Assembly (NCBI GenBank): GCA_017504485.1
Contig: JAFVRC010000028.1
Span: forward strand, 1 to 49,592
Origin: Alistipes sp.
GTDB taxonomy: Bacteria > Bacteroidota > Bacteroidia > Bacteroidales > Rikenellaceae
Reading direction: 5' to 3'
DNA: 49,592 nucleotides
The stretch's first letter is position 1, and each line of letters opens with the position of its first letter. A program made the translations under genes and the position numbers. The notes below the pieces were generated by a model. It had not been told where the DNA came from and ran no database searches. It worked only from the letters and a program-made list of their open reading frames with translations. Below are positions 1 to 49,592 of this stretch, in pieces.

Positions 1-1
1 G

Positions 2-1012
2 GGTTCGGCCCTCGCATTTCCAGCAGCCGAGAATGGCCATGAGGTTCGCCTCGTCGGCTCGCCGCTCGACCGCGACATCATCGACGCATGCCGCAAGAGC
101 AACCGCCACCCGAAGTTCGACCGCGACTTCCCGGAGGGCCTAAAGTACTATCAGGTCGAGGAGTATCAGGAGGCCGTTAAGGGTGCAGACTTCGTCATCG
201 GCGGTGTATCGTCGTTTGGCGTAGATTGGTTCCTCGACGAGATTCTCACGAACATCGATCCGCAGTTGCCAGTACTTTCGGTTACAAAGGGTCTTATCAA
301 CTTGGAGGATGGCACGCTTATCTCCTACCCTGACTACTGGGAGGGCAAGCTCCGCGAGCGCGGCATCGAGCGCGAGGTATGCGCTATCGGTGGCCCATGC
401 ACCTCGTATGAGCTGGTATTCCACGACCAGACCGAGGTTACTTTCTGCGGCCGCAATGCAGAGGTTCTCGAGATGATGCACGACACGCTCAACACGTCGT
501 ACTACCACATATCGCTCACAAAGGACGTTATCGGTCTGGAGAGCGCCGTAGCGTTGAAAAACGCATACGCCCTCGGCGTAGCCCTCACCATCGGCCTCGT
601 AAATCGTCACCACGGCGCAGATGCCGGCTTGCACTACAACTCGCAGGCCGCAGCCTTCTATCAGGCCGTGAAGGAGATGCGCAAGTTGCTGGCCATTCAG
701 GGCGCAGAGTTCGACAGCGAGAATATCGGTATCGGCGACCTTTACGTAACGGTCTATGGCGGCCGCACGCGTAAGATCGGCATCCTGCTCGGCGAGGGAA
801 AGAGCTACGACGAGGCAATGGAGATTCTCTCAGGTGTGACACTCGAGTCGCTCGTCGTTGCACGCCGCGTAGCCAAGGCCATCTACCGTAAGGCAGAGCT
901 CGGCAAGGTGTCGCTCACGGAGTTCCCTATGCTCGTTCATGTGAACAACATCCTCGAGGAGGGAGCCGAGGCAGAGCACCCTTGGGAGGCCTACACATAC
1001 CGCAACCTCTAA
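2..1012 (+). CDS. gpsA: Glycerol-3-phosphate dehydrogenase, 5' end missing
   Basis: NAD(P)H-dependent glycerol-3-phosphate dehydrogenase, which reduces dihydroxyacetone phosphate to sn-glycerol-3-phosphate for phospholipid synthesis in the cytoplasm. The frame is open from base 2, so the start codon lies outside the window. The first visible residues, GSALAFPAAENGHEVRLVGS, are the end of the Rossmann nucleotide-binding loop. Further on come VLSVTKGL, IGGPCTSYEL and the helical substrate domain with KDVIGLESAVALKNAYALG and its conserved Lys. About 335 residues are visible, so only a short N-terminal piece is missing. A hairpin terminator follows at 1038-1069. The family call is firm. The exact cofactor preference cannot be read from the sequence. 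Confidence 0.86.
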   Translation, partial: GSALAFPAAENGHEVRLVGSPLDRDIIDACRKSNRHPKFDRDFPEGLKYYQVEEYQEAVKGADFVIGGVSSFGVDWFLDEILTNIDPQLPVLSVTKGLINLEDGTLISYPDYWEGKLRERGIEREVCAIGGPCTSYELVFHDQTEVTFCGRNAEVLEMMHDTLNTSYYHISLTKDVIGLESAVALKNAYALGVALTIGLVNRHHGADAGLHYNSQAAAFYQAVKEMRKLLAIQGAEFDSENIGIGDLYVTVYGGRTRKIGILLGEGKSYDEAMEILSGVTLESLVVARRVAKAIYRKAELGKVSLTEFPMLVHVNNILEEGAEAEHPWEAYTYRNL

Positions 1013-1037
1013 TCCGAGGAGTGATATTCAGAGAGAG

Positions 1038-1069
1038 CTGCCGGGCATTTCGCCCGACAGTTCTTTTTT
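1038..1069 (+). terminator. Rho-independent terminator of gpsA
   Basis: CTGCCGGGC (1038-1046) pairs with GCCCGACAG (1052-1060), with one mismatch and a 5-base loop, followed by a T-rich run at 1061-1069. It sits 26 bases after the gpsA stop and before a new promoter. Confidence 0.8.
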
Positions 1070-1094
1070 ATGTGCATATAAAAAGCGGTAAACC

Positions 1095-1127
1095 TTGTGG
1101 TTGTTCCGACTTTTTTTTCTATATTTG
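1095..1127 (+). promoter_or_regulatory. Promoter of the ABC exporter operon
   Basis: TATATTTG at 1120-1127 matches the Bacteroidetes -7 element TAnnTTTG. TTG occurs at 1095-1097 (22 bp upstream) and at 1101-1103 (16 bp upstream), so the -33 assignment is open. Transcription would begin near 1134, which rules out the longer frame opening at 1095 and supports the ATG at 1155. Confidence 0.6.
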
Positions 1128-1154
1128 CGTAATGTATCGCGCAGGAGAGTAACC

Positions 1155-2843
1155 ATGAGAAGAATTTGGAGCATCATACCACGCAAATTTCGCCGCCGCA
1201 GCATCGCCGTATCGCTGACTATCGTGATACGCGCACTGCTCAACGCCGTGGGTATTGCGGCACTGCTCCCCATACTCTACATCATTCTCGATGCCGAGAG
1301 CGTGCGCAGCAACCCTCTGCTCGGCAAGATTTACAGCGTGCTCGGCTTCACCTCGGAGCATAATTTTGCGATTGCTGTGGCCGTATCCGTAGTGCTCTTT
1401 ATCGTCGCCAAGTGCCTCTTGAATCTACTGCTCTACCGCGTGGAGCGCGACTACATCTTCGCACTATACCGCCACCTATCGCGCAACCTCTATATCGACT
1501 ACTTCAACCGCGGCCTACAATTCATCAAGCAGTCGAACTCTGCCGTTCTGTCGCGCAATGTCAATATCGTCTGCTACACCTTTGTTACGGGTGTTCTGCG
1601 ACCTATCGCCACGATTGCCGGCGAGGCGGTGCTCTTCGCACTGCTCTTTACGGCTATGGCACTCTATAACCTGACAACCGCGCTTCTGGCCGCCGCAATC
1701 TTTGCGGTTGCTGCGTGGCTCTATTTTCGAATTATGCGCCGCCGCCTCGACCTTTACGGCAAACGCGAGAATGAGGCGCAACGCCGCAAGTACCGCGACG
1801 TTACGGAGAGCTACCGCGGCTTTGCCGAGATAGAGATAAACAACGCCTTTGCCTCGCGCCTCGCCTCTTTCGACGAGCAGATGGCAACGATAATCTCGGT
1901 CGGCCGCAAGAACGCTACGGCGGCCACCCTGCCGCACATCTTCACAGAGGTAGGGCTCGCCCTGGCCATGGCCCTGCTTGTGGTGCTGTGCGCCGAGAGC
2001 GGCAGCAGCGACCTGAAGATGCTCTTCGGTATATTTGCCATATCGGCCTTGCGCCTGTTGCCGTCGATACGCGCCATTATGGCTTCGTGGACAGCCCTAC
2101 GCTACAACCGCTACACCATCGACATCATCGGCGAATTGCCGGAGAGTGACCACACCGAGCGCGACAGTAGCACCGAGCGCATCAACTTCCAACGCGAGAT
2201 AGAGGTTCGCAACCTCTCGTTCCGCTTCGATGATGCAGAGAGCGACACGTTGCACAACCTCTCGCTCACAATCAATCGGGGCGAGAAGGTAGCTATCACG
2301 GGGCGCTCGGGCGCGGGTAAGACTACGCTGCTCAACCTACTGCTCGGCCTCTACACACCTTCGAGCGGAGAGATTTTGATAGATGGCCGTCGCCTCGATG
2401 CCTCAGCACATCGCCGTTGGCAAAACAGCATAGGCTACGTCTCGCAGAGCATATTCCTCACCGACAGCACTCTGCTCGAAAATATCGCCCTCGGCCAGAG
2501 GAGCGAGCATATCGACCGTGAGCGCGTGATGCGTGCCGTGGAGGCGGCATCCCTCGGCGAGTTTATAGCGCAGTTACCTAACGGCCTCGACACACGCATC
2601 GGCGAGTGTGGAGCTCTGCTCTCGGGTGGTCAGCGGCAGCGCATAGGCATAGCTCGCGCAATATACAAGGAGGCCGACATTCTCTTCTTCGATGAGGCCA
2701 CATCGTCGCTCGACAACCTTACGGAGCGCGACATAAACAGCGCAATCGAGCACCTCTCGAAGCAAAACTCACAACTAACAATAGTGGTCGTCTCACACCG
2801 CGACAGCTCGCTCGGCTACTGCGACCGCACAATAACACTATAA
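1155..2843 (+). CDS. ABC exporter, fused membrane and ATPase domains
   Basis: Half-size ABC exporter of the MsbA/lipid-peptide type, 562 residues, probably working as a homodimer in the inner membrane. An N-terminal block of hydrophobic segments covers about the first 320 residues. The ATPase domain follows, with Walker A GRSGAGKTT, signature LSGGQRQR, Walker B ILFFDEATSSLD and the switch His in VVVSHR. There is no C39 peptidase domain at the N-terminus. The ATG at 1155 was chosen because the frame opening at 1095 would start upstream of the -7 promoter element. The stop is 9 bases before an HPr-kinase-like gene, followed by an overlapping signal-peptidase-like gene. This grouping suggests export of a modified peptide or small product, but the substrate is unknown. 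Confidence 0.85.
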   Translation: MRRIWSIIPRKFRRRSIAVSLTIVIRALLNAVGIAALLPILYIILDAESVRSNPLLGKIYSVLGFTSEHNFAIAVAVSVVLFIVAKCLLNLLLYRVERDYIFALYRHLSRNLYIDYFNRGLQFIKQSNSAVLSRNVNIVCYTFVTGVLRPIATIAGEAVLFALLFTAMALYNLTTALLAAAIFAVAAWLYFRIMRRRLDLYGKRENEAQRRKYRDVTESYRGFAEIEINNAFASRLASFDEQMATIISVGRKNATAATLPHIFTEVGLALAMALLVVLCAESGSSDLKMLFGIFAISALRLLPSIRAIMASWTALRYNRYTIDIIGELPESDHTERDSSTERINFQREIEVRNLSFRFDDAESDTLHNLSLTINRGEKVAITGRSGAGKTTLLNLLLGLYTPSSGEILIDGRRLDASAHRRWQNSIGYVSQSIFLTDSTLLENIALGQRSEHIDRERVMRAVEAASLGEFIAQLPNGLDTRIGECGALLSGGQRQRIGIARAIYKEADILFFDEATSSLDNLTERDINSAIEHLSKQNSQLTIVVVSHRDSSLGYCDRTITL

Positions 2844-2852
2844 CAACCACTC

Positions 2853-3740
2853 ATGGAGTATATCGTAGCACAATACCTAATACGCACAATAGGGCCGCAC
2901 GCCGACCTTGCCGAGGCCGGTCTGTACGGCTTCAAACGCTTCGAGACGGAGCCGCAGGAGAGGCGCGAGGCGGATGCCGAATTTCACTTCGGCTGCTTGC
3001 TCTCGCACGAGGCAACAACCCATTCACGCCACCTCTACCACTTCGACTTCGAGGAGGAGTATGGCACCTGCGAGCTGGAGCGCACCGAGAGCGGTTATCG
3101 CTTTATGATGCACCGCACGGGAGGCCCCTCGTATCTGCTTACGAAGGAGGATGGCTCACCAATCATCCGCACCGACTTTGGCGCAGATGGTGCTCCCGAC
3201 ATCACGCTGCTACGCTTTGGTTTATGGGTTATGTTCGGCATTGCCATAGCCCCCAAGGGTGGCATTCCGATTCACTCCTCGGCTATCGTCAAGGATGAGG
3301 GCGCAGTACTCTGCCTCGGCGAGTCGGGCACAGGCAAGAGTACCCATACACGCCTCTGGCGCGAACATATCGAGGGCGCGCGTCTGCTCAACGACGACAG
3401 CCCGATTATCCGTATGGTCGATGGCGTAGCCACCGTATTCGGCTCGCCCTGGAGCGGCAAGACTCCGTGCTACATCAACCGCCACTACCCTATTCGCGGC
3501 TTTATGCGCCTCTCGCAGGCTCCGCACAACAAGATACGTCGCCTCGGTGTGCTGAATGCCATCGGTGCGCTTCTGCCGTCGTGTCCTCCCGCTTTTGCCC
3601 ACGATGCTGCTTTGGAAGATGCCGTCTGCGATACGCTCTCGGATATGATTGGCTCCGTGCCGGTCTATCATCTCGAGTGCCTACCCGACGAGGCTGCCGC
3701 AAACCTATCGTACACGACAATCTATGGAGCAGCGCAGTAG
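2853..3740 (+). CDS. HPr kinase-like (HprK C-terminal fold) protein
   Basis: 295 residues with the P-loop kinase fold of HPr serine kinase/phosphorylase. Walker A is GESGTGKST, followed by LLNDDSPII, which corresponds to the paired acidic residues of the HprK active site, and then FGSPWSGKT, typical of this HprK-like branch. The first 120 residues are not the HprK N-terminal domain of Firmicutes. Homologues of this type occur in lasso-peptide and other RiPP clusters as peptide serine kinases, and also stand alone in Bacteroidota. It lies between an ABC exporter and a signal-peptidase-like gene and overlaps the latter by 17 bases. A peptide-modifying kinase is a reasonable inference. A role in carbon regulation through HPr is less likely because no HPr gene is nearby. 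Confidence 0.72.
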   Translation: MEYIVAQYLIRTIGPHADLAEAGLYGFKRFETEPQERREADAEFHFGCLLSHEATTHSRHLYHFDFEEEYGTCELERTESGYRFMMHRTGGPSYLLTKEDGSPIIRTDFGADGAPDITLLRFGLWVMFGIAIAPKGGIPIHSSAIVKDEGAVLCLGESGTGKSTHTRLWREHIEGARLLNDDSPIIRMVDGVATVFGSPWSGKTPCYINRHYPIRGFMRLSQAPHNKIRRLGVLNAIGALLPSCPPAFAHDAALEDAVCDTLSDMIGSVPVYHLECLPDEAAANLSYTTIYGAAQ

Positions 3741-4146
3741 AGTAATCGGCAATCGGGAGCTATTCTCCGTAGTGCGCGACACACTGCTCGAAGGCAAGAG
3801 AGTGCGTGTGACGGTCGAAGGAGAGAGTATGTTGCCCTTCTTCCGCAGTGGCTCGACAATCGTGTTGCGCCCCATCGCGGCAGAGGATATACGCCTCTAC
3901 AACGTGGTCTTTGCCGATGCCGGTCGCTCGTTTGTCGTGCATCGCATAATCGAGGTGGGCGACTCGCACATAACGCTGCTCGGCGATGGCAACTACATAA
4001 CGCCCGAAGTTGTCGAGCGCAAGAATATCTACGGCGTGGTCGATTGCTCGCGTCTTCACTTGGCGATGGCTCGCCTATGGGTGTGGCTGCGCCCCGTGCG
4101 CCGCTGGCCCCTCGCAATATTCAGACGAATTATACCTAAAAAATAA
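3724..4146 (+). CDS. S24/S26 signal-peptidase-like protein (Ser/His type)
   Basis: 140 residues. VEGESMLPFFRSG holds the likely nucleophilic serine, and FVVHRIIEV carries a histidine where bacterial type I signal peptidases have lysine, as in the Sec11/SipW branch. GDGN lies after it in the expected place. A hydrophobic, Arg-rich tail (WVWLRPVRRWPLAIFRRIIP) may sit at the membrane. The ATG at 3724 overlaps the end of the kinase-like gene. The longer frame from 3649 would run through that gene and is disfavoured. Close linkage to the ABC exporter and kinase-like protein suggests leader removal from an exported peptide. No precursor gene is seen nearby. Confidence 0.7.
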   Translation: MEQRSRVIGNRELFSVVRDTLLEGKRVRVTVEGESMLPFFRSGSTIVLRPIAAEDIRLYNVVFADAGRSFVVHRIIEVGDSHITLLGDGNYITPEVVERKNIYGVVDCSRLHLAMARLWVWLRPVRRWPLAIFRRIIPKK

Positions 4147-4150
4147 GACT

Positions 4151-5248
4151 ATGACTCAAGAACTTCAACACATCGCATCGCAGTTCGAGCTCGAAGGCTC
4201 AATCGCACGCATCGAGGGACTCGGACAGGGTTTCATCAACGACACCTTCATCATCCGCACCGAGGGCGAAGCCCCGGACTACATCTTGCAGCGCAAGAAC
4301 AAGTCGATATTCCCCGATGTACCGGCCATGATGGACAATATACAGAAGGTGTGCGACCACATTCGCAAGCGCGTCGTTGCCGAGGGTGGCAATCCTCGTC
4401 GTGAGGCGATGACCATCATTCCGACGCACGACGGCAAGCTCTACTTCGTGGATAGCAACGATGAGTATTGGGCCGTATGCGAATTTATTGCCGACACGAT
4501 AGCCTACGATCGCGCCGACACCACAGAATTGGCCCGTATGGGCGGTATGGGTATCGGCAAGTTCCAGGCGCAGCTCGCCGACTTCACAGAGCCTCTGGCC
4601 GAGACCATCAAGGGCTTCCACAATATCCGTCACCGCTTCGTGCAGTGGGACGAGGCTTTGGCAGCCGATGCCGCCAATCGCAAGGCCGAGCTTACGGAGG
4701 AGATTGCGTGGATTGAGTCGCGCCGCGAGGAGATGCTCGCCTTCTGGGCGAAGGTCGAGAGCGGAGAGATTCCTATGCGTGTGACACATAACGACACGAA
4801 AATCAACAATATCCTCTTCGACAAGCAGGGCAAGGTACTCTGCGTCATCGACCTCGATACCGTGATGTCGGCACCTACTCTCAACGATTTTGGCGATGCT
4901 ATTCGCACCTACGCCAACACGGGAGCCGAGGACGATTTGAATCTCGAGAACGTGTCGCTCTCGCTCGATATGTTCGCCGCCTATGCCGACGGCTACCTCT
5001 CGCAGCGTGCCACGACTCTCACGCAGTCGGAGATTGACCACCTCGCCTTCTCGGCTCGCTACATCACCTACGAGCAGGTGCTGCGCTTCCTGATGGACTA
5101 CATCAATGGCGACACCTACTACCGCATCCGCTCGCCAAAGCACAACCTCGAGCGCACGCACGCACAGTATGCACTCTTGCAGAGTATCGAGGCGCAGTAT
5201 GATGCGATGTGCGACATTATCGTAAAGACAACTGCCAAGTACCTATAA
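4151..5248 (+). CDS. APH-fold kinase, NahK-like sugar kinase
   Basis: 365 residues of the aminoglycoside phosphotransferase superfamily, in the branch usually annotated near N-acetylhexosamine 1-kinase. LGQGFINDTFII matches the nucleotide loop. THNDTKINNILFD is the catalytic Brenner loop (HxDxxxxN form), and CVIDLDTVM with NDFGDAIR supplies the metal-binding Asp. No signal peptide, so it is cytoplasmic. The ATG at 4151 was chosen over the upstream frame opening at 4010 because that extension lies inside the peptidase-like gene and is not family-like. It is followed 2 bases later by a CBM9-like gene, which supports a sugar role over antibiotic resistance. The exact substrate is inferred. Confidence 0.7.
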   Translation: MTQELQHIASQFELEGSIARIEGLGQGFINDTFIIRTEGEAPDYILQRKNKSIFPDVPAMMDNIQKVCDHIRKRVVAEGGNPRREAMTIIPTHDGKLYFVDSNDEYWAVCEFIADTIAYDRADTTELARMGGMGIGKFQAQLADFTEPLAETIKGFHNIRHRFVQWDEALAADAANRKAELTEEIAWIESRREEMLAFWAKVESGEIPMRVTHNDTKINNILFDKQGKVLCVIDLDTVMSAPTLNDFGDAIRTYANTGAEDDLNLENVSLSLDMFAAYADGYLSQRATTLTQSEIDHLAFSARYITYEQVLRFLMDYINGDTYYRIRSPKHNLERTHAQYALLQSIEAQYDAMCDIIVKTTAKYL

Positions 5249-5250
5249 TT

Positions 5251-5880
5251 ATGAAGATTGCAAAGAGAGATATTGCAGGCCGCTCACTCGACGAGGTTTT
5301 CGCTGACATCGCTCCCGAGAAGATTGCCTGCTGCAACTGGGCGAATGAGTATCCATACGCACCGGAGGTGGCATTCCGTATGTTTCACACGGGCGACAAA
5401 CTCTACATCCGCTACGATGTGACCGAGAAGCAGACTCTCGCCCACATCGCCGAAGATAATGGCGAGGTGTGGACCGACTCGTGCTGCGAGTTCTTCTTCT
5501 CGCTTGACGGCAAGGCCTACTACAATATCGAGGCCAACTGCATTGGTCGTATGCTTATCGGCTACTACACCGAGAAGGGCGTCGCCCCTATCCGTGCAGG
5601 GGAGGATATCCTCTCGCAGGTGGTGCGCATACCGTCGCTCGGCACCGAGCCTTTCGATGCACGCGATGATGTCGGCAGTTGGTCGCTGACGCTGATACTC
5701 CCGACAACTGCTATCCATCAACACAAGATTGAGAGTTGGGAGGGACTTCGTCTGTCCGTCAATCTCTACAAATGTGGTGACAAACTCGATGAGCCTCACT
5801 TCCTATCATGGAAGCCTATCGCGCTACCACAGCCTTGTTTCCACTGTCCGGAGTTCTTCGCCGAGGTGGAGTTCGAGTAG
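5251..5880 (+). CDS. Carbohydrate-binding family 9-like protein
   Basis: 209 residues resembling CBM9-type beta-sandwich domains: CNWANEYPYAPEVAFRMFHT, LYIRYDV, EVWTDSCCEFFFSLDGKAYYNIEANCIG and a late GSWSLTLILPT. No signal peptide or lipobox is visible, so unlike most carbohydrate-binding modules it should be cytoplasmic. It starts right after the APH-fold kinase and ends at a strong bidirectional terminator. A link to sugar metabolism with the kinase is inferred. Which ligand it binds, or whether it has an enzymatic role, cannot be told. Confidence 0.7.
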   Translation: MKIAKRDIAGRSLDEVFADIAPEKIACCNWANEYPYAPEVAFRMFHTGDKLYIRYDVTEKQTLAHIAEDNGEVWTDSCCEFFFSLDGKAYYNIEANCIGRMLIGYYTEKGVAPIRAGEDILSQVVRIPSLGTEPFDARDDVGSWSLTLILPTTAIHQHKIESWEGLRLSVNLYKCGDKLDEPHFLSWKPIALPQPCFHCPEFFAEVEFE

Positions 5881-5900
5881 AGAATCGAGATGCCTATAAT

Positions 5901-5934
5901 CAAAATAGCGAAGGGGTTGCCCTTCGCTATTTTG
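5901..5934. terminator. Bidirectional terminator between convergent genes
   Basis: A perfect 15-bp stem (5901-5915 with 5920-5934) and a GTTG loop lie between the CBM9-like gene (+) and the HEAT-repeat gene (-). T-rich stretches at both stem ends fit use in either direction. Confidence 0.75.
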
Positions 5935-5935
5935 G

Positions 5936-6547
5936 TTATCGCCACGACATCTCCTCGCGCACAAGCCGCGCCGTAGGTGTATCGGACAGCTGCTCCAATA
6001 GTGCGTGCGGATTATCGAGCACCGAGAGCCACGCTACAGCCGCACGAGCCACCAGTGCATTATTCGGATGATAGTCGAGAGCCGCCAACGCGTGCTGCAC
6101 AACCTCCATATCGGACACAGCACAGCGCGAAGCGGCAAGTAGAAGCGCATAGGCCACAAACGGCTCACGCAGAACGGTATCGTCGCATAGCAACTGCGCA
6201 AGGCCCTCATAACGCGACAGAAGGGCGTGCGCCGTCTGCTCGGCAAGTTCGGAGTTTGTTATGGCGTTCAGCCAAGGGGCGATTGTCGCACTATCGAGCA
6301 CCTCGACATCGGCAATCCACACGGCAATAATACGCAACTCGCGCACATTCTGCTCGCGCAGGTGCTCGGCGAGCGAATGGTTGCACCCCACCTCACGCGC
6401 CAGGTCGCGCAGGGCATATATCTGCACTCCGTAGTTACGCGCATAGGGCTCGCCATAGCAGAGCATACGGTCGAGCGCATCGCCATTCATCTGCTTGCGC
6501 AGATGGTAGAGCAGTCGTCGTGTTTGCTGTTCGAGCGAAGCGGTCAT
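5936..6547 (-). CDS. DNA alkylation repair-like HEAT-repeat protein
   Basis: 203 residues, all helical in appearance. The N-terminal part (LRKQMNGDALDRMLCYGEPYARNYGV, LRDLAREVG, REQNVRELRIIAVWIADV) matches the Bacteroidales group annotated as AlkD-type DNA alkylation repair proteins, whose HEAT repeats cradle damaged DNA. The catalytic residues of true AlkD (Asp and Trp/Arg in the later repeats) could not be placed with confidence, so glycosylase activity is uncertain. The protein is short for AlkD (about 230 residues). It shares a strand with the secreted DUF4831 gene 6 bases upstream and may be co-transcribed with it. Confidence 0.55.
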   Translation of the reverse strand: MTASLEQQTRRLLYHLRKQMNGDALDRMLCYGEPYARNYGVQIYALRDLAREVGCNHSLAEHLREQNVRELRIIAVWIADVEVLDSATIAPWLNAITNSELAEQTAHALLSRYEGLAQLLCDDTVLREPFVAYALLLAASRCAVSDMEVVQHALAALDYHPNNALVARAAVAWLSVLDNPHALLEQLSDTPTARLVREEMSWR

Positions 6548-6553
6548 CTGCTA

Positions 6554-7417
6554 CTATTTAAGTGGTCGTGCCACTACCCTCTTGGCATAAGGCAGCAGCG
6601 GCATTACCGCCTCGGCAAGCGTCGTAACGCCGCACGAGAGGCGACACTTCGAATCGTGCAGTACGAGGTATTCGCGCGGTGCAACCTTATCCTTCGGCTG
6701 CGGAGACTCGAATACGGCCGGCATATCCGACGGAGTCTCAATATGCAGCACCACAGCCTCGCCGGCCAAGTTATCGAGCGGCACAACGCCTTCACCCTCA
6801 CGATAGCGGCAGATGGTATAGTCGGTCTCGCCCTCCTTTACCTCGACAGCGAATGTATGGTGCTCAACCGAGCGGTTGCTCGTGCCATAGAACATTGCCA
6901 GATACTCTTTCTCGAGCGCAGCAATCTCATCGAGCGCAGCACGTAGACCTGCGCCAAAGACATTCTCACCCGCCTCGCCGGTTATAAGGTCGAGGCGATG
7001 CTTACGCAGCGAGAAGATAAGTTCGGCCGTTGCCGAAGCCTGCTCCTCGAGCGTCATAGCGCGGCCATCGAAGCGGTTCGGAGCGAGCGTCTCGACATCA
7101 TCGACTTGAGACTCGGCTCGCGGAGCAGCGGCAGGTGCAGAGTCGAGTATCGAGGCTCCGACGATAGCCATCTCCGAGCGTGCCGCAAGCGAGGCTCGAC
7201 GGCCCAGATACTTCTGCGCATAACGGGCATAGATACCCGGCGTGAAGCTCTGCGTCTCGATATCGAGCGTTACAGCAATCACTGTCGGCGCGGCCGTTGC
7301 CTTCACAAGTCGGCCCTCCGCCACATCGTATATTCCCGCCTTGGCATACTCCTCGGCCGAGGTGACGAGAGTAGCACAGAGGGCGAGCGATAGTAGAAAA
7401 ATTCGTTTCATAGTCAT
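6554..7417 (-). CDS. Secreted DUF4831 family protein
   Basis: 287 residues with an N-terminal signal peptide (MKRIFLLSLALCATLVTSA), probably periplasmic. The body matches the Bacteroidetes DUF4831 family: AVTLDIETQSFTPGIYARYAQKYLG, SLRKHRLDLITGEAGENV, then a C-terminal half rich in beta strands that includes VVLHIETP. The function of the family is unknown. Two Met codons, at 7417 and 7411, could start translation; the second gives the more usual signal peptide. A promoter candidate lies upstream at 7437-7466. Confidence 0.7.
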   Translation of the reverse strand: MTMKRIFLLSLALCATLVTSAEEYAKAGIYDVAEGRLVKATAAPTVIAVTLDIETQSFTPGIYARYAQKYLGRRASLAARSEMAIVGASILDSAPAAAPRAESQVDDVETLAPNRFDGRAMTLEEQASATAELIFSLRKHRLDLITGEAGENVFGAGLRAALDEIAALEKEYLAMFYGTSNRSVEHHTFAVEVKEGETDYTICRYREGEGVVPLDNLAGEAVVLHIETPSDMPAVFESPQPKDKVAPREYLVLHDSKCRLSCGVTTLAEAVMPLLPYAKRVVARPLK

Positions 7418-7436
7418 TTCGTATATTTAGCCAATG

Positions 7437-7466
7437 CGAAGTTACGCTATTTTAGTCGATATTCAA
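7437..7466 (-). promoter_or_regulatory. Promoter candidate for the DUF4831 gene
   Basis: On the minus strand TTG (7464-7466, within TTTTG) is followed after 19 bp by TAACTTCG (7437-7444), one base off TAnnTTTG. It overlaps the last codons of the methyltransferase gene. Confidence 0.4.
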
Positions 7467-8161
7467 AATTTAAGATAGAAATCCTTGGTCAAAGCCCTAT
7501 ATTCGGCCGTAAATTCGCCACGCACAAGGCTCTCGATAGCGAGGTTCTCGGCCATCACCACGCCACGACTCTCGCGTGCAAACTCGGCCATGATGCGGCG
7601 CACACGCCCACCCTCGACAAAGCGCACCTCACACTTGCGGACAAGGTGCAGGCGCGACAAAGCGTAGTAGCGCGCAAATTCCTCGGTGGGCAGTACAATA
7701 GCAAAGCGGCCATCATCCCCCAACATTCGACACACCGCCGCATCGAGCTCCTCGAAGGAGAGGTCGGCCGTATGGCGAGCCGTCGAGCGACGGCCATCAG
7801 GCGATAGCAGCGAGTCTATGAAGTATGGCGGATTGGAGATTATAAGGTCGTATGGCTCGTCGCACCGAAACTCCTGCACGGCCGTCTGCACCACCTGCAA
7901 ACGCTCCGCCCAAGGCGACATATCGAAGTTGGCACGAGCCCTGCGTGCGGCGGCTTGGTCTATCTCCACCGCCTGCACCTGCGCCGTGGTGTTGCGCTGC
8001 GCCATCTGCAAGGCAATAACGCCCGTTCCCGTGCCGATATCGAGGATGCGCCTTGCACCCTCGCACTTCGCCCACGCACCGAGCAACACGCCATCCGTGC
8101 CGACCTTCATCGCCACATCATCCTGCTCGACGGCAAACTGCTTGAAACGAAAACCGCACAT
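7463..8161 (-). CDS. trmN6: tRNA1(Val) A37 N6-methyltransferase-like protein
   Basis: 232 residues of the TrmN6/YfiC family, a SAM-dependent enzyme methylating adenine 37 of tRNA-Val. FKQFAVEQDDVAMKVGTDGVLLGAW is the family N-terminus, LDIGTGTGVIALQMAQR binds SAM, and LIISNPPYFIDSLLSPD carries the N6-adenine NPPY motif, followed by ARHTADLSFEEL. The frame is open upstream to 8281, but that part lies inside the TIGR02757 gene and is unlike the family, so the ATG at 8161 is used. It is the last gene of a six-gene operon starting at 11439. Confidence 0.8.
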   Translation of the reverse strand: MCGFRFKQFAVEQDDVAMKVGTDGVLLGAWAKCEGARRILDIGTGTGVIALQMAQRNTTAQVQAVEIDQAAARRARANFDMSPWAERLQVVQTAVQEFRCDEPYDLIISNPPYFIDSLLSPDGRRSTARHTADLSFEELDAAVCRMLGDDGRFAIVLPTEEFARYYALSRLHLVRKCEVRFVEGGRVRRIMAEFARESRGVVMAENLAIESLVRGEFTAEYRALTKDFYLKF

Positions 8162-8169
8162 TCTATCGG

Positions 8170-8958
8170 CTATTTGAGGAAACCTTCGATTCCCGCTCCA
8201 AAGAGCGCAAAATCGTACTTTACGGGGTCGGCAGCATCGTAGCGACGGAGAGCGGAGGTTATCTCCTCGACAGCCTTCCAATCGTTGGAGTTGCGAGTGA
8301 GCAGACCTAATGCTCTACCCATATTGCCCGTATGAACATCCAACGGCAGGTAGAGAGCCGACATCGGGATACGTCGCCACGCGCCGAAATCAACACCTCG
8401 GTCGTCGCGGCGCACAAACCAACGAAAATACATATTAAGACGCTTGCACGAAGCTCCCTTTGCAATAGAGGAGAGATGCTTCTCGCAGTGCGGATTGTGC
8501 TCCACCTCGAAGAACTCACGGCGCAGTGCGGCCAGAACACCCTCGATGGAGCCTTCACGCTCGTAGAGCCCCTGCACAGCCTCGCCGATGCTGCCCCACT
8601 TGCCGCAGAGGTGGCGCAAGCCCAAAATAAAATCGGCAAAATCCTCGCCATTGAAGGTGCGATGCACATAGCGCAGAAGCGGCCGCAAATCCCCCTCCGA
8701 GGCGTTCATCGTGAAGTCGAAGGGGGCATTATCCATCATCTCGACCATACGGCGTGCGCTCTTGACAATCGCCTTGCGGTTACCCCATGCGATAGTCGAG
8801 GCCAGGAAGCCAGCAATCTCCCTATCTTCCAAACCGTCGAAGGAGTGCGGTATGCTGATCGGGTCGGCCTCGATAAAGTCGGCGCGATTGTAGCGATCGT
8901 GCAGCGTTTCGAGCAGCTCGCCCAGCTCATCGTGCGAGAGTTTAGAGTATTCGACCAT
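8170..8958 (-). CDS. TIGR02757 (DUF2400) family protein
   Basis: 262 residues of the conserved Bacteroidota family TIGR02757. Visible blocks are [39 protein letters not shown], the helical centre, [19 protein letters not shown] and [16 protein letters not shown]. Some of these recall helix-hairpin-helix DNA glycosylases, but the catalytic Lys/Asp arrangement is not obvious, so no activity is assigned. The start overlaps the end of the ATPase gene by 17 bases, so it is translationally coupled in the operon. Confidence 0.8.
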
Positions 8959-9592
8959 CGCTCATCACAATTTTGCGGTCGGCCTGCGAGGCAAGTTGCT
9001 CGTCGTGCGTAACCATGATTATCGTCTGCCCGAACTCCTCGCGCAGCTTGTAGAGCAGCCGTTGCACCTCGTCGCGCGTATGACTGTCGAGATTGCCCGT
9101 AGGCTCGTCGGCCAACAGCACCGAAGGGCGATTCATCAGCGCACGGGCTATAGCTACGCGCTGCTGCTCGCCGCCCGAGAGGGCATTGGGTTTGTGCGCC
9201 AGACGTTCTTTGAGCCCCATAACATCCAAAAGCTCAGCGGCACGCACCTCGGCCTCACGGCGCGACACGCCGCCAATAAGGGCCGGCATCATCACATTTT
9301 CGAGAGCCGTAAATTCGGGCAACAGATGATGAAACTGAAAGACAAAGCCTATATGCCGATTACGGAAGTTGGCCATAGTACGCTCCGAGAGTTTCAACGG
9401 GTTGATACCCGCAATCTCCACACTGCCGGCATCGGGCTTCAGGAGCGTACCGACAATCTGCAACAGCGTGCTTTTACCCGCACCACTCGCACCAACAATC
9501 GAGAGTATCTCGCCCTCGGCCACGTCGAGCGACACATCGCGCAGCACCTCAGGCTCGCCGAAGCGCTTGCAAATTCCTGTAACGTGTATCAT
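8942..9592 (-). CDS. ABC transporter ATPase, LolD/MacB-like
   Basis: 216-residue ATPase subunit of the LolD/FtsE/MacB class. Walker A is GASGAGKST, the Q-loop region is [19 protein letters not shown], the signature is LSGGEQQR, Walker B is [12 protein letters not shown] and the switch His is in [11 protein letters not shown]. In Bacteroidota such stand-alone ATPases are often annotated as LolD, which drives lipoprotein release from the inner membrane. No LolC/E-like permease gene is adjacent, so the partner is encoded elsewhere. It overlaps folP by 4 bases. Confidence 0.82.
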
Positions 9593-10413
9593 AATTTTTC
9601 GAACTTTTCGTACAACTTAACAACGCGGCACGCCTCCGCAACATCGTGCACACGCAACAACGCGGCACCCTGCCGCAGAGCCTCCCAATGCACGGCCTGC
9701 GTAGCCGGCAGTGCCTCGTCGGGCGTAATGCCGAGCGTCTTGTAAATCATCGACTTGCGCGACACGCCAACGAGCAGCGGCTGTCCCAACGCCTTCAAGC
9801 GGTGCAGACCTTTGAGCAGCTCGAAGTTGTGCTCCACGCTCTTTGCGAAGCCGAAGCCCGCATCGAGAGCCACACGGCAACGCTCCACGCCGGCCTTCTC
9901 GAGAGCTGCAAGCCGCTCGCGCAGCTCCCCTGCGACCTCCGACACCACATCCTCGTAGTCGGCCAACGACTGCATAGTCTGCGGCGTACCACGCATATGC
10001 ATAGCGATATATGGCAGCTTACGCTCGGCGACAACGGCCAACATATCGTCATCGCCACGACCGGCCATAATATCATTGACGATAACCTCGCCGTAGCTAT
10101 CCGTCACACGGCGCACAACCTCGGCGCGAAACGTATCAATCGAGATGGCGACATCGCTCGACACCTCACGCACCGCAGCGACAGCCATACGCACCCTCTG
10201 CCACTCCTCCTCCGCCTCGACATCCGAGGCATCGGGGCGCGACGAGTAGCCCCCGATATCCAACATCACGGCACCTTCACACAGAGCCTGCGCAGCACGC
10301 TCCGCAACAGCCTTGCACGTCTGCGTGCGCGAGGCGGCATAGAACGAGTCGGGCGTGGCATTAATTATGGCCATAACACCTCTCTGCCACAACAGGTTAT
10401 CGAGTTTGCTCAT
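9589..10413 (-). CDS. folP: Dihydropteroate synthase
   Basis: 274 residues. It condenses p-aminobenzoate with the pterin diphosphate in folate synthesis, and the family is the sulfonamide target. The family motifs are clear: [19 protein letters not shown] (the usual DIGGESTRP with two changes), [33 protein letters not shown] and [10 protein letters not shown]. The Glu-to-Tyr and Thr-to-Ser changes sit in the loop that contributes to the pABA site. The gene overlaps coaE by 17 bases and the downstream ATPase by 4. Confidence 0.93.
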
Positions 10414-10996
10414 TGCTTATCTTTCTGAAAAGGTAGTCTAGCTCCGCCACATCCTTCGCCACATCCTCCAAGTGGATATTCACTATCGCAAAGTCGGCCT
10501 TCGCAACCAATGCATCATCGCCCATCTGCGCCTCGATACGAGCCTCTATCTGCCCCCTCGTAGCTCCATCACGCGACATTGCCCGCTCGATACGCAGTGA
10601 ACGCGGCGCAAGTACCGCCACCGTCTTATCGACCAGCGCATCGAAACCCGACTCGAAGAGTATTGCCGACTCGACAACCACATAGTCACTCGTCTGCTCC
10701 TCGGCCCAGCGCACAAAATCCTCCTTCACGGCCGGATGCACAATGGCGTTGAGCCGTGCGAGTTGCTTCTCATTGCCAAAGACTTGCGAAGCAAGGTAGC
10801 GGCGGTCGAGCCCCTCGGTCGTATAGCAAGCCTCGCCAAAGGCCTCAATGAGGGCCTCGCGCAGCACGGCAGAGTCGTTCATCAGGGCCTTGGCACGCGC
10901 ATCCGAGTCGTAAAGCGCGATGCCACGCTCTGCAAACATACGGCAAATCGTACTCTTGCCGCTGCCAATGCCTCCGCACACGCCTACACGCATCAT
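10397..10996 (-). CDS. coaE: Dephospho-CoA kinase
   Basis: 199 residues. It phosphorylates the 3'-OH of the dephospho-CoA ribose in the last step of coenzyme A synthesis. The P-loop GGIGSGKSTICRMFAERG is followed by YDSDARAKALM with the catalytic Asp, LARLNAIVHPAV and VVVESAILFESGFDALVDK. Length is normal for the family. It overlaps the YbbR-like gene by 4 bases, an arrangement common in Bacteroidales. Confidence 0.93.
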   Translation of the reverse strand: MMRVGVCGGIGSGKSTICRMFAERGIALYDSDARAKALMNDSAVLREALIEAFGEACYTTEGLDRRYLASQVFGNEKQLARLNAIVHPAVKEDFVRWAEEQTSDYVVVESAILFESGFDALVDKTVAVLAPRSLRIERAMSRDGATRGQIEARIEAQMGDDALVAKADFAIVNIHLEDVAKDVAELDYLFRKISNEQTR

Positions 10997-11439
10997 CTCT
11001 CCTCCTCGATATTCATATCGGGCACCTCGCCAACACTGCGAATCTTCAGGTCGCTGAAACGTACGGAGATTGCATCGCGCAGCGACGCCGGGTTAATCTT
11101 GATGCAGCGAAGAGTATCGGCAGCAGCACCCTCAACAGCCGACGGCCTAATAACCGCCACCGTATCGTAGGCGAGCTCCGACAGCGGAATGTTGATGCGG
11201 CGCGAGGCGTAGAGGCTGTAACCCACAAGGTTGGTTCCCTTACCCTCAACGACACACGGCACCTCGATACGACGGCCATCAACCCTAACCTTGACCTTAA
11301 AGTCCGTAGTATAGGTGTAGCTCAACTTCGAGATATACCACAAGATGAACGCCAGCACGAACATCGCGATAAATACGGGCGAGATGTAGCGGCGCAACAG
11401 CCTGCAAAAGGCCTTGATGTGTAACCAAATCTTTTTCAT
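10993..11439 (-). CDS. YbbR-like (CdaR-type) single-pass membrane protein
   Basis: 148 residues: a basic N-terminus, one membrane segment (YISPVFIAMFVLAFILWYIS), then an extracytoplasmic beta-rich YbbR-like domain (TTDFKVKVRVDGRRIEVPCVVEGKGTNLVGY). It is shorter than the usual three- or four-repeat YbbR/CdaR proteins, but a short YbbR-like protein directly before coaE is typical of Bacteroidales. The ATG at 11439 was chosen. The longer frame to 11589 would cross the secDF terminator. A -7-like box lies only 5 bases before this ATG, see findings. Confidence 0.65.
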   Translation of the reverse strand: MKKIWLHIKAFCRLLRRYISPVFIAMFVLAFILWYISKLSYTYTTDFKVKVRVDGRRIEVPCVVEGKGTNLVGYSLYASRRINIPLSELAYDTVAVIRPSAVEGAAADTLRCIKINPASLRDAISVRFSDLKIRSVGEVPDMNIEEER

Positions 11440-11444
11440 AAAGG

Positions 11445-11478
11445 CAAATATACGCAAAAGGTGGCGAATAATCATCAA
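11445..11478 (-). promoter_or_regulatory. Possible promoter of the YbbR-coaE-folP operon
   Basis: TATATTTG on the minus strand (11445-11452) with TTG at 11476-11478, 23 bp upstream. It lies just downstream of the secDF terminator, where a new operon should start, but is very close to the chosen ATG. Confidence 0.45.
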
Positions 11479-11512
11479 CTCTTCACAACTTTTTACACCT
11501 ATATATAAAAAT

Positions 11513-11540
11513 ACTGCCCAACGGCTCACCGTTGGGCAGT
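11513..11540 (-). terminator. Rho-independent terminator of secDF
   Basis: A perfect 12-bp stem (11513-11524 with 11529-11540) with a 4-base loop is followed on the minus strand by ATTTTTATATA. It begins 26 bases after the secDF stop. Confidence 0.85.
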
Positions 11541-11566
11541 ATAGCGAGTTATCGCAGCGAGGCGGA

Positions 11567-14548
11567 TTACTTCTCCTCCTTCTCGCCACGCTCCTTCTTC
11601 GAGAGCATATCGTATGCCAATGGCGTAGCGATATAGAGCGACGAGTAGGTACCTACAATCACACCAATCAACAGCGCGAATACGAAGCCGCGGATGGTCT
11701 CGCCACCGAAGATGAAGATGGCCAAAAGCGTAACGAGCGTCGTACCCGAAGTATTGAGTGTACGAGCCAGCGTCGAGCAGAGAGCATTATTAAGGTTCTC
11801 TTTCAACGGACGCTTCGGATAGAGTACGAGGTACTCACGCACACGGTCGAAGACAACCACCGTATCGTTAATCGAGTAACCGATAATCGTCAGAATAGCG
11901 GCGATAAAGGCCTGATTAACCTCGAGGTTGAACGGCATAATGCTGTACAGGAGCGAGAAGAGGCCGATAACGATGAATACATCGTGCGCCAACGCGAGGG
12001 TTGCACCCATAGCCCACTGCCATCTCTTGAATCGCAGAGTGATGTAGAGAGCGATAGCTATCAGCGCGAAGAGCACCGACCAGATAGCACCCATAGTCAT
12101 ATCCTTGGCAATCGCAGGGCCAATCTTGTCGGCCGAGACGATACCGTTGGCATCCGACTGCGTATTGCGGAATCCGTCGAAAGTGATATCGTAGCTATAG
12201 AGCGGCTTGAGGGCCGTGTAGAGGATGTGCTCTACCTCCTCGGTCGTAGTCTCCGACGTATCGTCGTACTTGTACTGCGTAACGATACGCATCTGGTTGT
12301 CGCTACCATACTGCTTAACCTCCAACGAAACACTTGCAGCATCGCCATCGACGAATGCGCCATCGAGAGCCTTACGGACAGCCTCGGCCTCCACATTGCC
12401 ATCGAAGCGAACAACGAAGGTACGACCACCCGTAAACTCGACACCGCGGTTCAAACCGTGGAACACGAGCGAGAGCACACCGGCGAGGATAACGACACTC
12501 GAGATGATGTACGAATACTTACGCTTGCCGATGAAGTCGAACTTGAAGTTCGTGAGCCAGTTGGCCGACCAAGTACGCGAGAACGAAATCTTGCCCCACT
12601 TCGCCACGATCCACTCGATAAGCAGACGAGTAACGAAAATCGAGGAGAAGAGCGACGTGATGATACCGATTACGAGCGTCGTGGCGAAGCCCTGCACAGG
12701 GCCTGTACCGAATACGAAGAGTACGATACCCGTGATGATGGTCGTGAGGTTACCGTCGATGATGGCCGAATATGCATTCGAGAAACCATCCTTGATAGCA
12801 GCCTGCAGGCCCTTACCGGCACGAAGCTCCTCCTTGATACGCTCGTAGATGATAACGTTGGCATCCACGGCCATACCCATCGTGAGCACAATACCTGCGA
12901 TACCCGGCAGCGTCAATACTGCACCAAACGATACGAGGAAGCCCATGAGCAGGAACACGTTGGTCACCAACGCGATATCGCTCATCCAACCTGCCGTCTT
13001 GTAGAAGATACCCATATAGAGCAGCACGAGCAAGAAGGCCAAGAGGAACGAAATCATACCGTTGTTGATAGACTCCTGACCGAGCGACGGACCAACCACC
13101 GTATCCTGAATGATACGAGCCGGAGCCGGAACCTTACCCGACTTGAGGACGTTAGCCAAGTCCTGCGCCTCCTGAATGGTGAAATTACCCGAGATCGACG
13201 AGTTACCACCCTCAATCTTCTGGCGAACAACAGGAGCCGAATATACATAACCGTCGAGAACGATAGCGATGCACTTGCCGATATTGTCAGCCGTGAGCTG
13301 CGCCCACTCGGTGATACCATTCGAGTTCATCGACATCGACACCTCGGCATCGGCACCATTCTGCGAGTAGGAAGCGCGAGCATCCGAGATAACGCTACCA
13401 TCGAGCGGAGCCTTGCCATCCATACGCTCCACCTTTATAGTATAGAGGAAGAACTGACCGTCGGCCATAGGGTCGCCCTTGATGCCCCACGTGAAGCGCA
13501 CGTCGCTTGGGAAGCAGTCGCGAACCTCCGGCAGAGCCATATACTTGTTGATGGCAACCGTGTCGGCAGCCGTAGCGGCACCGAGCACTGCACCACCTGC
13601 GAAATCAGGATTCAGAAGAGCGAGAAGCGGGTTGCGCTCGCGAGTGTAGCGAACAGTAATTGGCGACTCCTCCTTCTGCTCAACCTCGGCAGCCAAAGCC
13701 GGAGCGGCGGCATCGGCCTCCTCCTTCTTCTCCTCGGCGAGAACGATTTGGTTGTCATCTACGAGCTTCTTGACTGCACGATCGGCGTTCAAGAGCGACT
13801 GAAGGAGATCCTGACCATTGTATGTAGTCCAGAACTCCAACGAAGCGGTACCCTGCAGGAGTTTGCGGACACGCTCCGGCTCCTTAACGCCCGGAAGCTC
13901 AACGAGAATTCGGTTCGAGTTAGGCAGACGCTGGATGTTAGGCTGCGTAACACCAAAGTGGTCGATACGGCTGCGGATGATGTTGAACGAAGCCGCGATA
14001 GCATCGTCGGTCTCCTGCCTCAAAATCTTGACAACCTCCTCGTCCGACATACCGGCCTTGATATCCTTGCGGTCAGGGCTAATGAAGATATCGACGAGTG
14101 GCGCGCCATTCGAAATCTTGGCATACGACTCGGCGAATGTACCGATATAGTCGCCCGTACCTGCTTTGAGAGCCTTGGCAGCCTCCTCCATTGCTGCCAC
14201 GAAGTTAGGATCGTTCTTGCTATCACCGGCAAGCGACCTGACAACGTCCTCCACCTGAATCTCGAGCATCACGTTCATACCGCCCTTCAAGTCGAGACCG
14301 AGGTTTACCTCCTTCTCCTTGCACTGCTTGTAGGTAAACTGGGCGATACCTACGTTGTAAACCACTTTGTTAGCGATAGAGTCGAGATAGTACTGCTCCA
14401 TCGACACGCGCTCCTCCGCCGGGAACGACTGCGCATACTCTACGGCAGCCTTCTCGACACTGCGGGTCTTCCAAGTGAAGGAGAGCTGGTAGATACAAGC
14501 CAATCCCAAGAGGACAGCGAGTAATTTAATAGCACCTTTGCTTTGCAT
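11567..14548 (-). CDS. secDF: Fused SecD-SecF protein translocase subunit
   Basis: 993 residues. SecDF pulls proteins across the inner membrane after SecA/SecYEG, using the proton gradient. As in other Bacteroidota, SecD and SecF are one chain. Near residue 60 the SecD start is recognisable (VNLGLDLKGGMNVMLEIQV). A long periplasmic part with PGVKEPERVRKLLQGTASLEFW follows, then six membrane segments including LTLPGIAGIVLTMGMAVDANVIIYERIKEEL. The SecF half starts near KFDFIGKRKYSY and contains RGVEFTGGRTFVV and TIIGYSINDTVVVFDRVRE. It stands alone, with its own promoter and terminator. No yajC gene is adjacent. Confidence 0.96.
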   Translation of the reverse strand: MQSKGAIKLLAVLLGLACIYQLSFTWKTRSVEKAAVEYAQSFPAEERVSMEQYYLDSIANKVVYNVGIAQFTYKQCKEKEVNLGLDLKGGMNVMLEIQVEDVVRSLAGDSKNDPNFVAAMEEAAKALKAGTGDYIGTFAESYAKISNGAPLVDIFISPDRKDIKAGMSDEEVVKILRQETDDAIAASFNIIRSRIDHFGVTQPNIQRLPNSNRILVELPGVKEPERVRKLLQGTASLEFWTTYNGQDLLQSLLNADRAVKKLVDDNQIVLAEEKKEEADAAAPALAAEVEQKEESPITVRYTRERNPLLALLNPDFAGGAVLGAATAADTVAINKYMALPEVRDCFPSDVRFTWGIKGDPMADGQFFLYTIKVERMDGKAPLDGSVISDARASYSQNGADAEVSMSMNSNGITEWAQLTADNIGKCIAIVLDGYVYSAPVVRQKIEGGNSSISGNFTIQEAQDLANVLKSGKVPAPARIIQDTVVGPSLGQESINNGMISFLLAFLLVLLYMGIFYKTAGWMSDIALVTNVFLLMGFLVSFGAVLTLPGIAGIVLTMGMAVDANVIIYERIKEELRAGKGLQAAIKDGFSNAYSAIIDGNLTTIITGIVLFVFGTGPVQGFATTLVIGIITSLFSSIFVTRLLIEWIVAKWGKISFSRTWSANWLTNFKFDFIGKRKYSYIISSVVILAGVLSLVFHGLNRGVEFTGGRTFVVRFDGNVEAEAVRKALDGAFVDGDAASVSLEVKQYGSDNQMRIVTQYKYDDTSETTTEEVEHILYTALKPLYSYDITFDGFRNTQSDANGIVSADKIGPAIAKDMTMGAIWSVLFALIAIALYITLRFKRWQWAMGATLALAHDVFIVIGLFSLLYSIMPFNLEVNQAFIAAILTIIGYSINDTVVVFDRVREYLVLYPKRPLKENLNNALCSTLARTLNTSGTTLVTLLAIFIFGGETIRGFVFALLIGVIVGTYSSLYIATPLAYDMLSKKERGEKEEK

Positions 14549-14633
14549 TTGAGTTAAAATTTTGTTGTTAATATTGATTGTTTTGTATTGTTGTCGCTTG
14601 CAGTGAGCCTCTCACGCACACACATAAAGCACG

Positions 14634-14662
14634 CAAAGATAGTAAAAAAATCGGACATACAA
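14634..14662 (-). promoter_or_regulatory. Promoter of secDF
   Basis: On the minus strand TTG (14660-14662), 18 bp, then TATCTTTG (14634-14641), an excellent Bacteroidetes match. It gives an untranslated leader of about 80 bases with no obvious structure. Confidence 0.75.
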
Positions 14663-14788
14663 CACTATCTGCCCTATTTTTGTCCATTTTTTTTGACTCC
14701 GAATGCGTGTTTTAGCCTTTTTTAACCTTTCACGGAATTGCGTATCTATATATGGAAACCAACAAATCGGCTAAAATCTTATGTTACA

Positions 14789-16693
14789 ATGAAAAAGAGA
14801 ATTTTCCTCATGTTTGCCGCTACGGTCGCTATGCTTACGACCATCACGGCACAAACCACCTCGCGCATAGTCTGCGATGAGACGTGCAAAACCGAATCGG
14901 GAGCAACGGCCGTCAAGGGCGACGGCTTTGCCGTCGTATCGCCCGTAGGACGCGGCACGGTGCCTATGATCGAGATGGCACCACGCCTCTCGTCGCTCGA
15001 CGGCAAGACCATCGCCATCGTAGGCGGCAGCTTCATGGCTCGCGTGACACATCCCGAGCTCAAGCGACTTTTCAAGCAGCACTACCCTACTACGCGCATC
15101 ATTCTGCTCGACGAGATAGGCTCGGCAGGCGTATATCCCGCACCCGGCGTAACACGTCGCTCGAAGGAGGAGTTTCAGAGCAGACTGCGCGAACAGCGTG
15201 TCGATGCCGTGATATCGGGCAACTGCGGCTGCGGACTCTGCACGCCGAAGGAGGTAGGCTCGTGCATCGCCGCCGAGTATATAGGCATACCGGCCGTAGC
15301 GATTGCGGCACCGACATTTACCGAGCAGGTATTCTACACCTCGACCAACAACGGCGTACCCGCACCCCGCGTAGCCGAGTACCCGGGAGCCTTCGCCGCA
15401 CACACGACCGATGAACTATTGAAGAACACACGCGAAGTGCTGTGGCCGCAAATCATCAAGGCCCTCACCGAGCCAATCACCCCCGAGGAGCTGGCACGCA
15501 GCGCAAAGAGCAACAAGGGCGACATACGCGACGACGTATTCTACGGCACACTGCAAGAGGTGAACGACTTCTTTCGCGAGATGAATTGGTCGGACGGACT
15601 CCCCGTCACGCCACCAACCTTCGAGCGCGTGAGTGAGTTCCTGCGCTTCACCGATATGAAGTGGGACGAGACGGTCGCCGTGCTGCCCGTAGCACACCGC
15701 AACACGACCGTCTGGCACGTTGCCGTGAATGGCGTAATGGCGGGTTGCAAGCCCGAATATATGCCTATTCTGATAGCCATGACCAAGGCTATTGGTGCAC
15801 CTACATTTCGTCGCACGCTGGCCAGCACGCACGCCTGGGTGCCATACTGTTGGCTCAACGGCCCCGTAGCGCGACAGCTCGGCTTCGACTGCGGTCAGGG
15901 CGAGATAAACGAGGCTGCGAACGTCTCGATAGGTCGCTTTATGAGCCTCGCGCTGATGAACCTCGCAGGCTACTACATCAAGCAAAATCGTATGGGCACA
16001 TTCGGCTACCCTCTGCCGTGGTGCCTGGTCGAGGATGAGCAGGCCTGCCGCGAGGTGGGCTGGAAGCCATACCACACACGCCACGGATTTGCGACAAACG
16101 ACAACACGATAACCACCTCTTCGACACTCCTTTGGGGCAACAACATGGCCCCTTCAACCACCAATCCGCAAAAGATAATGGAGCTGTTGGCGTGGGACAT
16201 AACGGAGCGTTGCCAATTTGCGCTCGGCAGCGGCAAGCAGTTCACCTACCGCACCATACTCCTGACCAAGCCGATAGCCAAAAACCTGGCGGCCAGGTAT
16301 CGCACGCCTGATGCTCTCGAACAAGAGCTTATACGCACGGCTCGCCGCTCGCTCCACGAGCGCGTATTTGCCAACTACTACGCTAACCCGGGCAGTAACC
16401 CCGAGGAGCGACACCCGATACGCAACTGGCGCGGACACCTCTCGCGCACCGAGGGGGCTTCGATGACCTCCACGCCTGTGTGGTACGACACTCCCGAGAG
16501 CGAGATGATGACCATACCGGCAATGAAGGAGGATATGACCGCCTTTATCATCACGGGCGACGCGAGCCGCAACAAGGTGCAGACGATGCCGGGCGGAGGC
16601 TTCTCGACCGAGAGCATCGAGCTGCCGCGCGAGTGGGATCGCCTGATGCAGGAGCTCGGATATAGGCCTCTGGGCGAGTTTTATTTGAAGTAG
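14789..16693 (+). CDS. Secreted UGSC-like two-domain protein
   Basis: 634 residues with a signal peptide (MKKRIFLMFAATVAMLTTITAQ). The first domain (about 60-240) has KTIAIVGGSFMARVTHPELKRLF and AVISGNCGCGLCTPKEVGS, resembling the UGSC family, whose (seleno)cysteine motif sits at the same place; here all residues are Cys. The second domain starts at WSDGLPVTPPTFERVSEF and includes VWHVAVNGVMAGCKPEYMP and LNGPVARQLGF. It looks like a conserved companion domain, here fused to the first. Function is unknown; a thiol-based redox role is only suggested by the clustered Cys. The ATG at 14789 was chosen for the signal peptide. The family assignment comes from motif memory and is moderate. Confidence 0.5.
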   Translation: MKKRIFLMFAATVAMLTTITAQTTSRIVCDETCKTESGATAVKGDGFAVVSPVGRGTVPMIEMAPRLSSLDGKTIAIVGGSFMARVTHPELKRLFKQHYPTTRIILLDEIGSAGVYPAPGVTRRSKEEFQSRLREQRVDAVISGNCGCGLCTPKEVGSCIAAEYIGIPAVAIAAPTFTEQVFYTSTNNGVPAPRVAEYPGAFAAHTTDELLKNTREVLWPQIIKALTEPITPEELARSAKSNKGDIRDDVFYGTLQEVNDFFREMNWSDGLPVTPPTFERVSEFLRFTDMKWDETVAVLPVAHRNTTVWHVAVNGVMAGCKPEYMPILIAMTKAIGAPTFRRTLASTHAWVPYCWLNGPVARQLGFDCGQGEINEAANVSIGRFMSLALMNLAGYYIKQNRMGTFGYPLPWCLVEDEQACREVGWKPYHTRHGFATNDNTITTSSTLLWGNNMAPSTTNPQKIMELLAWDITERCQFALGSGKQFTYRTILLTKPIAKNLAARYRTPDALEQELIRTARRSLHERVFANYYANPGSNPEERHPIRNWRGHLSRTEGASMTSTPVWYDTPESEMMTIPAMKEDMTAFIITGDASRNKVQTMPGGGFSTESIELPREWDRLMQELGYRPLGEFYLK

Positions 16694-16707
16694 AATAGTA
16701 GCAAAGG

Positions 16708-16739
16708 TTGTGTCGTTAATCTTTTTTTTACTATCTTTG
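16708..16739 (+). promoter_or_regulatory. Promoter of the serine hydrolase gene
   Basis: TTG (16708-16710), 21 bp including a T8 run, then TATCTTTG (16732-16739), followed by the ATG at 16767. A clear Bacteroidetes promoter. Confidence 0.75.
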
Positions 16740-16766
16740 TGTGGTCAAAACCATAAAGAATAAGAT

Positions 16767-18074
16767 ATGAAGAGATTTCTAACCACTGTGCTACTCCTTA
16801 TGCTGACACTCTCGGCCGTGGCACAGCGTAGCAAAGCGCTCATCTACGGTACTCCCGAGAGCGCAGGGATGAATGGCGACTACCTTCGCTACACTATCGA
16901 CTCGATTGCCAACTACTCAATTTCGGCAGGCTGCTTCCCGGGCTGTCAGATTCTCGTGGCACGCCACGGCAAGATTGTATTCCACAAGAGCTATGGCCAC
17001 CACACCTACGACTGCAAGCGCGACGTGGAGAACAGCCATCTCTACGATATGGCCTCCTGCACGAAGGTTATGGCCGCAACAATGTGCCTGATGCACCTTG
17101 CCGACCAAGGGAAGCTCGACCTCGACAAGCCTATATCGCACTACTTGGAGGAGTTCAAGGGCTCGAACAAGGAGAATCTGACACTGCGCGAGATTGTCAG
17201 CCACCAGAGCGGCATACGCAACGAGCGATTTAGCAAGATGTTCCTCGACGAGAACAAGCAGCTGCGTGCCGATATGTTCAGCCGCACACAGAGTGAAGAG
17301 TTCCCATACAAGTTCTGCGAGGGCATCTTCGTGCATAAAGACACCTACAAGATGATGTTGGAGCGCATCGTCAAGCAGAAGGTCGGAGCGAAGAAGTTCC
17401 GCTACTCGTGCTTTAATTGGCACTTGGCCTACTTCCTCGTGGAGCGCATCACGGGGCGCAGTTACGAGGAGTATCTCTACGAGGAGATATACAAGCCTCT
17501 CGGCGTGAAAGATGCCATGTACAACCCTACGCGCCGCTACTCGCTCGCACAGATTGTGCCGACCGAAATCGACAACCGCTACCGTAAGTTAATGGCTCAC
17601 GGCAGCGTGCACGACGAGGCTGCGGCATCGCTGGGTGGTGTATCGGGCAATGCCGGCCTCTTTGCCAACAGCGAGAGCCTCGCACCGATACTCCAAATGC
17701 TGGTAAATGGCGGCGAATACAATGGTGTGCGCCTTTTGAGTCCAAAGACCATCAGCGAGTGGAGCCGATGCCAATTCCCCGAGAATGGCAACCATCGCGC
17801 GGCAGGCTTCGACCGCCCACGCCTCGCGGAGCCCGAGCTTAAGCCCGGGGAGGTGTTCCCATACTGCTACGGCCCATCTGCCTCGAAGAGCAGCTTCGGC
17901 CATACGGGATTTACGGGCACAATGGTTTGGGTCGATCCAGAAGAGGATCTCATATATGTATTCCTCTCGAACCGCGTGCACCCTTCGCGCCGCAACAAGC
18001 CATTCGACAAGTTTAATCCGCGCTCGCAGTGCCACGAGGCGGCATACGAGGCTATACGTCGCTACACGAAGTAG
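16767..18074 (+). CDS. Secreted serine hydrolase, beta-lactamase/class C fold
   Basis: 435 residues with a signal peptide ending near SAVAQ. This is the PF00144 beta-lactamase/penicillin-binding/esterase fold. The SxxK nucleophile motif is ASCTKV. The second motif is YSCFN (YxN or YSD in relatives; a Cys here is unusual), and HTGFTGT replaces KTG. GIRNERF, LVERITGRSYEEYLYEEIYKPLG and GNAGLFANSESLA are typical of the peptidase/esterase members. These are often periplasmic and act on peptidoglycan or small esters. Beta-lactam resistance should not be assumed. It has its own promoter and ends just before a long hairpin shared with the convergent gene. Confidence 0.8.
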   Translation: MKRFLTTVLLLMLTLSAVAQRSKALIYGTPESAGMNGDYLRYTIDSIANYSISAGCFPGCQILVARHGKIVFHKSYGHHTYDCKRDVENSHLYDMASCTKVMAATMCLMHLADQGKLDLDKPISHYLEEFKGSNKENLTLREIVSHQSGIRNERFSKMFLDENKQLRADMFSRTQSEEFPYKFCEGIFVHKDTYKMMLERIVKQKVGAKKFRYSCFNWHLAYFLVERITGRSYEEYLYEEIYKPLGVKDAMYNPTRRYSLAQIVPTEIDNRYRKLMAHGSVHDEAAASLGGVSGNAGLFANSESLAPILQMLVNGGEYNGVRLLSPKTISEWSRCQFPENGNHRAAGFDRPRLAEPELKPGEVFPYCYGPSASKSSFGHTGFTGTMVWVDPEEDLIYVFLSNRVHPSRRNKPFDKFNPRSQCHEAAYEAIRRYTK

Positions 18075-18091
18075 TATCTGACAACAAAAAA

Positions 18092-18138
18092 AAACTTAAA
18101 TGGCTACCCAATTGATTGCTGGGTAGCCATTTAAGTTT
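18092..18138 (-). terminator. Terminator of the S1/P1-like pair
   Basis: A perfect 19-bp stem (18092-18110 with 18120-18138) and 9-base loop. On the minus strand it is followed by T9, fitting termination of the gene ending at 18191. It may also stop the convergent serine hydrolase transcript, though no T-run follows on that strand. Confidence 0.85.
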
Positions 18139-18190
18139 GGAGGTATATGACAAGTGCGGAGAGTTCCGTCCGCTCGAGTACAAACCTTAA

Positions 18191-18976
18191 CTATCGGATA
18201 GTCTGATTCAATAGTGCCGCCAAGCGGAAGCCGGCATAGGTCATCATATCGTAGTTCTCGAAATCCATCATAAGGCAGTCGCGCAGCGTTATCACCGAGT
18301 CAGGATAAACATAGGCCAAATGCTTCGCGGCCTTTGCGCCATTATCCGACACCCACTCGCGCAGCGTACCCTTCGACATCTCGGCAAACTTTGCTCCGTG
18401 GTGCAACTCCATATCCTCGGCCCACAGGTCGGCATGGAACACGGCGAGGCTATTGCTCAATCCCGTCCAATAGTTCGCCCACTTGTAGTTCTTATAGGTC
18501 GTCGTCTTGTACTCGCTGACCTGACGTTTGAACGTGAAGTTGGAGTGCGAGTGCGGTATATTCTCGATGCGGATATTCGAGTAGTTGTGAATATCGAGCA
18601 TAAGATTTATCACCGTGCGCAGAGCCTTCTTCACCTCGGCAGCCGAGTGTGCATCGCGCGTGCGAACAACCTCCAAGGCCTTCTCGAGAGCCTTCAAAGC
18701 ATCGTCACCCTCGACATTCAGCGGCTGAAAATCCTTGTCGAGATGCAAGTAGTGAATCTCCTTCGTAAAGTCAGCCTTCTTCTTGCGCTGGAGGAGATAA
18801 AGGTAGTCGCAATCGTCCTCATAGGTCGTGCCCAGATATTGCTCCACGACGCTCAACGCCTTTGGCGTAAGGTGCTTCGTAGCCAATACTACAACACCGG
18901 CATTACCGGTCTTACACCATGCACCGGCCGACAAAGCCACCATGGCAAATATTGCACTCAAAAATATCTTCTTCAT
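18191..18976 (-). CDS. Degenerate S1/P1 nuclease-like secreted protein
   Basis: 261 residues with a signal peptide (MKKIFLSAIFAMVALSAGA) directly before Trp, as in S1/P1 zinc nucleases where the mature N-terminal Trp binds zinc. The fold is recognisable (LATKHLTPKALSVVEQYLG, RTVINLMLDIHNYSNIRI, a C-terminal RLAALLN), but zinc ligands are missing: the His of WxxxGH is Asn, the two His around the central Asp (HxxxD...H) are Asn, and the late H...WD site reads WANYWTG. Activity as a three-zinc nuclease is therefore doubtful. It follows an intact paralogue 31 bases upstream; the same arrangement recurs at 37064-38700. It may be a partner, inhibitor or substrate-binding subunit, all inferred. Confidence 0.72.
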   Translation of the reverse strand: MKKIFLSAIFAMVALSAGAWCKTGNAGVVVLATKHLTPKALSVVEQYLGTTYEDDCDYLYLLQRKKKADFTKEIHYLHLDKDFQPLNVEGDDALKALEKALEVVRTRDAHSAAEVKKALRTVINLMLDIHNYSNIRIENIPHSHSNFTFKRQVSEYKTTTYKNYKWANYWTGLSNSLAVFHADLWAEDMELHHGAKFAEMSKGTLREWVSDNGAKAAKHLAYVYPDSVITLRDCLMMDFENYDMMTYAGFRLAALLNQTIR

Positions 18977-19007
18977 GATTCTATCGTTTTTCGTCTGATT
19001 AAAGTAA

Positions 19008-19841
19008 CTACTCCTTGAAGATTGTGTTCAGCACATAGGCCAAGCGGTATGCCGCTACCAATATCGAGCGGTCGGCCAGGTCGTGAACGGCCTCCTGCTG
19101 CTCCTTGGTCAGATGTGCGATGTCTGTACCCTCCGGCAGGATTGCATAAGCCTCGTGGCCGTGCTTGATAAAGACCTTCGCCCAGCCCTCAAGGCCCTTT
19201 TCGAGGTTCTTATGCTCGAGGCCCGTCTGCCACTTCTTGGCCTCCTTTGGCGAGACCTTGTCGATCATCTCGTGGTACTTCTTGACGGTTATACCCTTGC
19301 GCTTGTAGCCCGGCGAGCCATCCCAGAAGCTGTGGAAGTTGGCAAACTTACCATTGCGCTTAAGGTTGTACTTCGAGCTCAGCGGATAGATATGCTCCGG
19401 GAAGCCGCAGTGCGATGGGCAGTGCATATCCGCAACGTAGTGAACCATATTGATAAGTCGCTGACGCACTACCGAGTCAGGCAGGTTCTTGTAGTTGCCA
19501 TTGCCCAACTCTTTGTAGGCATTGACAAGGTGGCCCATAGCACGGCCCTTGACATTGTAACCCTCGGCCCAGCTCAACTTGCGGCCATTGTCGGTCGTGC
19601 GAATCGAGTGGCCATTGTTGATAGCCTCAAACTCCTTGATACCACGCCAGCGATCCATCCACATTGCGTAATAAGAGAGGGTGTGCTTGAGATAGTAACG
19701 GCACTTCTCTTTTGCCTCGGGCGTAAGGTGCTGCTCGGCAATATATGCCGCGCTGTGGTGCCCCACACCGCCCCACGCCGCCGCACTCTGCACCGAGCAA
19801 AGCGCAACGATCGTCAAGATTGACAGTTGAATTTTTTTCAT
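19008..19841 (-). CDS. S1/P1 zinc nuclease, canonical
   Basis: 278 residues with a signal peptide ending QSAAA before WGGVGH, so the mature N-terminal Trp and first His are in place. Other zinc ligands are present: Asp in YYAMWMDRW, His in NNGHSIR, HYVADMHCPSH (His, Asp, His) and FHSFWDGS (His and Asp). The family cleaves single-stranded DNA and RNA and removes 3' phosphates outside the cytoplasm, feeding nucleotide and phosphate scavenging. The frame is open to 19979, but the ATG at 19841 gives the signal peptide and fits the promoter at 19871-19901. A degenerate paralogue follows in the same operon. Confidence 0.88.
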   Translation of the reverse strand: MKKIQLSILTIVALCSVQSAAAWGGVGHHSAAYIAEQHLTPEAKEKCRYYLKHTLSYYAMWMDRWRGIKEFEAINNGHSIRTTDNGRKLSWAEGYNVKGRAMGHLVNAYKELGNGNYKNLPDSVVRQRLINMVHYVADMHCPSHCGFPEHIYPLSSKYNLKRNGKFANFHSFWDGSPGYKRKGITVKKYHEMIDKVSPKEAKKWQTGLEHKNLEKGLEGWAKVFIKHGHEAYAILPEGTDIAHLTKEQQEAVHDLADRSILVAAYRLAYVLNTIFKE

Positions 19842-19870
19842 AATAGTTTTGGTTAATATAATATTCCACG

Positions 19871-19901
19871 CAAAATTATAAAAAACAGAGTGTATTTGCA
19901 A
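19871..19901 (-). promoter_or_regulatory. Promoter of S1/P1 pair A
   Basis: Minus strand: TTG (19899-19901), 20 bp, TAATTTTG (19871-19878), then the ATG at 19841. Confidence 0.65.
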
Positions 19902-19961
19902 ACAAAACAGCAAGAAACCGAAATCAAAAGCATAAAAAAGAAGTAAATATGCATAAAAAAA

Positions 19962-19977
19962 GAGCAGCCCGCTGCTC
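19962..19977 (-). terminator. Terminator of dnaK
   Basis: GAGCAG and CTGCTC around a four-base loop, followed on the minus strand by T7. It lies 53 bases after the dnaK stop. Confidence 0.75.
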
Positions 19978-20029
19978 AATGCAACGGACTGCCCGACACA
20001 TACGACACAGCGACTGCTGCTATCTGCGA

Positions 20030-21934
20030 CTACTTCACCTCCTCGAACTCCACATCCTCGGGCTGTGCCTGCGCACCGCCATCGTTAGGCTGTGCTCCGC
20101 CCTGCGGGCCCTGCTGTGCGCCCTGCGCGGCCTGCTGCGCCTGATAAATCTCCTGCGAGGCAGACTGCCATGCGGTATTCAGCTCGGCGATAGCGGCATC
20201 TATGGCCGTCAAATCCTGATTCTTGTGAGCCTCCTTGAGCTTGGCCAAAGCACCCTCGATGGCCGACTTCTTATCGGCAGGAATCTTGTCGCCATACTCC
20301 TTGAGTTGCTTCTCGGTGGCGAAGATGTTCGAGTCGGCAGCGTTAATCTTCTCGATGCGCTCCTTCTCGAGCTTATCCTTCTCCTCGTTGGCCTTGGCCT
20401 CGTCGCGCATACGCTGTATCTCCTCGTCGGTCAGGCCACTCGAAGCCTCGATGCGAATCTTCTGCTCCTTGCCCGTGCCCTTATCCTTGGCCGATACGTT
20501 CAGAATACCATTGGCATCGATGTCGAAGGTAACCTCGATCTGCGGCACACCACGCGGTGCGGCAGGGATACCGTCGAGGTGGAAGCGACCGATGCTCTTG
20601 TTGTCCTTGGCGAGCGGACGCTCTCCCTGGCATACGTTAATCTCTACGGAAGGCTGGTTGTCGGCAGCCGTCGAGAAGACCTCGCTCTTGCGAGTAGGGA
20701 TTGTGGTGTTGGCCTCGATGAGCTTCGTGAAGACACCGCCCAACGTCTCGATACCGAGCGACAGCGGCGTAACATCCAACAGAAGCACATCCTTAACCTC
20801 GCCCGTGAGCACACCGCCCTGAATCGAGGCACCGATAGCCACCACCTCGTCAGGGTTTACGCCCTTGTTCGGAGCCTTGCCGAAGAACTCCTCGACAATC
20901 TTCTGAATGGCCGGAATACGGGTCGAACCACCCACCAGGATTACCTCGTCGATATCCGAAGCCGAGAGACCTGCGTCGCGCAGAGCGATGCGGCACGGTT
21001 CGATAGTCTTACGGATAAGGTGATCGGCCAGCTGCTCGAACTTGGCACGCGTCAAGGTCATCACGAGGTGCTGCGGGATGCCGTTGATAGGCATAATATA
21101 AGGAAGATTAATCTCCGTGGACTGCGAAGCCGAAAGCTCAATCTTGGCCTTCTCGGCAGCCTCCTTCAGACGCTGCAAAGCCATTGGGTCCTGACGCAAA
21201 TCCACGCCGTGCTCGGCCTTGAAGGCCTCGGCCATATAGTCGATCAACACGTGGTCGAAGTCGTCACCTCCGAGGTGCGTATCGCCGTTGGTCGATTTAA
21301 CCTCGAATACGCCATCGCCAAGCTCCAGAATCGAGATATCGAAGGTACCGCCACCGAGGTCGTAAACGGCAATCTTCATATCCTTATTCTTCTTGTCCAT
21401 ACCGTAAGCAAGTGCGGCGGCCGTAGGCTCGTTGATGATACGGCGCACCTTGAGGCCTGCAATCTCGCCCGCCTCCTTGGTAGCCTGACGCTGCGAGTCG
21501 GAGAAGTATGCCGGCACGGTGATGACAGCCTCCGTAACCTCCTGACCGAGGTAATCCTCGGCCGTCTTCTTCATCTTCTGAAGGATGATGGCCGAAATCT
21601 CCTGCGGCGTATATTGACGGTTGTCGATATCCACACGCGGCGTGTTGTTGGCACCCTTGACAATCGAGTACGGCGCACGCTGAATGTCGCCCAGCACCTT
21701 GTCGTACTGCTCGCCCATAAAACGCTTAATCGAGAATACGGTGCGCTTCGGGTTGGTAATAGCCTGACGCTTGGCAGGGTCACCCACCTTGCGCTCGCCA
21801 CCATCGGTGAATGCCACAATCGAAGGGGTTGTGCGGTGGCCCTCCGAGTTAGGGATTACGACGGGCTCCGAGCCCTCCATTACTGCTACACACGAGTTGG
21901 TAGTTCCCAAGTCAATTCCAATAATCTTTCCCAT
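20030..21934 (-). CDS. dnaK: Chaperone DnaK (Hsp70)
   Basis: 634 residues. The ATPase domain begins [20 protein letters not shown], continues with [23 protein letters not shown] and [13 protein letters not shown], then the linker and [18 protein letters not shown] of the substrate-binding domain. The C-terminal lid ends in a Gln/Gly/Ala-rich tail and EDVEFEEVK, normal for the family. It works with DnaJ and GrpE, neither of which is adjacent. No CIRCE element is seen. Upstream is a variant promoter and four ATGGCA boxes, see separate entries. Confidence 0.98.
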
Positions 21935-22017
21935 AGTTGTAAGTCTTTTATTTGTTTATTGTTTTGTTGTTTCCGTTCTGTTTTCGGCTTTGCCACTTTG
22001 TAGAGCAAACCCCTTGC

Positions 22018-22047
22018 CAAAGCGATTTTTCGCATATTTTCTGCCAA
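22018..22047 (-). promoter_or_regulatory. Promoter candidate for dnaK
   Basis: Minus strand: TTG (22045-22047, within TTTTG), 19 bp, TCGCTTTG (22018-22025), one base off TAnnTTTG. It leaves a leader of about 75 bases, A-rich near the start codon. Confidence 0.5.
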
Positions 22048-22050
22048 AAT

Positions 22051-22110
22051 ATGGCATTTCGGCCCGACGTTGTATGACAAAATGGCATAGAATGGCACTC
22101 AATGGCATAA
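22051..22110 (-). promoter_or_regulatory. Four TGCCAT boxes upstream of the dnaK promoter
   Basis: ATGGCA (TGCCAT on the dnaK strand) occurs at 22051, 22082, 22092 and 22102. The last three sit in AATGGCAN3 units repeated at exactly 10 bp, and the first is 31 bp away. All are just upstream of the -33 element. The helical phasing suggests binding sites for a regulator; this is inference. Confidence 0.45.
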
Positions 22111-22144
22111 ATCGCAAAAAGTCAGAGGCGGTTGAGGGAATTTT

Positions 22145-22235
22145 ATGCCAAACAAAAAAGCGAGTCCGCAACATACTTGAGCGTATGTGAGGAACTCGCT
22201 TATTGCAGATTGGCGCAAAATTCACCAATCAGAAT
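22145..22235 (-). repeat. Structured intergenic element, copy 1
   Basis: Core hairpin CATAC-TTGAGC-GTATG (22172-22187) inside an outer stem AAGCGAGT/ACTCGCTT (22158-22165 with 22194-22201). A second hairpin follows, GATTGG...CCAATC (22208-22213 with 22225-22230). It ends in AATCAGAATGATTTTT, abutting the stop of the SGNH gene on the minus strand. Related to copies near 34095 and 49503. Confidence 0.6.
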
Positions 22236-22241
22236 GATTTT

Positions 22242-23363
22242 TTACTTGATGCCGTGCTTCTTCAAGATCTCAACAACCGGCTTCTCGATGGCCTGCGCCC
22301 AGCGGTGGTAACCATACGAATATGGGTGCGTACCGTCGGCCGAGGTGACATGGTCGGTGCCCGTCTGGTCCTTGACATTCACGAAATAGACATTCTTGTA
22401 CTCCTTCTCGACAGCGGCCATCTGCTCCTCGACATAGTCGATACGATCCTGCTCGCGCTTCTCGTAGGCAGGAAGGAAGTTGCGGTGCTCGCGGTAGATT
22501 GTGCGCAGGAAGATAATCGGGATATTCGGCTCGTGCTTGCGTACCGCCTCGATGAACGGACGAAGACGCTCGCCGATAGTCTTTATGTTCGGATTCGAGA
22601 AGGCATCGCAAATCAGTGCATCAGGCTTGGCTTTGGCAAACTCCTCGCCGAGGTATGGCTGGAGCTTGCTGTTGCCCGACATACCAAACGAGCAGAGGTG
22701 CAGGCCCGTGGCACGCATAAGGAATGCAGGCCACGTCAGAGCGCAACCCGAGGCGCACGAGCCGTGGGTGAACGACGAGCCAAAGACTGCAATGTTGTGT
22801 CGGAACGGATTCTTGAGCTTCTTGATGTCGGCACCCTCATTCACGCCCACCTCCACAGAGAGCAACTCCGAGTAGAGAGGCAGGTAGATAAGGCACTCCT
22901 TATCGCCCTCGGCGAGGCCGTTGATGAGCACCAGCGGCTTCGAGAGAGCTTCGAGATTTTCGGGATACGGAGGGAGCTTACGAGCCTTGGCTGCAGCCCA
23001 TGTCCATTCGCCATTCTCGTCCTTGACGAAGAGCGAGAAGCCCGACGTCGAGGCGAGAGGTGCATAGCTGTTCCACGAAGAGCCCGGACCGAACTCGGCC
23101 TTAATGCTGATAGAGGTTGCATTGGTCTTGAAGGCGACAGCCAGGCCCGAGGCCATCTTCAGGAGGCGAGCCTCGGCCTTGGTTATACCCTCGACATTAT
23201 CGACCTCGACACGGTGGTACGGATTGGTCGTCTTGCAGAGTTTGCCGACGAGCGTCAGCTCCGTAGCATTGGTATAGTCGTACTTAATCTTCGGTTTCTT
23301 CGGTGCAGCGGTGAGCGACACGATGGTTGCCACGCCGACCAACAACATCAATATACGTTTCAT
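22242..23363 (-). CDS. Secreted SGNH/GDSL hydrolase (GxDLY type), copy 1
   Basis: 373 residues with a signal peptide (MKRILMLLVGVATIVSLTA). An N-terminal beta domain of the GxDLY type (STSGFSLFVKDENGEW) is followed by an SGNH esterase domain: block I AVFGSSFTHGS with the nucleophilic Ser, block III GMSGNSKL, and block V ADGTHPYSYGYHRW with the Asp/His pair. Such enzymes in gut Bacteroidales usually deacetylate polysaccharides; the substrate here is unknown. A tandem paralogue lies 31 bases upstream (23395-24486). No SusC/SusD genes are present in the window. Confidence 0.8.
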   Translation of the reverse strand: MKRILMLLVGVATIVSLTAAPKKPKIKYDYTNATELTLVGKLCKTTNPYHRVEVDNVEGITKAEARLLKMASGLAVAFKTNATSISIKAEFGPGSSWNSYAPLASTSGFSLFVKDENGEWTWAAAKARKLPPYPENLEALSKPLVLINGLAEGDKECLIYLPLYSELLSVEVGVNEGADIKKLKNPFRHNIAVFGSSFTHGSCASGCALTWPAFLMRATGLHLCSFGMSGNSKLQPYLGEEFAKAKPDALICDAFSNPNIKTIGERLRPFIEAVRKHEPNIPIIFLRTIYREHRNFLPAYEKREQDRIDYVEEQMAAVEKEYKNVYFVNVKDQTGTDHVTSADGTHPYSYGYHRWAQAIEKPVVEILKKHGIK

Positions 23364-23394
23364 ATTCGGTTGATATTTAGATATTTAGTTTCTG

Positions 23395-24486
23395 TTACTT
23401 AATCTTATGCTTCTTGAGAATCTTCATCACCGGCTTCTCGATAGTCTGCGCCCAGCGCTGATAGCCCATCGAGTGAGGGTGTATGCCGTCTCCCGAGGTC
23501 TCGTGGTCGAGGCCCGTCTGGTTCTTGACATTCACGAAATAGACATTCTTATACTTCTTGAGAATATCGTTGAACATCAGCTTCTCGACATACTCCTCGC
23601 GCTCGCGCTCCCTCTTCTCGACCTTCGTATCGAAGTTGCGAGCCTCGCGGTAGATGGTACGCAGGAAGATGATTGGAGCCTCAGGGTTGTGCTCGCGCAC
23701 AGTCTGAATAAACGGATTAATGCGTGCGCCGATGGTCTTTATACTCGGGTTCGAGAAGGCGTCGCAGATGTAGGCATCGGCCTTGGTCTTGCCAAGGATT
23801 TCGCCCATGACTCTTTGGAGCTTGCTGTTGCCCGACATACCAAACGAGCAGAGATACAAGCCCGTCGAGCGCGAGAGGAATGCAGGCCACGTCTGGCCGG
23901 CACACGAAGCCGTTGAACCGTGCGTGAACGACGAGCCGAAGACGGCAATCGTATGACGGAACGGATTGTCGGCCTTGCGGAGCGTGTAGCCCTTTGCCAC
24001 GCCAATCTTCAAATCCTTAAGCTCCGAGTAGAGAGGCAGATACAGCACGCACTTCTTCATCGTGCGCTCCATATTGCGGATAAGGCATATAGGCTCACCA
24101 ATCGACTTTCTGTTATTTCCGCGCGAAGCGGCCCACAGCAGCTTGCCATCCTTCTCGATATAGAGGTTGAAGCCCATAGCGGCGGCAAGAGGCATAGCCG
24201 AAGGGAGGCTGTAGAGTCCGAACTCGGGATCTACCCAAATCTCGGGCGAGTCGGTCTCGAAAACAATCATCTGGCCTGAAGCCATCTTCAGCAGGCGAGC
24301 CTCGGCCTTGTTGAGTTCGGGATAGTTGGCCACCTCGACACGGTGGTACGGGTTGGTTGTTTCACAGAGCTTGCCGATGTGCGTAAGCGATGTGGCATCG
24401 ACGTAATCGAGCTTCGGCTTCTTCGGCGCAGCCACGGCCGAGAGGGCAAAGACAACGCAGATGAACGATAGCAGAATCTTCTTCAT
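23395..24486 (-). CDS. Secreted SGNH/GDSL hydrolase (GxDLY type), copy 2
   Basis: 363 residues, clearly homologous along its whole length to the neighbouring copy. It has a signal peptide (MKKILLSFICVVFALSAVA), GxDLY-like AAMGFNLYIEKDGKL, block I AVFGSSFTHGSTAS, block III GMSGNSKL and block V SGDGIHPHSMGYQRW. All catalytic residues are kept in both copies, so this is a recent-looking tandem duplication with probable substrate divergence, not decay. The two genes form an operon. No -7/-33 pair could be placed in the 75 bases upstream, so the promoter may be the one before the small DNA-binding gene. Confidence 0.8.
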   Translation of the reverse strand: MKKILLSFICVVFALSAVAAPKKPKLDYVDATSLTHIGKLCETTNPYHRVEVANYPELNKAEARLLKMASGQMIVFETDSPEIWVDPEFGLYSLPSAMPLAAAMGFNLYIEKDGKLLWAASRGNNRKSIGEPICLIRNMERTMKKCVLYLPLYSELKDLKIGVAKGYTLRKADNPFRHTIAVFGSSFTHGSTASCAGQTWPAFLSRSTGLYLCSFGMSGNSKLQRVMGEILGKTKADAYICDAFSNPSIKTIGARINPFIQTVREHNPEAPIIFLRTIYREARNFDTKVEKREREREEYVEKLMFNDILKKYKNVYFVNVKNQTGLDHETSGDGIHPHSMGYQRWAQTIEKPVMKILKKHKIK

Positions 24487-24517
24487 AACTATTTGTGTTT
24501 TAGGGGTTATTCAAAAA

Positions 24518-24543
24518 ATAGCCGAACATTGCTGTTCGGCTAT
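24518..24543 (-). terminator. Terminator of the small DNA-binding protein gene
   Basis: A perfect 10-bp stem (24518-24527 with 24534-24543) and 6-base loop, followed on the minus strand by T-rich sequence. Confidence 0.8.
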
Positions 24544-24561
24544 ATCACGATAAAACAGATA

Positions 24562-24807
24562 CTATTTCTGCTCGTTGAGAATACGCATCGCTGCATCGAG
24601 GATAGCCGTATCGTCCAACGTAACAACGCCACCATCGGGGCCCTGCTCGAAATGAACACCTACCGAATCCTTCGCATCAAGGTGCTTGCCACCGAAGTAG
24701 TTGCGAACACTCTCGACATCGATACCCAATTCGTCTGCTATACGCTGCGAGCTGCCGCTCGGAAGTCTGTCCTTGATGCGGCGCAATTCATTAAATGTGA
24801 TAATCAT
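24562..24807 (-). CDS. Small conserved HTH DNA-binding protein
   Basis: 81 residues: MIITFNELRRIKDRLPSGSS, then QRIADELGIDVESVRNYFGG, a clear helix-turn-helix, then a short tail with FEQGPDGGVVTLDDTAILDAA. It belongs to a small DNA-binding family highly conserved in Bacteroidales, usually annotated only as DNA-binding protein. It has its own promoter and terminator. The target sites are unknown. Confidence 0.75.
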   Translation of the reverse strand: MIITFNELRRIKDRLPSGSSQRIADELGIDVESVRNYFGGKHLDAKDSVGVHFEQGPDGGVVTLDDTAILDAAMRILNEQK

Positions 24808-24858
24808 AAACGTAATAATTTTAGTGTTTATATGACTTAAAAAATCGATTTCGCGTTA

Positions 24859-24888
24859 CTAATTTACAACATTTTTCCGAAACTGCAA
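24859..24888 (-). promoter_or_regulatory. Promoter candidate of the small DNA-binding gene
   Basis: Minus strand: TTG (24886-24888, within TTTTG), 19 bp, TAAATTAG (24859-24866), one base off TAnnTTTG, about 50 bases before the ATG. Confidence 0.45.
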
Positions 24889-24945
24889 AATTTTCGTGTA
24901 CTTTTCGTGCTTTTTTGCACTTTGCGGCCCAAATCGCGGCTCGAA

Positions 24946-25557
24946 CTACCTAAAATCTATGATCTCGAAGCCCTCGTAGAGCTTGGCATCGAAGGCTCGG
25001 GCACTGCCCACATTGCGCTCCACACGGGCAGGCACAATCTCGACACGCCCCTCACCGCGACCGAAGATGATACGTTCCATACGGTCGTCGGCCGAGAGGT
25101 GTATGTAGGCGGCCTCCTCCTCGCGCGTAGCACCCTTGGCCAGGAGTCGGAGGGCACGATGCCCCTCGTGCGTGGTGAGCACCACGTCGAAGTCCGTGAG
25201 CAACCCCTCGATACCGCGTGCCGGATTGCCCAGCATATCGCCGCCGAAGGCCGACATCTTGTCGATGACAATCTCGCGCTTCGAGCCGTTCACCTCGTAA
25301 CGCACGCCATCCGAGATATAGACCTCTGTCGTGCCGTTACGCATATATGAACGGTCGATATCGACGTGCAGCACACCCTCGCTCTTATGCGCGGCGGTGG
25401 TTATCGTGTAGGCTACGCGGTAGCTCTCGGCACCCGAGAAACGCTGCTTTATGTTGCGCAGTATGGCCTGCGCCTCGCCATCGGAGGCCGAGGCCGTAGC
25501 GACAAGGGCAAGGGCGGCAACAAGGGCCGCTACCCTACTCATTAGACTCTTCGTCAT
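24946..25557 (-). CDS. LolA-like outer-membrane lipoprotein carrier
   Basis: About 203 residues with a signal peptide (MSRVAALVAALALVATASA). The mature part has the LolA/LolB-like beta character: ILRNIKQRFSGAESYRVAYTITT, REIVIDKMSAFGGDMLGNP, LRLLAKG, IHLSADDRMERIIF. In Bacteroidota a LolA-like gene regularly follows ftsK, as here (28-base gap). LolA carries lipoproteins across the periplasm. The start at 25557 is preferred over 25575 for spacing; 25542 (MSRV) is also possible. Confidence 0.75.
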   Translation of the reverse strand: MTKSLMSRVAALVAALALVATASASDGEAQAILRNIKQRFSGAESYRVAYTITTAAHKSEGVLHVDIDRSYMRNGTTEVYISDGVRYEVNGSKREIVIDKMSAFGGDMLGNPARGIEGLLTDFDVVLTTHEGHRALRLLAKGATREEEAAYIHLSADDRMERIIFGRGEGRVEIVPARVERNVGSARAFDAKLYEGFEIIDFR

Positions 25558-25585
25558 ATCTCTGTTCGTTAGCAATGAAACAATA

Positions 25586-28057
25586 TCAACCCACGCCGAG
25601 CTCCTGCAAGCGTGCTTCGAGCGACGGCATATCGTAGAACTTTATCTCGCGCTTGGCGGCACCCACCTGCGGCCCGACGATACCCGAGCGCTCGAGCTGC
25701 ATCATAATACGGCCTGCACGGTTGAAACCCACCTCGTAGTTGCGCTGGATGTGCGACACGCTCATCATACCCGACGATACGGCCTCGCGTGCGATATCCG
25801 CGAAGAGTGCATCGTACTTGATAGGAGCACTGCCCATATCGCTCGCCACGTCGCCGCTGTCGCCTGCATTGTCCGTAAAGTCAGGCAGAGCGTAGGTACC
25901 CTGATAAGGGGCCGGTTGCTTCGAGATGTAGTTTACAATCTCCGACACCTCGGCCGTCTCGACAAGGGCGCACTGTATGCGAGTCAGCTCGCCATCCTTC
26001 GAGAGGAGCATATCGCCACGGCCGATAAGCTGGTTGGCACCAGGCTGGTCGATGATGGTACGCGAGTCAATCATCTGCATCACACGGAAGGCGATACGCG
26101 CCGGGAAGTTGGCCTTGATGGTACCCGTAATGACCTTCACGTCGGGGCGCTGCGTGGCGATAATCAGGTGAATACCGATAGCACGGGCCTTCTGTGCGAG
26201 GCGCATAACGGGCGTTTCGACAGCCTTCTCGGTCATTATAAGGTCGGCAAACTCGTCGATGACGACCACGATATATGGCATTATGTCGGTAGCCTCGACC
26301 TCGTGCTTACGCACCAGATCGTTGTACTCCTTGATGTTACGCACACCCGCCTCGCCGCACTCGCGCAGGCGGTTTTCCATCTCGATGCAGAGCGAATTGA
26401 GCGTACATACGGCCTTCTTCGAGTCGGTGACAATAGCCTTCTCCTCGGACTCCATCTTGGCGAGGAAGTGGCGCTCAATCTTGTCGTAGAGCGAGAACTC
26501 GACGGTCTTCGGGTCGATAAGCACGAACTTCAGCTGCGACGGGTCTTTGCGGTAGAGCAGCGAGGTGATGATGGCATTCAGGCCGACCGACTTACCCTGG
26601 CCCGTAGCACCGGCAACCAGCAGGTGGGGCATCTTCGCGAGGTCGAAGACGAAGTTCTCGTTCTGAATCGTGCGGCCGATAACCACCGGAAGCTCGGCCT
26701 TGAAGCTCTGGAAACGCTCGGACTGCACGGCAGAGCGCATCGAGACAATCTCCTTGTTGCGGTTAGGCACCTCGATACCGATAGTGCCGCGGCCCGGCAT
26801 AGGGGCGATGATACGGATACCCAACGCCTTGAGCGACTGCGCAATATCGTTCTCCAAGCCCTGCACGCGCGAGATACGCACTCCGGCCTCCTGCACGATT
26901 TCGTAGAGCGTGACCGTAGGGCCGATGGTGGCCTTCATTTCGCGGATAGGGATGCCGAAGTTGCCGAGAGTCTCCTCGATTTTGCGCTTGTTGGAGAGTA
27001 TCTCCTCGTCGGTGACATTCGCATCCGACACATAGTCAATCAGAAAATCGACCTTCGGGAACTTGTAGTTAGGCGTGCTGTCGGGGTTGAAGTCGCGGCG
27101 GTTGGCCTCGCGCTTGCTCACCAACGCCTCGGTATGCTCCTCGACATCTATGACCGCCACACCGGCAGGTTGCTCTGCAACGGGCTCTGCAACGGGCTCC
27201 GCGACAGGCTCGGCAACGGGCTCGGCCTCCTTCTCGACAATCTCTTCGACGCGCTCCTCGGCAGGTGCGGAGACCTCGGCTGTGGCGGCTACGCGCTCAT
27301 CGACAATCTGTCGGTTGTCGGTCGTCTCCTCGGCCGACTCCTCATCCTCCTCATCGGCGGCATTGCGGCGTAGCGAGACACTCGCGATAAGCTCGCCCGT
27401 GCGCTCGACAACGCGCTTACCCGTATCGACAACCTCCTCGCCCTTGCGATTGAGGAAGCCTATGAACTTGATGTTGATGAATACGCCCGTGAGAATCCAC
27501 CCCACGACGACGACAAACCACGCACCGGCACCAATCTGTGCGGCGAGCAGCTCGGCGAGCTCTATGCCGAAGGCTCCGCCCCAGCCACTGCCAAACGTGC
27601 TCCACTGCGTACCGAAGGCGAGGCCCAGGGTAAGCGAGCCGATGAACATAACGAGCAACAACGAGAGCGAGGCGTGATTCAGATAGCGGCCCGTGCCGCG
27701 AATCAACGCCACGCCGACAAGCGTGATGACAACCGGTATGAGCAGACCGAAGAGGCCGAATGACGAGGTGACGAAGCACTCGCCGATACGCGCACCGACG
27801 GGACCAAAGGGGTTGGTGACGGTGGCTGTCGTATCGCCGTGCAGCACCGCATAGTCGGCACGCCAGCAGAAGAGCGAAGCGGCGGTCGAGACCACGAGGA
27901 AGAGCCCCGTAAGTGCGACCATCACACCGGCAATCCACATCGTATTCTTGAACATAGCACCCGACGAGCCGCGCGAGCCCTTGGGTTGCGGCTTCGAGGT
28001 GCGCTCCGTGCGGCGAACCTCCGCACGAGCAGCCTTATCTGCACTCTTATTTTTCAT
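25586..28057 (-). CDS. ftsK: DNA translocase FtsK/SpoIIIE
   Basis: 823 residues. Four or so membrane segments lie in the first 200 residues, then an acidic linker (about 210-320) with an AEPV repeat. The RecA-like motor carries Walker A AGATGQGKSVGLN, IPYIVVVIDEFADLIM as Walker B, and HLIIATQRPDVKVITG. The C-terminal winged-helix gamma domain is SSGMMSVSHIQRNYEVGFNRAGRIMMQLERSGIVG, which in E. coli reads KOPS sequences. It anchors at the division septum and pumps chromosome ends to dif for XerCD. It starts 4 bases after murI ends. Confidence 0.96.
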   Translation of the reverse strand: MKNKSADKAARAEVRRTERTSKPQPKGSRGSSGAMFKNTMWIAGVMVALTGLFLVVSTAASLFCWRADYAVLHGDTTATVTNPFGPVGARIGECFVTSSFGLFGLLIPVVITLVGVALIRGTGRYLNHASLSLLLVMFIGSLTLGLAFGTQWSTFGSGWGGAFGIELAELLAAQIGAGAWFVVVVGWILTGVFINIKFIGFLNRKGEEVVDTGKRVVERTGELIASVSLRRNAADEEDEESAEETTDNRQIVDERVAATAEVSAPAEERVEEIVEKEAEPVAEPVAEPVAEPVAEQPAGVAVIDVEEHTEALVSKREANRRDFNPDSTPNYKFPKVDFLIDYVSDANVTDEEILSNKRKIEETLGNFGIPIREMKATIGPTVTLYEIVQEAGVRISRVQGLENDIAQSLKALGIRIIAPMPGRGTIGIEVPNRNKEIVSMRSAVQSERFQSFKAELPVVIGRTIQNENFVFDLAKMPHLLVAGATGQGKSVGLNAIITSLLYRKDPSQLKFVLIDPKTVEFSLYDKIERHFLAKMESEEKAIVTDSKKAVCTLNSLCIEMENRLRECGEAGVRNIKEYNDLVRKHEVEATDIMPYIVVVIDEFADLIMTEKAVETPVMRLAQKARAIGIHLIIATQRPDVKVITGTIKANFPARIAFRVMQMIDSRTIIDQPGANQLIGRGDMLLSKDGELTRIQCALVETAEVSEIVNYISKQPAPYQGTYALPDFTDNAGDSGDVASDMGSAPIKYDALFADIAREAVSSGMMSVSHIQRNYEVGFNRAGRIMMQLERSGIVGPQVGAAKREIKFYDMPSLEARLQELGVG
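27173..27220 (-). repeat. 12-bp tandem repeat in the ftsK linker
   Basis: Four 12-bp units that encode AEPV repeats in frame in the FtsK linker. The period is a multiple of three, so copy-number change would only vary linker length. Confidence 0.85.
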
Positions 28058-28061
28058 AGTC

Positions 28062-28847
28062 TTACTTCGTTTTTAGCGTTAAACACCCCAGAGCCTTGGC
28101 ACGCAGACGCTCGACGTACTCCTCGTCGGCAAAGCTCAGAAAGTCGTAGCGTGGCACCTCGCCCTCGGCGGCTCTCGCATCGGCCTCGTCGAGCAACGAG
28201 GCTACACGGCGGCACACGGCCTGCGACGAGTCGATAATCTCAACCCCCTCGCCTGCCACACGCGCAATGACATCGCGCAGGAAGGGGTAATGCGTACATC
28301 CGAGGACTATCTTGTCGGCACCCGCCTCGACCATAGGCCTCACGACACGGCGCACAAGACGCTCGGTTTCGGGCAGCGACTCCTCGTTGCGCTCCACGGC
28401 CTCGACAAAGCCCTCGCCCACGCCCTTGATGATGCGCACCTGCGAGCCATACGTCGCCTCGGCACGGCGAAAGTGGTCGCCCGAGAGTGAACGCTCGGTG
28501 GCCAGCACGCCGATAACACCACTGCGCGTAGCGAGAGCCGCAGGCTTAACCGCAGGCTCGAGCCCCACGAAGGGCACATCCTTGTACTTCGCACGCAGAT
28601 ACGAGATAGCCACGGCAGTAGCCGTATTGCAGGCTACGACAATCAGCTTGCACCCCTCGTCGAGCAGCCGCTCGACAGCCTCCTCGGCATAGCGGCGGAC
28701 ATCATCCGCAGGGCGCGACCCATAGGGACAACGCGCTCCGTCGCCCAGATAGACAATCGACTCGCAGGGCAGCTGCTCGCGCAGCACACGCCACACGCTC
28801 AACCCCCCGAAGCCCGAATCGAATATGCCTATCGCCCCCTGCTTCAT
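28062..28847 (-). CDS. murI: Glutamate racemase
   Basis: 261 residues. It makes D-glutamate for peptidoglycan. IGIFDSGFGGLSVWR carries the first catalytic region. VVACNTATAVA holds one catalytic Cys and IVLGCTHYPFLRD the other. VYLGDGARCPYGSR and GVIGVLATERS are also typical. It overlaps aroK by 4 bases and ends 4 bases before ftsK. Confidence 0.95.
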   Translation of the reverse strand: MKQGAIGIFDSGFGGLSVWRVLREQLPCESIVYLGDGARCPYGSRPADDVRRYAEEAVERLLDEGCKLIVVACNTATAVAISYLRAKYKDVPFVGLEPAVKPAALATRSGVIGVLATERSLSGDHFRRAEATYGSQVRIIKGVGEGFVEAVERNEESLPETERLVRRVVRPMVEAGADKIVLGCTHYPFLRDVIARVAGEGVEIIDSSQAVCRRVASLLDEADARAAEGEVPRYDFLSFADEEYVERLRAKALGCLTLKTK

Positions 28848-29365
28848 AGATATTCCCGTATAATATCGGCGATACCCTCGACAATCGTATCATCGCTCGC
28901 GATATCGGCATCGAAGATAAAGTCGGCCGTGCGATAGACAGGGTCGCGGTCGGCCATATTCTCTCTCATAAATTCGAGCAACTCCTTGTCGCTCAAACCG
29001 CGCAACTTGGGACGACGCTGACGGCCATAGGGCGAGAGGCGCTCTATGATATGCTCGGCAGAGCGACGTATGTAGATTGCACGGCCAAACTCTTGGAGGC
29101 GCAACATATTGTCGCCCCACATGGGTAGGCCTCCGCCCGTCGAGATGACGGCACGTTTGAGCGAGGCGGTCTGCTCCAAAGCCTCACGCTCGTAGCGACG
29201 AAACCTCTCCTCGCCCTCGAAGGTGATGATATCGGCAACCGAGGCTCCCACCGCCTGCTCGACCATAGAGTCTGTGTCGTAGAACGGTATGCCCAAGCGG
29301 CGTGCCACCTTGCGGCCGATGGTGCTCTTGCCGCACCCCATATATCCAACCAGGTAGAACTTCAT
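28844..29365 (-). CDS. aroK: Shikimate kinase
   Basis: 173 residues. It phosphorylates shikimate at the 3-OH. YLVGYMGCGKSTIGRKVARRLG is the P-loop, FYDTDSMVE has the magnesium/shikimate Asp, VISTGGGLPMW is the shikimate-binding Gly triplet, and RPKLRG fits the lid. The frame is open to 29440, but the ATG at 29365 gives the normal family start. Its pathway partner aroE lies elsewhere in the window (43187-43912). Confidence 0.93.
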   Translation of the reverse strand: MKFYLVGYMGCGKSTIGRKVARRLGIPFYDTDSMVEQAVGASVADIITFEGEERFRRYEREALEQTASLKRAVISTGGGLPMWGDNMLRLQEFGRAIYIRRSAEHIIERLSPYGRQRRPKLRGLSDKELLEFMRENMADRDPVYRTADFIFDADIASDDTIVEGIADIIREYL

Positions 29366-29378
29366 CGTATCGTTAGAG

Positions 29379-32114
29379 TTACATTCCAAATAGATCCAAC
29401 TGCTCGGGCTCAACCTCCGCATCGGCCACCGTGCGGACAATCTCGATAGGCGTGTCGCTGTTATCCACCCTCTGCGGCTCGTCGGCCTCGTCGAGGAGGG
29501 CGTTATCCTCGGTCACTACCTCCTCGGCCTCGTCGGCGACATCCTCGGCTGCGGCCTCCTCGGCGGGAAGCTCGGGAAGCTCGGGCTCGATGAACGTAAG
29601 CGACGCAACATCGAAGGTCGAGAGTCGCTTGCCCTTGGCCTTGCACGACTTGACGCCCACGAACTCCTCGACATCTATCGTATCGGCAGGGCGCGAGGCT
29701 TGCGCACCCTTGTAGGTGAGCTGCAACTGCGCTCCCTTGGCGGCCGAGAGGCACTCGACGCGCGACGAGCCATCCTCGTCGAGGACGTACTGCGCCCGGT
29801 CGGTCATCTCGAGCTGGAAGCGTTTCATATAGTAGTAGCCCTGCTCGCCGTCGAAGTAGCAGAGGTTATAGACCGTGCCCGGCACGAAACGCTCGACGCG
29901 GAGCGTATCGTCAGGGAAGTGTTGCTGCGTGTCGAAGCCCGTGATGTAGGCGAGGTTTTTGGCCGTCCAGACCACAATCTTGTCGCTACCCTGGAACTCG
30001 CCGAGCAGCACACCGCGCCCCTCGCTATTGAGGCGGCGGATATCCTCGTCCCACCATATATTCTGGCCACTGAGCGTCGAGGTACCCTTCTCCTTCAGGA
30101 CAATCTTGTGGATGTTGTAACGCGAGAAGAGGTTGCCCTGCGACTGGCGGCCCTTGATGGCCAGCTCCGAGAAGTCCAAATCGACGATTACGCGCTTGAG
30201 GCGTGGACGCGGCTTGAAATAGACCTTCAGCACCTCGGCCTCGCCATTCGGATTGACCGAGAGATAGAGGATATCGCTCTTCGGCGTGCCCTTCGTCAGG
30301 TCGTACTCCTTGTCGCGCGTGATACCCTTGATGGCGCAACGCTTCATGAGTATAGGGCCCTGCTTGCCGTCGCGGTAGAGCACGTTGTAGATGGTGCGCT
30401 CGTCGTTGCGCTTGAATACACCTATATATAATATATTCTTGTCGAAGAATCGCTTCTCGGCCACCTTGGTGATGATGTAGCGGCCGTCGCGCAGGATGAC
30501 TATCACGTCGTCGATATCCGAGCAGTCGCAGACATACTCGGCATCCTTCATCGACTTGCCGATGCCGAAGAAGCCCTCGGCCCTATCGACATAGAGTTTC
30601 GCATTCGACACGGCGACCTTCGTGGCCTCGATGGAGTCGAACTCGCGGATTTCGGTCATACGCTCCTTGCCCTTGCCGTACTTCTCGCGGATATGCTCGA
30701 AGTAGGCGACAGCGTAGTCGGTAAGGTGCGCCAAATCGTGCTTCACCTGCTTGATGGCACTCTCGATTTGCTTTATCTCGTTGTCGGCCTTGTCCGAGTC
30801 GTAGCGCGAGATGCGGATGAACTTCAGCTCGGTGAGTCGCTGCACATCATCGAGCGTCACCTCGCGGCGCAGCAGGCTCTTGAATGGCTCCAAACCCCTA
30901 TCGACGGCGGCGTAGGCCTCCTCGCGCGACTTGCAGCCCTCGATAAGCTGGTAGAGCCTGTTCTCGATGAAGATGCGCTCCAGCGATGCGGCGTGCCACG
31001 CCTCGTTATGCTCGGCGAGAGCAATCTCGAGCTCACGCTTGAGCAACTCCTTCGTATGCTCGGCCGAGTGGCGCAGGATGTCGCTAACGCCCATAAACGC
31101 AGGCTTATCGTCCTTGATGACGCAGGCATTAGGCGAGATTGAAACCTCGCACAGCGTGAAGGCGTAGAGTGCGTCGATAGTCTTGTCGCACGACTCTCCG
31201 GCGGCCACCTGCACGATAATCTCGGCCTTGCGGGCCGTATTGTCATCGACACGGCGAATCTTAATCTTGCCCTTCTGATTGGCCTTGAGGATTGAGTCCT
31301 TGATGCTCTCGGTGGTGGTCGAGAATGGTATCTCGGTGATGGCGAGCGTATTCTTGTCGAGCTTCGAAATCTTGGCTCGCACCTTCACGGCTCCGCCTCG
31401 CAGACCGTCGTTATAGCGCGACACGTCAATCATACCGCCCGTCGGGAAGTCGGGGTAGAGCTGAAACTCCTCGCCGCGCAGATGGGCGATAGAGGCCGAG
31501 ATAAGCTCGTTGAAGTTGTGAGGCAGAATCTTCGAGGCGAGGCCCACGGCGATACCCTCGGCACCCTGCGCCAAGAGCAGCGGGAACTTGACGGGCAGCG
31601 TGACGGGCTCCTCCTTGCGGCCGTCGTAGGCCAACATCCACTCGGTAGTCTTCTTGTTATAGACCACCTCGAGGGCGAACTTCGACAATCGTGCCTCGAT
31701 ATATCGCGCGGCGGCGGCATCGTCACCCGTGAGGATGTTACCCCAGTTGCCCTGGCAGTCGATAAGGAGCTCCTTCTGCCCGAGCTGCACGAGTGCATCC
31801 TTGATTGAGGCATCGCCGTGCGGGTGGTACTGCATAGTCTGTCCGACGAGGTTGGCCACCTTGTTGAGTTTGCCGTCATCGACCACCTTCATAGCGTGCA
31901 GAATACGGCGCTGCACGGGCTTCAGTCCGTCGTCGATATGGGGCACGGCACGCTCCAGAATGACATACGAGGCGTAGTCCAAGAACCAATTCTTGTACAT
32001 ACCCGTCAGTCGCTTGGTGCTCTGCTCGGCCATCAAGGCGTCGTACTTGCCCGGCTCGGAGGCGACAATCTCCTCGTCGTTGAGCAACTCTATATCTCTC
32101 TCTTCCATAGTCAA
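29379..32114 (-). CDS. parC: DNA topoisomerase IV subunit A (GyrA/ParC type)
   Basis: 911 residues. The breakage-reunion domain has RAVPHIDDGLKPVQRRIL, YHPHGDASIKDALV and the active-site Tyr at about residue 138 (AAAARYIE). A coiled-coil gate and a C-terminal beta-pinwheel-like region follow, then an acidic tail (about 840-900) with EEAAAEDVADEAEEVVTEDN. No clear GyrA box (QRRGGKG) is seen in the C-terminal region, which together with adjacent parE supports topoisomerase IV, the decatenating enzyme. The parE gene is 14 bases upstream. Confidence 0.9.
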   Translation of the reverse strand: MTMEERDIELLNDEEIVASEPGKYDALMAEQSTKRLTGMYKNWFLDYASYVILERAVPHIDDGLKPVQRRILHAMKVVDDGKLNKVANLVGQTMQYHPHGDASIKDALVQLGQKELLIDCQGNWGNILTGDDAAAARYIEARLSKFALEVVYNKKTTEWMLAYDGRKEEPVTLPVKFPLLLAQGAEGIAVGLASKILPHNFNELISASIAHLRGEEFQLYPDFPTGGMIDVSRYNDGLRGGAVKVRAKISKLDKNTLAITEIPFSTTTESIKDSILKANQKGKIKIRRVDDNTARKAEIIVQVAAGESCDKTIDALYAFTLCEVSISPNACVIKDDKPAFMGVSDILRHSAEHTKELLKRELEIALAEHNEAWHAASLERIFIENRLYQLIEGCKSREEAYAAVDRGLEPFKSLLRREVTLDDVQRLTELKFIRISRYDSDKADNEIKQIESAIKQVKHDLAHLTDYAVAYFEHIREKYGKGKERMTEIREFDSIEATKVAVSNAKLYVDRAEGFFGIGKSMKDAEYVCDCSDIDDVIVILRDGRYIITKVAEKRFFDKNILYIGVFKRNDERTIYNVLYRDGKQGPILMKRCAIKGITRDKEYDLTKGTPKSDILYLSVNPNGEAEVLKVYFKPRPRLKRVIVDLDFSELAIKGRQSQGNLFSRYNIHKIVLKEKGTSTLSGQNIWWDEDIRRLNSEGRGVLLGEFQGSDKIVVWTAKNLAYITGFDTQQHFPDDTLRVERFVPGTVYNLCYFDGEQGYYYMKRFQLEMTDRAQYVLDEDGSSRVECLSAAKGAQLQLTYKGAQASRPADTIDVEEFVGVKSCKAKGKRLSTFDVASLTFIEPELPELPAEEAAAEDVADEAEEVVTEDNALLDEADEPQRVDNSDTPIEIVRTVADAEVEPEQLDLFGM

Positions 32115-32128
32115 TCTTTATTCGGAAC

Positions 32129-33982
32129 TTACTGTTCTACTTTATCCTCCTCGATGCGCAGGTTGCCCACGATGAACTGCTGTCTGTCGTAGGTGTTCTT
32201 GCCCATATAGAAGGTGAGCATATCCATTATCGGGTCGTCCTTCGTGAGGCGCACCTTGTCGAGGCGTATCTGCTCGCCGATGAAGCCCTCGAACTCGTCG
32301 GGCGAAATCTCGCCCAAGCCCTTGAATCGCGTAATCTCGGCCGCAGAGCCACACTTCTCGATAGCCGCGACGCGCTCCTCGTCGGAGTAGCAGTAGAAGG
32401 TCTCCTTCTTGTTGCGCACGCGGAAGAGCGGCGTCTGCATGATGTAGAGGTGGCCGCGACGTATCAGGTCGGGGAAGAACTGCAGGAAGAAGGTGAGCAG
32501 CAGCAGGCGGATGTGCATACCATCGACATCGGCATCGGTAGCGATAACCACCTTGTTGTAGCGGAGGTTGTCCATATCCTCCTCGATGTTGAGGGCGGCC
32601 TGCAGGTAGTTGAACTCGTCGTTCTTATAGACGATGGTCTTCTTCATACCGAAGGAGTTGAGCGGCTTACCGCGCAGCGAAAAGACGGCCTGCGTCTGCG
32701 GATTGCGGCTCTTGGTGATGGAGCCCGAGGCGGAGTTACCCTCGGTGAGGAAAATCATCGTCTGCTCGGCCTTCTCGTGCTTGTCGGTGCGGTGAATCTT
32801 GCAGTCGCGGAGGTTTTTGTTGTTGAGCAGGGCCTTCTTGGCCGTGTCGCGAGCCTTCTTCTGCACGCCGGCAATCTCCTTGCGCTCCTTCTCGTTCTCG
32901 ACAATCTTGCGCTGCAGGGCCTGCGCCGTGTCGGGGTTTTTGTGGAGATAGTTGTCGAGCTCCGTCGAGAGGAAGTCGCCGACGAACTGACGTATGGTGA
33001 CACCCGGAGCGACCTCCTTCGAGCCGAACTTGGTCTTGGGCTGATTCTCGAACTGCGGGTCCTCGACCTTGATGGCTATGGCCGCCACAATCGAGGTGCG
33101 CACGTCCGACGGGTCGTAGTCCTTGTGGAAGAACTCCTTGATGGTCTTGGCGATAGCCTCGCGGAAGGCCGCCTGGTGCGTACCGCCGTGGATGGTGTGC
33201 TGACCATTGACAAACGAGTAGTGCGTCTCGCCGTACTGCGTGCCGTGGGTGATGACCACCTCGATATCCTCGCCCACGAGGTGAATAGGGGCATAGAGCG
33301 GCTCCTCCGACATATTCTCGTTGAGCAGGTCGAGGAGGCCGTTTTTCGAGGTGTAGCTCACGCCATTGAGCACCAACGTAAGGCCCGGATTGAGGTACGA
33401 GTAGTTGCGCACGCGCTGCTCGATGTACTCCATATTGTAGGCGTAGCGGCCGAAGATTTCGCTATCGACCTCATAGCTGATGTAGGTGCCGTTCTTCTCC
33501 TTGACGTCGCTCTGCCACTCGTCGGCAACGAGCAATCCACGGGCGAACTTCACAACACGCGCCTCGCCATCGCGCACGGCACGCGCCGTGAAGTGGCTCG
33601 AGAGGTAGTTCACCGCCTTGACACCCACACCATTGAGGCCCACGGTCTTTTTGAAGGCCTCGCCGCCATACTTGGCTCCCGTGTTCATCTCCGACACGGC
33701 CGCCACGAGCGACTTGAGCGGAATGCCGCGGCCATAGTCGCGCACCGAGACGACATTCTCGTCGAGCGTAATCTCGATGCGCTTGCCGACACCCATAATG
33801 AACTCGTCAATCGAGTTATCGACAACCTCCTTGATGAGCACGTAGAGCGCCTCGTCGGGCAGCGTGCCGTCGCCAATCGTGCCGACATACATACCCGGGC
33901 GCAGGCGAATATGCTCGCGCGGCGAGAGTGTCTTGATGGCATCGTCGTCGTAGGCCACCGCTGTTTTCAGTAAATCTGCCAT
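32129..33982 (-). CDS. parE: DNA topoisomerase IV subunit B (GyrB/ParE type)
   Basis: 617 residues. It has the ATPase domain ([56 protein letters not shown]-like [10 protein letters not shown]) and the TOPRIM domain ([32 protein letters not shown]). The ATG at 33982 gives the expected N-terminus; the frame to 34174 would start inside a structured intergenic repeat. It is upstream of parC in one operon. ParE versus GyrB is decided by the neighbouring parC. Confidence 0.9.
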
Positions 33983-34094
33983 ATTTTTATCCTTTTTCTC
34001 TCTTTTTATTCGTGTTCGCCGGTCGGCCACCCCCGAAAATCGAGTTCTCCGCCCTCCGCCCTCCACCCCCCGAAAATCGGAGGTGATTGAGCTA

Positions 34095-34190
34095 TTTTTG
34101 TGCAAGTCAAGGCGACAAAAGCGGAGCATAGCCGAGCCTATGTGAGCATTTTGGCGTTCCGCAGGCTTGTGCAAAAAGAGCCAATCAGAA
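34095..34190 (-). repeat. Structured intergenic element, copy 2
   Basis: Core hairpin CATAG-CCGAGC-CTATG (34127-34142). Outer arms TTTTTGTGCAAG (34095-34106) and CTTGTGCAAAAA (34166-34177) pair fully if G-U pairs are allowed. An inner stem CGACAAAA/TTTTGGCG lies between. It ends with CCAATCAGAACGATTTTT, so the last codons and stop of plsC (34185-34187) lie in the element. Confidence 0.6.
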
Positions 34191-34919
34191 CGATTTTTGC
34201 GCTCGCACCTCGGCCAATGCCGCTGTCATCATCTCCTGTACCTCCTTGGCCATATCGGCAGTGTCGGTGGAGGCTACACGCTCGGCCGAGATTGGGGGCA
34301 ACACCTTGATAGTCAGGCGATGCCGCCAATTGAAGAGCTTGTTGCGCTTAAGCACGTTGGTCGTGCCGTCCATCACGACGGGGAGAATCTCGACGCCTGC
34401 CTCCTTTGCGAGGGCGAAGGCACCCTGCTTGAAGCGGTGTATCTGGCCATCCTTGGAGCGCGTGCCCTCGGGGAAGATGGCGATAGATGCGCCGCGCGAA
34501 ATCCACAACTTGCCGAGGCTCACCACCTTGGCCATAGCCTCCGAGGCGCGGCCTCGCTGGATAGGTATATCGCCGTGGGCGATGAGGAGCGGCCCGATGT
34601 AGGGGATGCGGAAGACCTCCTCCTTCGACACCCAGCGGAAGTTGAGCGGCAGGAAGTAGAGCGAGATGATATCGACCATACTCTGGTGGTTGATGGTGAT
34701 GACGTAGGACTTCGAGGGGTCGATATGCTCGAGGCCCTCTACCCTCTGACGCCACGTTGGCGGCACACGCCAGAAGAACATACATATCATCTTCGAGCAC
34801 CAATGCACGGCCTTGCGCCCCTTGTCGAAGGGGTAGGCGACGACCAGCACAATCCACGATACCACGAACCAAAACGTCAGCTCCACAAGCACATAGAGTG
34901 CGAACAAAACAGAAAACAT
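34185..34919 (-). CDS. plsC: 1-acyl-glycerol-3-phosphate acyltransferase
   Basis: 244 residues. It has an N-terminal membrane segment ([21 protein letters not shown]), then the acyltransferase motifs NHQSMVDI (HX4D), IPIQRGR and [12 protein letters not shown]. It acylates lysophosphatidate at the inner membrane. The ATG at 34919 is favoured; the frame to 35000 adds a stretch that covers possible promoter sequences. The last codons fall within a repeated intergenic element, so the C-terminal RAQKSF is partly set by it. Confidence 0.9.
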
Positions 34920-34978
34920 AACTCTTCGCGTATTATAAGTTTTTCGGTAATCTCGGCAGCATGCTCTGCCAATCTTTG

Positions 34979-34986
34979 CAAAAATA
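34979..34986 (-). promoter_or_regulatory. Possible -7 element for plsC
   Basis: TATTTTTG on the minus strand matches TAnnTTTG; a second TATTTTTG lies at 35017-35024. No convincing -33 TTG at normal spacing was found for either. Confidence 0.35.
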
Positions 34987-35076
34987 CAATTTTTTCTCAA
35001 TCTGCACCATATTTCGCAAAAATAGTTTTCAACATTTTATCGAGAGCGCCCGCGCGTGAGCAGAATGGAGGGGCGA

Positions 35077-35343
35077 GTGGTGCTTGGACACCGTGTCCAA
35101 AAAAGCCACTCTTGGACACATGTGTCCAGAACCAAAACCGATAGACAGTCGAACATAGCGGCTGACGTTGTTGTGAGGGTGGTGCTTGGACACCGTGTCC
35201 AAAATACCCACTCTTGGACACATGTGTCCAAAACCAAAACCGATAGGCGGTCGAACATAGCGTCTGACGCTGTTGTGGGGGTGGTGCTTGGACACGGTGT
35301 CCAAAATAGTCACTCTTGGACACATGTGTCCAGCACCAAAACA
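35077..35343 (-). repeat. Left array: three 102-bp palindrome-rich repeat units
   Basis: TTGGACACSGTGTCCAA palindromes start at 35084, 35186 and 35288; TTGGACACATGTGTCCA(A/G) palindromes start at 35112, 35214 and 35316. Both series have an exact 102-bp period. The sequence between units is also conserved and contains CAAAACCGATAG, GTCGAACATAGCG and, in the inner copy, AGCGTCTGACGCT. The array is oriented opposite to the right array at 36811-36975, so the two form inverted arrays around the ATPase gene. It lies in the gap between plsC and the ATPase gene; no convincing coding sequence is present between 34920 and 35574. Confidence 0.93.
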
Positions 35344-35418
35344 CGGACTGAAAAAAAAAGTAAAATTTTTAGCAAATCGTTTTATCGTCATACGGCTCTG
35401 CGTGTTACGCAATCCAAA

Positions 35419-35484
35419 AAGTTCAACAAATATCACTCGCTGAACTTCGGGACTTGACAACGCCTAATCGACATATTATATTTG
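35419..35484 (+). promoter_or_regulatory. Promoter and possible operator of the AAA ATPase gene
   Basis: TTG (35454-35456), 20 bp, TATATTTG (35477-35484) is a strong Bacteroidetes promoter. Just upstream is an inverted repeat, AAGTTCA (35419-35425) and TGAACTT (35441-35447), placed where a regulator could act. Confidence 0.65.
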
Positions 35485-35574
35485 CAGCCGTAAGCTTACT
35501 CGTACCAAACCCTATCGAGGCCTTGCGGCGGCAGTGCGCTACTGCGAGGCTACAAACCTTAACAACACTATTTT

Positions 35575-36804
35575 ATGCTTTCAGAAACGTGCAATCCGCT
35601 CGCCGAGGCACAGGCCGCTATAAGCGAGCAGAACAAGCGTAGAGCAGACTCTCTGCGCGACGTTCATCAAATGAACAACGATACTACTTGCCCCAACGAC
35701 TGCGCCAAGTGTGGGGAGTGGCGTACATGCCGCCTTACGCCCTCGCGCGGAGCGGCCTACTTGGAGTCGGTGCGCCGCGAAGCGTCGGGCATAGTCGAGG
35801 GGCTGTTGGGCGACTCGGAGCAGCGCGAGCAGAACTCGCTTGCCTGCGAGCTGCGTCTGCATCAGTCGCTCGGAGGCGTCACGGGCACGGCGTTGCTCAA
35901 CAGCGAGGTGGCGGCTATGGAGACACTCCTCGACCCTATACTTCCGCGATGCGGCATAGTGTCGCTCGTAGGCTCGTCGGATAGTGGCAAATCGACGCTG
36001 CTGCGAGGCTTGGCAATAGCCGTCGTATCGGGTGCTTCGCACTACCTCGGCTTCGCCCTGCGGCCGCGCTACAACCGCGCCATATACCTCTCTACCGAGG
36101 ATGACGAGCGTGCCATAGCGTCGCTGCTCACACGTCAGAACGAGGAGTTACGACTCCCCTCGACCACGCTCTCGAATCTCTACTTTATGTTCGACAGCGA
36201 GCAGGTCGTCGAGCGACTCGACAAGGCTCTCGCCTCGGCGGCCGTGGACCTGGTTGTTATCGACGCCTTTGCCGACCTCTACTCGGGCCCGCTCAACGAG
36301 AATAATCGCGTGCGCTGCTTCTTGCAGCAGTTCCACCAGGTGGCCATACGCCACAATACGCTTATCATCTTCCTGCACCACACGGGCAAGCGTACCGAAG
36401 CACTCGCCCCATCGAAGCATAATGCCATAGGCTCGCAGGGCTTCGAGGCCAAGATGCGACTGATGATAGAGCTGCGTAAAGACCCCGAAATGAAGCACTT
36501 GCGCCACTTGTGCATCGTCAAGGGCAACTACCTCCCTGCGGAGTTCAAGCACGAGAGTTTCGAGCTGCGCTTCACGCCTCACCTGAACTTCGAGGCTACG
36601 GGCCGCCGCATACCTTTCGACGATTTGTGCGAGAGCTTCGAGCCCCAATCTTCGGACAGGGCCAAAGCCGACCGCGAGACGTACGAGCGCATCGTAGCCC
36701 TTAAAGACGAGGGACTTTCGATACGCGAGATAGCCTCGGCCCTCGGCTTCAAGAGCCACACGAGCGTTCTCCGCCGCCTTAAAACCGAAGAGCTGGCCGA
36801 GTAG
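35575..36804 (+). CDS. RecA/RepA-like AAA ATPase with Cys cluster and C-terminal HTH
   Basis: 409 residues. Near residue 38 is CPNDCAKCGEWRTC, a possible zinc site. The RecA/RepA-like (AAA_25) ATPase core follows: Walker A LVGSSDSGKSTLLRG, AIYLSTEDDERAIASLL, Walker B DLVVIDAFADLY, and LIIFLHHTGKR with the sensor-like His. GSQGFEAKMRLMIELRK is typical of plasmid/phage RepA-like helicases. The last 50 residues form a helix-turn-helix (LKDEGLSIREIASALGFKSHTSVLRRLK). No primase, transposase or integrase is adjacent. The gene ends 6 bases before the right repeat array, and an inverted array lies 230 bases before it. The ATG at 35575 fits the promoter; 35671 is an alternative. A replication or DNA-organising role is inferred; the real function is unknown. 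Confidence 0.75.
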   Translation: MLSETCNPLAEAQAAISEQNKRRADSLRDVHQMNNDTTCPNDCAKCGEWRTCRLTPSRGAAYLESVRREASGIVEGLLGDSEQREQNSLACELRLHQSLGGVTGTALLNSEVAAMETLLDPILPRCGIVSLVGSSDSGKSTLLRGLAIAVVSGASHYLGFALRPRYNRAIYLSTEDDERAIASLLTRQNEELRLPSTTLSNLYFMFDSEQVVERLDKALASAAVDLVVIDAFADLYSGPLNENNRVRCFLQQFHQVAIRHNTLIIFLHHTGKRTEALAPSKHNAIGSQGFEAKMRLMIELRKDPEMKHLRHLCIVKGNYLPAEFKHESFELRFTPHLNFEATGRRIPFDDLCESFEPQSSDRAKADRETYERIVALKDEGLSIREIASALGFKSHTSVLRRLKTEELAE

Positions 36805-36810
36805 TTGAAA

Positions 36811-36975
36811 TTTTGGTTTTGGACACATGTGTCCAAGAGTGACTTTTTTGGACACCGTGTCCAAGCACCACCCCTACAACAGCGTCAGACGCTATATTCG
36901 ACTACGTATCGGTTTTGGTTTTGGACACATGTGTCCAAGAGTGACTTTTTTGGACACCGTGTCCAAGCACCACCC
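36811..36975 (+). repeat. Right array: two 102-bp palindrome-rich repeat units
   Basis: TTGGACACATGTGTCCAA (perfect 18-bp palindrome) starts at 36819 and 36921; TTGGACACCGTGTCCAA starts at 36848 and 36950. The period is 102 bp. The link between units contains AGCGTCAGACGCT (a third small palindrome), TATTCGAC and TATCGGTTTTGG. It reads as the reverse complement of the left array. It ends about 30 bases before the promoter of the next operon. Confidence 0.93.
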
Positions 36976-37004
36976 TCGCAGCCCCGCACTTCGCAAAAAA
37001 AATT

Positions 37005-37034
37005 TTGCACTTTCGGACAAAATGACTAACTTTG
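37005..37034 (+). promoter_or_regulatory. Promoter of S1/P1 pair B operon
   Basis: TTG (37005-37007, within TTTTG), 19 bp, TAACTTTG (37027-37034), 29 bases before the ATG at 37064. A good Bacteroidetes promoter. Confidence 0.75.
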
Positions 37035-37063
37035 CGGATACATTATTTTATATAAAAGCTACT

Positions 37064-37897
37064 ATGAAACGACTTTTGATTATCGCAATCGCCTTTGCGG
37101 TGGCCGGCAACAACCACACAGCAAAGGCGTGGGCAAACCTCGCCCACGGCACGACGGCATACATTGCCGAGCAGCACCTTACCCCCGAGGCCAAGGAGAA
37201 GTGCCACTACTATCTGCATCACTCGTTGGCCTACTACGCCTCGTGGATGGATGCGTGGCGCCAGGCGGAAGCCTTCCGCAAGGTGAACAACAACCACAGC
37301 GGCCGCGCTATGGACGACGGCGTGAACTACAACATGAAGAGCGGCACCATCCCTGGCCGTGTGATGGGCCACCTGATAAATGCCCTTGCGGAGCTGGGCG
37401 ACGGCAAGTACAAGGAGCTGCCCGACTCGGTTGTGCGTCAGCGACTTATCAACATGGCGCACTACGTTGGCGACATGCACTGTCCGTGCCACGTAGGCTT
37501 CTCGAAGGAGGCCTTCCCGCAGTACGCCTACACGCACATCACGAAGAAGGGCAAGAAGCTCTCGTTCCACGGCTATTGGGATGGCTCGTTGCAGCATCAG
37601 GGGCGCGGCAAGTGGTACTACGAGCGTCTCGCGGCCGAAATCGACAGAATATCGCCCGAGCAGGCAGCCGCCTGGCAGAGCGGCACGCTCGAGGAGTGGG
37701 GTCGCGACATCGTGAAGCTCGGCCACCGCGCACGCCAAATAACCCCCGAGGGTACGGACGTGGCGAAGATGAGCAAGGAGCAGAAGGCCGCCTCGCGACA
37801 GCTCACCAACGACGCTATCGCCATGGGTGCCTACCGTATGGCCTACATTCTCAACACCATCTTCTCGGACAAGAACATCAAAACCTATAAAGAGTAA
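37064..37897 (+). CDS. S1/P1 zinc nuclease, canonical (second locus)
   Basis: 277 residues, homologous to the gene at 19008-19841. The signal peptide ends NNHTAKA before WANLAH (Trp and His ligands). The other zinc ligands are there: YYASWMDAW, NNNHSGRA, HYVGDMHCPCH and FHGYWDGS. It should cut single-stranded nucleic acid outside the cytoplasm. The frame is open upstream to 36827, but that would run through the right repeat array and the promoter; the ATG at 37064 is right. It heads an operon of a degenerate paralogue, a histidine phosphatase and three membrane proteins. Confidence 0.88.
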   Translation: MKRLLIIAIAFAVAGNNHTAKAWANLAHGTTAYIAEQHLTPEAKEKCHYYLHHSLAYYASWMDAWRQAEAFRKVNNNHSGRAMDDGVNYNMKSGTIPGRVMGHLINALAELGDGKYKELPDSVVRQRLINMAHYVGDMHCPCHVGFSKEAFPQYAYTHITKKGKKLSFHGYWDGSLQHQGRGKWYYERLAAEIDRISPEQAAAWQSGTLEEWGRDIVKLGHRARQITPEGTDVAKMSKEQKAASRQLTNDAIAMGAYRMAYILNTIFSDKNIKTYKE

Positions 37898-37908
37898 CCA
37901 CCACAGCT

Positions 37909-38700
37909 ATGAAACGAGTATATTTGCTACTGATATGCGCCCTCGCCGTGCTGACCGCCTCGGCGTGGACCAAGGAGTGCGACCAGGCGGCCATCATCCT
38001 GGCCACCGAGCACCTCACACCTGCGGCCAAGAGCCTTGTCGAGCAGCACCTCGGCACCTCCTACAAGGACGACATCAAGTACCTCTACGCCCTCGAAAAG
38101 GCGGGCAAGGCCAAGCATACGGCCGACATCCACCTGCTGCACCTCGACAAGCGTCTGAAGCCCAAGAAGGCCAAGAAGGGCAACGACGCCTACGCCTCGA
38201 TTTGCAACGCAATGAAGGTCGTGAAGGCTCACGCCTCGCACACGCCGCAGGAGGTGACCGCCGCACTGCGCACCGTTATCTGCTCGATGTGCGACATGCA
38301 CATTCTCTCGAACATCCGCATCGACAACATCGCCCACTCGAAGCACGATTTCGAGTACTACTTCGTCACGTCGGAGTACGGCAAGTCGAAGGGCTCGACC
38401 AAGAAGATGCTGTGGAGCAAGACGTGGGACGGCTTCAACTACCCTCGGGGCTTCTCGCCGGCCTTCCGCGCCTACGACATGAAGCTCTGCCTCCACAACC
38501 GCTACGCCGAGTTTACAAAGGGCTCGCTCGAGGATTGGGCTGCCGACTGCGGTAAGGTCGCAACCTACTATCTCGATATGATGAAGCCCGACAGAACGGT
38601 GGACTACACCGACCATAAGCTGCGCACCGAGGCCAACTACGACATGCTCATCAAGGCTTCGTGCCGCCTCGCCGCCCTGCTCAACGAGGCTGTAAAGTAG
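37909..38700 (+). CDS. Degenerate S1/P1 nuclease-like secreted protein (second locus)
   Basis: 263 residues, homologous to the gene at 18191-18976. The signal peptide (MKRVYLLLICALAVLTASA) ends at Trp. The first His ligand is Asp (WTKECD), the two His around the central Asp are Cys and Asn (CSMCDMHILSN), and the late His is Ser, though the following WDG is kept. Matching features with the other degenerate copy (EHLTPAAKSLVEQHLGTSY, HLLHLDK, SNIRIDNI) show that they form their own subfamily. It starts 11 bases after the canonical gene. Not decaying by the look of it: the frame is intact and the length kept. Confidence 0.72.
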   Translation: MKRVYLLLICALAVLTASAWTKECDQAAIILATEHLTPAAKSLVEQHLGTSYKDDIKYLYALEKAGKAKHTADIHLLHLDKRLKPKKAKKGNDAYASICNAMKVVKAHASHTPQEVTAALRTVICSMCDMHILSNIRIDNIAHSKHDFEYYFVTSEYGKSKGSTKKMLWSKTWDGFNYPRGFSPAFRAYDMKLCLHNRYAEFTKGSLEDWAADCGKVATYYLDMMKPDRTVDYTDHKLRTEANYDMLIKASCRLAALLNEAVK

Positions 38701-38710
38701 CGCGCAGAGT

Positions 38711-40099
38711 ATGAGGCGATTAGTTCTACTCTTGGTGGCCGTGGCGGCCGTAAGTGCAGCCACGGCACAGCCTTCACGCGAGGAGGTGGACGCACGTCCC
38801 GCGATAGTTATACCTACGATGACGACCTACTCGGGTACTATCTACACCTCGGCCGAGGCCGTCGTGCCCGAAGGCTATGAGCCATTCTACATGACGGGCT
38901 ACCTGCGCCACGGCTCGCGCTACGAGTCGCGCGACAAGTACCCTGTCGAGACTCGCGACTACTTCCGTGCCGCGGCCGAGCACAACCTGCTCACGCCCCT
39001 CGGGCGTCGCGTCAAGGAGTATATGGACAACCACTACGACATCCACGACAAGCGCATCGGCGACCTCACGCGCGTAGGCTACGAGCAGCACCTCGGCATA
39101 GGCCGCCGCCTCGGCCGACGCTTCCCGACGCTCTTCAAGGATGGCGCGACGGTAGCCTCGATAGCCTCGATGAGGATGCGCAGCACGATGAGCATGGTCG
39201 CCTTCTTCGAGGGCCTCAAGGAGCAAAACCCTCGCCTGCGTACCGATATGGTGTCGAGCGAGGAGCACGCCGCCATCGTGCGACCGCAGGACCCGAAGGC
39301 CAATGCCCACTACCCTGCCGCGCAGCACGAGGCCTACGAGCAGTTTGTTCAGGACAGCCTGCGCCACCCTATACTCCGCTGGGCCGACTCCTCGCTTGAC
39401 TTCAGCCACGCGTGGCGTGCGATGTTCACCGAGCCCGACAAGTTCTGCGCGCTCTTCCCCGAGTGCCACCCTATGAAGCTGCTGACCGACATCTACAAGC
39501 GACTCTCCTTCGAGCAGAACATACGCCCCGAGGCCACTCTCGAGCTTGTGCAAGAGGTCTTTACGGCCGACGAGCGTTACAACATCTACCGCATCGAGAA
39601 CGCCGTATGGTACTATCGTTGTGCCTCGGCCGCCTACCCTACGCTCGCCCGCTCGATGAGCGAGCACCGCGTCTTGTTCGACCATATCACCTCACTCGCC
39701 GACAAGGCCATCGCAGGCCACCGCAGCGAGGTTGCCGACCTTCGCTTCGGCCACGACTACTACCTCATACCTATCGCCTCGATTCTCGGCATCGACGGTC
39801 AGAGCATCACCTTCGGCCGCGGCAAGGAGCTCCACGACAACGTCGAGGCAGCCGTCAATCGCGCTGCGGAGCTGTGGCGCGGCTACAAGATTACCCCGAA
39901 GGCGGGCAACGTGCTGCTCGTGCTCTACCGCCCGACAAACGCAAAGGGCGACACGCTCGTGCGCGTACTGCTCAACGAGCGCGATGTGGAGCTGCCGCTG
40001 CTCAAGGCCGTCGTGCCTCACTTCTACAAGTGGCAGGATGTCAAGGAGTTGATATACCGACAGCTCGACCGTATAGACCGCCTCGCCGAGGCTAAATAG
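38711..40099 (+). CDS. Histidine-type acid phosphatase
   Basis: 462 residues with a signal peptide (VLLLVAVAAVSAATA). GYLRHGSRYESRDKY is the RHGxRxxxR phosphohistidine motif of the branch-2 histidine phosphatases (acid phosphatase, phytase, MINPP), and FGHDYYLIPIAS provides the late HD-like proton donor. It acts outside the cytoplasm on phosphomonoesters. After the nuclease pair in one operon, it could release phosphate from nucleotides made by nucleic acid breakdown; phytate is another possible substrate. Gap to the preceding gene is 10 bases. Confidence 0.83.
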   Translation: MRRLVLLLVAVAAVSAATAQPSREEVDARPAIVIPTMTTYSGTIYTSAEAVVPEGYEPFYMTGYLRHGSRYESRDKYPVETRDYFRAAAEHNLLTPLGRRVKEYMDNHYDIHDKRIGDLTRVGYEQHLGIGRRLGRRFPTLFKDGATVASIASMRMRSTMSMVAFFEGLKEQNPRLRTDMVSSEEHAAIVRPQDPKANAHYPAAQHEAYEQFVQDSLRHPILRWADSSLDFSHAWRAMFTEPDKFCALFPECHPMKLLTDIYKRLSFEQNIRPEATLELVQEVFTADERYNIYRIENAVWYYRCASAAYPTLARSMSEHRVLFDHITSLADKAIAGHRSEVADLRFGHDYYLIPIASILGIDGQSITFGRGKELHDNVEAAVNRAAELWRGYKITPKAGNVLLVLYRPTNAKGDTLVRVLLNERDVELPLLKAVVPHFYKWQDVKELIYRQLDRIDRLAEAK

Positions 40100-40106
40100 C
40101 GAGCCG

Positions 40107-40985
40107 ATGATGAACACCGTAAGCCGTGTGGGCGACTATCTGCGCCTCGTCAAGTTCTCGCACACGATATTCGCAATGCCCTTTGCGCTCGTGTCGTTCA
40201 GCTATGCGCTGTGGAGCAGCGAGGCGACCTTCTCGTGGTGGCTGCTTGCGCAGGTAGTGCTCTGCATGGTCTTTGCCCGCAACGTGGCTATGGGCTTCAA
40301 CCGCTACGCCGACCGCGATATCGACAAGGCCAATCCGCGCACCGCCAGTCGTGAGATTCCGCGCGGTGTCATCTCTCCGCGCAACGCCCTTCTGTTCGTC
40401 GTGGCAAACGGCCTGCTCTTCGTCGCTACGGCTGCGAGCATAAACCTCCTCACCGCGCTGCTCTCGCCCGTGGCGTTGGCCGTGGTGATGGGCTACAGCT
40501 ACTGCAAACGCTTCACCTCGGCGGCGCATCTTGTGCTCGGTCTGTCGCTTGCGATAGCCCCTGCTGGTGCCTATATCGCCGTTACGGGAAGCCTCGCCGT
40601 GGCCCCCTGCCTGCTCTCGCTCGTCGTGCTGACGTGGACCGCAGGCTTCGACATCATCTACGCTCTGCAAGATGCCGAGTTCGACCGACAGCGAGGCCTG
40701 CACTCCATCCCCTCGCGCTTCTCGGTCGCCACATCGCTCTACATAAGCATCGCTCTGCACGCCGTGAGCATCGCCGCGCTCGTCGCCTTTGCGTGGCTCT
40801 ATCTGCCGCAGGCGTGGCCTCTGTGGTGCGGCGTAGGGCTCTTCACGGCAATCCTCGTGGCCGAGCACTCGCTCGTCACGCCTCGCCGCCAACGCTCGAT
40901 AGCCATCGCTTTCGGCACGCTGAACGGCCTTGCGAGCCTCACGCTTGCCATCTTCGTCATCGCCGACATTCTAATCTACGGATAG
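40107..40985 (+). CDS. mqnP: UbiA-like polyprenyltransferase (MqnP-like)
   Basis: 292 residues with about eight or nine membrane segments. YLRLVKFSHTIFAMPFAL is the start typical of the UbiA-like group linked to futalosine menaquinone synthesis, not of E. coli UbiA or MenA. GFNRYADRDIDKANPRTASREIPRG has the first Asp-rich prenyl-diphosphate motif, and YALQDAEFDRQRGLHSIPSRF the second. It attaches a polyprenyl chain to an aromatic ring at the inner membrane. The menaquinone link is from family knowledge; other mqn genes are not in the window. It starts 8 bases after the phosphatase. Confidence 0.75.
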   Translation: MMNTVSRVGDYLRLVKFSHTIFAMPFALVSFSYALWSSEATFSWWLLAQVVLCMVFARNVAMGFNRYADRDIDKANPRTASREIPRGVISPRNALLFVVANGLLFVATAASINLLTALLSPVALAVVMGYSYCKRFTSAAHLVLGLSLAIAPAGAYIAVTGSLAVAPCLLSLVVLTWTAGFDIIYALQDAEFDRQRGLHSIPSRFSVATSLYISIALHAVSIAALVAFAWLYLPQAWPLWCGVGLFTAILVAEHSLVTPRRQRSIAIAFGTLNGLASLTLAIFVIADILIYG

Positions 40986-40991
40986 GCGCGT

Positions 40992-41888
40992 ATGTGGGTA
41001 TCGTTGGCATTTCTCTCGGCCCTGCTGCTCGGCCTCTACGACGTGGCGAAGAAACGCTCGCTGCGCGACAACGCCGTGCTGCCCGTGCTGTGGCTCAACA
41101 CCCTCTTCTCGACCATCATCTTCGCCCCCTCGCTCATCGCCTCGCTCTCGGGCAGCGATATGCTCGACGGCACAATGCTTGCCACCTCGGAGGGCACGCT
41201 GCGCGACCACGCTATGGTCTTCGCGAAGGCCGTTATGGTGCTCTCGTCGTGGATTTTCGGCTACGCAGGCATCAAGCATCTGCCCCTGACCATCGTCGGG
41301 CCAATCAACGCCACACGCCCCGTCGTCACGCTCCTCGGCGCGATGCTCATCTTCGGCGAGCGGCTGAACGGCTACCAATGGGTGGGTGTCGTGCTGGCCA
41401 TCGTATCGCTCTACCTTTTGAGCCGCGCGAGCAAGCGCGAGGGTGTCGATTTCGCCCACAACAGGTGGATATACTGCGTCGTGGCGGGTGCGCTCATAGG
41501 CGTAGGCTGCGGTCTCTACGACCGCTACATCATGTTCTCGATGAACGCCATCTTCGTGCAGAGCTGGTACACGTTCTATCAGTTCGTGCTCATGAGCCTC
41601 ATCGTGGCCGTCGTGTGGTGGCCCAAGCGCAAGGCCGAGCCACTTCGTTGGACGTGGGCTATCCCTATGATATCGCTGCTGCTCACGGCGGGCGATATGG
41701 CCTACCTGCACTCGCTTGCCGACAGCTCGGCGATGATAGCCATCGTGGCGATGATACGCCGCTCGTCGGTCGTCGTGTCGTTTGCATGCGGCGCAGTGCT
41801 CTTCGGCGAGCGCAACCTGCGAGCCAAGGCCCTCGACCTGCTGCTGATACTCGTCGGCATGATATTCCTCTACATAGGCTCGAAGTAA
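40992..41888 (+). CDS. EamA/DMT family transporter
   Basis: 298 residues with about ten membrane segments in two EamA repeats: FLSALLLGLYDVAKKRSLRDNAV opens the first repeat and IYCVVAGALIGVGCGLYDRYI the second, with ITIVGPINATRPVVTLLGAMLIFGERL and LLLILVGMIFLYIGSK at repeat ends. Members move metabolites such as amino acids, sugars or nucleotide-linked compounds; the substrate cannot be told. Six bases follow the prenyltransferase stop, so it is part of the same operon. Confidence 0.8.
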   Translation: MWVSLAFLSALLLGLYDVAKKRSLRDNAVLPVLWLNTLFSTIIFAPSLIASLSGSDMLDGTMLATSEGTLRDHAMVFAKAVMVLSSWIFGYAGIKHLPLTIVGPINATRPVVTLLGAMLIFGERLNGYQWVGVVLAIVSLYLLSRASKREGVDFAHNRWIYCVVAGALIGVGCGLYDRYIMFSMNAIFVQSWYTFYQFVLMSLIVAVVWWPKRKAEPLRWTWAIPMISLLLTAGDMAYLHSLADSSAMIAIVAMIRRSSVVVSFACGAVLFGERNLRAKALDLLLILVGMIFLYIGSK

Positions 41889-41912
41889 TAACCCCAAAAA
41901 CAGAAATAGAGC

Positions 41913-43103
41913 ATGAAAAACCTTATCGAAAAGTTGAAAAACATCCGCCTCGGGCTCTTCCCGAAGGTGGTTATCGCCATTGCGCTGGGTGCGGCGTTGG
42001 GCCTCTTCCTGCCCGACGTATTCATCCGCATCTTCAAGACCTTCAACGTCTTGTTTGCGCAGCTGCTGAAGTTCTCGGTGCCGCTGCTTGTGCTGGGCCT
42101 CGTCACCCCTGCCATCGCCAACCTCGGTCGCGGTGCGGGCAAGATGCTTCTCGCAGTTGTCGCCATATCGTACATCTCGACAGTGTGCGGTGCGCTCTTC
42201 TCCTACGGCTGCGCCACGAGCTTCCTGCCTCACGTCCTCGACGTTGGTGAGCTCTCGGCCGAGGCGCTCTCCGAGAAGGAGTTTGCCCCCTACTTCACGC
42301 TCAAAATACCGCCCGTATGCGATATGATGACGGCCATCACCCTCTCGTTCATCATCGGTATGTGCTGCGTCTTTACGCAGGCCAACACCGTGAAGGTGTG
42401 GTTCGAGGAGTTCGGCGAGTGCGTCAAGCTCTTCATCGAGCGTGCCATCATCCCGCTGCTGCCCATCTATATCTTCACGATGATCTGCGAGATGAGTGCC
42501 AAGGGCGTTATCGACATCGTTCTCGGCACGGGAGCCAAGGTTATCGGCACGGGTGTCGTGCTGTCGATACTCTATCTCGTCTTCCAGTACATCGTCGCAG
42601 GTATCATCGCACGCAAGAACCCTCTGCGCTGCCTCTACAACATCCTGCCTGCCTACCTGACGGGCTTCTCCATCTGCTCGTCGGCCGCCGTCATTCCGGT
42701 CACCATGCGCTGCACGCTGAAGAGTGGCGTGAATGAGAATATCGCCAACTTCGTCATTCCGCTCTGCTCGAATACCCACATGTGCGGCTCGACCATCAAG
42801 CTCGTCACCACGACCACGGCCGTAGCCTATATGTTCGGCATGGATATTCCGCTCGCGCTCTTCATCAATTTCGCGCTTATGCAGGCCATCGCTGCCGTGT
42901 CGTCACCGGGTGTTATGGGCGGTGTGCTTATGGCCTCGGTGGGCCTCTTGGAGAGCATCCTCGGCTTCACGCCCGAGATGACCGCCCTGCTGATGGCTAT
43001 CTACCTGGCTCTCGACGGCTATGGCCCTGCCTGCAACGTGTCGGGCGACGGTGCTATCACCCTTATCGTCGATCGCATCTTCGGCAAACGAGAGGCGGCG
43101 TAG
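41913..43103 (+). CDS. SDF-family sodium symporter (DctA/GltP/SstT-like)
   Basis: 396 residues, about eight membrane segments plus re-entrant loops. Family landmarks are FSVPLLVLGLVTPAIANLGR, the Ser-rich hairpin GFSICSSAAVIPVTMRCTL, PLCSNTHMCGSTI in place of the NMDGT sodium motif, and LALDGYGPACNVSGDGAITLIVDR in TM8. The Arg that binds acidic side chains in GltPh (Arg397) is Gly here, while the Asn and Asp of NVxGD are kept. So transport of dicarboxylates or glutamate is doubtful; a neutral amino acid or other substrate is more likely. It is the last gene of the operon, before a 16-bp hairpin. Confidence 0.82.
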   Translation: MKNLIEKLKNIRLGLFPKVVIAIALGAALGLFLPDVFIRIFKTFNVLFAQLLKFSVPLLVLGLVTPAIANLGRGAGKMLLAVVAISYISTVCGALFSYGCATSFLPHVLDVGELSAEALSEKEFAPYFTLKIPPVCDMMTAITLSFIIGMCCVFTQANTVKVWFEEFGECVKLFIERAIIPLLPIYIFTMICEMSAKGVIDIVLGTGAKVIGTGVVLSILYLVFQYIVAGIIARKNPLRCLYNILPAYLTGFSICSSAAVIPVTMRCTLKSGVNENIANFVIPLCSNTHMCGSTIKLVTTTTAVAYMFGMDIPLALFINFALMQAIAAVSSPGVMGGVLMASVGLLESILGFTPEMTALLMAIYLALDGYGPACNVSGDGAITLIVDRIFGKREAA

Positions 43104-43122
43104 TTGTTCGCCGTACCGCAAA

Positions 43123-43160
43123 AAGTAACGCAGTAACGTACCCCCGTTACTGCGTTACTT
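43123..43160 (-). terminator. Terminator between SDF symporter and aroE
   Basis: A perfect 16-bp stem (43123-43138 with 43145-43160) and 6-base loop. On the minus strand it runs into TTTTTGCGG, fitting aroE; on the plus strand it may also end the symporter operon. GTTACTTAC is then repeated in the following 20 bases. Confidence 0.75.
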
Positions 43161-43186
43161 ACGTTACTTACGTTATCGAAGACCAT

Positions 43187-43912
43187 CTACCGCTCCCAAA
43201 TCTCCCACGAGGCGGCAGCCTGGGCGAGAAACATCGTCATTCCGTCGATGGTACGTGCTCCGCGCTTGGCACCCTCCTGCAGGAAGCGCGTGAGGCGCGG
43301 ATTATACACGCAGTCGAAGAGCGTATGTTGCGGCGTAAGAGCCTCGTATGGCAACATCGGGGCACTATCCACCTTGGGCCACATACCGAGAGGCGTAGTA
43401 TTCACCACGAGGCTGTATTCGCCGAGGCGTGCAGCCGTCACATCCTCGTAGGTAAGGTCGGCCGCGCCGCTCTTGCGCGACACGACATCGACCTTGGCAC
43501 CCTGCGAGGCGAGGTAGTAGCATACGGCCTTCGAAGCACCCCCCGTGCCGAGCACAAGGGCCTTCGTGCCGCATAGTTCAACGCCCTCCAACGAGCGGCG
43601 TATCCCCTCCACGTCAGTGTTGTAGCCTACGAGCGAGCCATCCGCGAGCACCTTCACGCAGTTCACTGCGCCTATGGCGCGAGCCTCGTCGCTCATCGAG
43701 GCGAGGAGCGGCATTATGGCCTGCTTGTGCGGTATGGTGACGTTGAAGCCCGAGAGGCGTGCGAGGTGTGGCACAATCTGCTCGACGTGCTCTATGGGCA
43801 GAGCCTTGTACGAAGCGTCGATAGCCTCATGCTCGAACTTCTCGGTGAAGAGTCGCTCCGAGAGCGAGTGCCCCAAGGGGTAGCCTATAAGTGCGAAATG
43901 CCTCATCTGCAC
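43187..43912 (-). CDS. aroE: Shikimate dehydrogenase
   Basis: 241 residues. It reduces 3-dehydroshikimate with NADPH. FALIGYPLGHSLSERLFTEKF has the shikimate-binding Ser residues, FNVTIPHKQAIMPLL holds the catalytic Lys, VGYNTDVEGIRRSL the Asp, and VLGTGGASKAVCYYL binds the cofactor. A shorter start at 43906 (MRHFALIG) is equally possible. It follows a YqaA-like gene 6 bases upstream. Shorter than E. coli AroE (272) but normal for Bacteroidales. Confidence 0.93.
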   Translation of the reverse strand: MQMRHFALIGYPLGHSLSERLFTEKFEHEAIDASYKALPIEHVEQIVPHLARLSGFNVTIPHKQAIMPLLASMSDEARAIGAVNCVKVLADGSLVGYNTDVEGIRRSLEGVELCGTKALVLGTGGASKAVCYYLASQGAKVDVVSRKSGAADLTYEDVTAARLGEYSLVVNTTPLGMWPKVDSAPMLPYEALTPQHTLFDCVYNPRLTRFLQEGAKRGARTIDGMTMFLAQAAASWEIWER

Positions 43913-43918
43913 AGCCTC

Positions 43919-44527
43919 CTACATAAATTTGCCGACCAACACGAAGGCTCCGATGAGCAGCACCGTGAAGGCTATGGCCAGCAGGTTGAAATACTTGTCG
44001 ATAAAGACCTTGATAGGTGCTCCGTACCTGCGTATAAGCCCCGCGATAAGGAAGAAGCGCAGACCTCGCGACACCACCGAGGCGACGACGAACATCGGCA
44101 GGTTGATGTGGAACAGACCTCCCGACACGGTAATCAGTTTATAGGGCAGCGGCGTGAAGCCTGCGGTAAATACCACCCAAAAGTCGTACTTGTCGTAGAG
44201 CGACTTGACCTCGTTGAACTGCTCGAGGGTAAAGAGGTGCGCAAGGATGAACTGCGCGAGGGCCGTAGGCTCGCCTGCGGCATTCTGCCACGCAAAGAAG
44301 CCTATGGCATAGCCCACGAGCGCACCAAGCACCGAGCCTGCGAGGCACACCGTAGCGAAGCGCAGCGACTTCGCGGCAGTGCCTATGCAGAGTGCTATGA
44401 GCAGCACATCGGGCGGCACGGGGAAGAACGACGACTCGGCAAAGGCCAAGACGAAGAGTGCCGTTGCGCCCCACTTCGACTCGCTCCACGAGAGCACCCA
44501 TTCGTATATTCGCTTTACGAAATTCAT
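43919..44527 (-). CDS. YqaA/DedA-like membrane protein
   Basis: 202 residues, with about four or five membrane segments. FAESSFFPVPPDVLLIALCIG and LAGSVLGALVGYAIGFFAWQ, then FTAGFTPLPYKLITVSGGLFHINLPMFVVASVVSRGLRFFLIAGLIRRYG are the hallmarks of the YqaA branch of the DedA/SNARE-associated (VTT) family, with the conserved Pro, Lys and Arg. DedA members are linked to lipid-carrier flipping and membrane homeostasis; this branch is poorly studied. Six bases after the GH3 stop and six before aroE, so likely one operon. Confidence 0.83.
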   Translation of the reverse strand: MNFVKRIYEWVLSWSESKWGATALFVLAFAESSFFPVPPDVLLIALCIGTAAKSLRFATVCLAGSVLGALVGYAIGFFAWQNAAGEPTALAQFILAHLFTLEQFNEVKSLYDKYDFWVVFTAGFTPLPYKLITVSGGLFHINLPMFVVASVVSRGLRFFLIAGLIRRYGAPIKVFIDKYFNLLAIAFTVLLIGAFVLVGKFM

Positions 44528-44533
44528 CCCCCA

Positions 44534-46825
44534 CTACTTTACGACAAACGACGCTTTGAGCAGCTCCTTCTTGCGGCTCGACGGGCCTACCAATACGTTG
44601 TACTCCCCCGGCTCGACAACGCGCTCCATATCGAGGTTGTAGTACTGCAGCTTCTGCGGCGTGAGCGTAAAGCTTACACGCTTGCTCTCGCCGGCCTTCA
44701 ACGCCACGCGCTCGAAGCCCTTGAGCTCCAACACAGGGCGTGTCACCTCCGAGTAGCAGTCGCGGATGTAGAGCTGCACAATCTCCACGCCATCGCGCTT
44801 GCCCGTATTTGTCACCGTAACGCTCGCCTCAATCGACTCGTCGGGCGCAATCTCGCTCTTCGAGAGAGTGAGGTCCGAGTACTCATACGAGGTGTACGAG
44901 AGTCCGTGGCCGAATGGGTAGAGCGGTCTGTTAGGCATATCCTGCAAGCCATGGCGGTAGTGCGACGGCTTGTGGTTGTAGTACATCTGTATCTGCCCCT
45001 CGCTACGCGGGAACGTGATGGCGAGTTTGGCCGATGGATTGACCTTGCCGTAGAGTATCTCGGCCACAGCCTGACCGCCGAGCATACCGGGCTCCCAGGC
45101 GCAGAGTATCGCAGGGAGGTTTTCGTGCTCCCAGACGAGGGCCTGCGGACGACCCGTCACCACCACCAGAATCGTAGGCTTACCGCTCGCCGCCACACGC
45201 CTTACAAGTTCCTGTTGCAGGCCGTAGAGATGTATCTCGGCACGGTCCTGATTCTCGCCGCAGGTCTTGAGCCCCTTACGCTCGCGGACGCTCGTCTCGC
45301 CTGCCACGACGATATTCAGGTCGGCCGTACGAGCGAGCTGCGCCGCACGATTGACATTCGCCTCGGTCATACGCTTCGGCGTGAGCCCCTGGTCCACAAA
45401 GACAAACTCGCTCTGCGGAGCAATCTCGCGCAGTCCTTCGAGTATTGTCGTCACATTCTCGGGCTTTTGAGGCCCTGCCCAGTCGCCCATAATATTGTGA
45501 TCGTCGGCGTTTATTCCCGTGACGAGTATGCGCCTATACTTCGCCGCGTCGAGCGGCAGTATGCCGTCGTTCTTGAGCAACACGATAGAGTTGCGCGCCG
45601 ACTCCAAGGCGGTCTGTCGGTGCTCCTCGCAGAGGCGTACCTTGCGCCCCTCGTCCACATCGCAGAATGGATTTTCGAAGAGCCCGAGGCGGAACTTGGC
45701 CGTGAGTATGCGGCGTACCGACTCGTCGATACGGCTCTCCGGTATGCGCCCCTCGCGCACCAGCTCGACCACCTCGTCGTTCCAATGCAGGCCGTGCATA
45801 TGCATATCCATACCCGCCATAATCGACTGATAGTATGCCTCCTTGCGAGTCTCGGCGCACTTGTGGAGCGAATGTATGCGCTCGATATCCATCCAGTCGC
45901 TCACGACGAAGCCCGTAAATCCGTACTCGTCGCGCATCAAATCCTCCATCAGCCACTTGCTCTTGTGGCACGGCACGCCGTTAATCTCGTTATGCGCCGT
46001 CATCAGCGAGCCTGCCGAGGCCTCGCGAATAGCACGCTCGTATGGCGGAAGAAAGACCTCCAGGAGCGTGCGCTCCGAGATGTCGCTCGGTGCGTGGTTT
46101 GCGCCATTGACGGGCTGCGAGTCGGCGATGCAATGCTTGATGCAGGCCAGCACGTCGTCGCCACCCTGCATATCGCCCTGATAGCCTCGAACGAGTGCCA
46201 GGCCCATCTCGCTGACCAGGTATGGGTCCTCGCCGAAGGTCTCACCCACACGGCCCCAGCGTGCATCACGCGCCACATCGACATTCGGGTTGAAGGTCCA
46301 GTGCATATTCATCGCACGCATCTCCTTGGCCGTCTGCCGCGCAATCTTGTAGGCCATCTCGGTATCGAAAGAGCAGGCCTGGCCTATGCTCGTCGGGTAG
46401 GCCGTATTGTCGGGCGCGAGGCAGTTGCCGTGAATGGCATCTATGCCCAAAATCAGCGGAATACCGAGGCGCGAGGCGACGGCAAGCTCCTGCAGTTCGT
46501 TGGCCTCCTCGGGTGTGAGAACGTGGAGGAAAGAGCCTATAAGGCCCTGCTTTGTCCACTTGCGGAGCGTATCGGCATTGATACCCGGATAGTAGCCCTG
46601 CGCATCCTGATTGTCGGCCTGCGCCTTCTTGTCGCGCTGCTCGACGTGGCGGACACCGCAGAATTGCGCCATCTGCCCCACCTTCTCCTCGAGCGTCATC
46701 TCGGCAAGCAGAGCCTCCACGCGCTGCTCGACAGGCACATTTGCATCCCTGTAATCGACCTTACTGCACGACACGAGTGCCGCAACCACAGCCATCCAAA
46801 GTGTAAATCTTCTCATATGTTTCAA
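44534..46825 (-). CDS. bglX: Glycoside hydrolase family 3 beta-glucosidase, lipoprotein
   Basis: 763 residues. The start has a lipoprotein signal (VVAALVSCSKVD, lipobox Cys), so the protein is probably anchored in the periplasm or outer membrane. The GH3 barrel begins RVEALLAEMTLEEKVGQMAQ, with IPLILGIDAIHG and the nucleophile Asp in GFVVSDWMDI. The second domain has ILVTGINADDHNIMGDWAG, and the C-terminal fibronectin-III-like domain has VTNTGKRDGVEIVQLYIRD. Length and layout match BglX. Substrate is a beta-glucoside or related sugar; not resolved. The start may be 46825 or 46816 (MRRF). Confidence 0.92.
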   Translation of the reverse strand: MKHMRRFTLWMAVVAALVSCSKVDYRDANVPVEQRVEALLAEMTLEEKVGQMAQFCGVRHVEQRDKKAQADNQDAQGYYPGINADTLRKWTKQGLIGSFLHVLTPEEANELQELAVASRLGIPLILGIDAIHGNCLAPDNTAYPTSIGQACSFDTEMAYKIARQTAKEMRAMNMHWTFNPNVDVARDARWGRVGETFGEDPYLVSEMGLALVRGYQGDMQGGDDVLACIKHCIADSQPVNGANHAPSDISERTLLEVFLPPYERAIREASAGSLMTAHNEINGVPCHKSKWLMEDLMRDEYGFTGFVVSDWMDIERIHSLHKCAETRKEAYYQSIMAGMDMHMHGLHWNDEVVELVREGRIPESRIDESVRRILTAKFRLGLFENPFCDVDEGRKVRLCEEHRQTALESARNSIVLLKNDGILPLDAAKYRRILVTGINADDHNIMGDWAGPQKPENVTTILEGLREIAPQSEFVFVDQGLTPKRMTEANVNRAAQLARTADLNIVVAGETSVRERKGLKTCGENQDRAEIHLYGLQQELVRRVAASGKPTILVVVTGRPQALVWEHENLPAILCAWEPGMLGGQAVAEILYGKVNPSAKLAITFPRSEGQIQMYYNHKPSHYRHGLQDMPNRPLYPFGHGLSYTSYEYSDLTLSKSEIAPDESIEASVTVTNTGKRDGVEIVQLYIRDCYSEVTRPVLELKGFERVALKAGESKRVSFTLTPQKLQYYNLDMERVVEPGEYNVLVGPSSRKKELLKASFVVK

Positions 46826-46857
46826 GGTTTAGTTGTTCGTTCTTACGGTTAAGTGCA

Positions 46858-49317
46858 TTATCTTATCTGTGCGCCATGCTTATGCTCGAAGGCCGACTGC
46901 AGAGCCGCCATCGTGCGCTCGATAGCCTTGTCGGTGAGCGTCTGGCTCTTATCCTCGAGGATAAACGAAAGTGCATACGACTTCTTGCCCTCGGGGAGTT
47001 TGTCGCCCTCATAGACATCGAACAGAGCGACACTCTTCAGGAGCTTCTTCTCCGTAGCGAATGCCGTGGCACGCAGCTGCGCAAACGACACACCCTTATC
47101 GACCAGGAGCGCAAGGTCGCGCTTCACCTCCGGATACTTCGCAAGCTCCGTGGCCGCAACCTTATGCTTGCGCGTAGCCTTCATCAGCAGGTCGAAGTCG
47201 ATCTCGGCAAAGAAGATATCCTGCTTCAAGTCGAAGGCCTTGCGCAGGCGGGCACTCACCTGGCCCATCTGCACGCACGGCTTGTTATTGACATATATCT
47301 GCAACGCATCGCCGAAGAGGTCGCTGTCGAGCGACTCGGTGCGCAGAGCGTAGATATCGAGACCGAAGCGGCGGAGCAGCAGCTCGACCGTGCCACGCAG
47401 CGTGTAGAACGAGGCAGTCTCGCCCTTCGAGTTCCACGACTGCGGCGTAGCCATACCCGTCACACCGATCGCCAGACGATAGTTCTCCGAGTAGGAGGCC
47501 AGCGGAGCAGTCTCGCCCTCGGCCTTGCGGTAGTAGTAGCAGTTGCCCACCTCGTAGAGGCGCAGGTCGCCATTGCGGTGGTTGGCGTTGAGCTGCACAG
47601 CCTCCAACATATTGAAGAGCAACGTCTGACGCATAACGCCGAGGTCGGCCGAGAGTGGGTTTTTAATCTTCACGCACTCCTCTATCGGGTAGGACTTCAA
47701 GGCCTCGTAGTAGGCAGCCTTGGTCAGCGAGTTCGACATAATCTCGGTGTAGCCACGCGCCGTAAGCATATCGCTCACAAGGTTCGTGAGGCGCGTGCGG
47801 TCGGGCTTCTGAACATACGAGAGCGTCGAGCGCACGGCCTGCGGAATCTCGACATTGTTGTAGCCATAGATGCGCAGTACATCCTCCACAAGGTCGGCCT
47901 CGCGCTGCACATCAACGCGGTATGGCGGCACAGCAACGCTCCACACGTCGCCCTCCTCCTTCTCAATCTTGACCTCCAAGGCCTCGATGATGGTGCGGAA
48001 CGTCTCGGTAGGTATCTCCTTGCCAATGAGCGACTTGGCACGCGCAACCGAGAAGTCGAAACGGAAAGGCTCGACAGCCTCGGGGCACGAGTCGTAGATA
48101 TCGCTGGCGATAGTACCGCCTGCCAACTCCTTGAAGAGCAGTGCAGCACGCTTGAGTGCATATACCTGCAAGTTAGGGTCTATGCCTCGCTCGAAGCGGA
48201 ACGACGAGTCGGTATTCAGGCCGTGACGCTTGGCAGTCTTACGCACCGACACAGGGTTGAAGTAGGCCGACTCGATGAAGATGTCGGTCGTCGTGTCGCT
48301 CACACCCGAGTCCAAACCGCCATAGACACCCGCAATGCACATCGGACGCTCGGCCGAGCATATCATCAGGTCGTCGGCCGAGAGCTTGCGCTCCACGCCG
48401 TCGAGCGTAACGAAAGGCGTCGCCTCGGCGCAGTTGCGAACTACGATTTTGCGGCCCTCGATTTTCGCAATATCGAAGGCGTGCAGCGGCTGTCCCAGCT
48501 CAAAGAGAACGTAGTTGGTGATATCCACAAGATTGTTCTTCGGGTTGATGCCTGCCGCGCGGAGCGAGTTCTGCATCCACTCGGGCGACGGAGCAATCTT
48601 ACAACCCTTGACCACCACGCCCGTATAGTGAGGGCAGGCGGCCACATTCTCAACCTCGACCTGCACACCACCGTCGCGACACTCCACCTCGAAGGCCTCG
48701 ACACTCGGCAGCTTGAGCTCTGCCTGCTCACCACGCGCACGCAGGTAGGCCACCAGGTCGCGGGCCACACCGATATGCGAGGCGGCATCTATGCGGTTAG
48801 GCGTAAGACCTATCTCGATGAGGTAGTCGTCCGTAATGTTGTAGTACTCCTTGGCAGGCGTACCCACAACGGCCTCTTGCGGCAGCTCGATAATGCCATC
48901 GTGCGACGAGCCTATGCCCAGCTCGTCCTCGGCACAGAGCATACCGAGCGACTCCACGCCGCGAATCTTCGAGCGTTTAATCTTGAACTCCTCGTCACCG
49001 CCGTCGGGATAGAGCACCGCACCCACCGTGGCGCACATAACCTTCAAGCCGGCACGGCAGTTGGCCGCACCGCAGACAATCTGCAACGGAGCCTCGCCTC
49101 CCACATCCACGGTCGTGATGTGCAGATGGTCCGAGTCGGGGTGGTCTATACATGTGAGCACCTCGCCCACAACAACACCCGCCAAGCCTCCGCGCACGGT
49201 CTCAATCTTCTCGAAGCCCTCGACCTCGAGACCAATATCAGTGAGTAGCGTCGCCACCTGCTCGGCCGTGAGCGAGGTATCGACATAGTTCTTCAACCAA
49301 GAGAATGAAATATTCAT
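46858..49317 (-). CDS. pheT: Phenylalanyl-tRNA synthetase beta subunit
   Basis: 819 residues. It pairs with PheS (not in this window) to charge tRNA-Phe. The order is normal: N-terminal MNISFSWLKNYVDTSLTAEQV, EMAP/OB-fold part LTCIDHPDSDHLHITTVDVGG, B3/B4 editing domain (GLTPNRIDAASHIGVARDL, NLVDITNYVLFELGQPLHAFDIAKI), B5 with DVQREADLVEDVLRIYGYNN, the catalytic-like core (YTEIMSNSLTKAAYYEALKSY), and the anticodon-binding FDX-ACB end (YPEVKRDLALLVDKGVSFAQL). No truncation. Confidence 0.97.
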   Translation of the reverse strand: MNISFSWLKNYVDTSLTAEQVATLLTDIGLEVEGFEKIETVRGGLAGVVVGEVLTCIDHPDSDHLHITTVDVGGEAPLQIVCGAANCRAGLKVMCATVGAVLYPDGGDEEFKIKRSKIRGVESLGMLCAEDELGIGSSHDGIIELPQEAVVGTPAKEYYNITDDYLIEIGLTPNRIDAASHIGVARDLVAYLRARGEQAELKLPSVEAFEVECRDGGVQVEVENVAACPHYTGVVVKGCKIAPSPEWMQNSLRAAGINPKNNLVDITNYVLFELGQPLHAFDIAKIEGRKIVVRNCAEATPFVTLDGVERKLSADDLMICSAERPMCIAGVYGGLDSGVSDTTTDIFIESAYFNPVSVRKTAKRHGLNTDSSFRFERGIDPNLQVYALKRAALLFKELAGGTIASDIYDSCPEAVEPFRFDFSVARAKSLIGKEIPTETFRTIIEALEVKIEKEEGDVWSVAVPPYRVDVQREADLVEDVLRIYGYNNVEIPQAVRSTLSYVQKPDRTRLTNLVSDMLTARGYTEIMSNSLTKAAYYEALKSYPIEECVKIKNPLSADLGVMRQTLLFNMLEAVQLNANHRNGDLRLYEVGNCYYYRKAEGETAPLASYSENYRLAIGVTGMATPQSWNSKGETASFYTLRGTVELLLRRFGLDIYALRTESLDSDLFGDALQIYVNNKPCVQMGQVSARLRKAFDLKQDIFFAEIDFDLLMKATRKHKVAATELAKYPEVKRDLALLVDKGVSFAQLRATAFATEKKLLKSVALFDVYEGDKLPEGKKSYALSFILEDKSQTLTDKAIERTMAALQSAFEHKHGAQIR

Positions 49318-49393
49318 ATCGTTATATGTTTTTTGTGTTTTCTACCGCGTAATATTCAAATGTGTACGCTCGCGCCCGCGCACATACAACCGA

Positions 49394-49401
49394 CAAAGAT
49401 A
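49394..49401 (-). promoter_or_regulatory. -7 element of the pheT promoter
   Basis: TATCTTTG on the minus strand, about 77 bases before the pheT ATG. No TTG at the usual distance; only an A/T-rich stretch. Confidence 0.5.
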
Positions 49402-49428
49402 CGAAAAAAAACGGAAAGCTAAAATGGA

Positions 49429-49500
49429 GGATTAGAGAAATTAAGGAAATTAGAGAATTTAGAGAATTTAGGGAGACTCCCCAAACTCTCTAATCACGCC
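49429..49500. repeat. 9-bp tandem repeats and an inverted repeat upstream of pheT
   Basis: GAAATTAAG, GAAATTAGA, GAATTTAGA, GAATTTAGG follow each other at a 9-bp step. The last part also forms an imperfect inverted repeat (AGAGAATTTAGGGAG with CTCCCCAAACTCTCT, 13 of 15 pairs). It could be a terminator for a gene beyond the window or chance low-complexity sequence. Confidence 0.5.
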
Positions 49501-49502
49501 TT

Positions 49503-49592
49503 CAAGGCTCGCGAAGCACGAATAACCGCAGCATACCAAGCGTATGTGAGAATTATGAGGGCAAGCACAACGCAGAAATCGCCTTGCAAGAC
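49503..49592 (-). repeat. Structured intergenic element, copy 3 (cut by window end)
   Basis: Core hairpin CATAC-CAAGC-GTATG (49532-49546) followed by TGAGAA as in the other copies. CAAGGC (49503-49508) and GCCTTG (49581-49586) can form the outer stem. The flanks diverge more than those of copies 1 and 2. Confidence 0.5.

Follow-up and report, generated by a model that had tools for sequence, protein, structure and literature searches.

Hairpin arrays around an AAA ATPase gene of Alistipes as predicted cognate sites of a Bacteroidota replication-type module

The RSF1010/IncQ replication module is a plasmid-borne RepA-RepB'-RepC system with a RecA-like hexameric helicase and a primase, and uses iterons and ssi hairpins. 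In REP/RAYT systems, extragenic palindromes are tied to the gene that recognises them, RAYT being a Y1 transposase. The pRN1 plasmid of Sulfolobus encodes one prim/pol-SF3 helicase-winged-helix protein, and its origin has been described as a stem-loop directly 3' of the rep gene, of which the structure is conserved but the sequence is not (PMC4234260). Primase-helicase-WH proteins occur on mobile elements (PMC5862659). For the ATPase family considered here, no published description was found in open-licence PubMed Central.

The window analysed is the whole stretch of 49,592 nucleotides of an Alistipes sp. contig, the genome of which (G000) is available as an assembly of 1.92 Mb in 48 contigs with a completeness of 82%. 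The anatomy of the locus, the protein family, the co-variation, the insertions and the remnants described below were determined by computation. An ATPase gene, F0 (35575..36804, + strand), fills the interval between two inverted arrays of hairpin units. The left array (35077..35342, + strand) comprises three units with a period of 102 bp (hairpins at 35084-35129, 35186-35231 and 35288-35333; 2.6 copies and 92% matches at period 102 in TRF), the third of which is cut and ends after about 62 bp. The right array (36811..36980, - strand; hairpins at 36819-36864 and 36921-36966) has two units, inverted with respect to the left ones, which contain identical 63-bp copies (n = 2) spaced 102 bp. The arms, separated by 1469 bp, are 92% complementary across 170 bp. 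The sequence GGACACATGTGTCC, with up to two mismatches, has five matches in the window as compared to 0.13 expected, and none of 100 shuffles reached five. TRF and self-comparison confirmed what an earlier note, made from the letters alone, had described, namely three left and two right units in opposite orientation with a 102-bp period; the ATPase stop 6 bp before the right array was likewise verified.

The same note had listed an 18-bp and a 17-bp palindrome in each unit. Both are present, not as separate elements but as the arms of a single 46-nt hairpin, which in folding of two window units (the first hairpin of each array; z = -4.9 and -5.4) closes an 11-nt loop with an inner helix of 8 bp, followed by an outer one of 7 or 8 bp. 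A small AGCGTCNGACGCT palindrome, thought to be frequent, is intact in two of the five window units, and two of the five are cut before AGCGTCNGACGCT. Conservation of the whole unit holds for the hairpin with short flanks: across 12 units (five in the window and seven on contig C34 of the same genome), about 53 bp are nearly invariant, but the remainder is more variable. The spacer is optional among these 12 array units, contig C34 also holding 70/71-bp units that lack it.

Compared with RSF1010/IncQ, the F0 loci show a RecA-like motor, in relatives a primase-like partner, and repeats plus inverted hairpins as candidate cis sites, but no separate RepC-like gene was seen and the loci are not on a plasmid; in the window, F0 occupies the inter-array interval in place of a repA-repB'-repC set. 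The site-binding domain seems to be fused to the helicase in F0, unlike in RSF1010/IncQ. As with REP/RAYT, extragenic palindromes are linked to one gene; however, the gene between the arrays codes for an AAA_25 ATPase instead of a Y1 transposase, and the stems are hypervariable. The F0 loci resemble pRN1-type replicons in joining helicase and DNA-binding domains in one protein (PMC4234260), and the window also has a stem-loop directly 3' of F0. They differ from pRN1 in the AAA_25 ATPase-HTH architecture, in the separate primase-like gene of relatives, and in their location on contigs with chromosomal genes. By analogy, pRN1 may be regarded as a close functional precedent for F0 and its palindrome. 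The window arrays also recall the BrickBuilt MITE of Porphyromonas gingivalis, an inverted-repeat intergenic element with tandem repeats inside and many copies per genome, and the inverted arrays at both the window and C34 provide terminal inverted repeats as in a MITE; BrickBuilt, however, is built of 23-nt spacerless repeats, and its abstract mentions no helicase relative (PMC4596501).

The product of F0, a protein of 409 aa, matches the RecA-like AAA_25 family (PF13481) with an E value of 6.3e-22 (78.6 bits, cut-off 27); its C-terminus shows a weak match, under the cut-off, to HTH_38 (E 6e-4), with the recognition helix at about residues 394-405, and no primase domain was found in it by Pfam search. 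The ORF is intact. An alignment of 39 F0 sequences, including that of the window, has 28 invariant columns, Walker A residues among these. Among solved structures, the F0 profile matched 8vd6, annotated "CAP REPEAT" (profile positions 293-326, E 1.6e-7), and XRCC3 (E 0.002-0.003). Upstream of F0, a promoter-like TTGACAA-N16-TATATTTG pattern (35454..35484, + strand) is common to relatives; of 21 loci, the window counted, 14 have a pattern of this kind near the start of F0. The first 60 residues of the window protein (35575-35770) form an N-terminal extension with a CPNDCAKCGEWRTC cluster, which is possibly a small zinc-binding part and has no counterpart in 20 aligned genus relatives.

The window neighbours tested are a ParE/GyrB-like gene, an acyltransferase and an S1/P1 nuclease. 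No integrase, excisionase or relaxase was seen between the window arrays or among these three and seven tested neighbours of Alistipes loci, so that the combination of integrase and relaxase expected of an integrative mobilizable element is missing among the window genes tested. Six distant F0 loci (L130, L134, L137, L151, L159 and L171), in contrast, have a tyrosine integrase upstream of F0 and in this respect resemble Bacteroidetes integrative mobilizable elements such as NBU1 and Tn4555 (PMC5704250); in L134, moreover, F0 stands in a row between a small HTH gene and an F1 match. The view that the block matches no element type thus applies to the window but not to the family. Upstream genes tested in L120, L122, L126, L127 and L153 were not integrases, that of L120 being without any match. 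The S1/P1 nuclease belongs to a family with five matches in G000, among other places at 19008-19826 and 37064-37897 of the window and on contig C11; other genus genomes contain up to seven, and several matches have an in-frame stop.

A second block of the palindrome units, located on contig C34 at 21354-22154, has three units on one side of a spacer of about 260 bp and four, inverted, on the other, but no ATPase gene; F0 is single-copy in G000. An exclusive tie of the arrays to the ATPase gene is thereby refuted. The genes flanking this block, which from sequence reading we take to be purE and guaB, are 1215 bp apart in G000 as compared to about 563-639 bp in five relatives (G057, G066, G131, G024 and G044), namely those among 29 relatives' guaB loci in which purE lay within the flank. 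Since the gap is shorter and the palindrome absent in all five, the C34 array block looks like a lineage-specific gain, which agrees with the mobile-element idea of the earlier note. An exact 16-mer of the palindrome was found in one of 180 genus genomes and one of 268 family genomes, G000 only. Arrays and ATPase therefore do not always pair, as the array occurs without the gene at C34 and F0 relatives occur without the array sequence; most F0 relatives nevertheless have some palindrome near the F0 stop. In G043 (L065, 395-3134), F0 lies directly upstream of a guaB-like gene, a neighbour also of the ATPase-free C34 block. At the end of contig C34 (L005, 9891-10123), a 97-bp tandem repeat with 97% matches follows the guaB-like gene and reaches the contig end.

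The ATPase, called an orphan in the earlier note, is so only in the window. Of 180 genus genomes, 23 have an F0 match, which is strong in 21 (E 2e-103 or better, G000 included); the others are a fragment in G040 and a weak match in G034. The records are Alistipes sp. or Rikenellaceae MAGs, those of Alistipes naming ruminant hosts, and the window F0 is 50-57% identical to its genus relatives. A second gene, F1, adjoins F0 in 15 of 20 fetched genus loci. Zn_ribbon_16 and DUF6371 were found in the five F1s scanned, and a signature "VVEsxKTA ... FPDxG" is presumably Toprim-like; searches of F1 against solved structures gave nothing significant. Four of the five loci without F1 reach a contig edge near F0. 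The window F0 is adjoined by neither F1 nor a PrimPol gene, and no DUF6371 or F1 gene was found in the 82% complete assembly of G000; L062 likewise has F0 without F1.

At 12 genus loci, F0 and F1 are separated by an imperfect palindrome of 36-61 bp, which recurs in inverted orientation and with 84-100% identity about 280-420 bp further on, within the linker of F1 and in frame. The loop of the genus hairpins is ATAGGG or nearly so, while the stems differ strongly among most species (L051 and L052 share one) and consist of copies of short motifs, in many cases two to an arm, an arrangement which recalls the pentamers of the SV40 origin. Hairpins of the ATAGGG type were found by a loop-plus-stem scan at 16 of 20 loci, as compared to none in 216 kb in one shuffling round. 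All 15 of 15 stem pairs show double changes (20 hairpins), which describe pairing rather than test it, because the hairpins had been chosen for being palindromic. Paralogous elements within one genome carry different stems (G031, G042 and G123). The window hairpin did not match in the ATAGGG loop-plus-stem scan, nor did G000 match covariance model R1; despite its four GGACAC copies, the window hairpin stands outside the ATAGGG class because its loop differs. The two are linked by a remnant in G087 (L281), which joins TTGGACAC stems with a ACATAGGG loop. Within F1, L052 (5610-5763) has an in-frame 78-bp tandem duplication in which the hairpin is duplicated, and L063 (5694-5851) an in-frame tandem duplication with 90-bp spacing that adjoins the hairpin.

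Beyond the genus, a scan of a species-genome collection with an F0 alignment and two short peptide patterns, and hence not exhaustive, yielded 71 F0 loci, all from Bacteroidota as titled in the records; taxa other than Alistipes include Dysgonomonas, Muricauda, Mucilaginibacter, Sphingobacterium and Polaribacter. Viral contigs contributed four further loci, giving 75; the paired palindrome pattern was absent from viral contigs. F1 matches occur at 42 of the 75 loci, and a VirE/BT4734-like gene of PrimPol type adjoins F0 in L145, L157 and L172. A primase-like neighbour in many relatives agrees with the suggestion that the arrays could be iterons or ends of a replicon or mobile element. A plasmid or phage replicon as such was considered and rejected, as the F0 of one relative gave only matches of about 30% identity in plasmid and phage collections.

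A palindrome with a score of at least 12 is present near the F0 stop at 55 of 75 loci, in some up to 90 bp off, and usually differs from that of the window, which scores 10, under the cut-off of 12, and was entered by hand in the 75-locus count but not in the co-variation test described below. With its similarity through ATPase and HTH and its palindrome near the stop, the window F0 is a member of the Bacteroidota family. In equal stretches of 165 nt, palindromes were found near the stop in 54 of 72 loci, as compared to 3 of 75 inside F0, 4 of 66 and 6 of 55 in control stretches downstream, and 4 of 67 upstream; the palindrome near the stop beats all 100 shuffles in 41 of 72 loci only. At six loci of Flavobacteriales, the palindrome is a shorter one with TGTCCC. 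The scan gave no clear palindrome near the stop at 14 of 75 loci, one of which, L162, shows one across the F0 stop in self-comparison. Terminators were rejected as an explanation because no T-tract follows the palindromes: the 9 nt after them contain on average 2.53 T (2.68 expected), and at least 6 T in 1 of 55.

For analysis of co-variation, motif similarity was based on 5-mers repeated at least three times around and after the F0 stop and was compared with identity in sliding 12-residue segments of F0, corrected for ATPase-core identity, at 67 loci including the window. The peak falls on residues 394-405 of the window F0 (SHTSVLRRLKTE), expected to be the HTH recognition helix, with a partial r of 0.36, which was reached in none of 2000 label permutations, a procedure that leaves relatedness partly in. 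It remains at 0.34-0.37 with DNA after the stop only, with 6-mers, or when overlapping loci are removed. The best F0 segment starting before residue 380 gives 0.22-0.26, and values for control stretches of DNA are 0.02-0.07. Among genus loci alone (n = 23), segment 390-401 ranks highest at 0.28, with the helix segment at 0.24 and values of at most 0.18 elsewhere; outside the genus (n = 43), segment 392-403 does so at 0.42, with at most 0.31 elsewhere. The co-variation accounts for part of the variance only. F1 was rejected as the reader of the palindrome, as the highest value among its segments is 0.27, outside the Zn ribbon, compared with 0.47 for the F0 helix at the same 35 loci.

In classes picked by eye, several members of which are near-identical, all 12 TTTCC loci have a helix of the form [KR][GS].[VI][ST]K, all 8 GTCCC loci have KS...R, and both ATTCA loci have SQPTVSR. 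In reverse, 12 of 15 loci with the first helix contain TTTCC at least four times, and the count for the second helix and GTCCC is 8 of 11. Because both larger classes include distantly related F0s, the match of motif and helix does not reflect shared descent only. The earlier suggestion that the arrays are sites for the ATPase's own HTH gains from this pattern, since the motif co-varies with the recognition helix above other parts of F0, and other DNA around the gene does not; the hairpins are most likely bound by F0 itself, as predicted from these comparisons. Hypervariable intergenic hairpins of Bacteroidota are now tied to a specific protein family, and recognition helix and motif together suggest a readable protein-DNA code. 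That the hairpins are ordinary intergenic palindromes, terminators or neutral REP-like repeats flanking the gene by chance would suit their position 3' of a stop codon and the existence of other intergenic repeats in these genomes, but is hardly credible given this co-variation.

We lean towards a compact mobile replicon in which F0 acts as sequence-specific initiator-helicase and the hairpin units are its cognate sites. An initiator-helicase with an origin-like site is favoured because F0 is helicase-like with a site-reading domain, the palindrome lies beside the gene, and a primase-type partner occurs. The co-variation fits equally well with palindromes acting as operators, by which F0 would control its own operon through a loop or roadblock between the palindrome that follows F0 and its inverted counterpart in F1, the ATPase serving, e.g., DNA repair or defence; the 12 loci with a palindrome between F0 and F1 and an inverted copy in the F1 linker do look like paired operators. 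We nevertheless rate this explanation as unlikely: most sites lie downstream of F0 and not near the shared promoter, which is upstream, a second inverted copy was seen in just three non-genus loci (L138, L153 and L160), and the tested F0 neighbours are often of primase types.

Under the favoured initiator-helicase reading, we infer binding, origin activity, mode of movement and the working state of the window unit as follows. As a ring or filament, F0 would bind the four short-motif copies per palindrome (GGACAC in the window) through its C-terminal HTHs, the RecA-like motor would open the palindrome, and a primase-like partner (F1, or VirE/PrimPol in relatives) would then prime at the opened site. 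In ruminant-gut Alistipes, F0-palindrome-F1 units are located between housekeeping genes and, on decay, leave scattered pairs of inverted hairpins. The window would represent an F1-less descendant variant, the sites of which were amplified into 102-bp arrays on both sides; its unit is perhaps still capable of binding, and perhaps uses a partner missing from the assembly. If the replicon reading is true, the chromosomes of gut Bacteroidota hold integrated mini-replicons and their remnants, which the generic names AAA_25 and DUF6371 hide. As judged from sequence comparison, the kind of system, a replication module of mobile elements, would be a known one, and its new aspects would be a hypervariable and co-evolving site and chromosomal dispersal.

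Insertion was apparent at argS, where 30 loci were examined. In 19 of these, dus lies beside argS without an element, at a distance of 89-190 bp in 17 of them, while in G118, G042 and G095 the gap contains F0 with F1 downstream (in G095, dus is beyond F1 in the other orientation). G099 has a decayed remnant with two tandem copies of hairpin plus F1 start, and seven loci had neither dus nor an element in the fetched flank. The gap filled by intact units is thus a short one in the majority of relatives examined, which speaks for a mobile element. The empty argS-dus and purE-guaB sites are too diverged for placing the element ends. At the window locus, no empty-site comparison was possible because the acyltransferase was absent beside the six nearest S1/P1 nuclease homologues examined.

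A covariance model built from 20 hairpins matched in 32 of 180 genus genomes, with up to 26 matches per genome, many of which face each other in pairs or form tandem arrays, with hundreds of bases in between. As the training hairpins came from F0 genomes, only matches away from F0 were counted in these: among the matches listed, at least 15 of 20 F0 genomes have such hairpins, as compared to any match in 12 of 159 others (p = 7e-11), a further point against ordinary palindromes. In 20 regions picked from the list, F1 fragments are present in 17 and a C-terminal piece of F0 in eight. A piece of about 0.5 kb on G031:C4, which spans both hairpins, aligns to the full element at C6 with 81.5% identity over 482 columns; some stretches reach 98-100%, the middle has diverged and the flanks are unrelated.

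Such a copy could also arise if F0 (and F1) moved a new element without integrase, whose ends for recombination or transposition were the hairpins; the arrays would then be multiplied ends and C34 a non-autonomous copy. Inverted hairpin pairs indeed bracket genes or empty spacer, and two other hairpin cassettes, 94% identical over 466 bp, occur at two loci. However, the ends of the copies differ and extend past the hairpins, no constant terminus or target duplication could be defined, partial deletion of full copies would give a similar picture, no nuclease or transposase for moving the hairpin unit was identified, and six distant relatives have tyrosine integrases; we regard recombination ends as improbable. 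Related genes with co-changing hairpins across the phylum suggest that a family of DNA units capable of self-replication or movement has been overlooked. Speculatively, and with low confidence, the F0 unit without integrase or transposase might even constitute a new class of Bacteroidota mobile DNA, in which the helicase and its primase-like partner would copy or move hairpin DNA, a lineage-private palindrome would be matched by the helix in a code resembling plasmid incompatibility, and MITE-like hairpin arrays, those of the window included, would be left behind.

Known defence systems were rejected as an assignment for F0 and F1, as the defence-system search gave only weak ATPase matches. 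Some distant F0 copies carry or adjoin defence-like genes. An AbiLi/AriA-like ATPase in L138 and PDC-M31A/B in L156, both defence-like, lie between the palindrome and F1, and in L127 a type IIG restriction enzyme directly follows F0 and its palindrome.
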